DNA of 59,798 bases from Candidatus Pacearchaeota archaeon (GTDB taxonomy: Archaea; Nanobdellota; Nanobdellia; Pacearchaeales; GW2011-AR1): NCBI GenBank assembly GCA_016188825.1, contig JACPHA010000014.1:1-59798 (forward strand), read 5' to 3'. Under the pieces are notes generated by a model. The model made no database searches, had not been told where the DNA came from, and saw nothing but the letters and a program-made list of their open reading frames with translations. The stretch's first letter is position 1, and each line of letters starts with the position of its first letter. Position numbers and translations under genes: made by a program. Below are positions 1-59,798 of the stretch, piece after piece.

Positions 1-143
1 ACACTTATCTTGGCAACTTTTCTTGCCTGATAAACTGTTTTTCCATCAGCAAGCTTCTTCAAAGTATCTGTAAGCTTTGCTTGTGTCAATTTCATAGGAT
101 CAATTATATTGTCCTTATGAAATAATTTCGGGATAACACACAT
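1..143 (-). CDS. partial protein with transposase/recombinase-like N-terminal helix-turn-helix
   Basis: The reading frame is open from an ATG at 143 to the window edge, so only about 47 N-terminal residues are seen. It contains KLTQAKLTDTLKKLADGKT followed by VYQARKVAKIS, which looks like the helix-turn-helix at the start of archaeal DDE transposases or integrases. The C-terminal catalytic part lies outside the window. A second in-frame ATG at 95 is possible. The function is inferred from this short motif only. Confidence 0.4.
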   Translation of the reverse strand, partial: MCVIPKLFHKDNIIDPMKLTQAKLTDTLKKLADGKTVYQARKVAKIS

Positions 144-162
144 TATTAATTAGCACGCAAAA

Positions 163-561
163 CTATTTTTTCTTCTTGAAATCCAGCGCAACAGAATTAA
201 TACAGAATCTTTTTCCTCCCTCCATTGGGCCATCATCAAAAACATGTCCAAGATGTGAGCCGCATTTTTTGCATATCACCTCAGTTCTGTGCATTCCATG
301 GCTGTAATCATCTCTCAATTCAACACTCTTGATATTTTCAGGCTCGCAGAAACTCGGCCAGCCGGTTCCAGAATCAAATTTTGTATCAGAAGAAAATAAT
401 TTATTCCCGCAGGCAGCGCAGACATACATTCCGTTTTCTTTATTATGAACAAATTTGCCGCTGAAAGGAATTTCAGTTCCCTTTTCTCTAAGAACACAGT
501 ATTGCTCGCCACTTAATTTCTTCTTCCATTCTTCTTCGGATTTAGGCATTTTATTAGCCAT
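163..561 (-). CDS. msrB: peptide-methionine (R)-S-oxide reductase MsrB
   Basis: MsrB reduces the R epimer of methionine sulfoxide in proteins, repairing oxidative damage in the cytoplasm. The 132-residue length fits a stand-alone MsrB. Two zinc-binding CxxC pairs are visible at about residues 48/51 and 97/100. The core motifs GTGWPSF and GSHLGHVFDDGP are present, and the catalytic cysteine lies in RFCINS at about residue 120. Cys72, in the WPSFC segment, could act as a resolving residue. No MsrA is fused or adjacent. The family is common in bacteria and patchy in archaea, so acquisition is possible but not shown. Confidence 0.95.
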   Translation of the reverse strand: MANKMPKSEEEWKKKLSGEQYCVLREKGTEIPFSGKFVHNKENGMYVCAACGNKLFSSDTKFDSGTGWPSFCEPENIKSVELRDDYSHGMHRTEVICKKCGSHLGHVFDDGPMEGGKRFCINSVALDFKKKK

Positions 562-630
562 TTACATTAGCTATAAATCAAGTTTAAAATACTTTCCCTG
601 TATCAATTTAAATACTCTCAATCACCAAAA

Positions 631-1710
631 TTAAAAATTCATTTTCAAATTCTCAATCTCTTCCTTGAAAGCCTTTGATTTTTCCTCGCCGATTATATTC
701 TTGTGGAATTCTATATTTGAATAAATTGCCTTTCCCAAACTGCCAGCCGCACGCACAATCGCCGCAATATCCTGCTCAAGCATATTTGTTTTTGACAATA
801 TTCTCCATCCCTTTATCGGCTCGGTTTGCACAAGAGACTCATAGCCCATTATCGTCCATATGTTTCCTTTGTCAAGTAAATCTTCATAACTCAAATCATG
901 TAGCAGAGGCTTTGATTTCTTCAAATCAAGTTTAGTGTAGTCCTTTATGACAAGATCGGTCTCTTTTTCAACATCAGATATAATCTCTTTCAATCTTGTC
1001 TTTAGCAATGTCCCTTCCTTTCCTAACTCGACAATATATTTTTTTAAATCAGCGGAAATTTTTTGTATAGTTATTCCTTTCTGTATTACATGAATGGCTT
1101 TGCTTAAACTAGGATAATTTCTTAATTCAAATTGTGTCAATTTAGTAACGGCTCTGTCAAACAATTCTCTCTGCTTTTCAAGCATCTGAATATGCTCGTT
1201 CGCCTTTCTAAGAAGTTCTTTCGAATCAGCAAGATGATATCTGATATTTTTATAATACAAAGTTATCTCATTTCTCCTTTCTGATACTGCAATCACTAAT
1301 GTCCCCGCCTGCCTTGCCGCTCTTTCCCCGGACTTGTGCCTTGTTCCGGTTTCATTCGTCGGCGTTTTGCTGTCGGGCGTCAGTAAAACATTAGCAGAAA
1401 GTATTCTTTTCATATCCCTCGACAAAACAATTGCCCCATCCATTTTAGATAATTCTATTAATTTTTGCGGCGTGAATTTTGAATTTAGTCTAAAGCCTCC
1501 GTCGCACATCTGCGGAAGCCAATCAGACTCAACAGCAATCAAAGCGCCCTTCCCGGCTTTCAAAACTCCGTCGAGGGCAGTCCTCATGTTTGTCCCAGGC
1601 GCAACAATTCTTATCACATTAAAGAATTCCTCCTCGCTCGCCTTTTCTTTTATAGGCGTGTTTCCAATAATTGTCTGTTGTATGTCTCTTACATCTTTTT
1701 TTTCATCCAT
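631..1710 (-). CDS. disA: DisA-type diadenylate cyclase (c-di-AMP synthase)
   Basis: The predicted reaction is condensation of two ATP to cyclic di-AMP. The N-terminal DAC domain covers about residues 25-150, with the DGA motif at 91-93 and GTRHKSGERAA at about 122-132, the nucleotide-binding and catalytic signatures. A helical linker follows (about 165-290). The C-terminus, around GWRILSKTNML, resembles the helix-hairpin-helix DNA-binding end of DisA, but the hairpins look degenerate. At 359 residues it matches full-length DisA rather than the short membrane CdaA type. In bacteria DisA senses branched DNA; that role here is inference. The gene stands alone, upstream of and divergent from the RRM gene. 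Confidence 0.9.
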   Translation of the reverse strand: MDEKKDVRDIQQTIIGNTPIKEKASEEEFFNVIRIVAPGTNMRTALDGVLKAGKGALIAVESDWLPQMCDGGFRLNSKFTPQKLIELSKMDGAIVLSRDMKRILSANVLLTPDSKTPTNETGTRHKSGERAARQAGTLVIAVSERRNEITLYYKNIRYHLADSKELLRKANEHIQMLEKQRELFDRAVTKLTQFELRNYPSLSKAIHVIQKGITIQKISADLKKYIVELGKEGTLLKTRLKEIISDVEKETDLVIKDYTKLDLKKSKPLLHDLSYEDLLDKGNIWTIMGYESLVQTEPIKGWRILSKTNMLEQDIAAIVRAAGSLGKAIYSNIEFHKNIIGEEKSKAFKEEIENLKMNF

Positions 1711-1845
1711 GCTCCTCTATAAAACAAAAAGTATTTAAGCTTTTCCCGCGAAACATTTATAAACTCTCTTTTTTCTTTAATTATACCAAGCGGGAAAAAG
1801 AAATTTGACTTTTCTTGGTTAGATAAATGTATAGGAGGATTGATT

Positions 1846-2103
1846 GTGAGCGCGAAAGTTTATGTCGGGAATTTGCCTTTTAGTTTCACTGACAAGGATC
1901 TGAAAGAACTTTTCTCAAAATACGGCGAGCTTATTGAGGCTGTTGTCATAAAAGACAAGTATTCCGGCAGGTCAAAAGGATTTGGCTTTGTCACCTTTGC
2001 AGATCACTCAGCTGCCCAAAAAGCAATTGCTGAAATGAATGGCAAAGAATCACACGGCCGGCAGCTTAAAGTAAACGAAGCCAGACCGATGGAAGCCAGA
2101 TAA
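1846..2103 (+). CDS. small RRM RNA-binding protein
   Basis: This 85-residue protein is a single RNA-recognition motif: RNP2 is VYVGNL (residues 5-10) and RNP1 is KGFGFVTF (44-51), which carries the aromatic residues that stack on RNA bases. A GTG start at 1846 is preferred because an AGGAGG Shine-Dalgarno at 1833-1838 sits 7 nt upstream; the in-frame TTG at 1840 is too close to it. The protein resembles bacterial and cyanobacterial RRM proteins linked to RNA chaperone or cold-shock roles, but its targets here are unknown. A hairpin with a T-rich tail follows directly. Confidence 0.9.
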   Translation: MSAKVYVGNLPFSFTDKDLKELFSKYGELIEAVVIKDKYSGRSKGFGFVTFADHSAAQKAIAEMNGKESHGRQLKVNEARPMEAR

Positions 2104-2145
2104 ATCTCTAAACGAGATTTTATATATAATTATTATTTTTTTATT
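2102..2145 (+). terminator. stem-loop and T-rich tail after the RRM gene
   Basis: AAATCTC (2102-2108) pairs with GAGATTT (2114-2120) across a 5-nt loop, and a T-rich stretch with a run of seven T follows. The stem overlaps the stop codon. It is placed as expected for a terminator of the RRM transcript. Confidence 0.5.
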
Positions 2146-2146
2146 C

Positions 2147-2728
2147 TTATTTTTTCAGAGTCTTTTTTGATAGTGATGTAATTGTTTTGAATACTAAAAT
2201 CAGTAGAGTTAACCAGAATAGACCCAAAGAGAATCCAGCAAGAATATCACTAAACCAGTGAACATTGAGATATATCCTACTGAAACCGGACAATAGAAAA
2301 AATGAGATATTCAAAGCAATAAAGAAATTCTTTATAACCCTGTTCTTTATTTCGTCTTTAAATGAATACAACAACAACGAAAAAAATATTATTGCCATTG
2401 TTGCGTGCCCACTTGGAAAACTATATCCTGAAACTTCAATTAAAGCGTTTTCTGGTCTTGTTCTATGGATTATAAGTTTTGTCAAAAATTCAAATAATAA
2501 TCCACCAACCATGCTAAACAATAGCAGCAATGAATGATGCCATTTCTTTTTGTAAAGAAGGATTGCAAGCAAGATTATTGATAGTATAAATAAGTTTGTT
2601 GGACTTAGAATATTTGTAATGAAAATCATTATTTTGTTAAGCAAGGGGCTCCAGAGCAAGACAATCTTTGAATTTATCCAAACATCCAATCTTGTAACCA
2701 ATTCTTTATCGATAACATCCTCAATCAT
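2147..2728 (-). CDS. PAP2-superfamily membrane phosphatase
   Basis: This is a polytopic membrane protein with the three-part acid-phosphatase signature of the PAP2 family: K..6..RP in KLIIHRTRP (about residues 84-92), PSGH (about 105-108), and SR....H...D in SRIYLNVHWFSD (about 150-161). Such enzymes dephosphorylate lipid phosphates, undecaprenyl- or polyprenyl-pyrophosphates at the membrane. An ATG at 2728 is chosen because a TATA-like AT stretch (2751-2760) lies about 28 nt upstream, as for leaderless archaeal genes. A longer form from 2776 would overlap the DedA gene by 19 nt. The exact substrate cannot be read from the sequence. Confidence 0.85.
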   Translation of the reverse strand: MIEDVIDKELVTRLDVWINSKIVLLWSPLLNKIMIFITNILSPTNLFILSIILLAILLYKKKWHHSLLLLFSMVGGLLFEFLTKLIIHRTRPENALIEVSGYSFPSGHATMAIIFFSLLLYSFKDEIKNRVIKNFFIALNISFFLLSGFSRIYLNVHWFSDILAGFSLGLFWLTLLILVFKTITSLSKKTLKK

Positions 2729-2757
2729 CTTAGAAAAAAGATACAAAGAGAAAATAT

Positions 2758-3405
2758 TTAAGATGAGGACACGCAAATAATATTTTTTAAAAATATGCTT
2801 TCTCTGTTTATGAATCTATACACATAAATAAACAAAATACTAATACCAACAGCAATAAAAATAAATCTTCCAATATATTTTGATGCGATTTCATAACTCT
2901 TTCCGAAGAAATATCCGATCATAACAAATGAAATCGCCCAACTAATACCGCCAATAATGTTGTAAGCAAGAAATTTAATGAAAGATACATCGGATGAGCC
3001 TGCCACAAAAGGAGCAAAAACCCTCGCTAAAGAATTGAACCTGCCAATAATCAAGGTTTTGCCGGTATGATGGTTCATCAATTTTTTTGTTTTCTCAAAA
3101 TGTTCTTTCTTGAAGAAAAAATATCTACCATATTTTGTGATAAATGAATGGCCATATTTTTTGCCTGATGAATATCCTATTAAATCTCCAAAAATTGCTC
3201 CCAATGCCGCAATAAAAATAGTATCACCGATATCTAAAATTCCAAGTTTGACAAAAAAGCCGCTAACAATAACAATAAGCTGACCTGGAATCAATAAGCC
3301 AAAAAGAGGAGATGCCCCTAACATTGCAGCAAGTAAAATAATCCAATATCCCCAGTGATGCAAAACCGTGGAGGGTAAACTCAATATTTTATCAACAATC
3401 AACAT
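2758..3405 (-). CDS. DedA/SNARE-associated family membrane protein
   Basis: The protein has several transmembrane helices and typical DedA-family features: the segment around LIPGQLIVIVSGFF, the conserved GDLIGYSSGKKYG, and GRFNSLARVFAPFVAGSS with its conserved Arg residues. Family members are linked to lipid scrambling and membrane homeostasis. The ATG at 3405 (MLIVDKIL) is taken as the native start. The frame also stays open upstream to a TTG at 3507, but those 34 codons are almost entirely a 91-bp inserted repeat. The insertion separates the start codon from its TATA box at about 3521-3529, so expression may be altered. The next gene (PAP2) follows at once and may be co-transcribed. Confidence 0.85.
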   Translation of the reverse strand: MLIVDKILSLPSTVLHHWGYWIILLAAMLGASPLFGLLIPGQLIVIVSGFFVKLGILDIGDTIFIAALGAIFGDLIGYSSGKKYGHSFITKYGRYFFFKKEHFEKTKKLMNHHTGKTLIIGRFNSLARVFAPFVAGSSDVSFIKFLAYNIIGGISWAISFVMIGYFFGKSYEIASKYIGRFIFIAVGISILFIYVYRFINRESIFLKNIICVSSS

Positions 3406-3499
3406 ATGGACAATTGCATTACTTATGTGACATTTATTTGCAATTGTACAGACAGAGAATTGCAAAAAACATGAGACATATCCTATGCAATTCTCTGTA
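3405..3499. mobile_element. MITE-like element, family 1, copy a
   Basis: A 91-bp core (3407-3497) is flanked by TA on both sides and is identical to the core at 5789-5879. The two ends are imperfect terminal inverted repeats sharing the run AATTGCAT and then TATGT, with about 18 of the first 26 positions matching. Internally it can fold into two hairpins (ACAATTGCA with its complement, and ACAGAGAATTGCA with its complement). It carries no gene. The TA duplication points to mobilisation by an IS630/Tc1-mariner-like transposase (inference). This copy inserted at the A of the DedA start codon. Confidence 0.85.
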
Positions 3500-3663
3500 A
3501 TAAACAAAAAATAAACTAATATATATAAATCTGTTTAAAAAAGGAGTTTATAAGCGGCGACAAAGACAAAAATTAGCAACTTTTAAATAGCCCTCTTTTT
3601 TGTTTATTGTATTAAGATATAGTGTATAGGAATAGTGGTCTTATGACCTGTCTATTTCTAAAA

Positions 3664-3673
3664 AATATAAATT
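3664..3673 (+). promoter_or_regulatory. TATA box of DEAD-box helicase gene
   Basis: AATATAAATT is centred about 22 nt before the ATG at 3690, with no Shine-Dalgarno between. This is the spacing of a leaderless archaeal promoter. A hairpin-rich stretch (3609-3664) lies just upstream. Confidence 0.5.
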
Positions 3674-3689
3674 AAACCAAATTTACAAA

Positions 3690-5123
3690 ATGGAAAAATT
3701 CAAGCAATTGGGATTAGGCAGTGAAACACTGCGCACAATACAAGAACTGAAATTCACCGAACCTAGTGAAATCCAGGAAAAAACAATTCCGATAATTTTA
3801 ACTGGGAAAGATGTAATAGGAAAATCAGCCACGGGCTCAGGAAAAACAATAGCTTTTATTTCAAGCATTTTAGAAAAAACAAAAAAGGGCAAGGGTATTC
3901 AAGCACTTGTTCTGACGCCAACACGAGAACTTACACAACAGGTTTCTGGTGTTTTAAAAAAATTTGCCAAAAAAAAGGAGTTGCATGTTACAGAAGTTTA
4001 CGGTGGTGTTTCAATCAATAACCAAATAAGGGAAATAGAAAGATCAGAAATAATTGTAGGCACCCCGGGGAGAATCCTGGATCATCTTGGAAGAAGAACT
4101 CTTGACTTATCAAAAATTACTGTTCTTGTTCTTGACGAAGCAGATAGAATGGTTGACATGGGTTTTCTTAAAGATGTGGAAAATATAATAAAACAAACTC
4201 CCAGAGAAAAACAAACTTTATTATTTTGTGCAACAACATCAGCAGACATAGAGTACATAGAAAAAAGATACATGCACGACCCAAAATATGTAGTAGTTGA
4301 TTCTTATGTAGATTCAGGAAAACTTGAACAATTTTACTATGATGTCCCTTCAAATTTAAAATTCTCCCTCCTTGCTCATCTTCTGAAAAATGATTCATCG
4401 CGCCTTGTCATGATATTCTGTAACACAAGGCAAAACGTTGACATGCTCACAAAGAATCTAAGGCGTTTTGATTTACAAATCTCAGCAATTCATGGAGGCA
4501 TGACACAAAATCACAGAAATAGGATTATACAGGATTTTCATTCCGGTAGAATCAGGATTTTAGTATGCAGCGACGTTGCCGCCCGCGGTCTTGACATAAA
4601 AGACGTTTCACATATTTACAATTATGACATTCCAAAAACCAGCACAGAATATATTCACAGAATAGGTCGAACAGCAAGAGCAGGGAAAGAAGGGCAGGCA
4701 ATAAGCCTTGTTTCGCAAAGAGACCATGAAAATTTCCGCAGAGTTAAATTAGATGATTCTTTGGAAATAAAATCAATGCCTCTTCCCGAGTTCCCTCAAT
4801 TGCAAGCCCGTTTTGATTTCCATGAAAAAAGGCAGGGAAACTTCCGAGATAGAAAACCCCATTACGGCAGCAGAAGCGAAGGAGGTCCTTCTCATGGTTT
4901 CAAAAAGAAATCTTTTGGAGGGGGGCCGTTCAGAGGAAGGAGTAATTTTAACAGACCAAGAAGAGAGGGTTTTCATGGAAGCTCTTACGGAAATAGGCCA
5001 AACAAGTTCGGAGGCAGGTTTCAACAACGCAATAACAGAGACAGAGGGTATGGAGGAGGAAACAGGAATAGTCGAGGCAGAGGCGGTGGAAGTTTTCAGA
5101 AAAGAAAATTCAGAAGATTTTAG
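3690..5123 (+). CDS. DEAD-box RNA helicase with RG-rich tail
   Basis: ATP-dependent RNA helicase, 477 residues. Motifs in order: Q-motif region (FTEPSEIQEKTIP), I SATGSGKT (46-53), Ia PTREL, Ib TPGR, II DEAD (in VLDEADRMVDMGF), III CAT in place of the usual SAT, IV FCNTR, V ARGLD, VI HRIGRTARAG. After about residue 375 the protein becomes a basic, Gly/Arg/Phe-rich tail with many RG, GGG and FRG units, a common RNA-binding tail in CsdA/DbpA-like and archaeal helicases. A role in ribosome assembly or RNA unfolding is family knowledge; the RNA target is not shown. It has its own TATA box. A GGGAA/TTCCC hairpin lies at 5140-5155. Confidence 0.95.
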   Translation: MEKFKQLGLGSETLRTIQELKFTEPSEIQEKTIPIILTGKDVIGKSATGSGKTIAFISSILEKTKKGKGIQALVLTPTRELTQQVSGVLKKFAKKKELHVTEVYGGVSINNQIREIERSEIIVGTPGRILDHLGRRTLDLSKITVLVLDEADRMVDMGFLKDVENIIKQTPREKQTLLFCATTSADIEYIEKRYMHDPKYVVVDSYVDSGKLEQFYYDVPSNLKFSLLAHLLKNDSSRLVMIFCNTRQNVDMLTKNLRRFDLQISAIHGGMTQNHRNRIIQDFHSGRIRILVCSDVAARGLDIKDVSHIYNYDIPKTSTEYIHRIGRTARAGKEGQAISLVSQRDHENFRRVKLDDSLEIKSMPLPEFPQLQARFDFHEKRQGNFRDRKPHYGSRSEGGPSHGFKKKSFGGGPFRGRSNFNRPRREGFHGSSYGNRPNKFGGRFQQRNNRDRGYGGGNRNSRGRGGGSFQKRKFRRF

Positions 5124-5221
5124 TAAATTATAAATTTAGGGAATTTTTGTTCCCATAAAGTATTTCTGACTGTGAAGATTGAGAGTTAGATTCCAGAAAG
5201 TTAAATAATTAAAACGAAGAT

Positions 5222-5551
5222 TTATATACAATAATCAAGTCTTTCTTTCTCTACGGATTCTTCCCCCATTCTTTTGTGGTATTTTCTTAAAGCCACTTGA
5301 GTTTTGTTATATTCTCTTACAAGTCGATTAGCGTCCATCCTATCTCTAAAAGCCATAATGCTATCACTATCTCTGTGACTTCTTGCTAACTTTAATGCCT
5401 GTTCTGCATCAAGTCTGTCCCTAAAATCCACAATGCTCATAAATAATTGGAAAGACTGGTCTTTTAAAACCTTTCTTTTTTTGAAAAAATCCCATTCTAA
5501 AAACACTATGTGGGAACTTTTATTCTCAGTTTTTATAAAGATGTTAGACAT
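5222..5551 (-). CDS. hypothetical protein with duplicated FRDR(L/M)DA motif
   Basis: About 109 residues from the ATG at 5551; the frame is open further up to a TTG at 5575. No known family is recognised. It is basic and helical, and it contains the motif FRDR(L/M)DA twice, about 22 residues apart (FRDRLDAEQA and FRDRMDANRL), suggesting an internal duplication. The start lies 13 nt after the stop of the decayed NYN gene, so the two probably formed one operon, and this may have been a partner or antidote of that nuclease (inference only). Confidence 0.5.
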   Translation of the reverse strand: MSNIFIKTENKSSHIVFLEWDFFKKRKVLKDQSFQLFMSIVDFRDRLDAEQALKLARSHRDSDSIMAFRDRMDANRLVREYNKTQVALRKYHKRMGEESVEKERLDYCI

Positions 5552-5564
5552 TTTGTCCTCTATC

Positions 5565-6218
5565 TTAAAATTCAAAGAAATCTTTTTTGATTAATATTCT
5601 CTCATCACAAACATTCCATAAATGATTTGATAAGGAAAAAGCCGATTTTCTTTTTCTATCGGTGAAATATGCTAAAATAACTTTAACACCAAAATCTTTT
5701 CTTATTTCTTGGATAATTGGAACGAAATCAGTATCTTAAGTTAATATTATCAAATTTCTAATCTCTTTCTTTTGCGAAATTTTAAGTATGGACAATTGCA
5801 TTACTTATGTGACATTTATTTGCAATTGTACAGACAGAGAATTGCAAAAAACATGAGACATATCCTATGCAATTCTCTGTAAATCCATTGTAAGCAAAGT
5901 ATCAACTCCTTTCTGTTGAAATCCATCCTCACTTTTCTGAACTCTTCCTTCTCTAATATTTATTTTTGGTTTTACTTCTTTAAGTTTGAGAATAAACTTA
6001 TCATAATTTCCACGTCTTTTGTTTTCTTCAATAGTTGGCGTTGGGCTTTGATATGGCGGAGCAGTATAAAAATAAATTTCCTCAACTTCCAAATTCTTAA
6101 CTTTAGCGATATTTTGAGCAAACTTTTCTATTTTGTTTCTTAATGGCCTGCCCTTTCCAAAATACTTTGAAATAAAGGACAAATAACCCCCGTCTATAAA
6201 GAATACTGCTTTTTCCAT
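5565..6218 (-). pseudogene. NYN/LabA-like PIN-family nuclease, interrupted by a MITE and a nonsense codon
   Basis: The N-terminal part (ATG at 6218) reads VFFIDGGYL, with the acidic residue of NYN domains, and continues to KGVDTLLTMDL, where the 91-bp repeat begins and adds a TAG. Removing the repeat and one TA (93 bp) rejoins MDL to LKISQKKEIRN in frame. The rest continues as FVPIIQEIRKDFGVKVI and KSAFSLSNHLW to a stop at 5565. The restored gene would be 187 codons. One further in-frame TAA (5736-5738) stands where the family has the Gly of TGDTDF. So the gene is inactivated twice. The family comprises metal-dependent RNases of the PIN-like fold. Confidence 0.85.
5787..5881. mobile_element. 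MITE-like element, family 1, copy b
   Basis: The 91-bp core (5789-5879) is base-for-base identical to the copy at 3407-3497 and has TA on both sides. It sits inside the NYN gene. Excision with one TA restores the host frame exactly, which defines both the element ends and the 2-bp target duplication. The identity of the two copies suggests recent movement. Confidence 0.9.
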
Positions 6219-6355
6219 TATTTTTCATCGGGCAACCCAAAGGATCACCCGGGATTATGTTAATAATACTATAATTCTCAATCTTTTAAAACTTTCTATT
6301 TTTGGTTCTGTGAAATTATCGGCTAATAAAGGTATGAACCTTATCAATATTTCGC

Positions 6356-6457
6356 CTATTTAGAAGTTCCTTTATAGAAAAGGATTGGTTTTTTAGCGTT
6401 TGAAACATTCAGCGAAATATGATAAATAGAGGTTTCCATTGTTTCTAGAATAGTCAT
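6356..6457 (-). pseudogene. fragment of a VOC (glyoxalase-like) protein
   Basis: A 33-codon frame from an ATG at 6457 contains YHISLNVSNAKKPILFYK, which matches the start of vicinal-oxygen-chelate proteins (first metal-binding His, then the ..FYK helix). It ends at a TAG just after FYKGTSK, and no continuation is seen in the other frames. This is taken as a degraded remnant. The remaining part of 6219-6600 shows no other gene. Confidence 0.5.
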
Positions 6458-6600
6458 GAAGTTATTAACTTTTCTATTTTGCAAATAAGGGTAAATTTAT
6501 TTCTTAATATAGGAGTCAACCAACAAAGCGTTACAGTTAGAGTTTTAATAGAATAATCTACAATAACAATAATTTTAAACTACATGGGATTATTCATTTC

Positions 6601-6840
6601 ATGACATTAGTTAAACTATTTGACATAGGGCCGGTAATTGAAGGGAAAGATTCTGAAAATGCCTTAAAATTACTTGAAATAAATATAAATGCTTTTATGA
6701 CAAACCCAGATATTAAAATCAATCAAGTGAATGGACCATATGTTACCCATCTTCCTCCAATAAAGGATTTGCCTGGTAAGGAAAGGGTGAGCCATACGGC
6801 AAATATAGTCTATCAGAACAAGATCCGATTCTTTACTTAA
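6601..6840 (+). CDS. hypothetical 79-residue protein
   Basis: The ATG at 6601 opens a frame with plausible amino-acid composition, including LFDIGPVIEGKDSENALKLL and GPYVTHLPPIKDLPGKERV. No family is recognised, and no membrane segment or metal-binding motif is seen. It lies alone between a degraded region and the convergent rnhB gene. It could be a small orphan gene or another remnant. Confidence 0.4.
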   Translation: MTLVKLFDIGPVIEGKDSENALKLLEININAFMTNPDIKINQVNGPYVTHLPPIKDLPGKERVSHTANIVYQNKIRFFT

Positions 6841-6888
6841 ATTTACCAACTATGTCACTTTTGTTTCCTGTCTTATAAAGAAATCAAA

Positions 6889-7581
6889 TCAAAACCCATC
6901 AAGTGTCATCTGATTTTTCTCAGCCGATGGAAACAATTTTTTCCAAGTGCTCCATGTTTTTCTGAATATTCCAGAATTCCTTAATGCCTTGCCGTTTTTT
7001 ATCAAAAATTCCTGTGTTATTGGATCAGCAGGATAGCCAGAGCCAATATTGCCATATTTTTTGTATTTTTCTTTTAGTTTAGAAACCTCTTCCTCTCTTG
7101 CAGTTTTCGCAATTATTGAAGCAGCAGAAACAGAAACGTGATTGTGGTCTGCTTTATGTTCACAAATTATATCCAAATTTTCTTTATTCTCAATATGTTT
7201 AAACAGTCCCCTATGCCATGCACCGATGTTTACCGACGGGCAATCAACAATAACCTTTATTTTTTCTTTCCTAAACTTTCCTTTATTTATTTCATTAATT
7301 ATTCTAGAAGTTTTAATTGCTTCCAGAGTATTCAAATTTGTTCCAGTTTGTATTGAACTATCTATTTCATCAGGAAAAGTTTTCTCTATATGAAATTTTA
7401 AACAATTCCTTTCAATAAACTTTGCAAGTCTTTCTCTCTCATTCGGCTGAACAATTTTTGAATCTCTTATTTTATTATTTTTCAATTTCTTTTCTTGCTC
7501 TTTTGTAACCAAAACACCGGCTAAAATCATCGGCCCAATTAATGGCCCTCTTCCCGCATCGTCTATTCCTAAAGTTAACAT
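6889..7581 (-). CDS. rnhB: ribonuclease HII
   Basis: Cleaves RNA in RNA-DNA hybrids and at single ribonucleotides in DNA. The first 12 residues give the signature MLTLGIDDAGRGPLIGP. Archaeal enzymes usually read DEAGRG; here the glutamate is replaced by aspartate (D7-D8), a conservative change. Further catalytic Asp residues lie in VDCPS (about 113) and KADHNHVSVSAAS (about 144), with the C-terminal helix ending around WSTWKK. The length of 230 residues is normal. The upstream methyltransferase gene on the same strand ends 57 nt before. Confidence 0.95.
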   Translation of the reverse strand: MLTLGIDDAGRGPLIGPMILAGVLVTKEQEKKLKNNKIRDSKIVQPNERERLAKFIERNCLKFHIEKTFPDEIDSSIQTGTNLNTLEAIKTSRIINEINKGKFRKEKIKVIVDCPSVNIGAWHRGLFKHIENKENLDIICEHKADHNHVSVSAASIIAKTAREEEVSKLKEKYKKYGNIGSGYPADPITQEFLIKNGKALRNSGIFRKTWSTWKKLFPSAEKNQMTLDGF

Positions 7582-7637
7582 TTTCTATTAAATAAAAACA
7601 CGTATAAAAATTTATTGTAAAATCAAAAAAATACAAA

Positions 7638-8198
7638 TCAATTATAACAAGTGTATACAAAGGCAGGAGGTAAATTGAAGAGCACGCGTCGCCTCAATAC
7701 GTGAGAAAAATAATCGCAATAAATTTTACCGTCAAAACGAAAATATTGGAGCTGGACAAATTTCCCTCTTTCTGAAAGATTTTCTTTTATCATACGCAAA
7801 AGATTATGCTTTTGGTTTGTCATTATCGCCAAAGGAAGAGTAGAAACTATCAACCCCGGTCTTTCACCATTCAGATAAGAAGGCATATTGATTGCGTCGT
7901 CATTTATTACTTCTAGTCTGCCGTCCCAATTTTCTATTAGGGTTTTGCAAAATTCTTTGTTTATCTCAAAACATAAAAGTCTTTGGTTGCTATTCATTTT
8001 ATTTAAAAGCTCTTTTGTTATTACCCCCGTTCCACCGCCCAGTTCAACAATTGTCTCCATTCTGCTTTCTAAATTCTTGGCCATTTTCCTTCCAACATAT
8101 TTAGAAGATGGCACAATTGTTCCAATTTCATTCATGTGCATTAAACAGCCAGTAAAAAATCTTATTCCACTGCTCATAGATAGTTTACTCTTTTTCAT
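7638..8198 (-). CDS. SAM-dependent methyltransferase, phospholipid N-methyltransferase-like
   Basis: A class I methyltransferase of 186 residues. The N-terminus FFTGCLMHMNEIGTIVPSS resembles the start of PmtA-like phospholipid N-methyltransferases, and SAM motif I is VELGGGTGVIT (about residues 51-61), followed by the acidic end of strand 2 in LLCFEINKEF and an acidic DDAINMPS region. The motif after strand 4 is STLPLAIM. Substrate is uncertain: lipid head group and rRNA/protein methylation are both possible. Its promoter region contains the family 2 MITE-like element at 8213-8308. Confidence 0.7.
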   Translation of the reverse strand: MKKSKLSMSSGIRFFTGCLMHMNEIGTIVPSSKYVGRKMAKNLESRMETIVELGGGTGVITKELLNKMNSNQRLLCFEINKEFCKTLIENWDGRLEVINDDAINMPSYLNGERPGLIVSTLPLAIMTNQKHNLLRMIKENLSERGKFVQLQYFRFDGKIYCDYFSHVLRRRVLFNLPPAFVYTCYN

Positions 8199-8212
8199 TA
8201 TTTAAATTATTC

Positions 8213-8308
8213 TATAGAGGACTTTGAATAACCTCTATTTTTCTGATTTTTTCAAAGTCCTTCTTAGAGAGTTTTGAAGATTTTTAGGGTTTGTCAAAAC
8301 TCTCTATA
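8213..8308. mobile_element. MITE-like element, family 2, copy a
   Basis: An 88-bp core (8217-8304) starts GAGGACTTTGAATAACC and ends, read from the other strand, GAGAGTTTTGACAAACC. It is flanked by TATA on both sides (8213-8216 and 8305-8308). Inside are two perfect long inverted repeats, GGACTTTGAA with TTCAAAGTCC and AGAGAGTTTTGA with TCAAAACTCTCT. It has no coding capacity. A related copy with the same ends and a 4-bp duplication is at 14135-14306. Confidence 0.7.
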
Positions 8309-8323
8309 TAAGACAATAAAAAA

Positions 8324-8525
8324 TAGCGGGGGTGGGATTTGAACCGCACGACCTCGAGGTTACCCCTGTTTTTTACTTCTCCTTCTTTCAAGAAGAGGAG
8401 ACTTACGAGACGAAATCTCGTTTGTTTTATTCTCGCCTTCTCTAAAGGAGGGGTGACTTGTTAGGGGAACCTTGGTTCCCATACAATATGGGCCTCGCGA
8501 GCACTCCAGACTGCTCTACCCCGCT
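8324..8525 (-). tRNA. tRNA-Met(CAU), probably initiator, with a 126-nt intron
   Basis: Exons are 8525-8487 and 8360-8324. The acceptor stem AGCGGGG/CCCCGCT has the A1-U72 pair typical of initiators, and the D-arm AGCAGTCTGGAGTGCT and overall sequence resemble archaeal initiator tRNA. The anticodon stem is CGAGG/CCTCG with loop CCCATAA, so base 33 is C instead of U. The intron (8486-8361) follows A37; the junction folds as a bulge-helix-bulge (CCCA against GGGG with one A-G mismatch, bulges TAT and TAA). The T-stem has one C-C mismatch. The intron contains several internal hairpins. Confidence 0.85.
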
Positions 8526-8642
8526 GCAATAATGAAAAATTCAGAATGCTTTTAAATTTAACTATCATGTCTGTCGAATTTATAATCAGCACCCATTAAT
8601 AAAAAACAAAACTAATTTAAAGATGTCTTTCCTTCTTTCTAA

Positions 8643-9224
8643 ATGCAAAAAAAATCTAGAAATGAAAACATCTGGAACATGCCGAACACTTTAACATTAA
8701 CAAGAATTTTATTGACTTTCATTATCCTTTATTTTATTTTTTTGGATTATTCAATTATATTAATAGTAATTCTGTTCTCAATAGGAATGTTTACAGATTT
8801 TCTCGACGGTTTAATAGCAAGGAAGTTCAACCAAAAAACAGAATTTGGAAGAAAATTCGACATGATTGCAGACAGGTTTTTCATGATTTCAGTCGCTCTG
8901 GCGATTATAATTAATTTGAGTTTAGACAAAATTCTTCAAAAGCCGCACTTTATTCAGATACTTATGATAATGTCCAGAGAAATTATTGCTTTGCCAGGAC
9001 TAATTCTTGCGTTCATGACGGGAAAAGGAATTCCTCAAGTTCGTTGGGTTGGAAAATCAACAACTCTTATGCAAGCAATAGTATTCCCGCTTATAATGTT
9101 AAGTGTATTTTATCCTTTCTTTGAATTTTCAATTTATTTAGTATTGATTACTTCAATTCTTGGAATTTCATCAGGAATTTTTTACATCAACGACATATTA
9201 AAAATGGAGGCAGAAAAAAAATAA
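8643..9224 (+). CDS. CDP-alcohol phosphatidyltransferase
   Basis: An integral membrane enzyme that transfers a phosphate-linked diradylglycerol from a CDP-lipid to an alcohol, as in archaeal phospholipid synthesis. The full signature D-x2-D-G-x2-A-R-x8-G-x3-D-x3-D is present: D52, D55, G56, A59, R60, G69, D73, D77. About five to six transmembrane helices follow. At 193 residues it is the size of PgsA-like and archaetidylglycerol- or archaetidylinositol-phosphate synthases; which acceptor alcohol is used cannot be decided. The stop is followed within 1 nt by the next gene's ATG. Confidence 0.85.
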   Translation: MQKKSRNENIWNMPNTLTLTRILLTFIILYFIFLDYSIILIVILFSIGMFTDFLDGLIARKFNQKTEFGRKFDMIADRFFMISVALAIIINLSLDKILQKPHFIQILMIMSREIIALPGLILAFMTGKGIPQVRWVGKSTTLMQAIVFPLIMLSVFYPFFEFSIYLVLITSILGISSGIFYINDILKMEAEKK

Positions 9225-9225
9225 A

Positions 9226-9459
9226 ATGAGCGGTCCAGGAGAAGGAAAAATAAAGTTAGGAAAGGCAGATGTTTACATTCATTTAAAAGGAAAATCAAGG
9301 GCAACAATAACCCACATAGATATTGAACTCCCAGAATTAAACGAGATTATAAAACCAGGCGAAAACACCTATGTTGGCTCAAAAGAAGGCGGAATTTTTC
9401 TCGGCCTAAAAAAACAAATGATAGAAAGAGCGGAAAAACTTGCAAAGAAAAAATCCTAA
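9226..9459 (+). CDS. hypothetical 77-residue protein coupled to the phosphatidyltransferase
   Basis: The start codon lies 1 nt after the stop of the CDP-alcohol phosphatidyltransferase gene, so the two are almost surely co-transcribed. The protein is rich in beta-forming segments (ADVYIHLKGKSRATITHIDI, GGIFLGLKKQ) and ends in a basic helix. No family is recognised. A role beside phospholipid synthesis is only suggested by position. Confidence 0.7.
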   Translation: MSGPGEGKIKLGKADVYIHLKGKSRATITHIDIELPELNEIIKPGENTYVGSKEGGIFLGLKKQMIERAEKLAKKKS

Positions 9460-9496
9460 TTATGTTACCACAATAAAGTTACATTAGATAGAAAGG

Positions 9497-9506
9497 TTTA
9501 TATATC
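9497..9506 (+). promoter_or_regulatory. TATA box of the 9526 gene
   Basis: TTTATATATC lies 20-29 nt before the ATG at 9526, with no Shine-Dalgarno. This supports the ATG over an in-frame TTG at 9508, which falls between box and start. Confidence 0.55.
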
Positions 9507-9525
9507 CTTGAAGTTATTAAAAAAT

Positions 9526-9855
9526 ATGGTAGAAACCGTATTAGAAAGAAGCAGATTTAAAATAGATATGTCGGGTAAAGTTGAGGACACAGGCTGGGCT
9601 TATGAAGTTATCCCAGAAAACGAACTAAAAGGAGAAAAATTTATTGTAGTTAGACACAATGACAATTATAGCCTAATGGAAGTTGAGTGGGGGCAGGCCC
9701 CGTCGTTTGAAGCCTTAGTCAAAGATCCTGTTGTTGCCGATCGACTGCTACGCATCCAGATAGTTAAATTTGTTAGAGAAAGATATAATGAAGACATCAG
9801 CGATTTCTTAAAATCAAAGGGGGAGGAGGAATATGCAAAACATAAGATACGATAG
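9526..9855 (+). CDS. hypothetical protein, about 109 residues
   Basis: No known family is recognised. From the ATG at 9526 the protein starts MVETVLERSRFKIDM and contains WAYEVIPENELKGEKFIVVR and LMEVEWGQAPSFEAL, suggesting an alpha/beta domain. The C-terminus overlaps the next gene by 23 nt, so the two are translationally coupled and may form a two-component unit. Confidence 0.6.
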   Translation: MVETVLERSRFKIDMSGKVEDTGWAYEVIPENELKGEKFIVVRHNDNYSLMEVEWGQAPSFEALVKDPVVADRLLRIQIVKFVRERYNEDISDFLKSKGEEEYAKHKIR

Positions 9856-10228
9856 ATTAATCGGCTTAGATTTTTCAGATATTCGCAGAAAAATAGATGC
9901 AGAAGAAAAAGCAAGGCAAGAAGAAGCCATAGCAAGAGCAATAAAAACACACCAAATACTATTTTCTGAAGGAATTGATACTTCCAGCCTTTTTTCTATT
10001 CAAGAAGTAGAGCTTTTAGATTATTTAGGTTCACCATGTGAATTAAGGATATATCCAAGCGGATTTGCCAATGATATGATTAAGCAACTTGATAGGTTCT
10101 CTCATCATGATATATCAGAAATTATGTTGGCAAGAGATAAAATAGGAAAAGCAATATTCGATAAACTAGGTAAAAGAGTAATATCAATGGCAGAAAATCC
10201 CAGAAGAGATTTGGATTATTTTAATTGA
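9833..10228 (+). CDS. hypothetical protein, 131 residues
   Basis: A strong purine-rich Shine-Dalgarno (GGAGGAGG, just before 9833) lies inside the end of the upstream gene, supporting this start. The N-terminal third is a charged helix rich in E, K, R and A (DIRRKIDAEEKARQEEAIAR), probably a coiled coil; the rest is mixed alpha/beta. No family is recognised. Overlap with the gene before it suggests a joint function. Confidence 0.6.
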   Translation: MQNIRYDRLIGLDFSDIRRKIDAEEKARQEEAIARAIKTHQILFSEGIDTSSLFSIQEVELLDYLGSPCELRIYPSGFANDMIKQLDRFSHHDISEIMLARDKIGKAIFDKLGKRVISMAENPRRDLDYFN

Positions 10229-10335
10229 AAAGTATTATCTAACAATTAATAAATGCCGAATTTAATACAAATGTTTCTGCATATCTAAATATATAGCTAA
10301 AGACATTAGTAATTTTCTGTTTTGGCTTTGGCTAC

Positions 10336-10385
10336 ATTGAGGGAAAGCCATAGAAAAAATGGCAGAAAATTTATGGCTTCCACTA
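10336..10385 (-). repeat. REP-like hairpin, family 3, copy A
   Basis: Read on the minus strand: TAGTG, then a stem with arms 10372-10380 and 10344-10352 around an 19-nt loop, then CCCTCAAT. The same flanks enclose different but self-complementary stems at 13866-13914 and 14723-14769. It lies between a coding region and tRNA-Ser. Confidence 0.6.
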
Positions 10386-10442
10386 TACATTGTAGTATCA
10401 ACAAACAACAACCTTTAAAACTATTTAAATCTCTAAATCTAA

Positions 10443-10592
10443 GCCCGGATGGCCCAGCGGTTACGGCGCGGGATTGCTACAGGCTTACTCTTTTTAGAAA
10501 AAAGAGTTTCCCTGGAAATCAGAAAAACTACAGGACCTGCAATGATCCCGTTTCACGCGAGTGATTCCCAGGTTCAAATCCTGGTCCGGGCG
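10443..10592 (+). tRNA. tRNA-Ser(GCU) with a 65-nt intron
   Basis: Exons are 10443-10479 and 10545-10592. Acceptor stem GCCCGGA/TCCGGGC, discriminator G73, anticodon stem CGGGA/TCCCG with loop TTGCTAA (anticodon GCU), and a long variable arm as expected for a class II serine tRNA. T-arm CCAGG/CCTGG with loop TTCAAAT. The intron (10480-10544) lies after A37. Its junction is a canonical bulge-helix-bulge: 4-bp helix TTGC/GCAA, bulges TAC and TGA, then AGG/CCT. Confidence 0.95.
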
Positions 10593-10667
10593 TATTATCT
10601 ATAGAATAGTTAGATAAAATGGTTCATGGCTCATAAGTTTAATAAACTCTTAAGCACATCTATAAAT

Positions 10668-10871
10668 ATGGCAAAACAAATTTTCGTGAATTTACCTGTG
10701 AAAGATCTTGATAAGACAAAAGAATTCTTTTCTAAATTAGGCTTTGCCTTTAACCCAAAATTTACTGACCATAATGCTGCGTGCATGATTATTGGAGAAA
10801 ATATATATGCAATGCTTTTGGTTGAGAAATTCTTTAGGACATTTACTGCTGATAAGAAAATTTCTTATTGA
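10668..10871 (+). pseudogene. truncated VOC-family (glyoxalase/PhnB-like) protein
   Basis: From the ATG at 10668 the sequence reads QIFVNLPVKDLDKTKEFFSKLGF, the standard start of a vicinal-oxygen-chelate protein, and continues through AACMIIGENIYAMLL to FRTFTADKKIS, then stops after 67 residues. Full-length members are about 130 residues, with a second module holding the rest of the metal site. No continuation is found in other frames, so the 3' half has been lost. An upstream in-frame ATG at 10626 is less likely. Confidence 0.6.
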
Positions 10872-10972
10872 AAATTTCCAAAATTTTTTAAAAACATTTT
10901 TAAAGGCTCAATTTCTATCTCAACTCTTGCGAATAAGAAAGTTTGTTAATAATTAACGCAGGAGGTAAAACA

Positions 10973-11185
10973 ATGAATAGATTTGGCGGAAAAGGCGGGG
11001 GAAGAAGGCCATTTGGTGGGAACAGGGGAGGATTCAAAGGCGGATTCACAAGAGACTTTGGTCCAAGAGAAATGCATAAAGCGATATGTGCAGATTGTAA
11101 AAACGATTGTGAAGTCCCCTTCAAACCAATCGAAGGAAAACCCGTATACTGCAAAGAATGTTACCCGAAGCATAGGAAATTTTAG
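10973..11185 (+). CDS. small CxxC zinc-ribbon protein with Gly/Arg-rich N-terminus
   Basis: About 70 residues. The start at 10973 is fixed by an AGGAGG sequence about 8 nt upstream. The N-terminal 30 residues are rich in Gly, Arg and Phe (FGGKGGGRRPFGG), a likely nucleic-acid-binding tail. The C-terminal domain has CADC...C and CKEC cysteine pairs separated by about 20 residues, a zinc ribbon related to small zinc-binding proteins common in candidate-phylum bacteria and DPANN archaea. Its function is unknown. A repeated hairpin of terminator type follows. Confidence 0.75.
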   Translation: MNRFGGKGGGRRPFGGNRGGFKGGFTRDFGPREMHKAICADCKNDCEVPFKPIEGKPVYCKECYPKHRKF

Positions 11186-11250
11186 TTCTATAAAACCCGA
11201 AAATAATTTTTTATTTTAGCTGATTTCTGGAATATCATTACTTTGTGCCT

Positions 11251-11300
11251 CAAAGTTCTTTGAACTTTGAAGAGTCCCAAAAACACACAAGGACTTTTTT
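11251..11300 (+). terminator. dispersed terminator-like hairpin, copy T1
   Basis: Two tandem hairpins: CAAAGTTC/GAACTTTG (11251-11269), then AGTCC/GGACT (11273-11295) with the loop holding AAACACACAA, followed by six T. It is downstream of the zinc-ribbon gene. The second hairpin shares its stem and loop with copies at 32664, 40624 and 59663. Confidence 0.6.
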
Positions 11301-11359
11301 ACATTAAGTTTTTTAATCTCAAAAAATAATAAAAACTTAGGCCAAGCAAGAAAATAACA

Positions 11360-11466
11360 GGGGCTGTGGGGTAGTTTAGTCAGCCTTCCAGCTTCGGGCG
11401 GTTTCGTGAGTGAAAGCGAATTTCCTGAAAAAGTTGGCGACCCGGGTGCGAATCCCGGCAGCCCCA
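11360..11466 (+). tRNA. tRNA-Pro(CGG) with a 33-nt intron
   Basis: Exons are 11360-11398 and 11432-11466. Acceptor GGGGCTG/CAGCCCC, discriminator A73, anticodon stem CCAGC/GTTGG, loop TTCGGGA (anticodon CGG). The intron lies after G37; the junction is a bulge-helix-bulge with helix TTCG/TGAA (one G-U pair) and bulges GGC and AAA. The T-loop reads TGCGAAT, with G at position 55 where nearly all tRNAs have U/pseudouridine. Confidence 0.9.
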
Positions 11467-11509
11467 TTCAAAAACAAACATTTAAATACTTAACACTTTA
11501 AAGTGTTAT

Positions 11510-12352
11510 ATGATAGAAAACAGAATTTTAAACAATAAAGCGTTAGGGATTATAAACAAAAAATTAAGAAACGAGAAGATTACTCAGCAGGATTCTAATT
11601 ACTTAAGCAGATTTATAAGGCCCAAACTTAGAGATGCGATTTCAATTAATGCGGAAACTCTTTTAAAAAAATTAGAATATAACCCTAAAACCAAGCCAAT
11701 GGAAAAAAAGATAAAAAATATAATCTTAGAAAAAATTTCCAAAGTAGATTTAATAATAATTTGTGGTTCAGCAATACAAACGAGTTATAAAGAATACAAT
11801 GACATAGATATAATAGTCGCAACAAAAAGCACTTCAACAAAAAGCTGGAAAGAGAAAAGAGAATTAATAAGAAGTGTAGAAGAAATAGCAAAGAAACAAA
11901 ATCTTAATTTAGATATCCAGATATATTCCAAAGACTCAATTTTATCTCAGTATTCACATAATCCTTCATTAATCTATCAACTAAAAGATTCCAAAATTGT
12001 TTACGGAAAATTAAAGATTCCTAAAAAAATAAATCTTTCTAGCTTAGATTTAAAGATGAAACTTGACTGGAGCGGAGGCCTAGACATTTATTCAGAGGCA
12101 AGCGCCATATATTATGCTATTAGAAATGCAATGCTTGTTTTATTATTAATAAATAGAAAGATAGACAATTATCAATTAAGACAGAATTTAATAAATATAT
12201 TAGGGGAAGATTTATTTATCAGGTTAAAGAATAATCAGGCTTCTAAAATAGAAAAGAAATTAACTATAAACTATCTAAACTTATTAATTAAATATTTAGA
12301 AGAAGAACTAAATAAACCCAAATGGGAAAAAATAGAGATAGAAAATCTTTGA
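11510..12352 (+). CDS. nucleotidyltransferase-fold protein with helical C-terminus
   Basis: 280 residues. A pol-beta-type nucleotidyltransferase signature is seen: GS at about 86-87 (IICGSAIQ), paired acidic residues D98 and D100 in YNDIDIIV, and a third candidate D135 in LDIQIYS. The last third, including SEASAIYYAIRNAMLVLLL, is helical and looks like the HEPN-type partner domain of MNT proteins, but lacks an obvious RxxxxH. It overlaps the next gene by 31 nt. It could be a toxin-antitoxin-like or RNA-modifying enzyme; the substrate is unknown. Confidence 0.6.
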   Translation: MIENRILNNKALGIINKKLRNEKITQQDSNYLSRFIRPKLRDAISINAETLLKKLEYNPKTKPMEKKIKNIILEKISKVDLIIICGSAIQTSYKEYNDIDIIVATKSTSTKSWKEKRELIRSVEEIAKKQNLNLDIQIYSKDSILSQYSHNPSLIYQLKDSKIVYGKLKIPKKINLSSLDLKMKLDWSGGLDIYSEASAIYYAIRNAMLVLLLINRKIDNYQLRQNLINILGEDLFIRLKNNQASKIEKKLTINYLNLLIKYLEEELNKPKWEKIEIENL

Positions 12353-12630
12353 TTAGAGTAATAGTTAATTTAGTCGTGCATGAAATAGTAGCAAAGCACA
12401 CCAACAAGCCAGAATCCACATATTTTCTAAATTCAGAGATAATAGAATATAGAAGTCAAGCAGAAAAAACATCTGAAAAACACAATTGGAGCATGGAAGA
12501 TAAGGGATTTGTAGAAAAAACTGTCCTAAAAATGATTAGAGAAAAACTGTTTAGAAAATACTCAGATGTGAGATATTCAGAGCAAGAGGTAATAAAAAAG
12601 CTAAAAGAACTGGTAAAAGAAATTATGTAA
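12322..12630 (+). CDS. hypothetical protein, 102 residues
   Basis: Starts inside the end of the nucleotidyltransferase gene (31-nt overlap), so coupled translation is likely. It is a charged, mostly helical protein (IRVIVNLVVHEIVAKHTNKP, then KKLKELVKEIM at the end). No family is recognised. The overlap suggests it works with the nucleotidyltransferase, for example as a regulator or antitoxin, which is inference only. Confidence 0.55.
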   Translation: MGKNRDRKSLIRVIVNLVVHEIVAKHTNKPESTYFLNSEIIEYRSQAEKTSEKHNWSMEDKGFVEKTVLKMIREKLFRKYSDVRYSEQEVIKKLKELVKEIM

Positions 12631-12744
12631 TTTAGCAATTTATGCTTCTACGGCAGTCCTATTTAATTGTTTCTTTAAAGTAGTTACAAAAACGAAAGCT
12701 TTAAATACCTAATTTAAACTGTAAATTTAATACAATAGCAAAAG

Positions 12745-13734
12745 ATGGAATTCAAAAGCCCAATAATAAACCTAAAAAATTTGCAAACCAAGAACGGTTT
12801 ATTCTTAGCCGCGCCCAGTGAAAAAACAGGCTACAACAAGGCATGGATTAGGGACAATATATATGCTTCTCTAAGTTTAGAGCTCTTTTATCGTGAGGAA
12901 TGTTTAAGAGTCATCCACAGAATATTTGATATATTAAAGAAACACGAATATAAAATAGACTGGGCGATAAAAGATAAACCAAAACATCCCCATCAGTATA
13001 TTCATGCGCGCTACAATCCTGAAACACTAGAAGAATTCTGGGAAGAGTGGGGCAACAAGCAAAACGATGCAATCGGGGCTTTTTTGTTTAGAGTTGCAGA
13101 CCTAATTTCCAAAGGCTTCTCTGTTTTAAGAAATAACTCCGACAAAAAAATACTGCAAAAATTAATTGATTATCTTGGCTCAATAGAATACTGGCATGAT
13201 GCTGATAATGGAATGTGGGAAGAACATGAAGAAATTCATGCATCTTCTGTTGGTGCCTGCCTCGCAGGGTTAATTGCAATATCTAAATATTTCAATGTTC
13301 AAAAAAAATTAATTGATAACGGTAGAAAATCATTAAATTCCCTGTTGCCAAGAGAATCAAAAACAAAAGATGTTGATTTAGCTTTATTATCATTAATATA
13401 TCCGCATAACATAGTAAATGAAAAACAAAGAAAACAAATTTTGAAAAATGTAGAAGCCAAATTAGTAAGGAAAAGAGGTATTATAAGATACAAAGGCGAT
13501 AAATATTATTACAAGAACGGCGAAGCCGAATGGACAATGGGCTTTCCATGGCTTGCAATAATTTACAAATTGCTTGGCGACAGAAAAAAATATCTCCGTT
13601 ATATCTCAAAAACTTTAGAATGTTTGAATGAAAGCAGTGAGCTTCCAGAACTTTATTATTCAAACACCGAGGAGCATAACGAAAATTCTCCTCTCAGCTG
13701 GGCACAATCTTTGTATATTGTTGCCGTGTTATGA
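12745..13734 (+). CDS. GH15-like glycoside hydrolase (glucoamylase / phosphorylase-kinase type fold)
   Basis: 329 residues with the (alpha/alpha)6-barrel pattern of GH15. WIRDNIYASLSLEL (about 34-47) matches the conserved first active-site segment. WGNKQNDAIGAFLF and YWHDADNGMWEEHEEIHASS follow; the Glu of the latter stands where GH15 enzymes carry the general acid. EAEWTMGFPWLA and the final LSWAQSLYIVAVL match the end of such domains. It is shorter than secreted glucoamylases (about 600) and lacks a signal peptide, so it is probably a cytoplasmic enzyme acting on small glucans. Substrate is not known. Confidence 0.75.
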   Translation: MEFKSPIINLKNLQTKNGLFLAAPSEKTGYNKAWIRDNIYASLSLELFYREECLRVIHRIFDILKKHEYKIDWAIKDKPKHPHQYIHARYNPETLEEFWEEWGNKQNDAIGAFLFRVADLISKGFSVLRNNSDKKILQKLIDYLGSIEYWHDADNGMWEEHEEIHASSVGACLAGLIAISKYFNVQKKLIDNGRKSLNSLLPRESKTKDVDLALLSLIYPHNIVNEKQRKQILKNVEAKLVRKRGIIRYKGDKYYYKNGEAEWTMGFPWLAIIYKLLGDRKKYLRYISKTLECLNESSELPELYYSNTEEHNENSPLSWAQSLYIVAVL

Positions 13735-13865
13735 TTTTTTTGGTAATTGATTCATAGAAGCACCGTTTAAATACAAATTATAAACCAAAATTAAATTACA
13801 AGTATTGTTCTAATATTAATTAATTCTAAAAACTATTTATACATAATTATCTTGCTATTAAAATA

Positions 13866-13914
13866 TAGTGAAAGACGTAAGTTTTTTACCAAATTTGCAC
13901 GTCTTTCCCTCAAT
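13866..13914 (+). repeat. REP-like hairpin, family 3, copy B
   Basis: TAGTG (13866-13870), stem AAAGACGT (13871-13878) with ACGTCTTT (13899-13906), then CCCTCAAT. A second weaker inverted repeat, ATAGTCAA with TTGACTAT, follows at 13913-13957. It is 130 nt downstream of the GH15-like gene. Confidence 0.65.
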
Positions 13915-13995
13915 AGTCAATGACAAAACGAGGAATTATTAATGTCCTTGACTATAGTTCTACAAAGAACTTGATTCCGATTTCCGTAAATTATG

Positions 13996-14386
13996 CTATT
14001 TCTTAGAAGTATTATAAGCAATCCACGGATAGACAACAAAATAAGAAATAAAGTGAGGAAAAAATCCATAAAAAGTGTCGCTTGCAGAATGAATTTTATT
14101 ATCAACAAAAATAAAAACATGTATTGTTATAGCTAATAGAGAGTTTGGAAAAACCCTCTATAGAGAATGTAAATACCTTTTCCTAAAAAATTATTTTTTT
14201 AAGGAATCATAAATTGCCGTCGTTATTTATTATTAAAATAAAACTATATAATCTCCTTTCATTGTAAGATTACTACAGAAATAGGGGTTATTCAAAGCCC
14301 TCAATATTATAGTTAAAATTATCCATCCAAAAAAAGAAACAGGCAGATAAAACCATCCAATTTTTTTTAAATAAATATTCTTTCAT
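13996..14386 (-). pseudogene. small membrane protein gene split by a MITE and shifted by one base
   Basis: The ATG at 14386 begins MKEYLFKK; a run of eight A (T in the given strand, 14361-14368) shifts the frame. With seven, it reads IGWFYLPVSFFGWIILTI. The element at 14139-14302 then interrupts it. Beyond it the frame resumes as AITIHVFIFVDNKIHSASD and ends YPWIAYNTSKK at 13996. Removing 168 bp (element plus one 4-bp duplication) and one A leaves exactly 74 codons. The 73-residue product matches a small two-helix membrane protein type seen in bacteria (GW..PVS...GW, then D...HS.SDT). Function unknown. Confidence 0.8.
14135..14306. mobile_element. MITE-like element, family 2, copy b
   Basis: A 164-bp core (14139-14302) starts GAGAGTTTGGAAAAACCCTC and, from the other strand, GAGGGCTTTGAATAACCCCT. 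It is flanked by AATA on both sides (14135-14138 and 14303-14306). The ends align with those of the 88-bp copy at 8217-8304 over about 20 bases. It interrupts a small membrane-protein gene, and its precise removal restores that gene's length. Confidence 0.8.
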
Positions 14387-14392
14387 GATGCT

Positions 14393-14638
14393 CTAAGGCT
14401 TCCTGTTCTTAATTTCCTTTCCCTGCTCTGTTTCATTTCTCTCTGCAACGAGTGTGTTTATCGAGCCCCCTTGTATCTTAACGCCCAATTTTTCAAGCTC
14501 TTTCACATGAGCAGAAATTAAGTTTTCAGTAACATTAATTATCCTTATCAGTTCATTTCTCTCTGCAACGAGTGTGTTTATTGAGCCCTTATGAAATCCA
14601 ATTATTTCTTCTCTTGACATTTTTTGCTCGTGTTTCAT
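14393..14638 (-). CDS. small helical protein with a duplicated GSINTLVAERNE segment
   Basis: 81 residues. The body, SREEIIGFHKGSINTLVAER followed by a helix to VKELEKLGVKIQ, looks like a compact coiled-coil protein found in DPANN genomes. Near the C-terminus GSINTLVAERNE occurs a second time. The DNA shows why: 14432-14468 and 14552-14588 are 37-bp direct repeats with one mismatch, spaced exactly 120 bp. The tail after the second copy therefore probably replaces the original C-terminus. Function unknown. Confidence 0.6.
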   Translation of the reverse strand: MKHEQKMSREEIIGFHKGSINTLVAERNELIRIINVTENLISAHVKELEKLGVKIQGGSINTLVAERNETEQGKEIKNRKP

Positions 14639-14722
14639 TATTTAACAAGAAAAAAACACTATTTAAATTTGAGTCCCAAGGCAAAAACAATAAGAGATTT
14701 GCAACAAATTATTGTAGAGTCA

Positions 14723-14769
14723 TAGTGATGGAATTTAATATTCGTACTTTTTAAATTCCATCCCTAAAT
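14723..14769 (+). repeat. REP-like hairpin, family 3, copy C
   Basis: TAGTG (14723-14727), stem ATGGAATTTAA (14728-14738) with TTAAATTCCAT (14751-14761), then CCCTAAAT. It lies in the upstream region of the helicase gene at 14852. The stem differs in sequence from copies A and B but is again perfectly paired. Confidence 0.6.
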
Positions 14770-14851
14770 AGCAAAGGAATAAATCACCTTGGTTATTAAT
14801 TTCCTTTCCTATAATGCAAATCTCTATAAACATCACTTATTAAATTCTCTA

Positions 14852-16777
14852 ATGAATGAAAATGAAAATAAAGAGGCGCAACTAGCAAAGCAAAAACTAG
14901 AGCAAATTTTTCAAACACAAGACAGGGAATACTGGAGCCTATATGAAGATTCAAACAATCTCGAGCCATTAAAATTTTCAAACGGGAAAACACAGGAAGA
15001 CGTTGTTAAAGAAGTAGTTTCTCAAATTAAGGAAGGTAAAAAAATAATTCTTTTGCACGGTGTCTGCGGAACAGGAAAATCGGCAATCGCTTTGAACATA
15101 GCAAGAGTATTAGGAAAAACCTGTATTGTTGTACCAATAAAAAATTTGCAAAAACAATATGAGCAGGATTACATGAGTAAAAAATATTTATTAAAAAAGA
15201 ACTGCCAAAAAATGAAAATTTCAATGATAACAGGCAGAGACAATCACGATTCAATTATTATGTCCGGCAGATCTTGTGCTTATCCTTTTCTTCCAGACAC
15301 AATAAAAATAACAGAAAAAAATCACGAGAAAATAAAAGAATATTATCTTTCAAATCCTTACATGTCTTATTTTTCAGAACAAGAAATGCCCCCAATAAAA
15401 AAATTAAGAAGAATTTCCATCGCTCCGGCAAACCCTTATTGGAGCCCAATCTTGCCAGCAGATATAGAACTTTATCATATGAAAGATGCTAAAAAGAAAA
15501 GATACAAAGCAATGTACAACAAAGATTTTATTTTTTATCACAGAAAGCAAGGCTGTTCTTATTACGACCAATATCAGTCATACATAGATTCTGACGTTAT
15601 AATTTTTAATTCAGCAAAATACCTTGCAGAAGTCTTGCTGGGTAGAAAACCATTTTCAGAAGTGGACATCATTGACGAAGCAGACGAATTTCTTGACAAT
15701 CTGGCAGAAAGCACAGAGATAAACTTAACCTTGCTCTCTTCTGCCTTAAGGGCCTTGTCTTTAGAAGGAGACAGATTGGGAGAAACAATTAAAAAAATTC
15801 TCAACTTCATACAATTAGAAGAAATAAACAAAAAAGCTCTGGGAATTGATGAAAATAAAATATTTCCGCTTGTTGAAACAAAGATAGTAAACATATTTAA
15901 CAATTTTCTTAAAAATCTTGAATTGCAGGCGCAAATTGAAATAGACGAACTAAATTACGCAAACAATGTTTTGGAAGCCGCCAAGGCTTTTGAAGAATCT
16001 TTTAATGAGACTTATCTAACATACAGAAGAGAAGATGAAAATTTGTTTGTGCGGCTTGTAACAGTTGATTTATCAAAAAAATTTGCTCAATTAACACACG
16101 GAAACAAAGCGATGGTCTTAATGTCAGGAACTTTGCATTCTCAAGGTGTTTTAAAAAATATCTTCGGCATTAAAGATTTTGTGACAGTCGAGGCAGAGTC
16201 TAATTTACAAGGAACTGTTGAAACGCTATTAACCGGAAAAGAAATTGATTGCAGATATGATAATTTTAAAAAACATAAATTTTCTCGTGAAGACTACCTA
16301 AAAGTTTTATCATCGACAGTTGAAAAGGCAGAACGCCCGGTTTTAGTTCATGTAAACGCATACAAAGATTTGCCTTCAAAAGAAGAGGCCGATTTATTCA
16401 ACCTAACAAACTTGACTCCGCATGAAAAACTAAAAGAAATGCAGGAGCTGGATAAAAACGGAAATCTAATTTCAATATTCAAGCAAGGCTTAACTCCAGT
16501 TTTCTTTACAACCCGCTGTTCTCGCGGCGTTGACTTCCCAGGAGACATGTGCAAATCAGTTGTTTTTACAAAATATCCAAACCCTGACGCAAAAGACACT
16601 TTCTGGAAAGTTCTCCAAAAAATTCGCCCGGCATATTACTGGGAGCTTTACAAAGACAAAGCAAGGCGCGAGTTCCTTCAACGCATTTACCGAGCAGTTC
16701 GCTCTCCCGCAGATCATGTTTATGTCCTCTCTCCAGATGTTAGAGTTTTAAATGCAGTTAAGGATATGAGACTTTAA
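14852..16777 (+). CDS. XPD/DinG-like superfamily 2 DNA helicase
   Basis: 641 residues from the ATG at 14852 (the frame is open upstream to a TTG at 14789). Helicase motifs: I GVCGTGKSA (about 70-78), II DEAD in IIDEADEF, III-like MSGTLHS, V TRCSRGVDFPG, and VI QRIYRAVR. The last motifs and the VVFTKYPNP segment are typical of the Rad3/XPD/DinG group, which unwinds DNA 5' to 3' and normally holds a four-Cys iron-sulfur cluster between motifs I and II. Here only scattered cysteines (NCQ, RSCAYPF, QGCSYY) are seen in that region, so the cluster may be absent or altered. No partner gene is adjacent. Confidence 0.8.
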   Translation: MNENENKEAQLAKQKLEQIFQTQDREYWSLYEDSNNLEPLKFSNGKTQEDVVKEVVSQIKEGKKIILLHGVCGTGKSAIALNIARVLGKTCIVVPIKNLQKQYEQDYMSKKYLLKKNCQKMKISMITGRDNHDSIIMSGRSCAYPFLPDTIKITEKNHEKIKEYYLSNPYMSYFSEQEMPPIKKLRRISIAPANPYWSPILPADIELYHMKDAKKKRYKAMYNKDFIFYHRKQGCSYYDQYQSYIDSDVIIFNSAKYLAEVLLGRKPFSEVDIIDEADEFLDNLAESTEINLTLLSSALRALSLEGDRLGETIKKILNFIQLEEINKKALGIDENKIFPLVETKIVNIFNNFLKNLELQAQIEIDELNYANNVLEAAKAFEESFNETYLTYRREDENLFVRLVTVDLSKKFAQLTHGNKAMVLMSGTLHSQGVLKNIFGIKDFVTVEAESNLQGTVETLLTGKEIDCRYDNFKKHKFSREDYLKVLSSTVEKAERPVLVHVNAYKDLPSKEEADLFNLTNLTPHEKLKEMQELDKNGNLISIFKQGLTPVFFTTRCSRGVDFPGDMCKSVVFTKYPNPDAKDTFWKVLQKIRPAYYWELYKDKARREFLQRIYRAVRSPADHVYVLSPDVRVLNAVKDMRL

Positions 16778-16947
16778 TTTAAATAATATCGCCAATATTC
16801 ATCACACGACAATCTCTTTATTAAAAATTATAAAAGTTGCTATTAATTTTCGTAGAAATAATATTATTTTTTTCTTATATTCGATAGGTCATTTTAATAA
16901 TAAATAAGGCAATTATTGAAGCTAATAAAAAATAACTTAAAAGAAAC

Positions 16948-16958
16948 CTTTATATCTT
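16948..16958 (+). promoter_or_regulatory. TATA box of the DUF457 gene
   Basis: CTTTATATCTT lies 20-30 nt before the ATG at 16978 and no Shine-Dalgarno is present, fitting a leaderless promoter. Confidence 0.55.
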
Positions 16959-16977
16959 CAATTTTCTTATTATAAAA

Positions 16978-17427
16978 ATGCACATAAAAACCTATCTTTC
17001 AGTGGCATTGGCAGTGGCTCTTTATTTCTTGCCTCATGTAAACAATAAAATAATTTTTATTCCAGCAGTTTTGATCTCAACTCTTATCCCAGAAATTGAA
17101 AATCCAAATTTTTTCAAGAAAGGTTTTAAAATTTTTACAACTACAAAAGAAGACCTGCCAAAAAATGGAATTTTGCACACCTACACGTTTTGTATTATGG
17201 TTTCTTTAATTTTTGCTTTCTTTTACCCTGTTTTAGCCCTGCCATTTTTTCTAGGGTATTCATTTCATTTGCTTCTTGACACATTTACTCCACAGGGCAT
17301 CAGGCCCTTCTGGCCTCTGAAGCAAAGAACTTCGGGAAAAGTTGCCCCAGGAGGAAAAATAGAAAAAACAATTTTCTATATTTTCATAATATTTGATATT
17401 GCTTTGTTGTTAAAATTGTTTTTTTAG
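16978..17427 (+). CDS. DUF457 (YdjM-like) membrane-bound predicted metal-dependent hydrolase
   Basis: 149 residues with about four transmembrane helices. The family signature is seen: DNA position-independent motifs LHTYTF, then FHLLLDTFTPQGIRPFWPLK, where His/Asp residues could bind metal. The family is widespread, with no firm biochemical role. It is the last gene before the mobile island, and lies on the host side of the proposed left attachment site. Confidence 0.8.
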   Translation: MHIKTYLSVALAVALYFLPHVNNKIIFIPAVLISTLIPEIENPNFFKKGFKIFTTTKEDLPKNGILHTYTFCIMVSLIFAFFYPVLALPFFLGYSFHLLLDTFTPQGIRPFWPLKQRTSGKVAPGGKIEKTIFYIFIIFDIALLLKLFF

Positions 17428-17616
17428 ATTTTTATTAAATTAGCCAAGAAAAATAATTAAAGTTATTTAATAGAATTCTGCCTAAAATTATTGATTAAGA
17501 ATATAATGGCTCTGCATTGCCCGAAGACCATACAGAGCATATATCAATGATATACAACAAGAGGAAGTTTATAAAACTTTCATGGGCCCAAAAGTTGGAG
17601 TTATTGAGAACAAAAT

Positions 17617-17631
17617 GCCCCCGCCGAGCAA
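17617..17631. other. candidate left attachment site (attL) of the island
   Basis: ATGCCCCCGCCGAG here resembles ATGCCCCTGCCGGG at the 3' end of tRNA-Glu (from 29748), in the same orientation, with two mismatches. It lies in the 293-nt gap between the host DUF457 gene and the first island gene. The gap (17428-17720) also holds a GCTCTG/CAGAGC hairpin and a short 24-codon frame at 17582 of doubtful value. The match is short and imperfect, so the call is tentative. Confidence 0.3.
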
Positions 17632-17720
17632 GAATACATTTTGTCCAGGTGTATGAGCCTCAACTCTCTTTTTACTATGATTATCAAGTTAATTAAGAGG
17701 CACTTGTTTATATATTTTTC

Positions 17721-18269
17721 CTAATCAAAGGTTTTAGCTTCATTAATTAGTGCTTCAATTTTAACAAAATACTCTTCGCAAACTTCTATCACGTGCCTAC
17801 TTTGGAGTTCTTGAAAGACAGGAGTTCTGATAACCTTCTTTTCCATAGGTATTTCTTTGCTATCTGTTGTTTTTGCTTTAATATCTTCTTCTGCTGTAAA
17901 GATGCCTTGTGGCAAAATAACTCCTACGGTCTCATTAGGCGGAACACTAACTCTCATTTCTAAGTAAAAAGTAAAGGCATTACTTCCAGGGTGACCTTCC
18001 TTAACAATTGCATTTCTTCTCTCTGTAAAAAATTTAAATAAAGAGTCTTTACCCATCTCTACCTGCTTTTTTAAATACCACTCTTTAAATTTTTGATTAT
18101 TTGAATACTCTTTTTGCATTGCCCAAGTTATACCTCTCGCGACTTCAATAAAGGCACATAATTCAAAGGCAAATTCTTCAAAAGGGAAAGATTTAACTTT
18201 CTGTTTCATATTTTCAAGATGATATTTTGCTTGTCTTAGTTTAGTAATGTGTCCTTTTTGATTAGTCAT
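17721..18269 (-). CDS. hypothetical protein with HEPN-like RN...H motif
   Basis: 182 residues. The segment DSLFKFFTERRNAIVKEGHP (about 75-95) resembles the conserved helix of HEPN-like proteins, in which an Arg-Asn and a His a few residues later form the signature. The remainder has a beta-rich middle (YLEMRVSVPPNETVGVILP) and an acidic helical end. No firm family is assigned. It is the leftmost island gene and lies 10 nt after the next gene on the same strand, so the two form an operon. Confidence 0.5.
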   Translation of the reverse strand: MTNQKGHITKLRQAKYHLENMKQKVKSFPFEEFAFELCAFIEVARGITWAMQKEYSNNQKFKEWYLKKQVEMGKDSLFKFFTERRNAIVKEGHPGSNAFTFYLEMRVSVPPNETVGVILPQGIFTAEEDIKAKTTDSKEIPMEKKVIRTPVFQELQSRHVIEVCEEYFVKIEALINEAKTFD

Positions 18270-18279
18270 TTTGTTTTCA

Positions 18280-19128
18280 TTATTCCATTAAGTATTTAGC
18301 CCCCTCAATTTCAATAAAGAGATAAGTCAATTCTTGCATCATTGGTTTTGTTGCATGTTCTTTATCAAAACCCTCTTTATTTGATATATAAGTCATCATA
18401 TTACTCATTCTTTTTATTGGCAAATTCAAGAATTCTTTCAATTTTCTTAAACTAACAAAATGATCATCTGTAACTTTAAAGAATACTCTGCCTTCTTTAG
18501 TTTTAAAAAATCCATCTTTATGATTAATTTGAATTCCTTTTTTTAAGTTTGAAACTGCTAAAATGTGCATAAGGGCATTCTTCTTGGCTTCTATTATTTG
18601 TTTGTCATCTAATTTTTTAGTGTTTTTTCCTGTTTTCCTGTTTAATGCTTTTTTAATAAATTTATCAGAAAATAATTTGTTTCTCTCATATCTAGCTATG
18701 ACTTCTAAATATTGAAAAAAATCTAAGACTTTGTTTACTCTCTCTATAAACTTCTCTTTATTTGAAAATTGATTAATAGTCAAAATTAAATCTTGGTAAA
18801 AGTCTGCACTTCTTGGAGTATAAACATAATATATATTTCTCCTTTCATCACTCCAATCTTTCTCATACGCTATTTCAAGTAATTTCTTTTTTGGATTTTT
18901 CTTTGATTTCTTTTTTAATGCAAAAATTAATCTGTCTGTAAGAAGGAGATCTATGTAATCTTTTTTTATAGAAGTCTTTGAAGTCCCCAAATTCATAGAA
19001 CTAAGCTTTGATTTTATTATAGGAATAGTCAAAGGTTCATAATTTCTAAACCATTCTAGAATCTTCTGTCTTTTGGTATCTGAAGTTTTCTTTTCATTAA
19101 TTTTATTATTAGGATTTTGGTCAACCAT
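18280..19128 (-). CDS. hypothetical protein with N-terminal winged-helix region
   Basis: 282 residues from the ATG at 19128; the frame is open up to 19227, but that extension would overlap the divergent promoter region. The first 80 residues (KRQKILEWFRNYEPLTIPII and a following helix) look like a winged helix, so DNA binding is plausible. The rest is Lys-rich and helical, with a beta hairpin around KDGFFKTKEGRVFFKVTDD. No family recognised. It is transcribed divergently from the Rep operon and could regulate it (inference). Confidence 0.5.
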   Translation of the reverse strand: MVDQNPNNKINEKKTSDTKRQKILEWFRNYEPLTIPIIKSKLSSMNLGTSKTSIKKDYIDLLLTDRLIFALKKKSKKNPKKKLLEIAYEKDWSDERRNIYYVYTPRSADFYQDLILTINQFSNKEKFIERVNKVLDFFQYLEVIARYERNKLFSDKFIKKALNRKTGKNTKKLDDKQIIEAKKNALMHILAVSNLKKGIQINHKDGFFKTKEGRVFFKVTDDHFVSLRKLKEFLNLPIKRMSNMMTYISNKEGFDKEHATKPMMQELTYLFIEIEGAKYLME

Positions 19129-19174
19129 CTTAGGGTTTCTAGAGAAGTTAAGCTTATTTACCTTTCTTACAGGC

Positions 19175-19306
19175 ATGGATGAACCAAATAACGAAAATAT
19201 TGCAGAAGAGATAATCTCTAAACTCAAAGAGTTGAATCAGGTTTTGGATGAACTTATCAGGAGGTGCAGGAATGAAAAAAATATTCCAGATACACCTTCT
19301 ACTTGA
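19175..19306 (+). CDS. small acidic helical protein upstream of the RHH gene
   Basis: 43 residues beginning MDEPNNENIAEEIISKLKEL. It overlaps the next gene, and its coding end contains that gene's GGAGG Shine-Dalgarno. It is the first gene of a four-gene plus-strand set leading to Rep. It is too short for family assignment; it may be a leader or regulator of copy number, which is inference. Confidence 0.4.
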   Translation: MDEPNNENIAEEIISKLKELNQVLDELIRRCRNEKNIPDTPST

Positions 19307-19487
19307 GAAAACCCTTAAGGAAGCTCTTGAGAGAGAAGCCCAAGACAGAAGTTTATCTCTTTCTGAATTGTGCAGACAAAAGCTTAGGGAAACTTCTCAA
19401 TTAACAAGGATTGAAATTCTACTTGAAAAAATATTGAAAGGGGGAGCGGTTTTTGGTAAGCGTAGCGCCAAAAACCGCATTAATTGA
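19272..19487 (+). CDS. ribbon-helix-helix (CopG-like) DNA-binding protein
   Basis: 71 residues from the ATG at 19272, chosen for the GGAGG 8 nt upstream. The N-terminus IFQIHLLLEKTLKEALEREA and then SLSLSELCRQKLRE follow the strand-helix-helix pattern of CopG/Arc proteins, which repress plasmid rep genes. The reading frame ends inside a perfect 11-bp inverted repeat region just before rep. A role as copy-number repressor is likely by position and family but unproven. Confidence 0.6.
   Translation: MKKIFQIHLLLEKTLKEALEREAQDRSLSLSELCRQKLRETSQLTRIEILLEKILKGGAVFGKRSAKNRIN
19446..19478. repeat. perfect inverted repeat before rep (operator or origin candidate)
   Basis: GCGGTTTTTGG (19446-19456) and CCAAAAACCGC (19468-19478) form an 11-bp perfect stem with an 11-nt loop. 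A second GC-rich hairpin, AGATCGCC/GGCGATCT, lies at 19512-19530 inside the rep start. Paired hairpins near a Rep gene are typical of double-strand origins nicked by the initiator, or of repressor sites. Confidence 0.55.
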
Positions 19488-19492
19488 GTGCT

Positions 19493-20413
19493 ATGATTTC
19501 TAAATTCTTCCAGATCGCCGAAGGCGATCTTTTACTTGTTAATTCTAGAATAAGTGAAGAACTAGCTAAGGATGAAAATTATGTTATTCAAGCAAACAAA
19601 TTAAAAAATTGTAGTCAAACCTGGAATACTTTTATGTGTGATTGTAAATTTGTAAGATTCAAGAAAAGATGTTATTATAAAGTCTGTCCAAAATGTGGAA
19701 AAATTAGAGTTATGGATTTGTTTGATAAATTCATTGGTGTTTTTAAAAAAAGGAGAGTTGCAAGGTCAATTTATGATAATGGATTAAGGTTTTTAACTTT
19801 AACAATAAAAAACCAAGAAGGTTTAAGAGACGGATTAGATAAGCTTTATTTTTTCTTTAAGCAACTTAGGAATAGAAAATATTGGAAAAATAAGGTTAAA
19901 GGGGGAGTAGCAGGATTTCACGCAATAAGAGGAAAAGATGGCCTTTGGAATGTTCATCTTCACATTATTCTTGATTCTAGTTATTTGGATATGAAAACCC
20001 ATAAGAAAACTGGTGAGGACTCTAAATTAGTGCAGGAATGGAAGCATTGCACAGGCGGAGATGGAATTATTGAGATTAAAAGAGTAAGGACTCATAAAGG
20101 AGCTTTATTGTATATCTTAAATTATGTTTCAGGATGTGCTTTTGAATTGTCAGATGAAGATAAAGCATTATTCTTTAAAGCGACTTTTAGACAGAAATTA
20201 TTTTTTGCTTTTGGTAAAAAATCAGAGGGAATTTATGGATTAAAGATAAAAAAGGAAAGAAGAACCTGCCCGGATTGTGGAGGTTATTATCAGTATATTC
20301 TTCCTCTATCAGAAGAGTACGAATTAGCTCAGGCTTTTTTTAGTGAGAAGAAACCCCCGCCTCCTAAAGATCTTAACGATTGGTTCAATATACTTGAAAG
20401 GAGGTTTGGTTAA
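19493..20413 (+). CDS. rolling-circle replication initiator protein (HUH Rep)
   Basis: 306 residues. A Cys-rich zinc-binding region lies near the N-terminus (CDCKF and CPKCGKIR). The HUH endonuclease motifs follow: motif 1 FLTLTIKN, motif 2 WNVHLHIILD with the two metal-binding His, and motif 3 LLYILNYVSG with candidate catalytic Tyr. A second CPDC pair is near the C-terminus. Such proteins nick one strand at the plasmid origin and start rolling-circle replication. The ATG at 19493 is preferred over a TTG at 19484 that overlaps the upstream stop. Two hairpins around the start may be the origin. Confidence 0.8.
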   Translation: MISKFFQIAEGDLLLVNSRISEELAKDENYVIQANKLKNCSQTWNTFMCDCKFVRFKKRCYYKVCPKCGKIRVMDLFDKFIGVFKKRRVARSIYDNGLRFLTLTIKNQEGLRDGLDKLYFFFKQLRNRKYWKNKVKGGVAGFHAIRGKDGLWNVHLHIILDSSYLDMKTHKKTGEDSKLVQEWKHCTGGDGIIEIKRVRTHKGALLYILNYVSGCAFELSDEDKALFFKATFRQKLFFAFGKKSEGIYGLKIKKERRTCPDCGGYYQYILPLSEEYELAQAFFSEKKPPPPKDLNDWFNILERRFG

Positions 20414-20415
20414 AA

Positions 20416-20544
20416 ATGGGGGATAAAGAAAAAATACCTGGTAAAAAATATGTATGTCATTGTGAAAGACATGGATGGCTAACTCCTGAAGAAGTTTATG
20501 AAGAGATTGTTTTCGAAGACGAAGATGAAAAGAAAAAAGAATGA
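20416..20544 (+). CDS. very small acidic Cys/His protein after rep
   Basis: 42 residues starting 2 nt after the rep stop. It reads GKKYVCHCERHGWLTPEEVY and ends in an acidic tail. The C-H-C..H cluster could bind one zinc ion as half of a ribbon. Tight spacing puts it in the rep operon. No family recognised. Confidence 0.5.
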   Translation: MGDKEKIPGKKYVCHCERHGWLTPEEVYEEIVFEDEDEKKKE

Positions 20545-20615
20545 ACTATTAAAATTCATTCTGTAAATGAGTAAGAATGGAACCTAATTATACATTCTTA
20601 TGAGGCACAAGATAA

Positions 20616-20626
20616 CTTTTTATATG
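20616..20626 (+). promoter_or_regulatory. TATA box of the type III restriction-modification operon
   Basis: CTTTTTATATG lies 23-33 nt before the ATG of the methyltransferase gene at 20649, with no Shine-Dalgarno, fitting a leaderless start. Confidence 0.5.
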
Positions 20627-20648
20627 TGGTTTTAATTGTATTTATACT

Positions 20649-22370
20649 ATGGTTAAAAAGGATTATGCTAATTGGAGTAAAACCGAATTAGTTAAAGAAC
20701 TTGACAAATTAAGCAAAAGAAAAAAGTATGGTATAGTCTGGGAAGACAAATCTGAACAGGTAGCTGAATTGTGTAAGGAAAAACTTCCTATTCTTGAAGA
20801 GGATAAAAAGAAGGAAATTAAGACAGATGATAAGAAACCCATACATATCTTAATAGAAGGAGATAATTATCATGCTCTTTCGGTCCTAAACTATACTCAT
20901 AAGGGGGCTATTGATGTTATCTATATTGATCCGCCATATAATACTGGAAATGAAGGTTTTGTATATAATGATAATAGAGTTGATTTAAACGATTCTTATA
21001 GACATAGTAAATGGCTTTCTTTTATAGAAAAGCGATTGAAATTGTCAAAAAATCTATTAAATAGTAAGGGGATAATCTTTATTTCAATAGACGACAATGA
21101 AGTTGCTCAGTTAAAGCTTTTATGTGATGAGATTTTTGGAGAAAATAATTTTATTGCATTAATAATTGTTCAAACAAATAAAGGTGGTAGAGATTATTTG
21201 GAAATAGCTAAAACTCATGAATATCTTTTATGTTACGGAAAATCAAATAACATCAAACTTAATGAAATTCCTAAAGATATTTCTGTTTTAAAACTAGAAG
21301 ATGAAACCGGAAAGTTTGAGATTAGAGAATTAAGAAACAGAAATCCAAAATTTACTAAAGAAAACAGGCCAAATTTATATTACCCTGTTTATATTAACCC
21401 TCTATTAACTGATAGTTATGGCCATTGTGCTGTTTCATTAATTAAATCTAAATCTTATTCTATAGAAATTTTTCCAAAAAATAGTGAAGGAAAAGATAGC
21501 TGTTGGAGATGGGGTAAAAAATTAGTCACTCAGAATATTGTAGAAAACGATGCACAAAAAAGTCAGGTTGTTGCTAAACAAAAAAGAGATAATGGTTGGA
21601 ACATTTATGAAAAATGCAGAAAATCAACGACGAAGGCAAAATCTATATGGGATGATTCAGAAGTGAGAACTGAAAGAGGGACAATAGCTTTAAGAAATAT
21701 ACTCGGAAAAGCTCTATTTGATCACCCAAAACCCGTAGAACTTATCGATAAAATTTTGAGATTGAGTACCAACGAAAATTCAATAATTTTAGACTTTTTT
21801 GCTGGTTCAGGAACTACTGCTCAGGCGGTCTTAGAGTTGAATAATCAAGACGAAGGAAATAGAAAATTTATATTATGTACTAATAATGAAAGCAATAATG
21901 GGGAGGGTTATAAAATTCTGTCAGATATATGCTATCCGAGAATAGAAAAAGTAATCAAGGGTTATAAAGATTTAAAAAATCAAAAAATTGAAGGAACAGG
22001 AGGGCATCTCAAATATTTCAAAACCGACTTTGTGGATGCAGAACCAACAGATAAAAACAAAAAGAAATTAGTTGATAAATCAACAGAAATGCTTTGCTTA
22101 AAAGAGGATTGTTTTGATGAAATAAAGAAAGCAGAGAATTATAGTTTATTCAAAAACTCTCAAGATACTTATTTAGGAATAATTTATAGTGATGATGGAA
22201 TTGAGCCATTTAAGAAAGAGATTAAAAAAATAAAGAAGAAATTTATAACTTATGTTTTCTCTCTTGATGAAAGTGCAAGAGAAGAAGAATTTGAAGATGT
22301 AGCTGATTTGGTTGAGTTAAGACCAATACCAGCAGTTATATTAAATGTATATAAGAGAATATTCAAATGA
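20649..22370 (+). CDS. mod: type III restriction-modification system methyltransferase (Mod)
   Basis: 573 residues. It methylates the recognition site (N6-adenine in known systems) and supplies sequence specificity to the complex. The beta-class motif order is seen: catalytic DPPYNTG at 94-100, then a long variable target-recognition region (about 170-340), then the SAM-binding FFAGSGTTAQAV (about 385-396). The N-terminal KRKKYGIVWEDKSEQVAE is typical of Mod proteins. The stop overlaps the start of the Res gene by 4 nt (ATGA), so the two are co-translated. The recognition site cannot be read from sequence. Confidence 0.93.
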   Translation: MVKKDYANWSKTELVKELDKLSKRKKYGIVWEDKSEQVAELCKEKLPILEEDKKKEIKTDDKKPIHILIEGDNYHALSVLNYTHKGAIDVIYIDPPYNTGNEGFVYNDNRVDLNDSYRHSKWLSFIEKRLKLSKNLLNSKGIIFISIDDNEVAQLKLLCDEIFGENNFIALIIVQTNKGGRDYLEIAKTHEYLLCYGKSNNIKLNEIPKDISVLKLEDETGKFEIRELRNRNPKFTKENRPNLYYPVYINPLLTDSYGHCAVSLIKSKSYSIEIFPKNSEGKDSCWRWGKKLVTQNIVENDAQKSQVVAKQKRDNGWNIYEKCRKSTTKAKSIWDDSEVRTERGTIALRNILGKALFDHPKPVELIDKILRLSTNENSIILDFFAGSGTTAQAVLELNNQDEGNRKFILCTNNESNNGEGYKILSDICYPRIEKVIKGYKDLKNQKIEGTGGHLKYFKTDFVDAEPTDKNKKKLVDKSTEMLCLKEDCFDEIKKAENYSLFKNSQDTYLGIIYSDDGIEPFKKEIKKIKKKFITYVFSLDESAREEEFEDVADLVELRPIPAVILNVYKRIFK

Positions 22371-24547
22371 TAGAATTAAAAGATTACCAAAAACGAGCAG
22401 TTGAAAGCCTTAAATCTAAAGTGCAAAATGCTTTAAGAAGTCCTGACAGAGAGGTTGTTATTTTTCAATCTCCAACAGGAAGCGGTAAAACCATTATGGT
22501 TTCTGAGATGTTAAAACAATTAGTTAAAGATAACAAAAAGAAATATTCTTTTGTTTGGGTTAGTGTTAGGATGTTGCACGAGCAAAGCAAGGAAAAATTA
22601 GAGAAATATTACGAAGATGACAGATTAATCCAGTGTTCTTATTTTGAAGATTTAGAAGATAAACAAATTGGAGAAAATGAAATATTATTCATAAATTGGC
22701 ATAGTATAAACAAAAAAGATATTAATATTTATGTTAGAGAAAATGAACAGGACAATAATCTTAATGCGATTATTCAAAACACAAAAGAAGAAGGCAGAGA
22801 AATAGTTTTAATAATAGATGAAAGTCACCATACAGCTAGTTCAGATAAATCTAAAGAATTAATTGAAACAATTGGGCCTAAAGTAACTATTGAAGTTTCT
22901 GCTACTCCTCACTTAAAAGATAATGTTTCAGAAATAGAGAAAGTTCATTTAGCAGATGTAAAGGCTGAAGAGATGATTAAATCAGAGATTTCTGTAAACC
23001 CAGAATTTTTAGATATTAAAATTGGGGATAAAAGTTCAGATGTTTTAGTTATAGAACAAGCATTAAAGAAAAGGGAAGAATTAGAAAAATTATACAAAAA
23101 AGAAAACTCAAATATTAATCCTTTAATTTTAATTCAATTGCCAGATAGTAGAGCAAATTTAATCAGTAAAAAAGATGAAGTAATTAAAATCTTAAAAGAT
23201 AAATTTAAGATTACAGAAGAAAATGGAAAATTGGCAGTATGGCTATCTGAAGAGAAAACTGATAATCTTGCTAATATAGAAAAGCCAGATAATGAAGTAG
23301 AAGTTTTAGTTTTCAAACAAGCCATAGCTTTAGGATGGGATTGTCCAAGAGCATCAATTCTGGTTATTTTTAGAGAGTCTAAAAGTTTCACTTTTACAAT
23401 TCAAACAATAGGCAGAATTATGAGAATGCCTGAATTAAGATATTACAATGAAGAAAATTTAAACAAAGGATTTGTTTTTACAAATCTGCCAAATATAGAA
23501 ATAACTGAAGATTATGCAAAAGATTATGTTACAATTTATGAAGCTAAAAGAGATAATTCCAGATACAAAAACATAGCATTGCCTTCTATCTATCTAAAAA
23601 GACAGAGAGAAAGAACTAGACTCTCTGGAGAATTTGCTAAAATATTTATGAAAGTAGCTGAAGAAACTAATCTAAAGAAGAAAATAGTTTTAGAGCCTTC
23701 TAAAGTTGTAAGTCCTATCATTGCTGATGGCAAGATTGTAAATATTGACAAAATGGGAGAAATAGAACATAAAGGACAGATTGAAGTAAAACTTAACGAA
23801 GGAGAATTACAGCAAAGATTTGACAGGTTTATTTATGATAATTGTTCTCCTTATGCCCCTGGTGATTCAAGTGATAGAATGAAAACAGCAATTTATCAGT
23901 TTTTTAATGTAAAATTCAAGCTCCCAAAATTTGATCCAAGAGTTCAGAGGATAGTTTTAGGAAAAGAAAATGTTCAAGCGTTAGTGGATGTTATTAATGT
24001 CTCAAAAGACAAGTATAAAAAACAAGTTATTGAACAATTAAGTGAAGTAAGAGAAAGGACAGAAGAGCCAAAATGGGAAGTTCCATTAATTGACTCGTAT
24101 AAAAGCAATGCAAAGCAAGAAGCTCACCTAAAATCAATAATGAAGCCATTTTATACCAAAAAACCAAGCCAACCGGAAAAACTATTTATGGAATTATTAG
24201 ATAATTCTGAAAAAATTGAATGGTGGTATAAAAATGGTGAGGGAGAAAAGAAATATTTTGCAGTTTTGTATAAAGATGAAAATAATAAAGAGTGGGCTTT
24301 TTATGTTGATTTTATTGTTAAGTTTAAAGATGGCCAAATGGGGTTATTTGATACTAAGGGTGGAATGACAGCAAAAGATGCGGGGCCAAGAGCAGAAGGT
24401 TTACAGAAATATATTAAGAAAAATAAAGATAAGAAACTCTGGGGTGGAATTGTTATAGAGTCTAATGGAAGTTGGAGAATTAATGACAGAGAAAAATATG
24501 AATATAATCCAAACGATTTGTCAAGTTGGAAAGTTTTGGAGATTTAA
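22367..24547 (+). CDS. res: type III restriction enzyme, helicase-nuclease subunit (Res)
   Basis: 726 residues. ATP-driven translocase with motif I SPTGSGKT (35-42), motif II DESHH, motif III SATPHL, and late helicase motifs GWDCPRASIL and TIQTIGRIMRMP. The C-terminal PD-(D/E)xK nuclease is seen as YVDFIVKF followed by GLFDTKGG. It works with Mod to cut unmodified DNA. At 726 residues it is shorter than the EcoP1I type (about 970), but all motifs are present. It is followed after 4 nt by the DUF4238 gene. Confidence 0.9.
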   Translation: MIELKDYQKRAVESLKSKVQNALRSPDREVVIFQSPTGSGKTIMVSEMLKQLVKDNKKKYSFVWVSVRMLHEQSKEKLEKYYEDDRLIQCSYFEDLEDKQIGENEILFINWHSINKKDINIYVRENEQDNNLNAIIQNTKEEGREIVLIIDESHHTASSDKSKELIETIGPKVTIEVSATPHLKDNVSEIEKVHLADVKAEEMIKSEISVNPEFLDIKIGDKSSDVLVIEQALKKREELEKLYKKENSNINPLILIQLPDSRANLISKKDEVIKILKDKFKITEENGKLAVWLSEEKTDNLANIEKPDNEVEVLVFKQAIALGWDCPRASILVIFRESKSFTFTIQTIGRIMRMPELRYYNEENLNKGFVFTNLPNIEITEDYAKDYVTIYEAKRDNSRYKNIALPSIYLKRQRERTRLSGEFAKIFMKVAEETNLKKKIVLEPSKVVSPIIADGKIVNIDKMGEIEHKGQIEVKLNEGELQQRFDRFIYDNCSPYAPGDSSDRMKTAIYQFFNVKFKLPKFDPRVQRIVLGKENVQALVDVINVSKDKYKKQVIEQLSEVRERTEEPKWEVPLIDSYKSNAKQEAHLKSIMKPFYTKKPSQPEKLFMELLDNSEKIEWWYKNGEGEKKYFAVLYKDENNKEWAFYVDFIVKFKDGQMGLFDTKGGMTAKDAGPRAEGLQKYIKKNKDKKLWGGIVIESNGSWRINDREKYEYNPNDLSSWKVLEI

Positions 24548-24551
24548 TTAG

Positions 24552-25634
24552 ATGGCACAAAACAAAAACCAACATTATGTTCCACAATTTTATTTTAGAT
24601 TTTTTTCAAAAGATGGCAAGAATATAGAGATTTTTAATTTAAAGGATGGTAAGCATTACTCTGGCCCATTCAAAAATCAAAGTTCTAAGGATTATTTTTA
24701 TCATAAAGATAAAAATCTTGAAGAGGCTTTTTCTAAATTAGAAGATAGCCAGAACAGAGCATTAAAAAAATTAATTGACGAGAAAGATTTCAAAAAATTG
24801 AAACAAGAAGAATATGTAGAAATATTGCGGTTTCTAACATTTCAACGTACTAGAACAGAGAACTCTAAAATAGAAGCAAATCAGAGTACCCAAATTTTTG
24901 TAAACGAGATAATGAAGCCTTTAATGTTACAAAATAAAGAATTATCCAAATCTATATCAAAAGAGGAAATAGAAAAGTTAGATATAACATACCCAGCAGA
25001 CCATTTATTTTCAATTTCTATCGGTTTACAATCACCAATATTAATTAGTGATTTAATTCCCATAATATTAGAGAATAAAACAAACACTGATTTTATATTT
25101 AGCGATCATCCTGTAGTTTTTTATAATCTCTTCTTTTCTCAGGATGAATTTGAGTCACATATAGGTTTCCAATCTTTAGGATTACAGATTTTTTGTCCTC
25201 TTTCCGACAAGTTATGCTTATTATTATTTGATCCTTGCATATATGAAGTTGCAGGGGCTAAAAATAACACTATAGAGATTCAAGATAATGAGGACATAGA
25301 AAAAATAAATAGATTACAATTTCATAACTGCAATGATTTAATACACTATTCAGATAAAAATAAAAAAGAAGGATTAACCAATAATGCTGAAAAGTTTCTT
25401 AAAGATTATCCAAAACAAGAACAGAAAGTTAAAAAAGAAAAACTTAAAGTAATAAATAAACCAAACTCTGAGGTTTTAATGATTGGAGAGATTAACATTC
25501 ATGAATGGATAGAACTCTCTTTTATTAGGATTAAAAAAGTTAGAAATCAAAGATTAATAGACTTTCACATGAAAGAATTAGAAAAATTAAAATTAAATAA
25601 AAACACAGACAAAGATACTAATTCTTTAAACTAA
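24552..25634 (+). CDS. DUF4238 protein, third gene of the restriction operon
   Basis: 360 residues. It opens with NQHYVPQFYFRFFS, the signature of DUF4238, and contains RTRTENSK and a central SDHPVVFYN segment typical of the family. No biochemical function is established. Its start lies 4 nt after the res stop, so it is part of the restriction operon here, possibly as an accessory or second defence effector (inference). Its 3' end overlaps the convergent wHTH gene by 17 nt. Confidence 0.75.
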   Translation: MAQNKNQHYVPQFYFRFFSKDGKNIEIFNLKDGKHYSGPFKNQSSKDYFYHKDKNLEEAFSKLEDSQNRALKKLIDEKDFKKLKQEEYVEILRFLTFQRTRTENSKIEANQSTQIFVNEIMKPLMLQNKELSKSISKEEIEKLDITYPADHLFSISIGLQSPILISDLIPIILENKTNTDFIFSDHPVVFYNLFFSQDEFESHIGFQSLGLQIFCPLSDKLCLLLFDPCIYEVAGAKNNTIEIQDNEDIEKINRLQFHNCNDLIHYSDKNKKEGLTNNAEKFLKDYPKQEQKVKKEKLKVINKPNSEVLMIGEINIHEWIELSFIRIKKVRNQRLIDFHMKELEKLKLNKNTDKDTNSLN

Positions 25635-25830
25635 ACAACCTTTCAACTCTTTTAGTATCTGTTCCTTTTCTCTCTTTTACTACACCAAGAGTTTTCATAG
25701 TTTCTAATGCTTTCTCTATAGTTCTCCATTGAGATTTAGTTTTGAGAGAAAGCTGTCTAATTGACATCTCGCCTTCTTTTTCTAGTAATTTTTTCACCTC
25801 TGCGATTATATCAGTAATAGGTTTTCTCAT
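25618..25830 (-). CDS. winged helix-turn-helix regulator
   Basis: 70 residues. The sequence GEMSIRQLSLKTKSQWRTIE, then LETMKTLGVVKERKG, follows the wHTH pattern of small archaeal regulators. It is transcribed divergently from the nuclease gene at 25892, with an AT-rich intergenic region holding the two promoters, so it may control that operon. Confidence 0.6.
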   Translation of the reverse strand: MRKPITDIIAEVKKLLEKEGEMSIRQLSLKTKSQWRTIEKALETMKTLGVVKERKGTDTKRVERLFSLKN

Positions 25831-25891
25831 CTATGCACATTAATGCAGATAATCTTATAAGGCACGTTTGCATTATTATGCAAATATCAAA

Positions 25892-26350
25892 ATGATAACC
25901 AACGACTCTATGAATAAAGGCAAAGCCATAGAACATTATTTTATATCTGAATTGTTGAAAAATGATTTTGAGATTTTTGTGCCTGTTTTAGATAAAGGAA
26001 TTGATTTAATTATAAAAGATAGAGAGGGTGGGCTTGTAGAAGTTCAGGTTAAAAGCAGAGTGATAAAGCAAGGAGATGATTGTTTTACAATAAAAGATTT
26101 TTCTCCTAAAGAGAATTTTTTTATTATCTGCCACAATATTTCAAAAGACGAATATTTTTGTATGCCTTCTAAAAAGTTCTATGAAAAATCAGAGAGCTAT
26201 ATAGAGGAAAACAGGACAAAAAGAAAGTTACCTTATTCTGTTTTAGTTAAACATAAATGGTGTATCAATGATAAGGGCATGGCTTTGCTAAGAAAAGCTT
26301 TAGAGAACCCCAACAATAGAGTTAGTGGATTTTTGGAAAATGGAGATTGA
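25892..26350 (+). CDS. PD-(D/E)xK-type nuclease-like protein
   Basis: 152 residues from the ATG at 25892 (a TTG at 25868 is also in frame). The core GKAIEHYFISELL helix, then DKGIDLIIKD and VEVQVKSR, gives the D...ExK pattern of the PD-(D/E)xK fold, as in Holliday-junction resolvase-like and DUF4365-type proteins. The C-terminus is basic. It starts a run of five genes in the same direction with spacings of 1-25 nt. Whether it cuts DNA or is a structural relative is unknown. Confidence 0.65.
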   Translation: MITNDSMNKGKAIEHYFISELLKNDFEIFVPVLDKGIDLIIKDREGGLVEVQVKSRVIKQGDDCFTIKDFSPKENFFIICHNISKDEYFCMPSKKFYEKSESYIEENRTKRKLPYSVLVKHKWCINDKGMALLRKALENPNNRVSGFLENGD

Positions 26351-26351
26351 T

Positions 26352-26510
26352 ATGGAAAAAGTTGAGAAGCAAGTTAAGGAATTTCTTGGGCTGTGCGAAA
26401 GAGCTAGAAAAGGAATTAAAGAATGGGAAAGTGAAACTATAAGATTAAAGCAAGAAAATAAAGACTTAAAGGAAGAATTGGCTAGAAAAGAAATAGAAAA
26501 GCGTAAATAG
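26352..26510 (+). CDS. short coiled-coil protein
   Basis: 52 residues starting 1 nt after the nuclease stop. It is a continuous charged helix (KVEKQVKEFLGLCERARK, then RLKQENKDLKEELARKE), likely a coiled coil that dimerises. It may bridge or regulate the nuclease. No family recognised. Confidence 0.55.
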   Translation: MEKVEKQVKEFLGLCERARKGIKEWESETIRLKQENKDLKEELARKEIEKRK

Positions 26511-26531
26511 TCAATTTTTATTGGTTTTATT

Positions 26532-27449
26532 ATGAGAAACTTCTCTTTTAAAAATGTGAAAGTGGAATTAAAAAGACAATTAAATCCATCGTCACTAAAA
26601 AAGCAATTCTTAGAAACAATAAAAGGTATAAAAAAGAAAGATGTTGTGTTAATGTTAATACTTCCAATTCTTTTAACTCTTATTATGGTTTTGCCATTAA
26701 GTATGAGGAATTTATTACAACTCGATATTAAAAATCCCATATTGTGGCAATATCTCACTCAATCCTTTGTTCATAATAGCTGGAGTCATTTAAGTTCGAA
26801 TCTATTTGGATATTTTTTATATTCTTCATTATTATTAATTTGGATAAATAAATTAAAACTAAAGAAGGAATTTTATGCATTGTTTTTATTTTTAATAATA
26901 AGTCTTCCAATAGTAAGCTCTTTTATTCAGGTTAAATCATATCCGATTCTTTTAAGCTGGTTGCCCAATTTACAACACTCAGCAGGAACTTCGGGTATAG
27001 TGTCGGCATTAGCTGGATTTGTGATAATTTTTTGGGCTATGTATTTTAATAAGATAAACCAAAAAATAGTCTTTGATGTTAGAACTAGTTTATCTTGTGC
27101 CATTTTTGTTGCCCTGTTATTTGTCTTTTATTATAGCCAAGGAATTTCTTATTTAGTAATTTTTGTTTTCGGATTATTTTTAATTTTCTTATTGACTTTA
27201 ATTTTTAACATTAAAAATATATTCATTGAAATCTCAAAAGAATCTAAAAGAAATTTTCTATTTACTTTTTTGTTAATTGTAACACCAATATTATTTTTTG
27301 TTACTCCAAAAATTATATTTCCCACGTTTAATGTTATGTTTAAAAATGGAACATTTACTGATTTTTTTATGCACTATGTTGGCATTGCATATGGAATTAT
27401 AATAAGTAGTAGTTATTTTATATTCATAAATAAAAAATGGAGAGATTAA
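26532..27449 (+). CDS. rhomboid-family intramembrane serine protease
   Basis: 305 residues with about seven to eight transmembrane helices. Conserved rhomboid features: SFVHNSWSHLSSNLFGYF (about 78-95) with the two His and the Asn of the oxyanion site, the catalytic serine in AGTSGIVSALAG (Ser154), and the catalytic His in FFMHYVGIAYG near residue 284. Rhomboids cleave transmembrane segments of other proteins. In an island, next to a nuclease and two membrane proteins, its substrate may be one of those neighbours (inference). Confidence 0.8.
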   Translation: MRNFSFKNVKVELKRQLNPSSLKKQFLETIKGIKKKDVVLMLILPILLTLIMVLPLSMRNLLQLDIKNPILWQYLTQSFVHNSWSHLSSNLFGYFLYSSLLLIWINKLKLKKEFYALFLFLIISLPIVSSFIQVKSYPILLSWLPNLQHSAGTSGIVSALAGFVIIFWAMYFNKINQKIVFDVRTSLSCAIFVALLFVFYYSQGISYLVIFVFGLFLIFLLTLIFNIKNIFIEISKESKRNFLFTFLLIVTPILFFVTPKIIFPTFNVMFKNGTFTDFFMHYVGIAYGIIISSSYFIFINKKWRD

Positions 27450-27450
27450 A

Positions 27451-27768
27451 ATGTGTGATTGGGAAGAAATAAAAAAAACTCTAAACCACCTTGGAGAAGT
27501 TTTTGTTAGTAATTGGTGGAATATTCTAAGCTACTCGTTTATTTTATTATTGTCACTACCTATTATAAAATGGTTCATTCTTTCAACTTTCTATATGATT
27601 TTTAAAACACCATCGCTTTTAGAGAAGTTTGGAGAATCAACAGCTTTTAGTTTACTTCCTTGGTGGATTGATTTTTTAATTGAACCTGTAAAAACCTTAG
27701 AAATTTATATTTTGTTGATTATTTTAATGACGTGTATTTTTGCGCTTTTAAATAATAACAATACTTAA
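27451..27768 (+). CDS. hypothetical membrane protein, 105 residues
   Basis: The ATG follows the rhomboid stop by 1 nt. Two hydrophobic segments are visible (around WNILSYSFILLLSLPIIKWF and near the C-terminus). No family recognised. Its coupling to the rhomboid gene suggests a shared membrane complex or a substrate role. Confidence 0.6.
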   Translation: MCDWEEIKKTLNHLGEVFVSNWWNILSYSFILLLSLPIIKWFILSTFYMIFKTPSLLEKFGESTAFSLLPWWIDFLIEPVKTLEIYILLIILMTCIFALLNNNNT

Positions 27769-27793
27769 TAATGTTTGGCACCAATATCTTAAA

Positions 27794-28441
27794 ATGGAAA
27801 AGAAATTAGAAATAACTATTTTAATTGTTACATTAATTGTTGTTATAGCTGGAACTATTTATGCAATAAAAACTTATTACGACCAAAAAGAGTCTAGTAA
27901 CGATATTTCCAATAAACTTGATAATTTAAATAAAAATCTTGAGAAAATTGTCCCCAATCAGCCAGATATTAGAATAGAGGCATTTGCACAAAGAAATTTT
28001 ACTGGGGAAGAAATTAAGCTTTATAAAATTGCAGGTTATTTCAATTGTTTTGAAAATGATATACTTCCAATTCAAAATGAGGGGTTTTATGATAGGGTTC
28101 TTTTTTTCATAGAAAACAAAGGCAAAGCTATTAAGGATTTAAATATAGAAGTGACTTGTCCGTCGACCTCTGGAACAAATTCTGGAATTTTTGCAGTTTG
28201 CAGTACTTCAGAAGACGCAATTGTTGATAATAGCTCATTTCTTAGTTTTGATGCAAGGGTTTATGTTCCAAAGTTAGACTCTATTCTAACGCCTTCTTTT
28301 TCTTTGTTTTATCTGGGAGAAGACGATTACAAAATCTGTTCTATAACCTATGATTCTACTGATTTATCTAATGCAAAAACTCAGACAATAAATTTATCTT
28401 ATTATTTACAAAATCAAGTTCCATCATCATTATTTAGTTGA
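27794..28441 (+). CDS. single-pass membrane-anchored protein with external domain
   Basis: 215 residues. One N-terminal transmembrane helix (ITILIVTLIVVIAGTIYAI) is followed by a short coiled coil (SNDISNKLDNLNKNLEKIV) and a beta-rich domain of about 150 residues with several cysteines (YFNCF, VTCPS, FAVCSTS). The topology predicts an extracytoplasmic domain. As a single-pass protein beside a rhomboid protease it is a natural candidate substrate. No family recognised. Confidence 0.6.
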   Translation: MEKKLEITILIVTLIVVIAGTIYAIKTYYDQKESSNDISNKLDNLNKNLEKIVPNQPDIRIEAFAQRNFTGEEIKLYKIAGYFNCFENDILPIQNEGFYDRVLFFIENKGKAIKDLNIEVTCPSTSGTNSGIFAVCSTSEDAIVDNSSFLSFDARVYVPKLDSILTPSFSLFYLGEDDYKICSITYDSTDLSNAKTQTINLSYYLQNQVPSSLFS

Positions 28442-28506
28442 GAGCAATAATTATTTTAACGATCTGATGAAGAATATTTACGAGCAAATAGATGATTTTA
28501 AGCAGT

Positions 28507-29670
28507 TTAAGATTTATTTAGTATCTTTCCTCTTCCTATAGCAACATCAACCAACTCCAAAATCTTTTTCATTTGTTGCTCAATATCTGTCATTTTCTCT
28601 TTTAATAGGATGTTTTCCTTTTCTGTCTTGATAAGGCGTTTTTCTATATCTGTTTTAGTAACATCAATTAACAAATCTTCTTCGCTTATAGTGTCCTTCA
28701 TTCCAAGAAGTTCACTATAATAATGAATCTTATCACTTTTCTTCCATCCAAATCTGTATTTTAATGCTGACTCAGATTTATAGCGAGGAAGCCAATAACA
28801 ACAAGCAATATGTCTAAAGTCGTAAAGACTCATTTGTGAATATTTTGATCCTGCCTCTGTTTCCTCATCCCCGAATAATTTAACTGCTAATCTTTTCAAA
28901 TATTTATTAGCAGTAGCAGGTTGAAAAGTAAACAAATAATCATCATCTTTAAGTTCTTTTGATTTTATGTATTCTTTTAACAATTCAGAACAAATCATAA
29001 GCTTAATTCTTCTTCCGAATGTTTTGCTTATTTCATCTCTAATATTAAGCTCTTTACAATTGTTATACAAATCTCTTACTCTGACATTTAACAGCTCTCC
29101 AGGAGGCCTAATTCCTGTATCTAGAAGGAATGTAAATAAAACTCTGTATTCAAATGTAGCATTATCGCATAACTTCTTAACCTGCTCTTCAGATAAGTAA
29201 ACCCACTTCGGTTTAATTTGTTTTGTGTCTAAATCTTCTGTAATGTCTAAAATCTCATCTCCATTTTTTTTATTAACTTTCATGTGCCAATGCCAAAATG
29301 CCTTGAATATTTTACCATAAGTTTCTACTGATTGATATTGCTTATTATCTTCTCTGACTATTGTTCCATTTTTCATAGAATTAAAAAAGATTAATACCTG
29401 CTCTTCTGTTGCTTGTGTTAACTCATTAATATCAAATAATTCCTTGAATTTCTTAGAGAAGAATATCATCCTATTCTTGAGAGAATTGAGTCTAGCGTAG
29501 CTCCTACCACCTCTAACGCTGTCTATTGAGATATTAACACCATTCTCCATGTCTTTAAGGTATTTGAGAATAATATCAGAGTTAGCTTTTGAAATATCTG
29601 GAATTCTGTCTTTAACAGCCTCTTTCCAATTTTCATAAGTCTGCTTGTGTTTATATGGGTCTTTTTTCAT
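28507..29670 (-). CDS. tyrosine recombinase / integrase
   Basis: 387 residues. The catalytic set is visible: first Arg in LLDTGIRPPGELL (R188), YDFRH around 283-287 with the second Arg and His (the usual leading His is Tyr283), Trp309 in FGWKKSD, and nucleophile Tyr at 317 or 318 in IHYYSELLG. The C-terminus is a coiled coil (DIEKRLIKTEKENILLKEK). The gene starts 79 nt from the 3' end of tRNA-Glu and reads away from it, as in elements integrated into tRNA genes. Tandem ATCTGTAT repeats (about 29702-29720) upstream could be arm-binding or operator sites. Confidence 0.85.
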   Translation of the reverse strand: MKKDPYKHKQTYENWKEAVKDRIPDISKANSDIILKYLKDMENGVNISIDSVRGGRSYARLNSLKNRMIFFSKKFKELFDINELTQATEEQVLIFFNSMKNGTIVREDNKQYQSVETYGKIFKAFWHWHMKVNKKNGDEILDITEDLDTKQIKPKWVYLSEEQVKKLCDNATFEYRVLFTFLLDTGIRPPGELLNVRVRDLYNNCKELNIRDEISKTFGRRIKLMICSELLKEYIKSKELKDDDYLFTFQPATANKYLKRLAVKLFGDEETEAGSKYSQMSLYDFRHIACCYWLPRYKSESALKYRFGWKKSDKIHYYSELLGMKDTISEEDLLIDVTKTDIEKRLIKTEKENILLKEKMTDIEQQMKKILELVDVAIGRGKILNKS

Positions 29671-29748
29671 ACTATCTCTTTTTATCGAGAGCTTTTATAC
29701 AATCTGTATAAAATCTGTATGCCCACTAAACTAGACAATATGTAAGGA

Positions 29749-29891
29749 TGCCCCTGCCGGGATTTGAACCCGGGTTTCTGCCGTTCTCCAAATCAAAAGC
29801 GCCTGTCCGAAGAGGACTGAGAGTATTATCTCGACGATTTAACTCTCGGCGGTCGAGAGGGCAGTGTCCTTGGCCACTAGACTACAGGAGC
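29749..29891 (-). tRNA. tRNA-Glu(CUC) with a 70-nt intron; island attachment site
   Basis: Exons are 29891-29854 and 29783-29749. Acceptor GCTCCTG/CAGGGGC with one G-U pair, discriminator A73, anticodon stem CTGCC/GGCAG, loop CTCTCGC (anticodon CUC), T-arm CCGGG/CCCGG with TTCAAAT. The intron follows G37; helix CTCT/GGAG with bulges CGA and AAC gives a bulge-helix-bulge. The 3' end faces the integrase gene, making this the probable right attachment site. Confidence 0.93.
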
Positions 29892-29929
29892 CAACAATCT
29901 CTAGAAAAACAGTTTTAAAATGTTTTCCC

Positions 29930-30175
29930 TCAATGTCCTAAAATAAATTCTTCTAATTCTTCTTTTATCATTTCTAACCCTTGAAGTACAAACCGCATTT
30001 GTTGTTCGCTCAAATCTCTATTATCTTTTAAATAACTTTCAAACCTTTTTCTATCTTTTTCGCAATTTGCAAGATGCAGGCATACTTCTTCTGCTCTTTC
30101 ACCTCTATATTTTTCTCGTGCAATTCTTATCAAAGATCCACAATATTCCTTCGGGTCAAATTCCTCGCATCTCAT
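29930..30175 (-). CDS. hypothetical protein with Cys/His cluster
   Basis: 81 residues. It contains C..FDPKEYC near the N-terminus and VCLHLANCEKDRKRF in the middle, a C-x-H-x3-C arrangement reminiscent of small zinc-binding proteins. The C-terminus is helical and acidic. It lies 23 nt after the groEL stop on the same strand and may be the last gene of the chaperonin operon. No family recognised. Confidence 0.6.
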   Translation of the reverse strand: MRCEEFDPKEYCGSLIRIAREKYRGERAEEVCLHLANCEKDRKRFESYLKDNRDLSEQQMRFVLQGLEMIKEELEEFILGH

Positions 30176-30198
30176 TAACTTACAAGCGAATCATTTAT

Positions 30199-32261
<2,063 letters not shown>

Positions 32262-32262
32262 T

Positions 32263-32553
32263 TTAGTTAAAACCTCCACGATTATCTTCTATCCTCGCTA
32301 AAATATCTTTATAATCAACTATTAAATGCTTCTCTCCGTTAATTTCAAATTCTTCAGAACTATAACCCCCGTAAATCACTTTGTCTCCTTTTTTTAATGG
32401 CATCGGTTTTCCAAATTTCAAAATTCCGACCTCTACAATCTCTCCATGTTTTTTCTCTTCCGTTGACTTTGGAAGGTATATCCCAGATTTTGTCTTTTCC
32501 TCTGCCTTTATCGGTTTCAAAACCACGCGTTCTCCTAAAGGTATAAGTTTCAT
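32263..32553 (-). CDS. groES: GroES co-chaperonin (Hsp10)
   Basis: 96 residues. The core PLGERVVLKPIKAEEKTKSG includes the start of the mobile loop that binds GroEL, followed by GIYLPKSTEEKKHGEIVEVG and GDKVIYGGYSSEEFEINGEK, the usual Cpn10 pattern. It is the first gene of the operon groES - hypothetical - groEL. Confidence 0.95.
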   Translation of the reverse strand: MKLIPLGERVVLKPIKAEEKTKSGIYLPKSTEEKKHGEIVEVGILKFGKPMPLKKGDKVIYGGYSSEEFEINGEKHLIVDYKDILARIEDNRGGFN

Positions 32554-32663
32554 CTTGTCGTAATTTCTAATTTAATTTTTAAGCTAAAAATTTACGCTAA
32601 TCGAGATTTATAAAGTTTTCTTTTCTGAAAAATATAAATTTTTTTCCAATTCTTGAGCACACC

Positions 32664-32724
32664 CAAGAATTTAATTTTCAGAATTCTTGGTGTCCAAAAG
32701 TCCAAACACACACAAGGACTTTTT
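32664..32724 (-). terminator. dispersed terminator-like double hairpin, copy T2
   Basis: CAAGAATT/AATTCTTG and AAAAGTCC/GGACTTTT form two stems; the second loop holds AAACACACACAA. It lies directly after the stop of the P-type ATPase gene. The 61-bp sequence recurs at 59663-59723 with one mismatch, in the same orientation relative to the gene it follows. Confidence 0.65.
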
Positions 32725-32727
32725 TAT

Positions 32728-35484
32728 TTAAGAACCAATTAACCTCGCTCTTCTCCTTCTCCTAAAAATCTTGTAAATCTCAACTGTTGGAATAATAGAA
32801 AAAGAAATTAAAAATAATGCAAACAGCTCAAAATAAGAGAGATATCCGAATTCAAAAACATTCTGCAGAAAGGGAATGTAAATAACAACAAGCAGAAGAA
32901 AAGTTGAAACTAAAAAAGCCCACGTTACATATTTGTTGCCAAAAAATCCAACTTTGAACAAAGATTCCCTCAAAGACCTCATGTTAACCATGTTAAAAAT
33001 CTGTGTAAATGAAATAACAGCGAAAGCTGCAGTCCTTGCTTTTGTTTCATCAATCTTCAAATAGAAATTAAAAACAGCAATTGTTAAAATCATCATAACC
33101 AAAGTCATTAAAATAATAGGAGGCAAAACATCTTTATTCAAAATATTCTCGTCTTTTTTTCTCGGTTTTTCTTTCAGACGGTATTCGTGAACTTGCTCGG
33201 TTGATAAGGCCAAATCTGTTACGCCTCCGCCAACTATGTTAAGCCACAGTATTTGTGCAGGCAGCAAAGGCAGGGGAAGATTCAAAAGCATTGTTGCAAT
33301 AATTGTAGCATGCTCTGCAAAGCCAGTTGTGACTAAAAAAAAAGAAGTTCTGCGCGTGTTAATAAACACCGTTCTTCCCTCTTCAATTGCATTAATAATA
33401 CTTGCAAAATTATCATCTGCTAAGACTATTTCGCTGGATTCTCTTGCAACATCAGTTCCTATCTTACCCATTGCAATTCCTATATCTGCCTGTTTCAGAG
33501 CCGGAGCGTCATTAACTCCATCTCCAGTCATTGCAACAACATGCCCTTCCCTTTGCAAAATCTTGGCAATTTTCAGTTTCATTACAGGATCCAGTCGCGC
33601 AAAAACAGAAACATTTTTTACAGCCTTTTCAAAATCTCTTTCATTCATTTCTGCCAGCTCCGCGCCCGTTAATGCCACCAGCTTTTCATTCTCGTGCTCT
33701 TGTTTAATCAATCCTATTTCTTTTGCAATTGCCACCGCAGTATTTTTGTGGTCTCCGGTTGCCATTATCACTCTTATTCCAGCTTCAGTCGCCCTACCAA
33801 TTGCTTCCTTAACTTCTTCCCTCGGCGGATCACTCATTCCTACCAAGCCAGTAAAAATCAGCTCAAAAGTATCTTTCTCGTGCAGTTCATTCATGCCAGA
33901 ATGAGTCTCTTTATAAGCAACTCCTAAAACCCTCATCGCTTTCCTCGTTAAGTTATCTATTTTTCTTTCAATTTCAATCGCATCTTTTTTTGTCAATCTT
34001 GTTTTTCTTCCGTTTTTTAATATAAACCTTGAATGTTTTATTGCTGATTCAGGCGCGCCGACAACATAAATCTCTCTCTCGCCGTTTTTTTCTGTCAAAA
34101 CAGATAGCGATGCGCGGTATTTTAATTGCGGATTAAAAGGCATTTCATCAATTCTTTTTTCTTTTTCTAAAATTGCCTCTTTCTTGATTCCTGCTTTTTC
34201 AGCTGCAACAATCATTGCGGCTTCTGTCGGCTCCCCGAAAATTTCATATTCTGTTTCATGATTTTCTTTTCTTATCAGTCTGGAATTATTGCAGAAAGAA
34301 ATAATATGCAGAAATTTATTCAAATGCTTATTTTCCAAAGGAACAATTTGCTTTTTGTCCTGGTAAAATTCTCCCTTTGGTTCGTATCCTGCTCCCGTAA
34401 CATAAATCTCGCTCTGCCCCGGGAGGGCTATTTCTTGAACAGTTATTTTATTTTTTGTCAATGTTCCGGTTTTGTCAGTAATGATAACATCAACAACAGC
34501 AAGTGTTTCAGTAGAATATCTGTTTCTTATTATTGCGTTTCTCTTTGCCATTCTATAAGCTCCGATAGCAAGCACAATTGCCAAAATGGAAGGCAGGCCT
34601 TCTGGAATTCCAGCAACCAAAGAAGCAATAGTAAAAATAAAAACATCCTTCAATAACATTTTTCTTATAAAATATCCCACAATAAAAATAATCAGCGCGC
34701 CGACAACAGCAAGAAAAGCCATCTGTTTCGCCATTACGTCAATCCTTGCTTGGAAATGGCTTTTTCTCTGCTCAATGTTTTCTATAGTAGTTGCGAGTTT
34801 TCCAATTATTGTGTTGTCGCCGCCTGCAGTAACTATTGCCCTTCCATGACCCGCAGCAGCAAAAGTCCCAAGCCAAATCATATTCTTTTGGTCTATGAAA
34901 GAAGTTTTTTCCGGTAGCGGCTTTATTATTTTATCAACTGCATAAGGTTCCCCAGTTAAAGAAGACTCAACAGTCCTAAAATTATTTATTTCAATAAGTC
35001 TTGCATCAGCAGGAATCCTATCTCCTTCTTCAACTAATATCATATCTCCAGGAACAATGTATTTAGCAGGAATCTGCACAAGTTCTCCATCACGATAAAC
35101 CTTGGCCCGCTGGACTATCATTTCCTTCAACGCCCTAATTGCCTTTTCAGCCTTTGACTCTTGAAAATATCCTACAACAGCATTTACAGCAACAACACCA
35201 ATTATGACATAAACATCAATCATTCTCTCAAAAAAGAAAGAAATTGCCGCAGCAATTGCTAAAATATAAACCATAAAGCTTTTGAACTGCTTCAAAAAAA
35301 TTATTATTTGGGAAGACTCTTTCTTCTCTGAAATTTCATTAAGCCCGTATTTTACTATTCTCGCGTTCGCTTCTCCCTTGCTCAATCCTTCAATTTTGCT
35401 GTTGAGCTCCTGCAAAACTTCATGAACCGTCTTAGCATGGAATTTATTTTTGGCAAGATTTTTATCTTCTTTTATTATATTCAT
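32728..35484 (-). CDS. P-type cation-transporting ATPase, calcium-type (P2A-like)
   Basis: 918 residues with about ten transmembrane helices. In order: N-terminal cation-ATPase domain (VLQELNSKIEGLSKGEANAR), actuator motif LTGEP, the M4 ion site AGIPEGLPSILA, phosphorylation site DKTGTLTKN, the nucleotide-binding domain, and the hinge GDGVNDAPALKQADIGIAMG. PEGLP in M4 is typical of Ca2+ and related P2A pumps. It pumps cations across the membrane by a phospho-Asp cycle; the exact ion is inferred. It is a single-gene unit ending in a repeated terminator hairpin. Confidence 0.9.
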   Translation of the reverse strand: MNIIKEDKNLAKNKFHAKTVHEVLQELNSKIEGLSKGEANARIVKYGLNEISEKKESSQIIIFLKQFKSFMVYILAIAAAISFFFERMIDVYVIIGVVAVNAVVGYFQESKAEKAIRALKEMIVQRAKVYRDGELVQIPAKYIVPGDMILVEEGDRIPADARLIEINNFRTVESSLTGEPYAVDKIIKPLPEKTSFIDQKNMIWLGTFAAAGHGRAIVTAGGDNTIIGKLATTIENIEQRKSHFQARIDVMAKQMAFLAVVGALIIFIVGYFIRKMLLKDVFIFTIASLVAGIPEGLPSILAIVLAIGAYRMAKRNAIIRNRYSTETLAVVDVIITDKTGTLTKNKITVQEIALPGQSEIYVTGAGYEPKGEFYQDKKQIVPLENKHLNKFLHIISFCNNSRLIRKENHETEYEIFGEPTEAAMIVAAEKAGIKKEAILEKEKRIDEMPFNPQLKYRASLSVLTEKNGEREIYVVGAPESAIKHSRFILKNGRKTRLTKKDAIEIERKIDNLTRKAMRVLGVAYKETHSGMNELHEKDTFELIFTGLVGMSDPPREEVKEAIGRATEAGIRVIMATGDHKNTAVAIAKEIGLIKQEHENEKLVALTGAELAEMNERDFEKAVKNVSVFARLDPVMKLKIAKILQREGHVVAMTGDGVNDAPALKQADIGIAMGKIGTDVARESSEIVLADDNFASIINAIEEGRTVFINTRRTSFFLVTTGFAEHATIIATMLLNLPLPLLPAQILWLNIVGGGVTDLALSTEQVHEYRLKEKPRKKDENILNKDVLPPIILMTLVMMILTIAVFNFYLKIDETKARTAAFAVISFTQIFNMVNMRSLRESLFKVGFFGNKYVTWAFLVSTFLLLVVIYIPFLQNVFEFGYLSYFELFALFLISFSIIPTVEIYKIFRRRRRARLIGS

Positions 35485-35707
35485 CTTATTAAGAACAAAA
35501 ACGATTATTTAAAGATTTTTTATTCTTAATATTTTCAAATTAGCGTTAGTTTGTCAAAATCTTATAATTACTTCATTGAATCATATTAGTATTTCTAACT
35601 TTGAGAAAATAGTTGATATATCAAGATTTGCATTTACATAAACCACACTCTGACTTTCCAATTTCAAAATACGCAAAACTTAAAACCATAGAGATTTTTC
35701 CAAAGAA

Positions 35708-36133
35708 ATGAAAATTTATATAGCTGGAAAAATCAAGACACAATCTGAACAGGAATTTCTAGAAGAAATAGATAAATTATGCAAATCTCTTGGCTTTGAA
35801 ACATTTTTGCCCCATCGTGACGTTGGTTTGGCTAAGAAAATAAAAGATGCCAAAAGAGTTTTTAAGGGAGACATCAAAGAAGGATTTAAAGACATTGACT
35901 TGGTTGTTGCTGTTTTGGACGGCTTGCATGTTGGCGCAGGCACAGCATGGGAATTGGGATATGCCTATGCAAAAGAAATTCCAGCAATTGGAATAAAAAC
36001 CGATGAATCAGTTGAAAATGCCTTAGAATATTTGAGCGCAATTTTAATTAGCTCTATGGAAATTGTAAATTCCCTTGACGAGCTAAAAACCAGATTAAAA
36101 AAACTCATAAACAAAAAATCCAAGGATTGCTAA
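35708..36133 (+). CDS. nucleoside 2-deoxyribosyltransferase-like protein
   Basis: 141 residues. The N-terminus KIYIAGKIKTQSEQEFLEEI and the motif DLVVAVLDGLHVGAGTAWEL match the nucleoside 2-deoxyribosyltransferase / DNPH1 family, where the Asp and the Glu of GTAWELG form the active site. Members cleave or exchange the N-glycosidic bond of deoxynucleosides or their monophosphates. Tail-to-tail overlap of 39 nt with the next gene on the other strand. Confidence 0.8.
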   Translation: MKIYIAGKIKTQSEQEFLEEIDKLCKSLGFETFLPHRDVGLAKKIKDAKRVFKGDIKEGFKDIDLVVAVLDGLHVGAGTAWELGYAYAKEIPAIGIKTDESVENALEYLSAILISSMEIVNSLDELKTRLKKLINKKSKDC

Positions 36134-36397
36134 TGTTCCTAAAATTACAAAAATCAAAACCAACATCAAAATATTTTTGTCATCGGGCTTATCTTCTTTG
36201 TAGTAATCAAGCAGAATATAACTAAACGCAAAAACAGTTATTGCCAGCAGACTTTTGGAAATCCAATGATGTGTTGTTAACTTTGTCAAAAAATCTTTTA
36301 AAACACTGTTCAGTTCCGCATAAACTGTAATAAACGTTATAAAAACAATAGTCATAATCGTCGATAGCGCCATCGCTTTTATATTTGCCTTTTTCAC
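36095..36397 (-). CDS. hypothetical membrane protein, 100 residues
   Basis: Starts with GTG directly after the stop of the upstream gene. Three hydrophobic helices are visible (IKAMALSTIMTIVFITFITV, a middle SLLAITVFAFSYILLDYY, and LMLVLIFVILGTLAILGFF). Co-transcribed with the 154-residue membrane protein. No family recognised. Confidence 0.65.
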   Translation of the reverse strand: MKKANIKAMALSTIMTIVFITFITVYAELNSVLKDFLTKLTTHHWISKSLLAITVFAFSYILLDYYKEDKPDDKNILMLVLIFVILGTLAILGFFVYEFF

Positions 36398-36862
36398 TTA
36401 TCCTGCCTCCAGCGCAGCCCTTGCTCCGCTTGATATGAAATATCCCATTAATGCCATTGCCATTGCCAGAAGAAATATAAAAAGACAAAGAATCATCAAA
36501 GCAGTTTTTGTTTTTCTTCTGTTTATTAAATGCCTTCCATGTTTTCTTATCACAAAATTTGCCAATAGAGAAATAAAAGGAATAAACAAAAATATATGCT
36601 CTTTAGCCTCCATAAAAATCGCATGCGCCCAAGGTTGCGGTCCTGCTTTTATAATCGGCTTGACTGAAGGCCCATAAACGTTAACATAATACCATCCAGC
36701 ACTAATCCAGCTGAGAATTATTAATATAAGGGCCACCAACGAAACAAGCTTAATTCTTTTTATTCCTTTCTTGCTCGGATTCAATAATTCTATGAAAATC
36801 CAGAGGAAACCAATTGCCCCTAGCTCTCCAAGCGTGGCATGAATCCCTATAAGATAATTCAT
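36398..36862 (-). CDS. hypothetical polytopic membrane protein, 154 residues
   Basis: Four hydrophobic segments with conserved-looking polar residues: the N-terminal MNYLIGIHATLGELGAIGF and the central AHAIFMEAKEHIFLFIPF, where two His lie in or near helices. This arrangement could bind haem or metal, similar to small cytochrome-like membrane proteins, but no family is assigned. It is the first gene of a two-gene operon. Confidence 0.65.
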   Translation of the reverse strand: MNYLIGIHATLGELGAIGFLWIFIELLNPSKKGIKRIKLVSLVALILIILSWISAGWYYVNVYGPSVKPIIKAGPQPWAHAIFMEAKEHIFLFIPFISLLANFVIRKHGRHLINRRKTKTALMILCLFIFLLAMAMALMGYFISSGARAALEAG

Positions 36863-37046
36863 TTTAGCCTCTTTTTGTTATTAATCAATAAAGTAATTCG
36901 TTGCTTTTAAACATATCTGAAAATGGCTGTAAAGTATTAACAAAATACAAATCTATCGTCAATAATAATTAATTCTCTGGATATTAATTAATTTTTCAAT
37001 TAACAGAAAAGACAATTAATGAAAGGGATGTTTCTTTGCGAAAATA

Positions 37047-37886
37047 TCAATACGCCCCCAATCTGATAATATTAGTAGCAAACAAAATCAGCAAAATTCC
37101 AAGACCCACCATTACTAATCCCGTCATTAATCTCATCCACTTTCTATTCTTTTGCTTCCATGCCTCAACTCTTTTAACACTCAATCCAAAATAAACTGCA
37201 AATAAAATAATTATCAAAGGCAGGACAAAAATAAAATTATAAAGCAACAAATAGGAAAACACCGCAGAATTGAAGCCTATTTTTGAAAGCAAAGCAGTAA
37301 TAGCAAGGTATGGGCCACCGGTGCAGGGCAGTTCAACGGCAGCGACAAATATCCCAAGAACAATCGCCCCCGGCAAGCTGACCTTCTTTATCATCTTTTG
37401 TATTTGCAAACTTCTCCTATGTGGAATTGCCAATGTAAAGCCTTTACCGTACCACCAGAAATCTTTCATTTCTACCAGACCCAAGATAATAACCAAAATT
37501 CCAACAGCAATCCCAATCGGCTCTGCAAGGTTGAACCTTTGTATAAATAAAAGTAAACCAATGCCTGCAAGTAAATAAGTAATATAAACAGCAAGAATAT
37601 AAATTACTCCGGTAATTAGCATCTTATGTCTATTTTTGGACAAAGCAAGCAGGGTGCTTATCAGCAAGATAAGAACACCAATAGCGCACGGATTTATAGA
37701 ATCAATCAAAGCAGTAACAATAACGACGGACAAGGTTGGCAATTTAATATTTAATCCGGAATAACTGCCAACAGCTCTCCCAGTCATTCCAGTCAAACCA
37801 TTCCCATAAAAAAAATTCATTGAAATAAAAACAATTCCGATTAAAATAAAAAATACAGTTGATATTGCTAAAATCTCTCTTTTCAT
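37047..37886 (-). CDS. ccdA: CcdA/DsbD-like thiol electron transporter
   Basis: 279 residues with six or more transmembrane helices after an N-terminal signal anchor. The two redox cysteines of the CcdA family are in SINPCAIGV (Cys67) and AVELPCTGGPY (near 188). CcdA moves electrons from the cytoplasm to extracytoplasmic thioredoxin-like proteins. It is third in an operon with VKOR and a membrane-anchored thioredoxin-like protein, which supports a role in disulfide control at the cell surface. Confidence 0.85.
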   Translation of the reverse strand: MKREILAISTVFFILIGIVFISMNFFYGNGLTGMTGRAVGSYSGLNIKLPTLSVVIVTALIDSINPCAIGVLILLISTLLALSKNRHKMLITGVIYILAVYITYLLAGIGLLLFIQRFNLAEPIGIAVGILVIILGLVEMKDFWWYGKGFTLAIPHRRSLQIQKMIKKVSLPGAIVLGIFVAAVELPCTGGPYLAITALLSKIGFNSAVFSYLLLYNFIFVLPLIIILFAVYFGLSVKRVEAWKQKNRKWMRLMTGLVMVGLGILLILFATNIIRLGAY

Positions 37887-37892
37887 TTTACT

Positions 37893-38342
37893 TTATGGAA
37901 ATTGACACCCTGCTTTTTCAGCTAAAACATTCAATTCTTGAACACCTATTAAAGTTGAACCATCTTGAAATTCCCAGTGAGGATATTTCTCAACTCCCTT
38001 TTGCAGGCACAATTCTGTCTGTCCAACAACTCCTCTGCAAGCCCTTGGCAATTCTGAAGCCGGAACATCACATCTGGGATCGCACTCGACATAAACACTC
38101 CTTGATTTTATTATTCCATATCCTACTCCAAACATTTTCTCTTGCTTCGCGCAGTTAGGACACCAAAATGCTCCATACTCTTTAACTCCCTTATCGGCTA
38201 AGCAACTTGCCAGAGCATTAAGCTTTTCATCATCATATTCTCCTCCAGTTTTCCTAGAAAAAGCAAACACAACGACTAACAGAATAATAATCAGCAATAT
38301 AACACCAATTAATGCAAATCCAGAAGACTTTTTTTTAGCCAT
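37893..38342 (-). CDS. membrane-anchored thioredoxin-like protein (VKOR partner)
   Basis: 149 residues. An N-terminal transmembrane helix (residues 9-27) anchors it outside the membrane. The active site CPNC (61-64) lies in YGAFWCPNCAKQEKMFG, and the rest (YVECD, ACRGVVGQTELC, GSTLIGVQELNVLAEKAGC) matches the thioredoxin domain that accompanies or is fused to VKOR. Further cysteines may form structural disulfides. It overlaps the VKOR gene by 8 nt. Confidence 0.85.
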   Translation of the reverse strand: MAKKKSSGFALIGVILLIIILLVVVFAFSRKTGGEYDDEKLNALASCLADKGVKEYGAFWCPNCAKQEKMFGVGYGIIKSRSVYVECDPRCDVPASELPRACRGVVGQTELCLQKGVEKYPHWEFQDGSTLIGVQELNVLAEKAGCQFP

Positions 38343-38808
38343 TTATTTCACCTCTTAGCTTATAAGATAATACCAGCACCAAGATTATAAATATATCTAA
38401 TACCAAACAAAGCACGCAAAAAGACAAAATCAAAAATGCCTCTGTATAAACCAAATAAAGTGCAAATATCAAACTTAAAATCATCAAGTAAAATAAAAAT
38501 TCACTCAGTTCTCTTCTTCCAATTTTTTTCCTTCCAAAATAAATTTCTTTATCATTTTTTATATAATAAAGAACAAGCAAAACAATCAAAAAAGTAATAA
38601 TCCCCATTAACGAAACAGGAATTCCAGAGCCAGGCGGAAATTCAGAGTAAATGCTCTTATTGACAACATCACAGCTTAGTCCTTCGCTGAAATTGCAAAA
38701 ACTTGATGTATCTGAATAATGCAGATAAGTCAGATATGCAGAAATAATTATTGACAAAACAGAAATTATCTGCATCCACAAGATTATCTTATTTAATTTA
38801 GATTTCAC
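38335..38808 (-). CDS. vitamin K epoxide reductase (VKOR) family protein
   Basis: 157 residues with four transmembrane helices. VKOR homologues make disulfides using quinone. The loop cysteines Cys38 and Cys46 (SSFCNFSEGLSCDVVNKSIY) and the redox CVLC motif (131-134) are present, as is the conserved Ser/Gly region GIPVSLMG. It is first in the operon with the thioredoxin-like and CcdA genes. The presence of both an oxidising and a reducing arm suggests active thiol management on exported proteins, such as the Cys-rich surface proteins at 52-55 kb. Confidence 0.88.
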   Translation of the reverse strand: MKSKLNKIILWMQIISVLSIIISAYLTYLHYSDTSSFCNFSEGLSCDVVNKSIYSEFPPGSGIPVSLMGIITFLIVLLVLYYIKNDKEIYFGRKKIGRRELSEFLFYLMILSLIFALYLVYTEAFLILSFCVLCLVLDIFIILVLVLSYKLRGEING

Positions 38809-38889
38809 AATCCTTTCACGCTCTCGTACCTCTTTTTATTTTCATTAATAGAGGATTATATTAATAAACCTTCCTGTTTTTCTAAAAAA

Positions 38890-40032
38890 ATGAAACCCCT
38901 ATACCTCGATAATGCAGCAACAACACGCGTTGATAAAAAAGTTGTAAAAGAAATGGAAAACTATTTCCTTGAAAATTTCGGAAATCCCTCTTCTCTGCAT
39001 GAATTGGGAGAAAAAGCAAAAAACGCAATAAATGATGCAAGAAAAATCTTATGTCTTGAAATAAATGCAAAACCCTGGGAAATTTATTTCACTTCCTCAG
39101 GCACAGAAGCAAACAATCTTGCAATTCAAGGCCTAGCAAGAGCAAGCCAAAAAAAGAAAAAAATTATCATAAGTGAAATAGAGCATCCTTCTGTTCTAGA
39201 GCCTTGCAAATTTTTACAATCACAGGGCTTTCAATTAATAAAAATTCCTGTCAATCACGAAGGCTTAATTAATATGCAATTTCTGAAAAAACAATTAGAA
39301 AAAAATTCAAAAGAAATTCTATTAGTTTCAGTCATGCAGGTAAACAATATAATAGGCACGCTCCAAGACATTGAGAAAATCGGAATTTTATGCAATCAGT
39401 TTAATGTGCTATTTCATACAGATGCAGTACAAAGTTTCGGCAAATTAAATATAGATGTAAAAAAATTTAATATCTCTCTACTTTCAGCATCAGCCCACAA
39501 AATTAACGGTCCTAAAGGAACAGGTTTTCTTTACATTTCTGAAAAAATAAAAATTTCTCCATTGATTTTCGGAGGCGGCCAGGAAAAAGATTTAAGAAGC
39601 GGAACTGAAAATGTTCCTGCAATAATCGGCTTTGCAAAAGCCCTTGAACTTTATAAAAAAATAAACAAAAATAAAATTCTAAAATTAAGAAGTACACTAA
39701 TAACAAAACTAGAAAAAATAGGCGGAAAAATAAATGGCTCAAAAGAAAATAGAATTTTTAATAACATTCATGTTTCATTTCCAAACTATCAAAACCTTGA
39801 GTCAGACTATCTTGTAACTTTCCTTTCGCAAAGAAAAATTTATGTCTCTGCGGGCAGTGCCTGTGACAGCAACAAGGAAAAAGAAGATCATGTGCTAAAA
39901 GCAATTGGTTTAAACAGCAAAGAAGCAAAAAGCTCAATAAGAATCACAATAAACGAAAATTTGAAAGAAAAGGATGTTGATTATGTTATAAGGGAAATTA
40001 AAAAAGCCTTGAGGATTTTCAAATCACCATAA
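38890..40032 (+). CDS. cysteine desulfurase, NifS/IscS-like
   Basis: 380 residues. PLP-dependent removal of sulfur from cysteine for Fe-S clusters or tRNA thiolation. Motifs: YLDNAATTRVD at the N-terminus, NFGNPSSLHELG, the PLP lysine in SASAHKINGPKGTGF, and the catalytic cysteine loop SAGSACDSNKEK. The start is divergent from VKOR, with a TATA-like ATTATATTAATAA about 25 nt upstream. No IscU-like scaffold is adjacent. Confidence 0.93.
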   Translation: MKPLYLDNAATTRVDKKVVKEMENYFLENFGNPSSLHELGEKAKNAINDARKILCLEINAKPWEIYFTSSGTEANNLAIQGLARASQKKKKIIISEIEHPSVLEPCKFLQSQGFQLIKIPVNHEGLINMQFLKKQLEKNSKEILLVSVMQVNNIIGTLQDIEKIGILCNQFNVLFHTDAVQSFGKLNIDVKKFNISLLSASAHKINGPKGTGFLYISEKIKISPLIFGGGQEKDLRSGTENVPAIIGFAKALELYKKINKNKILKLRSTLITKLEKIGGKINGSKENRIFNNIHVSFPNYQNLESDYLVTFLSQRKIYVSAGSACDSNKEKEDHVLKAIGLNSKEAKSSIRITINENLKEKDVDYVIREIKKALRIFKSP

Positions 40033-40217
40033 CGGCTCTGTTAAGCCTGCGGGTGATGGAATTACAAATCCAGTTATCTTATCGTATATAAATGCTAACT
40101 AATTATATCCCAATAACCACTCTTTTTAGCTAACCCATAATTAACAAATTCCGTCGATTGATTGATAACATAATAAGACTTATCACTTTTTAACTAAATA
40201 AAAGCCCACAACAAAAA

Positions 40218-40228
40218 CTATATAAATA
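40218..40228 (+). promoter_or_regulatory. TATA box and Shine-Dalgarno of the 40265 gene
   Basis: CTATATAAATA at 40218-40228 lies 37-47 nt before the ATG at 40265. An AGGAGG sits at 40254-40259, 5 nt before the start. This transcript therefore has a short leader with a strong ribosome-binding site, unlike the leaderless genes nearby. Confidence 0.55.
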
Positions 40229-40264
40229 AAAAAATCCTGTATTTTTTGTTAAAAGGAGGTGAAA

Positions 40265-40609
40265 ATGGCAAAAGGAAAAAGTGGGAATAAACTTGGAAGT
40301 TGGGCCTTCTTAATCGGTGTAATCCTTGCAGTCTTGTTCGGGATATTTGGAGGCCTGTCTGACAACCCTCAAATAGCGTGGCTGGTTTTAGTTATCGGTA
40401 TAGTTGTCGGCCTGATGAATGTTGCAGATGAAGAAGTTGAACCATTCCTAATGGCTGGGACAGTGCTTGTCATTGTTTCCGTATTGGGCCAGAATGCGCT
40501 GGGAGCAGTTCCATTCTTTGTGAACATCTTGCAGGCGTTGTCAGTCTTGTTCGTGCCCGCTACAATAATCGTAGCATTGAAGCATGTATTTGCAATAGCC
40601 AAAAATTAA
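40265..40609 (+). CDS. hypothetical membrane protein, 114 residues
   Basis: The ATG at 40265 is fixed by AGGAGG just upstream. After a basic N-terminus the protein has three or four hydrophobic segments with small-residue patterns (WAFLIGVILAVLFGIFGGL, WLVLVIGIVVGLMNV). A strong promoter and ribosome-binding site and higher GC than its surroundings suggest high expression. No function is known. A bidirectional hairpin terminator follows. Confidence 0.75.
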   Translation: MAKGKSGNKLGSWAFLIGVILAVLFGIFGGLSDNPQIAWLVLVIGIVVGLMNVADEEVEPFLMAGTVLVIVSVLGQNALGAVPFFVNILQALSVLFVPATIIVALKHVFAIAKN

Positions 40610-40623
40610 AAATTTTTTATGTC

Positions 40624-40653
40624 AAAAAGTCCAAACACACACAAGGACTTTTT
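40624..40653. terminator. dispersed terminator-like hairpin, copy T3
   Basis: AAAAAGTCC (40624-40632) pairs with GGACTTTTT (40645-40653) over the loop AAACACACACAA. It lies between two convergent genes and has T- and A-runs on both sides, so it could stop transcription from either direction. Confidence 0.65.
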
Positions 40654-40675
40654 GATTTTAATTTTTTTCTTAATT

Positions 40676-41077
40676 TTATTTTTTTAAATCAATAACCTTA
40701 AATCCAAATTTTTCATATATCTTATCGGAACTAATTATTTCACTTTTTTCAGAGAAAGCTAATTCGCTTTCATAGGCAAAAGCCATAAGCAAGGAATCAA
40801 AAATGCTTGCTCCCTGTTCGATGTATTCAACCGCTTTAAAGAATAAATCCCACTTAATAAATGTTAATCCGGCAATTCTTGATATCTGAAACAAAGTTTT
40901 CTTAAGAGGTATACTCTCTCTAACACAGACCACCATTAATTCAACAACTGTAAACGGAGAAACGTAAATAGAATTCTTATTATGCTCATATACTTTTCTT
41001 GCTTTTTCTTTAAGCCAATCAGAATCCTTTAATAAAGCTAAGAAAAAATCAGAATCTGCGTATTTTTTTGAGGGCAT
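40676..41077 (-). CDS. vapC: PIN-domain toxin, VapC family
   Basis: 133 residues. PIN-fold RNase with conserved acidic residues: Asp8 or Asp10 in KYADSDFFLALL, the Glu in TVVELMVV, Asp in SIFDSLLMAFAYES, and SSDK near the C-terminus. VapC toxins cleave tRNA or rRNA. The gene overlaps the upstream antitoxin gene by 29 nt, as in typical toxin-antitoxin pairs. Confidence 0.85.
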   Translation of the reverse strand: MPSKKYADSDFFLALLKDSDWLKEKARKVYEHNKNSIYVSPFTVVELMVVCVRESIPLKKTLFQISRIAGLTFIKWDLFFKAVEYIEQGASIFDSLLMAFAYESELAFSEKSEIISSDKIYEKFGFKVIDLKK

Positions 41078-41306
41078 ATTTTTCTATTTCCTCCCTGGCT
41101 TCTTTCTTGAGAGTCTGGACAGATTTTCCTTTTAACCTTTCTTTTCCAAGTCTGCTTAAAGCTTCAATTGGGTCGTCATCAATTTGTTCAATAATAATTG
41201 ATTTATCATGTAGCTTTAACACTAATGTTTTGGACTGTAAAAGTCTCCTTATTTCTTCAGGTATATACAATCTTCCTTGTTTGTCAAAAGAGACTATTCT
41301 TTCCAT
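41049..41306 (-). CDS. vapB: AbrB-type antitoxin, VapB family
   Basis: 85 residues. The N-terminal swapped-hairpin (SpoVT/AbrB) domain is seen in RIVSFDKQGRLYIPEEIRRL, where the VSFDKQGRLYIP pattern is diagnostic. The C-terminal half is a charged helix that would bind and neutralise VapC. It precedes and overlaps vapC and probably autorepresses the operon. Confidence 0.85.
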   Translation of the reverse strand: MERIVSFDKQGRLYIPEEIRRLLQSKTLVLKLHDKSIIIEQIDDDPIEALSRLGKERLKGKSVQTLKKEAREEIEKYALKKIRRF

Positions 41307-41382
41307 TATTAACTAATATTACCATTATTTATAAATCTTTCCATTAACCTGAGAAGTACTTTTTGATATTTGTTATATTACT

Positions 41383-41613
41383 CTATTCCACTTTCTCTAA
41401 AAATTCTTCATCCATCGGTGCGTAAGCTATCACTTCTCCGGTTTTTTCATCGATAATTTCAACATGATACTGCCCATTTGGAAGGATTATGTTTATTTTC
41501 CCGGTCATTCCCTTTTTTATTCTTGGCTCTTCTTCTGAATAATATTCGACATATTCAGGATTTGGGTCAGCAAGAAGCCTAACTTTCTGGTGCCTCTTGA
41601 ATTTCGTTTGCAT
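41383..41613 (-). CDS. small SH3-like/KOW-like hypothetical protein
   Basis: 76 residues. FKRHQKVRLLADPNPEYVEY, then RIKKGMTGKINIILPNGQYH, look like a small beta-barrel of the SH3 or KOW type, similar to proteins that begin with a turn-forming KGMxGxI motif. The C-terminus is acidic. Function unknown. It lies 27 nt after the next minus-strand gene and may share its transcript. Confidence 0.6.
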   Translation of the reverse strand: MQTKFKRHQKVRLLADPNPEYVEYYSEEEPRIKKGMTGKINIILPNGQYHVEIIDEKTGEVIAYAPMDEEFLEKVE

Positions 41614-41640
41614 TTTTTATCTAGAGAAAGATAGTATTTA

Positions 41641-41946
41641 TTAATTTCCACACAATTTCTCTAATTTGCTTCTTGTATTTGCTACTATTCTTGCGCTGCC
41701 TTCAACAAATTCTGGAGCGCAAGCATATGCGTAGCGTTTCGCCTCTTTTTTCAGAGATAATGTTGCCCAAATTCGCGCGCCAATTATTCCTCCAAGAGGG
41801 CCAGTAAAAGCCGAAAAAACAACAGCCCCCCTGTCTCCTCCGAGATAGTATCCTAATACTGCTCCTCCAAATAAAGCACCACCACCAGAAATAGCTAATC
41901 TTGTAAAATAATTCTTTGAAGTTTTTGCAATCATTTCTTCTGCCAT
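41641..41946 (-). CDS. glycine-rich membrane protein, possibly with a longer start-less N-terminus
   Basis: 101 residues from the ATG at 41946. Two Gly-rich hydrophobic segments (LAISGGGALFGGAVLGYYLG and FSAFTGPLGGIIGARIW) resemble glycine-zipper membrane proteins. The frame continues open upstream for 65 codons to 42141, and that part looks coding (GKISEILSNYSFSSAERGIL, ICDVVDFFYQNKKK), but it has no ATG, GTG or TTG. Either the real gene uses an unusual start, or its 5' end was damaged next to the EF-2 gene. Function unknown. Confidence 0.6.
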   Translation of the reverse strand: MAEEMIAKTSKNYFTRLAISGGGALFGGAVLGYYLGGDRGAVVFSAFTGPLGGIIGARIWATLSLKKEAKRYAYACAPEFVEGSARIVANTRSKLEKLCGN

Positions 41947-42154
41947 TTTTTTCTTATTTTGGTAAAAAAAGTCGACAACATCACAGATATAACTTCCGAG
42001 TATGCCTCTTTCCGCGCTAGAAAAACTGTAATTGCTTAGAATTTCACTAATCTTGCCATTAGTATAGGGTAAATCTTCAAGCTCTTCGTTGTATAAACCA
42101 ACACAACCTCTGTACCACGTGGAATAAATTTTGAAATTGTATTACCTAATCTCT

Positions 42155-44344
42155 TCACTGATTCTCACCCAAACCCTTTCTGTCTCTGATTTTTCTTATC
42201 ACTCCCGCCTGCAATTCAAAAGGCATCTTCTGGAATTCCTGATCAACCAAACTTGAGAATCCTCTGCCTTCTGTAGCGGATCTTAAATCATTGCTCCATC
42301 CAATCATTTCCGCAACCGGAATTTTTGCTTTTATCATTGCCATTCCACCTTCTTGTTGTACATCTATTAAAACTCCTCTCTTGCTTCCAACTAATTGTGT
42401 TACTGCTCCCATAAACTCAACAGGCACTTCAATCAAATGCGTCTGTACAGGCTCAAGCATAACTGCTCCTGCTTTTTTCATCGCATCTTGAACTCCCCAC
42501 CTGACAGCAGGATAAACCTGTGCGGGGCCGCGGTGCATATGGTCAACGTGAATCTTCGCGTCATGCAAAATAACTTTTGATTTCATCATCGGCTCTCTCG
42601 ACAAAGGCCCGGCATCAATAAGCATTTCCCAGCCATCCATAATTGAATCTATAATCTCGCCAAGCAAAACAATTCCTCTAGTTCTGTCTTGGAAAACATT
42701 TCCCTTATAAATTTCTTTATATTGTCTTGCTTCGTCATTGCTAATGCCATACTGCGAAAGTTTGTTCCATGTCTGCTCTGCTCTTTTCTTCAATCTCTCC
42801 TCTGGCAGTTCACCGGCTTCAATAGCTTTTTCAACTTCTTCTTCCAAGGGCTCAATGCTGAAGTAGAAAATATTATGCCCATTCGGCGTCCTTACCTCAA
42901 CTTCAGGGCTTTCCTTTGTGACTGTTTCTCTATAAACAACTATCGGTGGTCCGGTCTTTACATTCAACCCCTTTTCATTTTTTATCCTGCCCTCAATAAT
43001 TTCCAAATGAAGTTCCCCCATTCCGGAAATCAAGTTTTCTCCAGTCTCCTCGTTAATCTCTACTTTTATGCTCGGATCTTCTTTTCCAACTTTTCTCAAA
43101 ACCCCAATCAACTTTGGCAAATCAGCAGATTTTGTCGCCTCAATAGACTTTGTAATGACCGGCTGAAAAATGTGTTTTATCTCCTCAAATGGCGTTTGCT
43201 CATTTAACGTAATTGTTTCTCCAACCTCTGTATTTAAACCAGAAATAGCAAGAACATTTCCTGCCGGAACTTTTTCGAGCTGCTCTGGCTTGATGCCGTT
43301 GTAAACCAAAACCTGCTGTATTCTGAATTTTCTTTTTGCAAGATTAGCATAAATTTCCATTCCATTTTCAATAGTTCCAGAATACAACCTTCCAGCAGCA
43401 ATTTCTTTTCCTGATCTTGGGTCAATAACTATTTTAGTAACTACAAACGCAACTTCACCGCCACCATTACAGTCTATTAAATCCTTGCCAAATTGCGTTT
43501 CCAAATCTCCGCGCCAAATTTTTGGAATTCTATATTTTTGCGCTTCTAACGGATTAGGCAAATGCTTTACAGCCATGTCAAGAACAACTTCATACAATGG
43601 CGCATTTTCCCAAACCCATTTCTTTCTCTCCTGCTCCTCCATTTCATAAATCTTATGAATATCCTTAAAACTCACATTTTTCTTTTTCATGAAAGGAATT
43701 GAGGTCGCCCAATTTTCTCTGGCAGAACCAAAGGCAACGCTTCCGTCTTGAACATTTACTCTCCATTTCCTTGCATACTCTGGCTCGGCAATCTGCTCAA
43801 TCAAGTGATTAAAAGATTCGATAATTTTCATAAATCTTTCCTGCATCTGCTCCGGAGTTAACTTCAATTCTTTAATGAGTCTGTCAACTTTATTAATGAA
43901 CAAAACCGGTTTTACCCTTTCTCTCAATGCCTGCTTCAAAACTGTTTCAGTCTGTGGCATAATTCCCTCGACAGCACAAACCAAAACAAAAGTTCCATCA
44001 ATAGCCCTCATTGCTCTTGTAACATTTCCGCTAAAATCAATATGTCCAGGAGTATCAATTAAATTAATCAAATAATCCTCTCCATGGTAATCGTGCACCA
44101 TAGAAACATTTGCTGCATCAACAGTCATCAATCTTTCTTGCTCATCGGTATGCTGCCAGGTCGTCATTCCCTCTTCCAAGTCTCCTGCATTTTTTGCAGC
44201 CATTAATCCAGCAGCAGCTAACATATTGTCAACAAATGCCGTTTTTCCATGATGTATGTGCGCGCTCGTCGCCACATTTCTTATTTTTTCCTGGCTGCTT
44301 ATCAGCCTCTGAATCTTCTGCAAGCTTGTTTCTTTTTCTGCCAT
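42155..44344 (-). CDS. fusA: translation elongation factor 2 (aEF-2)
   Basis: 729 residues, the GTPase that translocates the ribosome. The P-loop reads AHIHHGKT (28-35), with His31 where most archaeal and eukaryal EF-2 have Asp. Other G motifs: DTPGH and NKVD. Domain IV ends with HMHRGPAQVYPAVR, where the His before RG is the expected diphthamide site. Domains II-V are complete. It is transcribed away from a short AT-rich divergent region containing an 18-bp palindrome (CAAATTTTATAAAATTTG). Confidence 0.97.
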   Translation of the reverse strand: MAEKETSLQKIQRLISSQEKIRNVATSAHIHHGKTAFVDNMLAAAGLMAAKNAGDLEEGMTTWQHTDEQERLMTVDAANVSMVHDYHGEDYLINLIDTPGHIDFSGNVTRAMRAIDGTFVLVCAVEGIMPQTETVLKQALRERVKPVLFINKVDRLIKELKLTPEQMQERFMKIIESFNHLIEQIAEPEYARKWRVNVQDGSVAFGSARENWATSIPFMKKKNVSFKDIHKIYEMEEQERKKWVWENAPLYEVVLDMAVKHLPNPLEAQKYRIPKIWRGDLETQFGKDLIDCNGGGEVAFVVTKIVIDPRSGKEIAAGRLYSGTIENGMEIYANLAKRKFRIQQVLVYNGIKPEQLEKVPAGNVLAISGLNTEVGETITLNEQTPFEEIKHIFQPVITKSIEATKSADLPKLIGVLRKVGKEDPSIKVEINEETGENLISGMGELHLEIIEGRIKNEKGLNVKTGPPIVVYRETVTKESPEVEVRTPNGHNIFYFSIEPLEEEVEKAIEAGELPEERLKKRAEQTWNKLSQYGISNDEARQYKEIYKGNVFQDRTRGIVLLGEIIDSIMDGWEMLIDAGPLSREPMMKSKVILHDAKIHVDHMHRGPAQVYPAVRWGVQDAMKKAGAVMLEPVQTHLIEVPVEFMGAVTQLVGSKRGVLIDVQQEGGMAMIKAKIPVAEMIGWSNDLRSATEGRGFSSLVDQEFQKMPFELQAGVIRKIRDRKGLGENQ

Positions 44345-44468
44345 TTTTTTTCTAGCAAATTTTATAAAATTTGTAAGAATTATTTTTGAAAATAAAACAG
44401 CTTTTTAAACCTTTAGGGCTCCCCCGTGCAAAAGAAAACTTTATAAACAATCTTCCTTTATTCTAGAA

Positions 44469-44645
44469 ATGAAAGTCCACCAAATTTTTTACACTGTTGG
44501 GGTGATATTCGTCTTTGCCTCTGTGTGGTATTTTGCCCGAGAGTTTATCGCAGACCTTCCAGACGTCATAAAAACAATTTTGTTAATAACATCAATCATT
44601 ATCAGCTTTTTTATAGCTGAAATTTTCAGGAGTACAGACAAGTAA
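44469..44645 (+). CDS. small membrane protein, 58 residues
   Basis: Two transmembrane helices (FYTVGVIFVFASVWYFA and IKTILLITSIIISFFIAEIF) around a short acidic loop. A TTTATAAAC box lies about 28 nt upstream. The next gene starts 1 nt after the stop, making this the first of a three-gene operon of membrane proteins. No family recognised. Confidence 0.7.
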   Translation: MKVHQIFYTVGVIFVFASVWYFAREFIADLPDVIKTILLITSIIISFFIAEIFRSTDK

Positions 44646-44646
44646 A

Positions 44647-44919
44647 ATGGTATTTTATCAAATGCTCGGCTGGGGAATATTTTTCGTAAGCTTCGTAGTG
44701 GCAATCATCCTTTTCTCCCGATACAAAAGAATTTATCCTGTTTTCTATCTAATTTCCGTAGCACTGTACATCTTCACGGCAGGATTCATAATAGATGTCT
44801 ACAAATTCCAGGAGTTTGGAATACTTGCAACTTTAGTTTTCTCAGCCATAGTTTTCATGATTTTGGGATATTACCTTTCAAAAATTATGAGCGAACAATC
44901 TCAGAGATTAATAAAATGA
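44647..44919 (+). CDS. small membrane protein, 90 residues
   Basis: Three hydrophobic helices: GWGIFFVSFVVAIILFS, VFYLISVALYIFTAGFII and FGILATLVFSAIVFMILGYY. The start follows the previous stop by 1 nt and the end overlaps the next start by 4 nt. No family recognised; part of a membrane operon. Confidence 0.7.
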   Translation: MVFYQMLGWGIFFVSFVVAIILFSRYKRIYPVFYLISVALYIFTAGFIIDVYKFQEFGILATLVFSAIVFMILGYYLSKIMSEQSQRLIK

Positions 44920-45536
44920 AAACAGTCGTCGTTTATGGGGTAATTGTAGCAGTTTTTTTCCTCTTGGGAATATCTTTAGTAGCTCTCTATTATACACAGG
45001 ATGCAAAAGAAAGGTTTAACTTCAAGGATTCAATAAACTATGGGGAGCTGGAATTGCAAACAAACCAGAAGGGAATAACTCCTTATCTTTCCTCTGCCAA
45101 GGGCACAGTTGGAAAGTTAATATTAACCAACAACGGAATCTTTCCGCAGGTTTATAATATTCCGCAATTAGCAGGATGCATTGACTTAAAAGAAGGAGTT
45201 TCGCAGGAGCAAGCGCAAATCAGAAATTACCAGTTTCAGATAGTCTTTTTACAAGACGGAATAAGCTATTATGCTGGGCAAAGAATAGAAATACCCGTTG
45301 GCAAAGAGCAGGAATTTGATATGGTCGGAGAATATTATTCTTACGATGTTCCCCTCAGCACGTTTTCTTCAGATACTATAAAAAGCGTTTCAATTTACAA
45401 AATTAAGGAAGGTAAAACAAATCCAATCAACAATAATATAAATTACAAATATTATTATGGTAAGTCATATTACGGAGATAATTGCAACAATTTAAGAACA
45501 CAATACCGCCCAGAAGAAACAATTCCGCTGGATTAA
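44916..45536 (+). CDS. membrane-anchored extracytoplasmic protein
   Basis: 206 residues. One N-terminal transmembrane anchor (VVVYGVIVAVFFLLGISLVAL) precedes a beta-rich domain of about 170 residues with several Tyr and two Cys (LAGCIDL and GDNCNNL), which may form a disulfide. Translationally coupled to the small membrane protein before it. It may be the exported partner of this operon. No family recognised. Confidence 0.65.
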   Translation: MKTVVVYGVIVAVFFLLGISLVALYYTQDAKERFNFKDSINYGELELQTNQKGITPYLSSAKGTVGKLILTNNGIFPQVYNIPQLAGCIDLKEGVSQEQAQIRNYQFQIVFLQDGISYYAGQRIEIPVGKEQEFDMVGEYYSYDVPLSTFSSDTIKSVSIYKIKEGKTNPINNNINYKYYYGKSYYGDNCNNLRTQYRPEETIPLD

Positions 45537-45563
45537 AAGTTTTGTAGGGCATTATAAAACTAA

Positions 45564-46115
45564 TCAAATAACTCTTGCAACTCCTCCTATAGCCAAAATG
45601 CCAAGAAAATTAAATGAGTAAGATAATGCCATAAAAAAAGAAGTTCTTAATTTCGTTAAGCCCATCATCATCAATCCCAGTTCATCGGGGAGAGGAGAGG
45701 CAATTATTAATCCTCCAAGAAAAATTGAAACAATCCTAAACAATTTCGATTTAACTATCCACTTTGCTCTTTCAGCTCGTGTTTTTTTCATTAAATAGAA
45801 AAAATCCAAAGACAATCTTTTTCTTGCAAAAATAAAGATTATTGTGTCGCCCACTACTGCCCCCATCGCCCCAAAGAAAGCAGTAATCCATACTGACTCA
45901 ATTCTTGCAATCTCTACTAATGCGATAACGGCGGGAACGGTCGTGAAAACAGATGTAAAGAACATTCCAGCAACAAAACTCATAGTAATCACCGTATTTT
46001 TTGAAGATGAGATTATTTCGGAAACAAACCCCACTTTTACCATGAAAAGAGCTAATAAAATACTTAATAATATTATCACCAAATCTAAAGTAAATTCACG
46101 CTCTTTCTTTTTCAT
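45564..46115 (-). CDS. polytopic membrane protein with DedA-like features
   Basis: 183 residues with about five transmembrane helices. ITAFFGAMGAVVGDTIIFIF and ASPLPDELGLMMMGL recall the GD...F..G and PLPG(E) re-entrant segments of DedA/VTT-domain proteins, though the similarity is weak. The N-terminus KKKEREFTLDLVI is cytoplasmic. Function unknown; lipid or ion handling is a guess from fold resemblance. Confidence 0.6.
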   Translation of the reverse strand: MKKKEREFTLDLVIILLSILLALFMVKVGFVSEIISSSKNTVITMSFVAGMFFTSVFTTVPAVIALVEIARIESVWITAFFGAMGAVVGDTIIFIFARKRLSLDFFYLMKKTRAERAKWIVKSKLFRIVSIFLGGLIIASPLPDELGLMMMGLTKLRTSFFMALSYSFNFLGILAIGGVARVI

Positions 46116-46198
46116 TTTCCTTTCAATAATTAAAATAGTAAATCAAAGTTTTTAAATGATGCTGCAACATTCATAAAATCCTCTTGGCTCTAAAATAT

Positions 46199-46429
46199 AT
46201 GGAAGAAAAAAATCAAGAACAGAAATATCAAGAAGCTAGGAAGGCATTGCAAGAATGGTTAGACAAGCAGGGGCATAATATGTGTTGGTATTATCCTGAG
46301 ATTTTTAGAGAACTATCTAAAATTCTTGAAGTAACTCCTTCGAGAAAACCAGATCTCCCACCAAGGGAAGAATTCAGACCAAATTGTGAAAGATACGAAT
46401 GCGAAATCTATGAACAAAACCTACTTTAA
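46199..46429 (+). CDS. hypothetical protein, 76 residues
   Basis: From the ATG at 46199. It is a charged helical protein (QEARKALQEWLDKQGHNMCW, then YYPEIFRELSKILEV) with a Pro/Arg-rich and Cys-containing tail. No family recognised. The inositol-phosphatase gene follows on the same strand after 34 nt. Confidence 0.5.
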   Translation: MEEKNQEQKYQEARKALQEWLDKQGHNMCWYYPEIFRELSKILEVTPSRKPDLPPREEFRPNCERYECEIYEQNLL

Positions 46430-46463
46430 GCAGTTTTTTAAACCTCTTTTCTTTTGTCTTGGA

Positions 46464-47246
46464 ATGTCCATCTATTTACAAACAGCGATAAACTCAGCAA
46501 AACAAGCAGGAAAACTAATTTTAAAATCCTACAGCAGAAAAATAGAAGCAAGAATAAAAGACGGAATTTCATTTGATCTTGTAACAGATGCAGACATAAA
46601 TTCAGAAAAGACAATTATATCAATAATAAAAAAGAAATTTCCAAACCATTCATTTTTAACAGAAGAAAAAACCGTTAAGCAGGCGGAAGAGATGCAATCT
46701 GAATATTTATGGGTTATTGATCCAATAGACGGAACGATAAATTTCGCCCATAAATTTCCATTTTTCGCAATCTCAATAGCTCTATACAAAAATAATTCTG
46801 CTTTGCTCGGCGTTGTCTATGATCCTATAAAAAAAGAGATGTTTCATGCAGAAAAAAGCAAGGGAGCATTTTTAAACAATAAAAAAATTTCAGTCTCTAA
46901 AACAAATTCCTTGAACAAAAGTCTATTAGCAACAGGATTTTTTCATTCTATTAAATTTAAAACAGCAGAAAAATTTTTGTCAATTCCAATACATTATTTA
47001 GCAAACTTTGGTTCCGCAGCTTTAGAGCTTTCTTATATCGCTGCAGGCAGGCTTGATGGCTATTGGGAATTAAGACTAAAACCATGGGATTATGCAGCAG
47101 GTGTTTTAATTGTAACAGAAGCTGGAGGAAAAATAACTGATTTAAAAGGAAATAATTTTGATTTATTAACGGGAAATGTTCTAGCATCAAATGGAAAGCT
47201 CCATGACGAGATGTTGAAGATAATTGACAAAAAGTTTTATAAATGA
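46464..47246 (+). CDS. inositol monophosphatase / fructose-1,6-bisphosphatase family enzyme
   Basis: 260 residues from the ATG at 46464, which has a TTTTTTAAAC box about 29 nt upstream; a longer frame from 46386 overlaps the previous gene. Metal-binding motifs: the LTEEK acidic pair, WVIDPIDGTINFAH (D-P-I-D-G-T), and WDYAAGVLIVTEAGG. These coordinate Mg2+ for hydrolysis of inositol phosphates or, in archaea, often fructose-1,6-bisphosphate as well. Either activity is possible here. Confidence 0.9.
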   Translation: MSIYLQTAINSAKQAGKLILKSYSRKIEARIKDGISFDLVTDADINSEKTIISIIKKKFPNHSFLTEEKTVKQAEEMQSEYLWVIDPIDGTINFAHKFPFFAISIALYKNNSALLGVVYDPIKKEMFHAEKSKGAFLNNKKISVSKTNSLNKSLLATGFFHSIKFKTAEKFLSIPIHYLANFGSAALELSYIAAGRLDGYWELRLKPWDYAAGVLIVTEAGGKITDLKGNNFDLLTGNVLASNGKLHDEMLKIIDKKFYK

Positions 47247-47264
47247 GGAGAAACTAATTATAAT

Positions 47265-47405
47265 ATGCCAGAATTTAATGTTATAATAGAGAAAGGAGAA
47301 GATGGTTTTTTGATTTCAGAAGTAGTTGAACTTCCCGGATGCCATACACAGGCAAAAAGTCTTGACGAACTTATTTCTCAAAAAAGACATAAAAATAAAA
47401 CGTGA
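47265..47405 (+). CDS. HicB-like protein, truncated or frameshifted
   Basis: 46 residues. FNVIIEKGEDGFLISEVVEL followed by PGCHTQAKSLDEL is the standard N-terminal half of HicB-type antitoxins. It stops early after a run of six A (47380-47385). In a shifted frame the reading continues KDIKIKREEFEKLIWFF to a stop at 47445. A one-base change in the A-run would join the two. No HicA gene is adjacent. Confidence 0.55.
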   Translation: MPEFNVIIEKGEDGFLISEVVELPGCHTQAKSLDELISQKRHKNKT

Positions 47406-47445
47406 AGAGTTTGAAAAACTAATTTGGTTTTTTATAAATAAATAA

Positions 47446-48657
47446 TCAACACATAAAATATCTAATTTCCTGACCTTCTTTTTTTGTTCTTATTCCTTTG
47501 CTTAATTGAGGAAAATATTTATTAACACTTGCCATGGAAATTCCTAAAATATCGGCAATTTCTGTTCTCGTCATTCCAGGTTTATTTCTCAATAAAGCCT
47601 TAATTTCTTCTATTCTTTCTTCAGGAGATTTTCTATTAATGTTTTGGGAAACTCTTCTATATAATTCAATTCCTCTTCTGATATAATTTGCGTACTCTTG
47701 AGACTCTCTAAAAGTTTCTTGTTCCTGTCTAGAAACTTCTAATGAATTATCAGATAAAAGTTCAATTAAAGGCAAATACAATTTATCATGAAATTTTCTT
47801 CCATTATCCAAAATTTTTGCTCTAGACATTAATTCACCTCCTTTCCATGGAAAAATTCTTTCAACACAACCTTGTCTTTCCAAACTGCAAAGAACAGTAC
47901 AAATACTTTCCACATGGCTATATTCCAAAATCTCTTTTAATTCGTTGCAATCAAAAGCCTTATCATTATTAGTTAAATACTCCGCGATTCTTTTTGTTAA
48001 AGAAGAACGATTTTTCACAGTTTTTACTTTATCAATAGATTTGCCTTTTATCCATTGATATTTATATTTTCCTTTTTGTTTTGCTCCCACAGAATCAAAT
48101 TCAACAAATCCAATTTTTGCTAAAGCATATAAATGATTTTTTACTGGGGAGTCATTTAAACCTAAAGATTCTACAAAATCTTTTTCTCTTAATTTTTCAA
48201 AATTTCTTAACTCTCTCAAAATTCTGATTCTGTTGTAGGGAGCCCTGCTTTTTCCTTTGGATAAGGTAGAACCAAAAATCTGAAACATACTTATTTTATT
48301 CTCAACAGCATATCTTAGACTTAAAACAGCGCACGGCAAACCATATGTTTTTCCTGCTTCTGTTAAGCTATAGCCAATATATTCTACTTCTCCAGTGTCT
48401 CTTGTTATTGTTTTTTTTGCAACTAAAGCAATTTCATGCAAAGTATTTCCATACTCTTTGAAACTTTGTGTTCTTGGCAAATATCCTCTCCAAATAGTTT
48501 CTCTGATTTTTGCTCTGATTTCTGAACCTTCTCTCGGAACATCATCCAAATGCAATAAAGCAGCTGACTTTAACTCTGTGTTTACAGCGTTTGCTATAAT
48601 TGCCAGTCTATCTTCTAAATTATTTGGAAACGGTTTTTCTTCTATTCTTTCTTGCAT
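47446..48657 (-). CDS. multi-domain winged-helix DNA-binding protein
   Basis: 403 residues. At least three helix-turn-helix modules can be seen: RILRELRNFEKLREKDFVES with the following KNHLYALAKIGFVEFD (about 140-190), a middle one around LTKRIAEYLTNNDKAFDCNE (about 225-275), and a C-terminal KPGMTRTEIADILGISMASV (about 360-380). The N-terminal part is novel. It looks like a large archaeal transcription regulator. Targets unknown. Confidence 0.65.
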   Translation of the reverse strand: MQERIEEKPFPNNLEDRLAIIANAVNTELKSAALLHLDDVPREGSEIRAKIRETIWRGYLPRTQSFKEYGNTLHEIALVAKKTITRDTGEVEYIGYSLTEAGKTYGLPCAVLSLRYAVENKISMFQIFGSTLSKGKSRAPYNRIRILRELRNFEKLREKDFVESLGLNDSPVKNHLYALAKIGFVEFDSVGAKQKGKYKYQWIKGKSIDKVKTVKNRSSLTKRIAEYLTNNDKAFDCNELKEILEYSHVESICTVLCSLERQGCVERIFPWKGGELMSRAKILDNGRKFHDKLYLPLIELLSDNSLEVSRQEQETFRESQEYANYIRRGIELYRRVSQNINRKSPEERIEEIKALLRNKPGMTRTEIADILGISMASVNKYFPQLSKGIRTKKEGQEIRYFMC

Positions 48658-48732
48658 GAAAAAACAAAAAATATTCGCTTTAAAAAGGTATCATTTAACA
48701 ACATTTTAAAATACCTTCTTCCTTAACAAAAA

Positions 48733-49212
48733 ATGCCACCAATAAGCGCAGGAATTTTGTTGTATCGTTTGAAATCTGAAAAACTTGAAGTTTTTCTCGC
48801 TCATCCAGGAGGCCCATTTTGGAAAGACAAGGATCTTGGTGCTTGGACAATCCCCAAGGGAGAAATAGAGAAAGGAGAAGATTTACTTGAAACAGCGAAG
48901 CGCGAGTTTAAAGAAGAAACAGGAATTATCTTGGATCCCAAAAAAAATTTTATTCCACTTGGACAAATAACACAAAAAAGCGGAAAAATTGTTCATGCTT
49001 GGGCAATTGAAGGAGATTGGTCCGGATTGTTAATGGGAAAAAGTTTTGTTGAACTTGAATGGCCTATGAATTCAGGTAAAAAAATAAAATTCTCCGAAAT
49101 TGACAAAGCCTCTTTTTTTCCAGTTGACAAAGCAATGAAAAAAATCAATCCTTCACAAGCAGAATTTATTGAAAGGTTGGAAAAAATTTTAAGAAATAAA
49201 ACAACATGCTAA
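48733..49212 (+). CDS. Nudix hydrolase
   Basis: 159 residues. The Nudix box G-x5-E-x7-R-E-x2-E-E-x-G is complete: G43, E49, R57, E58, E61, E62, G64. The start PPISAGILLYRL and the ending FFPVDKAMKKINPSQ are typical of bis(5'-nucleosyl)-tetraphosphatase or NADH-pyrophosphatase-like stand-alone members. Substrate not determinable. Confidence 0.92.
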   Translation: MPPISAGILLYRLKSEKLEVFLAHPGGPFWKDKDLGAWTIPKGEIEKGEDLLETAKREFKEETGIILDPKKNFIPLGQITQKSGKIVHAWAIEGDWSGLLMGKSFVELEWPMNSGKKIKFSEIDKASFFPVDKAMKKINPSQAEFIERLEKILRNKTTC

Positions 49213-49368
49213 TAATCACCGCAACAAATTGTGCAATCCATAGATATTTTTAGTAACTCTGCAAAATATTTTATGTTATTCTTTTAATTATTAATGATAA
49301 AATTACTAAGGTAACTGACTAATTGATACTTGGCATATGTGGGGTTTTAATACTAATCACAAAGCAAT

Positions 49369-49379
49369 CTTTAAATATT
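49369..49379 (+). promoter_or_regulatory. TATA box of thrS
   Basis: CTTTAAATATT lies 20-30 nt before the ATG at 49399 with no Shine-Dalgarno, a leaderless arrangement. Confidence 0.55.
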
Positions 49380-49398
49380 ATCTTAATTTCTCTCATTT

Positions 49399-51141
49399 AT
49401 GAAAATTTTAACTTTACATTGCGACTACATTAAATTCAAGCCGTTGAAAAAAGCAATAAAAAACCCAGAGGAAATAAAAGACAAAGAGGAAAAAACAATC
49501 AAAGAACCGCTCGTTATCTTAACAGCAGTTGAAAAAGGCGACAACGATCAAACAGTCAGGGAAATGGTCGAGGCTGTCGAAAAAACAGCAAACGAAGTAA
49601 AAACGAAAACAATTGTTCTCTACCCTTACGCGCATTTGTCATCAAAACTCTCTGCTCCTGAGACTGCTTTGGAGTATTTAACAGAAGCAGAGCACAGCTT
49701 GCAGAAAAAAGGATTCCAAGTTACGAGAGCGCCATTCGGATATTATAAACAATTTGAATTGAAGGTCAAGGGACATCCGTTGTCAGAGCTTTCAAAGCAA
49801 TTTAGCCTCAAAGATGCAGAAGACGTTAAAGGCGAGCACAAAGTCATAGAATTAGAAAAAGAATCTGAAAAAGAAACTCAAGAGAAAGACATTCCGAGAT
49901 TATTAAAAGAGCTTTCGAGGTCCAAGCTTGACACATCAAAATTAAAAGCCAATGACCACAGAATTTTAGGCCAAAAACTTGACTTGTTCAGTTTCAGCGA
50001 ATCAGCTCCCGGCTCTGTTTTCTGGCATCACAATGGCTTGGTTATTTATAAAGGAATAATAGAATTTGAAAGAGAATTGTTAAAAAAATATGATTATCAA
50101 GAAATCTCAACACCACAAATTTTAGATAATCGGCTTTGGAAAGTATCCGGGCACTGGCAGCATTACAAAAATAATATGTTCCTCTCCGATTACGAAAACA
50201 GAAGCTTTGGTGTAAAACCAATGAACTGTCCTGGAGGAATGTTAGTTTATAGAGCAGGCACAAAAAGTTACAAGGATTTACCGTTAAGGGTCGCTGAATT
50301 CGGCGCAGTCCATAGAAAAGAACTTTCTGGAGTTTTGGCTGGTTTGTTTCGTGTTATTAAATTCACACAGGATGATGCGCATATATTCTGCGCAAAAGAA
50401 CAATTGGAAAATGAAATTAAGTTAATGATAGAATTCGTTGAGACAGTTTACAAAAAATTTAATTTTGATTATTCAATCGAACTCTCAACAAGGCCTGAAA
50501 AATTCATGGGAGAAATACAAGACTGGGATTTCTCTGAAAAATCCCTTGAGTCTGCTTTAAAAAAATTAAAAATAAAATATAAAACAAATAAAGGAGACGG
50601 CGCTTTCTATGGTCCAAAAATAGACTTCCATATTAAAGATTCTCTCGGCAGAAACTGGCAGTGCGGGACAATCCAGATGGATATGCAGATGCCTCAGCGT
50701 TTTGAACTTAAATATACAGACAAAGACAACAAAGAAAAAACTCCGATTATGATTCACAGGGCAATTTGCGGCTCAATCGAACGTTTCATCGGAGTCCTTT
50801 TAGAGCATTCAAATGGAGCCTTGCCAGTCTGGCTCTCTCCAATACAGGTTAGAGTGATTAATTTTACCGACCGCAATTTAAAAGCCTCAAGCGAAATTGC
50901 AAAAAAACTAGAAGAAGAAATTTCAAATCTAAGGATAGACACAGACTTTTCTTCAACAACAGTCAGTGATAAAGTCAGGCAGGCAGAAATTTTAAGGATA
51001 CCTTACATAATTGTCATCGGTGACAAAGAAGAAAAAACAAAAACCCTTGCTGTGAGAAAACGCAGTGAAAAACCAAAATTCGGCGTCAAAATTAATGATT
51101 TTATTAAGGAAATTAGTGAAAAAATTGAAAAAAGGACATAA
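49399..51141 (+). CDS. thrS: threonyl-tRNA synthetase, archaeal type
   Basis: 580 residues. It charges tRNA-Thr. The archaeal-specific N-terminal editing domain (D-aminoacyl-tRNA deacylase-like, about 1-140) is present: KILTLHCDYIKFKP, LYPYAHLSSKLSAP and FGYYKQFELKVKGHPLSE. The class II core has MNCPGG (about 274), motif 2 HRKELSGVLAGLFRVIKF, the catalytic QDDAHIFC, and motif 3 HRAICGSIERFIG. The C-terminal anticodon-binding domain follows. This domain pattern is the strongest archaeal marker in the window. Confidence 0.97.
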   Translation: MKILTLHCDYIKFKPLKKAIKNPEEIKDKEEKTIKEPLVILTAVEKGDNDQTVREMVEAVEKTANEVKTKTIVLYPYAHLSSKLSAPETALEYLTEAEHSLQKKGFQVTRAPFGYYKQFELKVKGHPLSELSKQFSLKDAEDVKGEHKVIELEKESEKETQEKDIPRLLKELSRSKLDTSKLKANDHRILGQKLDLFSFSESAPGSVFWHHNGLVIYKGIIEFERELLKKYDYQEISTPQILDNRLWKVSGHWQHYKNNMFLSDYENRSFGVKPMNCPGGMLVYRAGTKSYKDLPLRVAEFGAVHRKELSGVLAGLFRVIKFTQDDAHIFCAKEQLENEIKLMIEFVETVYKKFNFDYSIELSTRPEKFMGEIQDWDFSEKSLESALKKLKIKYKTNKGDGAFYGPKIDFHIKDSLGRNWQCGTIQMDMQMPQRFELKYTDKDNKEKTPIMIHRAICGSIERFIGVLLEHSNGALPVWLSPIQVRVINFTDRNLKASSEIAKKLEEEISNLRIDTDFSSTTVSDKVRQAEILRIPYIIVIGDKEEKTKTLAVRKRSEKPKFGVKINDFIKEISEKIEKRT

Positions 51142-51177
51142 AAAAGATTTAAATACATTGTATAACTAATAAAAAAG

Positions 51178-51972
51178 ATGAAAATCAAACCCTATCTTGA
51201 AAAACTTGAGAAATCAAAAGAGTATAAGCAGTTCAAAACAAAATATCCGGATAATTTTCTAATGGCCGGTTTTTTTCTGATAGATTTAGAAGGCGAACAA
51301 AATGTTCATCAAGTAGATTTTTACATTCCGTCAATAAAAAAAATAGCGGCTTTTAGTTTGGATGGTCAAGTAAAATTTCAGCTTCTCGATCCTTTAAATA
51401 GAAAAACTCCTGAAAAGCTTGATATTAATACAAAAATAGATCTTGATGCCCTGCCTGGAATTCTCTCTGATGAAATGCATAATCGAGGCATGTCAGAAGA
51501 AATCAGGAAAATCATTGCAATAGTTCAGAACATTGAGGGCAGGAAAATATGGAATCTAAATTGCGTTCTAACAGGCATGGAAATTTTGAAATCTCACGTC
51601 GAAGATGAATCAAAAACAGTTTTGAAAATAGAAAAAACCTCTCTTATTGACTTAATGCGAAGAATTCCTGCGCAGGCATTAATGCCCCAAACACAGGGAC
51701 AGTCAATGCCCGATCAAGCACAAGCGCAAACAACCGAAGGCCAAGAAAACGAAGAAATGCAAGATTCAGATTCAGGAGGAGATGAAATAAAAAAGCTTGA
51801 TGCCCTGGCTTCTCAAATAGAAGCAGAAAAAGAAAGATTGCAGGCAGAGTTGGAAAAGAAAAAAGATGCCAAGATTACAAAAGTTCCCAAAACTGAAAAG
51901 ATGCAAGAAGTAGAAAAAACACAAACTGAAAAAAATGCTAAAAACAACGCTTTAAAAGCAAAGAAAAAATAA
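51178..51972 (+). CDS. hypothetical protein with C-terminal coiled coil
   Basis: 264 residues. The first 165 form an alpha/beta domain (FLMAGFFLIDLEGEQNVHQV and IWNLNCVLTGMEILKSHV). A Gln-rich, low-complexity linker follows (about 170-205), then a charged coiled coil (LASQIEAEKERLQAELEKKK) and a Lys-rich tail. It starts 36 nt after thrS and may be co-transcribed. No family recognised. Confidence 0.65.
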   Translation: MKIKPYLEKLEKSKEYKQFKTKYPDNFLMAGFFLIDLEGEQNVHQVDFYIPSIKKIAAFSLDGQVKFQLLDPLNRKTPEKLDINTKIDLDALPGILSDEMHNRGMSEEIRKIIAIVQNIEGRKIWNLNCVLTGMEILKSHVEDESKTVLKIEKTSLIDLMRRIPAQALMPQTQGQSMPDQAQAQTTEGQENEEMQDSDSGGDEIKKLDALASQIEAEKERLQAELEKKKDAKITKVPKTEKMQEVEKTQTEKNAKNNALKAKKK

Positions 51973-51975
51973 TTT

Positions 51976-52204
51976 TTACTCTTTTCTTCTTTGGTATCCT
52001 CCAGAAATTATTTTTTTATTGTATGCCTCAACAAGGGCATTGGTAATAATATCTTCTTCAGAAACAATATCGCGAGATGGAGCGTAGTTTTCTCTAGCTG
52101 TTCTTTCAATCTCTTTTACCTCTTCTCCAAGGGCATTTCTTATAATCTTAAGAAGACCTTCTAAGCTTTCTCTATCCCAAATTACTGTAACTTTTTTTAT
52201 TCAT
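51976..52204 (-). pseudogene. hypothetical protein broken by one extra base in a homopolymer
   Basis: From the ATG at 52204 the first codons hit a run of seven A (T7 at 52192-52198), which leads to a stop within 11 codons. With six, the frame runs on as VTVIWDRESLEGLLKIIRNA and ends GGYQRRKE at 51976, a 75-residue protein that looks real. No family recognised. The cause may be a true mutation, slippage decoding or a sequencing error. Confidence 0.65.
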
Positions 52205-52271
52205 TTCAACTATTAGAAAATAAGTTTCTTTAATTAGTTTTATGTAAATCAAAACATACAACCAGGCAATA

Positions 52272-52282
52272 TTTTTATACTT
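52272..52282 (+). promoter_or_regulatory. TATA box of the surface-protein cluster
   Basis: TTTTTATACTT lies 19-29 nt before the ATG at 52301. The four genes that follow are closely spaced in one direction, so this may drive the whole set. Confidence 0.5.
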
Positions 52283-52300
52283 CTTTTCCTTGTTTTTTAA

Positions 52301-54040
52301 ATGAAAAAAGGGGAAAATATCGTGAATTCTGGTAATTGGGATAAATTTTTATCCAGAATTTCCGTGGCAGATAATTCTCCGAAAACTACTCCAATTAAAA
52401 GAATTATCCATAATAACTTTAAATTAGTCGCAATGCTATTTTTAATAATTGCTTTTTCTGTTTTATTATCAGTTAATTCTCCTGCCGAAGAACCTTCTGT
52501 TTTGTCAAATTTCCCCAATTACTCTCCAGAATTTAATAACATCACAAAAGAATTTTTTATTTGTGAAAATTCAGCTTTTTCTTATAACTTATCTGCCTCA
52601 GATATAAACAAAGAAGATTCTTTATATGCTGATATCTCTCCAAAAAACCCCTTATTCTTAAAAATATTAAAAGAAACTCCAGCATTTTTAACAGCAGAAA
52701 TTTTCTCCGGCAAAATAAATAAAGACGAGGCGGGAAAAAATTATCAAGTTACTGTTTCTGTGTCAGACGGAAAATCCATTGCAGCAGAAAAGCTCAATAT
52801 AAACACAATAGAAATAAACAATCCTCCGCAATTAGAAAACATTGGAGCCCAAACAATTTCTTTTGACAGAACAAAAAATTTTAATAAAGAAATAATTGCA
52901 AATGACACAGAACATGATTTTTCCGGCGAGGGAAAATTAAATTTTTCATTATCTTTTCTTTCAGGCAGAGAAATTTTCAATATCAATCAATTTGGAAAAA
53001 TAAATTTCACAGCAAATCAATCTCATCTTGGAAAATATAAAATAAAGCTCTGCGTTTCAGATTCTGGAATAAAAAATGTCCATGAAAAAATTTCTCTTTG
53101 TAATTCTGATGGCTCTGCCAAATCAAACTGCACAGAGTTTGAATTAGCAATAATAGAAAAAAACAAAGCTCCGACAATTCTCTCTGCTTTCCCGCTGCAA
53201 AGGAATTTTAACATATCAGGAAACGAAACTTTATTTTTCAACATTTCAAAATTCGATCCAGAAGGAATAATTCCTGACAGTTATTGGTATGTCGATGATG
53301 TACTAAAAAAATATGACAAAGGGTATATAGAAGAAGGCTTTAATTTTTTATTTACATGCGATACATCTGGAAAACACAAAATAAAAGTCGAAATTACAGA
53401 CGGTTTGTTAAGCGATTCAATCACTTGGGAATTTAATGTAAAAAAAGTTTCTTGTCTTCCTGAAGATTATTTTATCTGCAGCCCGGTTTGGTCTTGCCTT
53501 GACTGGAATCTCTGCCAGAATGCAATGCAGTCAAATAAAGTAGGAATTTTGTCAAATTTAGATTACGATAAAATAAAACAAAACTGCCAGAATAATTCAT
53601 GGAGCGACGAAACATGCGGTTTTCAAATCCGCTCTTGCTCTGATATTAAAGAATGCACCCAGATTTTTAGCTATAAAAGGCCTACAGAAATTCAGGAATG
53701 TTATTTCTCTTTAAATCCAAGTTGTTCAGATAATGTAAAAAATTGTCATTCTGGTAGCTGTGAAACTCTTCCAGATTGTGGAGGTCCCTGCGAGCCATGC
53801 CCAACCTGCACCGACGGAATAAAAAACCAAGGCGAAGAAAGAATTGACTGCGGCCTTCCTTGCGCCAAGCAATGTCCATTGCTTCCTCCGGCATTCTACG
53901 AAAAAGAAAACATAAAAAAGGCAATAGTTATTTTAGTAATAATTCTTATTCCAATTCTAATAATCAAAATCTGGCATGTTGTGAAAATGAGAAAAATTAT
54001 TTTTTCAAATCTAATTAAATCAAAGGAGATAAAAAGTTAA
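52301..54040 (+). CDS. surface protein with cadherin-like repeats and Cys-rich module
   Basis: 579 residues. An N-terminal membrane segment (about 45-65) follows a cytoplasmic stretch of 40 residues. Two to three Ig/cadherin-like domains follow, seen by repeats of the type NNPPQLENIGAQ and VTVSVSDGKS. A Cys-rich region (about 410-540) ends in CTDGIKNQGEERIDCGLPC, the DGI.N..E...DCGGPC module shared with archaeal surface proteins. A C-terminal transmembrane helix and basic tail anchor it. Several NxS/T sites suggest glycosylation. Likely a cell-surface adhesin or envelope component. Confidence 0.75.
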   Translation: MKKGENIVNSGNWDKFLSRISVADNSPKTTPIKRIIHNNFKLVAMLFLIIAFSVLLSVNSPAEEPSVLSNFPNYSPEFNNITKEFFICENSAFSYNLSASDINKEDSLYADISPKNPLFLKILKETPAFLTAEIFSGKINKDEAGKNYQVTVSVSDGKSIAAEKLNINTIEINNPPQLENIGAQTISFDRTKNFNKEIIANDTEHDFSGEGKLNFSLSFLSGREIFNINQFGKINFTANQSHLGKYKIKLCVSDSGIKNVHEKISLCNSDGSAKSNCTEFELAIIEKNKAPTILSAFPLQRNFNISGNETLFFNISKFDPEGIIPDSYWYVDDVLKKYDKGYIEEGFNFLFTCDTSGKHKIKVEITDGLLSDSITWEFNVKKVSCLPEDYFICSPVWSCLDWNLCQNAMQSNKVGILSNLDYDKIKQNCQNNSWSDETCGFQIRSCSDIKECTQIFSYKRPTEIQECYFSLNPSCSDNVKNCHSGSCETLPDCGGPCEPCPTCTDGIKNQGEERIDCGLPCAKQCPLLPPAFYEKENIKKAIVILVIILIPILIIKIWHVVKMRKIIFSNLIKSKEIKS

Positions 54041-54042
54041 AA

Positions 54043-54501
54043 ATGAAAGAGTTTGATTATTATATCTTTATAGACTATTCTGAAAATCTCATTGGTTATT
54101 CCATAATTGAAAACAAGAAATTAAAAGAGTTACTTCCTAAGATATCTAGGTTTAGACATTATAGGTCTGCAAGGAACAGGAAACTATATTTAAAAAATAT
54201 TAAAAAAACTCTTGAAAGAGACAATATAAAATCTTCATTTTTAAAATTAAAGATAAAAGGAAGGCATAAGAATATGGAAATTTATTTAGATGTTCTTGAA
54301 TTCTTAAAAAAACATGAAAATTGCATAATTTTTATTTCAATAGACAATAAGCAATATTTTACATTTAGAAAAATGCTTGGTATTGCCGACGGGGCTAATG
54401 TAATTGTGAAAAAAGAAAGCGAATTAATAGAGGGAACTTCTGAATATAAAGTAAGTCTTATTTTAGACAACTTACTAAATATAGAGAGGTTAGAAAAATG
54501 A
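54043..54501 (+). CDS. hypothetical protein within the surface-protein operon
   Basis: 152 residues, no signal peptide or membrane helix. The start FDYYIFIDYSENLIGYSII places an Asp after strand 1, and later IIFISIDNKQYFTFRKML and SLILDNLLNIERL; the arrangement recalls RNase H-like folds such as DUF3800, but this is speculative. It overlaps the next gene by 4 nt. Its cytoplasmic nature contrasts with its neighbours. Confidence 0.6.
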   Translation: MKEFDYYIFIDYSENLIGYSIIENKKLKELLPKISRFRHYRSARNRKLYLKNIKKTLERDNIKSSFLKLKIKGRHKNMEIYLDVLEFLKKHENCIIFISIDNKQYFTFRKMLGIADGANVIVKKESELIEGTSEYKVSLILDNLLNIERLEK

Positions 54502-55442
54502 TTAATGACAAACAGATATACAGGGTAAGGGCGTCCGTCTATCCTACTCCCCATAACAAAATATGGCTTTCGTCAGGTCGCTTTTCCCCGTATAATTACT
54601 CTAAAGATAAGAAATATTTAAATCTTTCTATTCTTGAAAGAAAGAAGGTTGGTTATAAACTTTATTTTATCTTATTTTTAATTATTCTTTTTGTTTTATT
54701 TCTTGCCATCGTAAATGCTCAAGAATGCTTTCCGGATTATGAATGTGGAGAATGGGGCGCTTGTATTGACGGCCTTCAAACAAGAACGTGCATTGATAAA
54801 AGATGCAACCAAAGAAATCTCTTGGAAAGAAGATTTTGTGATACTATTGCTTGCACCCCCAAGATAGAGTGCCGCGAATGGAGCGAATGCACGTACACAC
54901 AAAAAGTCAACGATTTTCTCCGAGGAGAAATAAAATTTGGAGGCTATCGGAACCGGTTATGTATAGATAAGAACAAATGCGTTGAAAGCTTTTCTGAAGA
55001 AGGAACATGCGAAGAATCCTTTCCTCTAGAATTGACAAAAAGAATAGAATGCGGCCAGGAATTTCTTATCGCGACAGACACAGTGCAAAAAAGACAAGTA
55101 GCAAAAATAAATCTTGATTCATGGAAATCCAAAAGATTAGACCTTTTATTCACAATAGGCTCTGGCAGAACTCTTCACTGTCCTTCTTGCTACAACGTAT
55201 TTAAAGACGATGACGAAACAAGAGTTGATTGTGGAGGCCCATGCAAACCATGCAAAGAAGAAAAATATTTCCCAATAATTCCAATAACAATAATTTCTTG
55301 GTTTTTAGCAGCAATTTTTACTTTCCTTTCAATTAAAGAAGCGATTCCCCTTATTTCTCAAACAAAGTCAAAAAGACAAGAAAAGAAGCTGGAAAAACTA
55401 ACAAAATCTTTAAGACCGCGCAGTAACAAGGTAACATTTTAA
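54498..55442 (+). CDS. membrane protein with TSP1-like Cys repeats
   Basis: 314 residues. A transmembrane helix (about 55-72) is followed by two thrombospondin-type-1-like repeats, CGEWGACIDGLQTRTCID and CREWSECTYTQ with GYRNRLCID, and then a domain ending in DDDETRVDCGGPCKPC, the same Cys module as in the gene at 52301. A C-terminal transmembrane helix (about 268-285) and a basic tail follow. It is a surface-exposed, disulfide-rich protein that likely belongs to the same envelope structure. Confidence 0.7.
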   Translation: MINDKQIYRVRASVYPTPHNKIWLSSGRFSPYNYSKDKKYLNLSILERKKVGYKLYFILFLIILFVLFLAIVNAQECFPDYECGEWGACIDGLQTRTCIDKRCNQRNLLERRFCDTIACTPKIECREWSECTYTQKVNDFLRGEIKFGGYRNRLCIDKNKCVESFSEEGTCEESFPLELTKRIECGQEFLIATDTVQKRQVAKINLDSWKSKRLDLLFTIGSGRTLHCPSCYNVFKDDDETRVDCGGPCKPCKEEKYFPIIPITIISWFLAAIFTFLSIKEAIPLISQTKSKRQEKKLEKLTKSLRPRSNKVTF

Positions 55443-55473
55443 TACCAAACAAGGCTAATTTTATCAATTGAAA

Positions 55474-58400
55474 ATGGAAAAAGAGGCAAAAATCATATTT
55501 GTAAATATAATGTATTTATCAATTGCAATAGTCACATTGTTTATTATTTTTAATATTTCACCAACATTTGCAACAAGCTCCGGCTCTAACGGAACTGCGA
55601 ATTTGACGATTTGGACTGGAGGAACTTCTAACGGAAATAACAGAACATTTGGTACAATATTCAGTAAAACGACAGCAGACTGGAATTTTTTATTTTATGC
55701 TAATTATACAAATTCCTCAAATTTTGTAATAAACCAATCAAATGGAAACGGAGCATGCCAAATTAGATTTAATCAAACAGGAACTTACGACTCTTTAGTA
55801 AATATGAGTTATAATTCTAGCTCACTTCTTTGGCAATATAATGTAACTTTCAATTATAAAGGTAATCTGAGTTCGAATGTAAATTGTAATAGCACATTTG
55901 GGAATATTTCTTTAGTTGATTATTTCACTGTTAGAAATACAAGGCCACTTATTGCCAAGGATGAAGCATCTGGAGAAATGACTACTCTATCTTGCACAGA
56001 AGATATATTATGCACATTTAATATAACAACCAATGTTACTGAAGATGATTTTAATGATAGGTCAAGTTTAACATTTGCCATCATTTCTGCAAATACCACT
56101 TTAACGAATTATACTCTAACTTCTATAGGTTTTTTAACTGTAAATAAAACAAATATGAATACAAGTTCTTCAGAAAAAATTAGTTTCACAGTAACAGATG
56201 GAGGGAGTGATAGCGGTACTGACGTGGCGACATTACCAGTAAGCACAACAGCAGTCAACGACGCCCCGGTTTTTGTTAATCTTGCAAACCAAAGCTTCAA
56301 CATGTCAACTTTATTTGAATACATAATAAATGTAACAGACGAAGAAAATAATATTCCATTTACTTTTAATATTACTTTTCTAAATTGCACAGTTGCTTCT
56401 TGGTCCTCAAGAAATTGTAGCAACTCAGGTTCAAACGGAAGAGACCTATTCAACAGTTCGCAGTATACAACCAACGGTACTTCAGGGCAAATAAACATAA
56501 GTTTCAAGCCAACAAGAAATGACGTTGGAAACTACACAATTAATTTCACAGTCACAGATTCAGGAACAACAAACCCTGCGAACGCAACAACAAGCAAAAT
56601 AATTAATTTTGAAGTTTTAAATATAAATTCTCTGCCTTATTTTAGGTATGTCTGCGACAATGAAAGAAACACAACAGAAAATTCTCTCTTTAATTGTTAT
56701 ATTAATATTACAGACTTAGACGAAACGCTAAATGTTACAATGACTGCAAATTACACTTGGTTTAAATTCAATGACACAGGCACAAACTCAACCCAAGTTC
56801 CAATAAACAGCACAACCAATTTCAATGGCTCAGCAATAGTCAATTTCACAGCAACAGACACAGAAGTAGGAAACTGGTCTGTGAATGTTTCTTTGACAGA
56901 CAGAGGCAATCCCATAGGAAGAAATTCTACTGTATTTTACTTTTTCATCGCTAATGTAAATGATTCTGTTTCTTTAGATGCAATAAATAATCTGACAGCT
57001 TATACAAGCAACAATTATACAATTTATGTTAATGCCACCGATGATGATTTATTAATTCCTGATAAAAATGTTTTGAATGAAACTTTAACTTTCACTTCAA
57101 ATCACACAAATGTTACAATAAATTCAACAACCTATATTTCAGGCACAAACAAAACCCAAGCAGCAATTTTCATAAATCCTAATCTTCTTCCCCAAGGAAA
57201 TACAACAGTAAATATTACAGTCCAAGACAAATATAATTTTTCAATCTCTTCAAGAATTTTCCGCATAGAAGTTTTGACAAACAATCCGCCGGTCTGGAAT
57301 GCAACCCTGCAAACAAACCACTCGCTAATAGAAGATACCAACTTTTATCTTAATTTAAGCCAGAACGTTTCTGATCCAGATGTCGGAGACATAATAAATT
57401 TCACATTTTCAAACGACACGGCATTCCCTTCTTTCACAATAAATGCAACAACCGGAGTAATCAACTTCACTCCAGTGGACGGAGATGTTGGGCGCCACAT
57501 TGTAATAATAAATGCCTCTGATGGCAAAACGCCCTCTCCGAAAACATTTAACCTTACCGTAAATAATACTTTAGATGCTCCTATTTTGGATTCCCCAAGA
57601 ATAAATAGTGTAATAAACGGCTCAACAGATGGTAGCACTCATGTAAACGCAACAGAAGATAATAAAACAACAATAAATATCTTCATTTTTGATAATGACT
57701 TTTTAATACCTCAAAAAACCTTTTGTAGCACATGCAACGAACAGTTAACAGTTAACGTAACAATTCAAGGCCCAAACACAACACTTCTTACTTTCTCACA
57801 GGAGGCAGGATGGCCAGTTGGAAATAAAACTTTATTTGCTTTAACATTTACTCCCATGCAAGCAGATGTCGGCTCTTATAACATTACATTAAACTTCACA
57901 GATGTTTCTAATTTATCAGTAGTTTTGAGTTTCAATTTAACTGTATTCTTAAATCAAGACCCCCCGAACATGACACGAATATCTGATATAGTAACATCAA
58001 TCATAGAAATTCTTTATATTGATGTAAACACAACAGACGAAGAAGACATAAACGAAACAGTGCCGGGCTCAAACTTAACATACACGATAACAAATCTGAC
58101 AGCAAACGGAAACTTCCTGACAATAAACAGAACAACCGGAGTGATTAATTTAACTTTAAACCAAACTCATGCCGGAAACTGGTCTTTCAATGTCTCTGTA
58201 AATGATTCATCAGGAAAAATGGATTCAGATACCTTTGTGCTAACAGTCTATGATTATCCTAAAATTTTATCTCCAAACTCCACAACACAATTCAACTTCA
58301 AGGAAAATGTTTCAATGGAACTAAACTTTACAGTTAACCACACGGTCGGAGACAATCTAAATTACACCTTAATTATTCTTGGAGCGCTAAGAAACTCAAC

Positions 58401-59640
58401 ATCGGGCTATGGCAATGGCTCTGCATTCTTGTGGAACTTCACAGCTAATTTCACAGATGAAACAACATGCACTGGAGCAATAAATTTGACGTTAAATGTT
58501 TCAAATCAAAAATTATCAAATTCAACAACATGGAATTTAACAATAAATCACACAAATTACAATTTGACTTTCACAGGCTCAATCGGCGGCTCTGAACAAA
58601 AAGTTACAGGAGGCTCTTCGGCAACAGTAACTTTGTCAACTTATTTTATTGATATTGATGCCTCTGACTTTTGCAGAAATCAAACAATCGGTTTTATTTA
58701 TACATTTCTTACCGGCGACTCCCAAACAGTTTCTATTACAAACTGGACGAATTATAATGTAACTCCAGAAGTTACCTTTTCTTCCTCTTCAACCACAAAA
58801 GCAAATTATTCAATAACTGCTTTTGAATATAACAGCTCAAATTATAGCACACCAATTTTAGGAAATGCAACAAGCAATAACTTCACAGTTGAACTAACAG
58901 TAACAACAGTCTCAACTCCAGCACCATCTTCCGGCGGCGGCTCTTCTAGAGAAAGGCCAATCTCATTAAAAATAATAGTTCCAGAGCCAGTTTCTGCCAA
59001 AAAGAAAGACAAACTAATTGTTCCTATAAGACTGGTCAACGATGGGGAAGTTGACCTTAACGAAATAGTTTTAAGCAGCTTAGTAGCCAAGAGCGGATTG
59101 ATCAGAAGTGATTTGATTGCTTCTTTTGACAAAACATTTTTCAGGCAATTAAGAGCCGGACAAAGCGAAAACGTAACAATGATTGTGGATTTAGACACAA
59201 CCGAAACAGGAATATTTGAAGTCACTATAAACGGAACTGTAAAAAATCCGAAATATAGTGACTGGAGCAAATTCTATATAGAAATTAAAGAAGAAGAAAC
59301 CGTTATCGAAAAAATAATTTTCACAGAGGAGCTTATTATTGGAAATCCTGTTTGCGCCGAGCTTAAAGATTTGATTGAAGAAGCAAAGGAATTATATTCT
59401 CAAGGCAGAATAGAAGAAAGCAGGAGAAAAGCAGACGAGGTTTTGGAAGCATGCAGGCAGGCAATAGAGCAGCCGCCAAGCCCAAGAGTATTTGAAAGAA
59501 TAGCAGACAATTTTGTTACTTATCTGGTTATTGCTATAGTTAGCGCAATTACCATTGGTTTTGGCTATTATTACTATAAGCGTTGGAGAATGAAGAGAGC
59601 ACTATCAGGACTTGCAGATATTAACAAGCCGGAAGAATAA
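55474..59640 (+). CDS. giant cadherin/Ig-like repeat surface glycoprotein
   Basis: About 1388 residues from the ATG at 55474. A signal segment (IAIVTLFIIFNISPTFATSS) is followed by at least eight Ig/cadherin-like repeats, marked by recurring VNDAPVF, TDEENN and VGNYTINFTVTD-type segments. The protein is extraordinarily rich in Asn, Thr and Ser, with very many N-x-S/T sequons, predicting dense N-glycosylation. A Ser/Gly linker (APSSGGGSSRE) leads to a conserved APHP-like domain, then a helical stretch and a C-terminal transmembrane anchor with a basic tail. It is a candidate S-layer or adhesion protein. Confidence 0.8.
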   Translation: MEKEAKIIFVNIMYLSIAIVTLFIIFNISPTFATSSGSNGTANLTIWTGGTSNGNNRTFGTIFSKTTADWNFLFYANYTNSSNFVINQSNGNGACQIRFNQTGTYDSLVNMSYNSSSLLWQYNVTFNYKGNLSSNVNCNSTFGNISLVDYFTVRNTRPLIAKDEASGEMTTLSCTEDILCTFNITTNVTEDDFNDRSSLTFAIISANTTLTNYTLTSIGFLTVNKTNMNTSSSEKISFTVTDGGSDSGTDVATLPVSTTAVNDAPVFVNLANQSFNMSTLFEYIINVTDEENNIPFTFNITFLNCTVASWSSRNCSNSGSNGRDLFNSSQYTTNGTSGQINISFKPTRNDVGNYTINFTVTDSGTTNPANATTSKIINFEVLNINSLPYFRYVCDNERNTTENSLFNCYINITDLDETLNVTMTANYTWFKFNDTGTNSTQVPINSTTNFNGSAIVNFTATDTEVGNWSVNVSLTDRGNPIGRNSTVFYFFIANVNDSVSLDAINNLTAYTSNNYTIYVNATDDDLLIPDKNVLNETLTFTSNHTNVTINSTTYISGTNKTQAAIFINPNLLPQGNTTVNITVQDKYNFSISSRIFRIEVLTNNPPVWNATLQTNHSLIEDTNFYLNLSQNVSDPDVGDIINFTFSNDTAFPSFTINATTGVINFTPVDGDVGRHIVIINASDGKTPSPKTFNLTVNNTLDAPILDSPRINSVINGSTDGSTHVNATEDNKTTINIFIFDNDFLIPQKTFCSTCNEQLTVNVTIQGPNTTLLTFSQEAGWPVGNKTLFALTFTPMQADVGSYNITLNFTDVSNLSVVLSFNLTVFLNQDPPNMTRISDIVTSIIEILYIDVNTTDEEDINETVPGSNLTYTITNLTANGNFLTINRTTGVINLTLNQTHAGNWSFNVSVNDSSGKMDSDTFVLTVYDYPKILSPNSTTQFNFKENVSMELNFTVNHTVGDNLNYTLIILGALRNSTSGYGNGSAFLWNFTANFTDETTCTGAINLTLNVSNQKLSNSTTWNLTINHTNYNLTFTGSIGGSEQKVTGGSSATVTLSTYFIDIDASDFCRNQTIGFIYTFLTGDSQTVSITNWTNYNVTPEVTFSSSSTTKANYSITAFEYNSSNYSTPILGNATSNNFTVELTVTTVSTPAPSSGGGSSRERPISLKIIVPEPVSAKKKDKLIVPIRLVNDGEVDLNEIVLSSLVAKSGLIRSDLIASFDKTFFRQLRAGQSENVTMIVDLDTTETGIFEVTINGTVKNPKYSDWSKFYIEIKEEETVIEKIIFTEELIIGNPVCAELKDLIEEAKELYSQGRIEESRRKADEVLEACRQAIEQPPSPRVFERIADNFVTYLVIAIVSAITIGFGYYYYKRWRMKRALSGLADINKPEE

Positions 59641-59662
59641 TCTGGAGTGCAACAATAATATC

Positions 59663-59723
59663 AAAAAGTCCTTGTGTGTGTTTGGACTTTTGGACACCAA
59701 GAATTCTGACAATTAAATTCTTG
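59663..59723 (+). terminator. dispersed terminator-like double hairpin, copy T4
   Basis: AAAAGTCC (59664-59671) pairs with GGACTTTT (59684-59691), loop TTGTGTGTGTTT, followed by AATTCTTG-type second stem. It starts 23 nt after the stop of the giant surface protein. The remaining bases to 59798 show no gene. Confidence 0.65.
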
Positions 59724-59798
59724 ACATAATTAGGTGATTGAGGCATTTAGCACCAATAAAAACCATTAAAAAAAAATAATACATTAATGCGTCTTAAA

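Follow-up and report, generated by a model that had tools for sequence, protein, structure and literature searches.

Twin-hairpin repeats flanked by TA duplications in a Pacearchaeota genome, probably mobilised by IS630-family transposases

The repeat unit of pneumococcus (RUP) is a non-coding, intergenic repeat of about 107 bp with a TA target and terminal inverted repeats (TIRs) that match those of an IS630-family element, and its movement by IS630-Spn1 has been proposed (PMC2229807). The Correia/NEMIS repeats of Neisseria are also TA-flanked MITEs, of about 107 or 155 bp and with TIRs of about 24 bp (PMC2229807). In the passages of PMC2229807 that deal with the CIR repeats of Caulobacter and Brucella (citing Chen and Shapiro 2003), these alphaproteobacterial repeats of about 110 bp have a terminal TA, fall into several sequence groups and have two arms, each formed from its own inverted repeat; the same passages describe a linker and GANTC sites and report no TIR, partner transposon or target duplication. 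REP/REPIN doublets with RAYT are likewise paired palindromes in inverted arrangement (PMC2817692). The archaea named in a 2024 review of MITEs in prokaryotes are Sulfolobus, Halobacterium and Haloquadratum, besides a few others (PMC10969869).

The stretch of DNA analysed here (the window, 59,798 nucleotides) is contig C3 of a 20-contig, 1.01-Mb draft genome (82.8% complete) of a Candidatus Pacearchaeota archaeon. It contains two copies of a repeat, which we call family 1, whose mobilisation appears to resemble that of RUP. RUP is listed with elements that form their stem-loop by pairing of the 5' and 3' ends (PMC2229807), whereas the archaeal element forms two separate, adjacent hairpins; it also differs from RUP in sequence and in domain of life. 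The bacterial Correia/NEMIS repeats differ in having an end-to-end stem and, in the 155-bp form, an IHF site (PMC2229807). The resemblance to CIR is one of shape; the host is an archaeon, and we claim no homology. The SM1–SM4 elements of Sulfolobus, which belongs to a distant archaeal phylum, are similar by description, being archaeal MITEs present in tens of copies (PMC10969869). In a search of openly accessible literature, we found no publication that describes elements of this kind from Pacearchaeota.

The two window copies and their insertion sites

Positions 3405-3499 and 5787-5881 of the window are 100% identical and consist of TA, a 91-bp core and TA; one extra A 3' of each copy is likewise identical. 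The original prediction had placed two identical TA-flanked cores at 3407-3497 and 5789-5879, which is exact to the base, and had described their termini as imperfect inverted repeats, which we read as TATGGACAATTGCA / TACAGAGAATTGCA. The outer ~28 bp of both ends are homologous. The features of the two copies, with the evidence in brackets, are:

3405..3406, no strand: left TA of copy 1, whose T is common to the start codon of the neighbouring gene
3407..3497, plus strand: copy 1, 91-bp core of the probable twin-hairpin MITE (BLAST, covariance model)
3407..3450, plus strand: copy 1, hairpin 1, with the left TIR as its outer arm (fold z -5.8, covariation)
3452..3498, plus strand: copy 1, hairpin 2, with the right TIR as its outer arm (fold, covariation)
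3498..3499, no strand: right TA of copy 1 (sequence)
5565..5786, minus strand: 3' fragment of the NYN gene split by copy 2, containing an additional in-frame stop
5787..5788, no strand: left-hand TA of copy 2, duplicated target (sequence, orthologue alignment)
5789..5879, plus strand: copy 2, 91-bp core inside the NYN gene (sequence, orthologue alignment)
5880..5881, no strand: right-hand TA of copy 2, duplicated target (sequence, orthologue alignment)
5882..6218, minus strand: 5' fragment of the NYN-domain gene split by copy 2 (orthologue alignment, PF01936 in an orthologue)

Copy 2 breaks the NYN gene. Joining position 5786 to 5882 by a single TA gives TLLTMDLLKISQKKEIRN, which aligned to eleven NYN orthologues from other genera with no gap at the junction (62-72% identity in the N-terminal part), as anticipated from the proposal that removal of the copy with one TA restores an in-frame join; one intact orthologue was confirmed as PF01936. 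As the gene also contains an in-frame stop (ILT*DTDFVP) besides copy 2, we regard it as decayed. Copy 1 lies where a VTT-domain (DedA-like) gene (PF09335) starts; the ATG of this gene (3405-3403 on the minus strand) is preserved by the duplicated TA.

The element is short (95 bp) and non-coding. The core was searched against the genome for other copies, as had been suggested, and BLAST found at least 13 full-length copies at 95-100% identity, besides truncated and diverged ones, which is far above chance expectation. Copy numbers from the genome searches are lower bounds; the genomes are draft MAGs, and contig ends often hold repeats. Only four of 41 element copies lay within an ORF (restored where interrupted) of at least 100 aa, compared with 75% of random TA sites, and the scarcity of copies in ORFs (37 of the 41 were outside) is consistent with purging from genes.

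Empty sites were found within the genome as well as in the NYN orthologues, in agreement with the proposal of a MITE-like element that duplicates TA. A region of about 300 bp is present three times (C11:3.9k, C11:24.8k and C19:95k). The copies at C11:3934 and C11:24760 are at different TAs of this region, each locus providing the empty site of the other, and in the C19 member both sites are empty, with a single TA each. An empty relative of the copy at C12:27244 lies at about 40.1 kb of the window (TAGCATT-TA-TATACG on the minus strand), and a second, less exactly matching one is in L087. TA is present at the start and end of 105 of the 110 hits of the covariance model, but the model itself contains the TA, and the empty sites are therefore the stronger proof of duplication. 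The flanks of the 110 hits showed no strong conservation beyond the TA. Both window sequences very likely represent a non-autonomous DNA transposon that was copied to these sites recently.

Two further observations concern these sites. The triplicated region (C11 ~3.9k and ~24.8k, C19 ~95k) is possibly itself a repeat element. The family-1 copies at C12:27244 (L093) and C8:91089 (L095) of the window's genome (G000) occupy the same target, ATTAGCATT-TA..TA-TATACGATAAAATAACTG, in opposite orientation; this arrangement arose through recurrent insertion into one TA or through inversion in situ.

IS630 elements with matching ends

DDE_3 (IS630) is rare in the archaeal family to which the window's genome belongs (9 of 181 genomes), and it was found in six of the 21 element-bearing genomes and in three of the 160 others (Fisher p 8e-5). 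We built an end matrix from MITE ends alone and scored it on TA windows. Complete IS630 elements were delimited in two genomes (G106:C7, 1119 bp; G106:C3, 1103 bp; G081:C37, 1095 bp), and in each of these loci the two top-scoring TA windows were the inward-pointing ends of the IS. A fourth IS630 with matching ends, in G079, is split over two contigs. Of the eight IS ends (G106 x2, G081, G079), six scored higher than any of the 47,027 background windows (p 2e-5), and the remaining two gave p 4e-5 and 2e-4. The transposases of these partner elements are 321-338 aa long, have DDE_3 and HTH domains with a D-D-E spacing of 36 residues (counted in one), and match the NCBIfam IS630 equivalog at 215-234 bits (cutoff 100). 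Other IS630 loci (G169, G018, G176, G021) had no paired family-1-like ends by the matrix.

The carriers of the partner IS630 belong to other genera of the same family as the window's genome, and the partner ends GATAACTGC are closer to the MITEs of G106, G108 and G081 than to family 1 GACAATTGCA. Neither DDE_3 nor the profile of the partner transposase had a match in the window's own assembly (82.8% complete). The expectation of IS630-type mobilisation was thus upheld by IS630 elements with matching ends in three related genomes; the partner exists as predicted, in related genera; it had been expected elsewhere in the same genome, and the assembly of that genome does not contain it. Just four genomes had strong matches to the partner transposase, and three of these carry the element (p 0.005); many element-bearing genomes therefore have no visible partner.

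Family 1 very probably consists of MITEs of fixed-length, twin-hairpin form that are mobilised by an IS630 transposase. The common ends suggest cross-mobilisation in trans: an IS630-family DDE transposase encoded elsewhere would recognise the ~28-bp TIRs (matrix consensus TATGGAGAACTGCGTTGATTATGTCACA) and insert the element at TA, which would be duplicated. The donor in the window's genome would have been lost or would lie in the unassembled part. The reach of RUP-like IS630 cross-mobilisation would thereby include DPANN archaea with small genomes, for which we have identified the likely parent IS.

A second set of repeats, group H, also forms two hairpins, within 91-96 bp, and has ends (TATAGTCNAGGACATTAATAATT) unlike those of family 1. 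With a matrix of group H ends, both ends of an IS630 in G158 were the top two TA windows (24.1 and 19.8, the next being 2.4), and one site was found beside a DDE_3 fragment in G108; the family-1 IS loci contained no sites. The G158 element is different from the family-1 IS630. As it matches group H, twin-hairpin MITEs of equal size seem to accompany each of two types of IS630. Groups D, E and F have no matching IS630 so far. In L089 (contig C1 of the window's genome), terminal repeats of group H stand 529 bp apart (9509-10037), possibly as a larger or composite element.

Twin-hairpin architecture and the role of the inner arms

Because an inner arm lies beside each TIR, the element folds within ~95 bp as two adjacent hairpins: each half is its own inverted repeat, and a single strand forms two independent stem-loops (z -5.8), as in CIR. 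We aligned 16 sequences from five genomes and found that 91% of 387 pair cells were standard and that two-sided changes numbered 44, compared with 13.5 +/- 2.8 after shuffling and no more than 8 for slid controls. In a set of 94 different elements, outer arms paired with the inner arms of their own hairpin at 9.9 of 11 positions, compared with 7.3-7.9 for arms crossed between both hairpins and 6.9 for arms paired with another element. Pairing within the hairpin exceeded crossed pairing in all 94, which indicates that the four arms are more than repeats of a single binding site and that self-complementarity is maintained by each hairpin separately. Stem mismatches read on the top strand of these elements were G-T in 42 cases and A-C in 41, with no sign of a constraint on one-strand RNA or single-stranded DNA; the equality points to DNA rather than one-strand RNA.

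Within close groups, stem positions had changed in 46 of 1668 cases (2.8%) and other positions in 112 of 2063 (5.4%), counts that are inflated by relatedness and not fully independent because copies within a group share ancestry. Changes confined to the inner arm (16) were about as frequent as those confined to the outer arm (14), indicating that the inner arms are about as constrained as the TIR arms, and seven changes were compensated. These counts bear on whether the hairpins are kept by mutation and not by selection. Template switching at quasi-palindromes, which perfects imperfect inverted repeats, predicts strand-symmetric compensatory changes, as we observed. However, with 30 one-arm changes and seven compensated ones in close copies, correction of the arms is not fast, and the near-constant length across diverged groups (94-96 bp in 99 of the 110 collected hits) is left unexplained. 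We consider template switching an unlikely source of the hairpins.

The IS ends lack inner arms and have no two-hairpin fold. The puzzle is that mini-elements with different ends share the same size and have inner hairpin arms that are missing from the parent transposon. As the inner arms are absent from IS630 ends yet conserved, they probably assist the mini-element at the DNA level. They might act as extra inward-facing transposase sites; or, hypothetically, local hairpins might compete with one long 95-bp palindrome that would be open to attack by host nucleases. We raise as a tentative possibility that twin-hairpin MITEs are a distinct, selected class, which would have arisen in parallel in at least two IS630 lineages (family 1 and group H) from parent ends without inner arms, and in which the hairpins would be needed for mobility or survival as DNA. 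Since ends, inner arms and partner transposase are known at base resolution, direct tests of what the hairpins do are possible.

An element made of two hairpins could instead be the substrate of a Y1 (HUH) transposase of the IS200/IS605 or RAYT type, recognising single-stranded hairpins as for REPINs and PATEs, and Y1_Tnp genes are common, with five matches in the window's genome. This is very improbable. REP/REPIN sequences are moved by Y1 transposases in a process of which TA duplication is no part (PMC2817692), and PATEs and REPINs insert without target duplication, whereas here TA is duplicated, as seen from the empty sites, and the flanks have no further strong target conservation; G-T mismatches should outnumber A-C ones under a single-strand mechanism, and the two occur at equal frequency; and Y1_Tnp is only weakly associated with the element (13 of 21 element-bearing genomes compared with 61 of 160 others, p 0.03). 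That the repeats are conserved structured RNAs or regulatory units and not primarily transposons would accord with their stable paired structure, strong covariation and location mostly outside long ORFs, but it is scarcely credible in view of the precise TA duplications, the gene disruption, the ends common to IS630 elements, the lack of a G-T excess on the element strand and the absence of any Rfam match.

Distribution and sequence groups

We built a covariance model (R1) from the 16-sequence alignment. It matched 21 of the 181 genomes of the archaeal family, in 15 of 87 genera, including G009 (of the window's genus) and G108, both within the same GTDB family; at a stricter E-value it had no match in 19 further genomes of the same order outside the family. 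A pattern search found matches in two archaeal MAGs among genome contigs and none among viral contigs. A match in a Fusicatenibacter MAG (L146) was rejected because on inspection it was not a twin hairpin.

In 340 kb of the window's genome, R1 matched at least 41 places, and about 40 model hits per 340 kb is a sizeable repeat load. The elements of this genome form at least six sequence groups, of which A to F differ strongly in their stems, and a related group with other stems (TATGGAGAATTCGG...) occurs on C18, C4 and C8. The window contains four more elements:

8215..8308, minus strand: twin-hairpin element of group F, 94 bp (40.3 bits; fold z -5.7)
10292..10387, plus strand: twin-hairpin element of group H, 96 bp (located via TIRs)
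13864..13956, minus strand: twin-hairpin element of group H, 93 bp (fold z -5.9)
52318..52412, plus strand: decayed 95-bp twin-hairpin element of group E (35.1 bits; fold weak at z -1.7)

These four, the other sequence groups, the twin-hairpin architecture and the extra NYN stop had no part in the original prediction. In L094 (9813-9985), a group B element is nested in a group E element, and the latter is therefore the older at this site. At many contig ends of G169 (e.g., L049 1-145), the 95-bp element lies within a longer repeated unit, TTAGCGGAAGAACAAAAAACTG...TTTTGTCTTCTGCTA, which was apparently amplified as one piece in many places. A lone family-1-like end, TATAGACAATTCCCTTAAATAAGTCC, lies beside short tandem repeats in L096 (contig C14 of the window's genome) at 9152. 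The window also contains a separate repeat family (11277-11314, 32664-32739, 40606-40683 and 59633-59723, in both orientations) with the hairpin AAAAGTCC...ACACACAAGGACTTTTT, which is probably another mobile or structured repeat.
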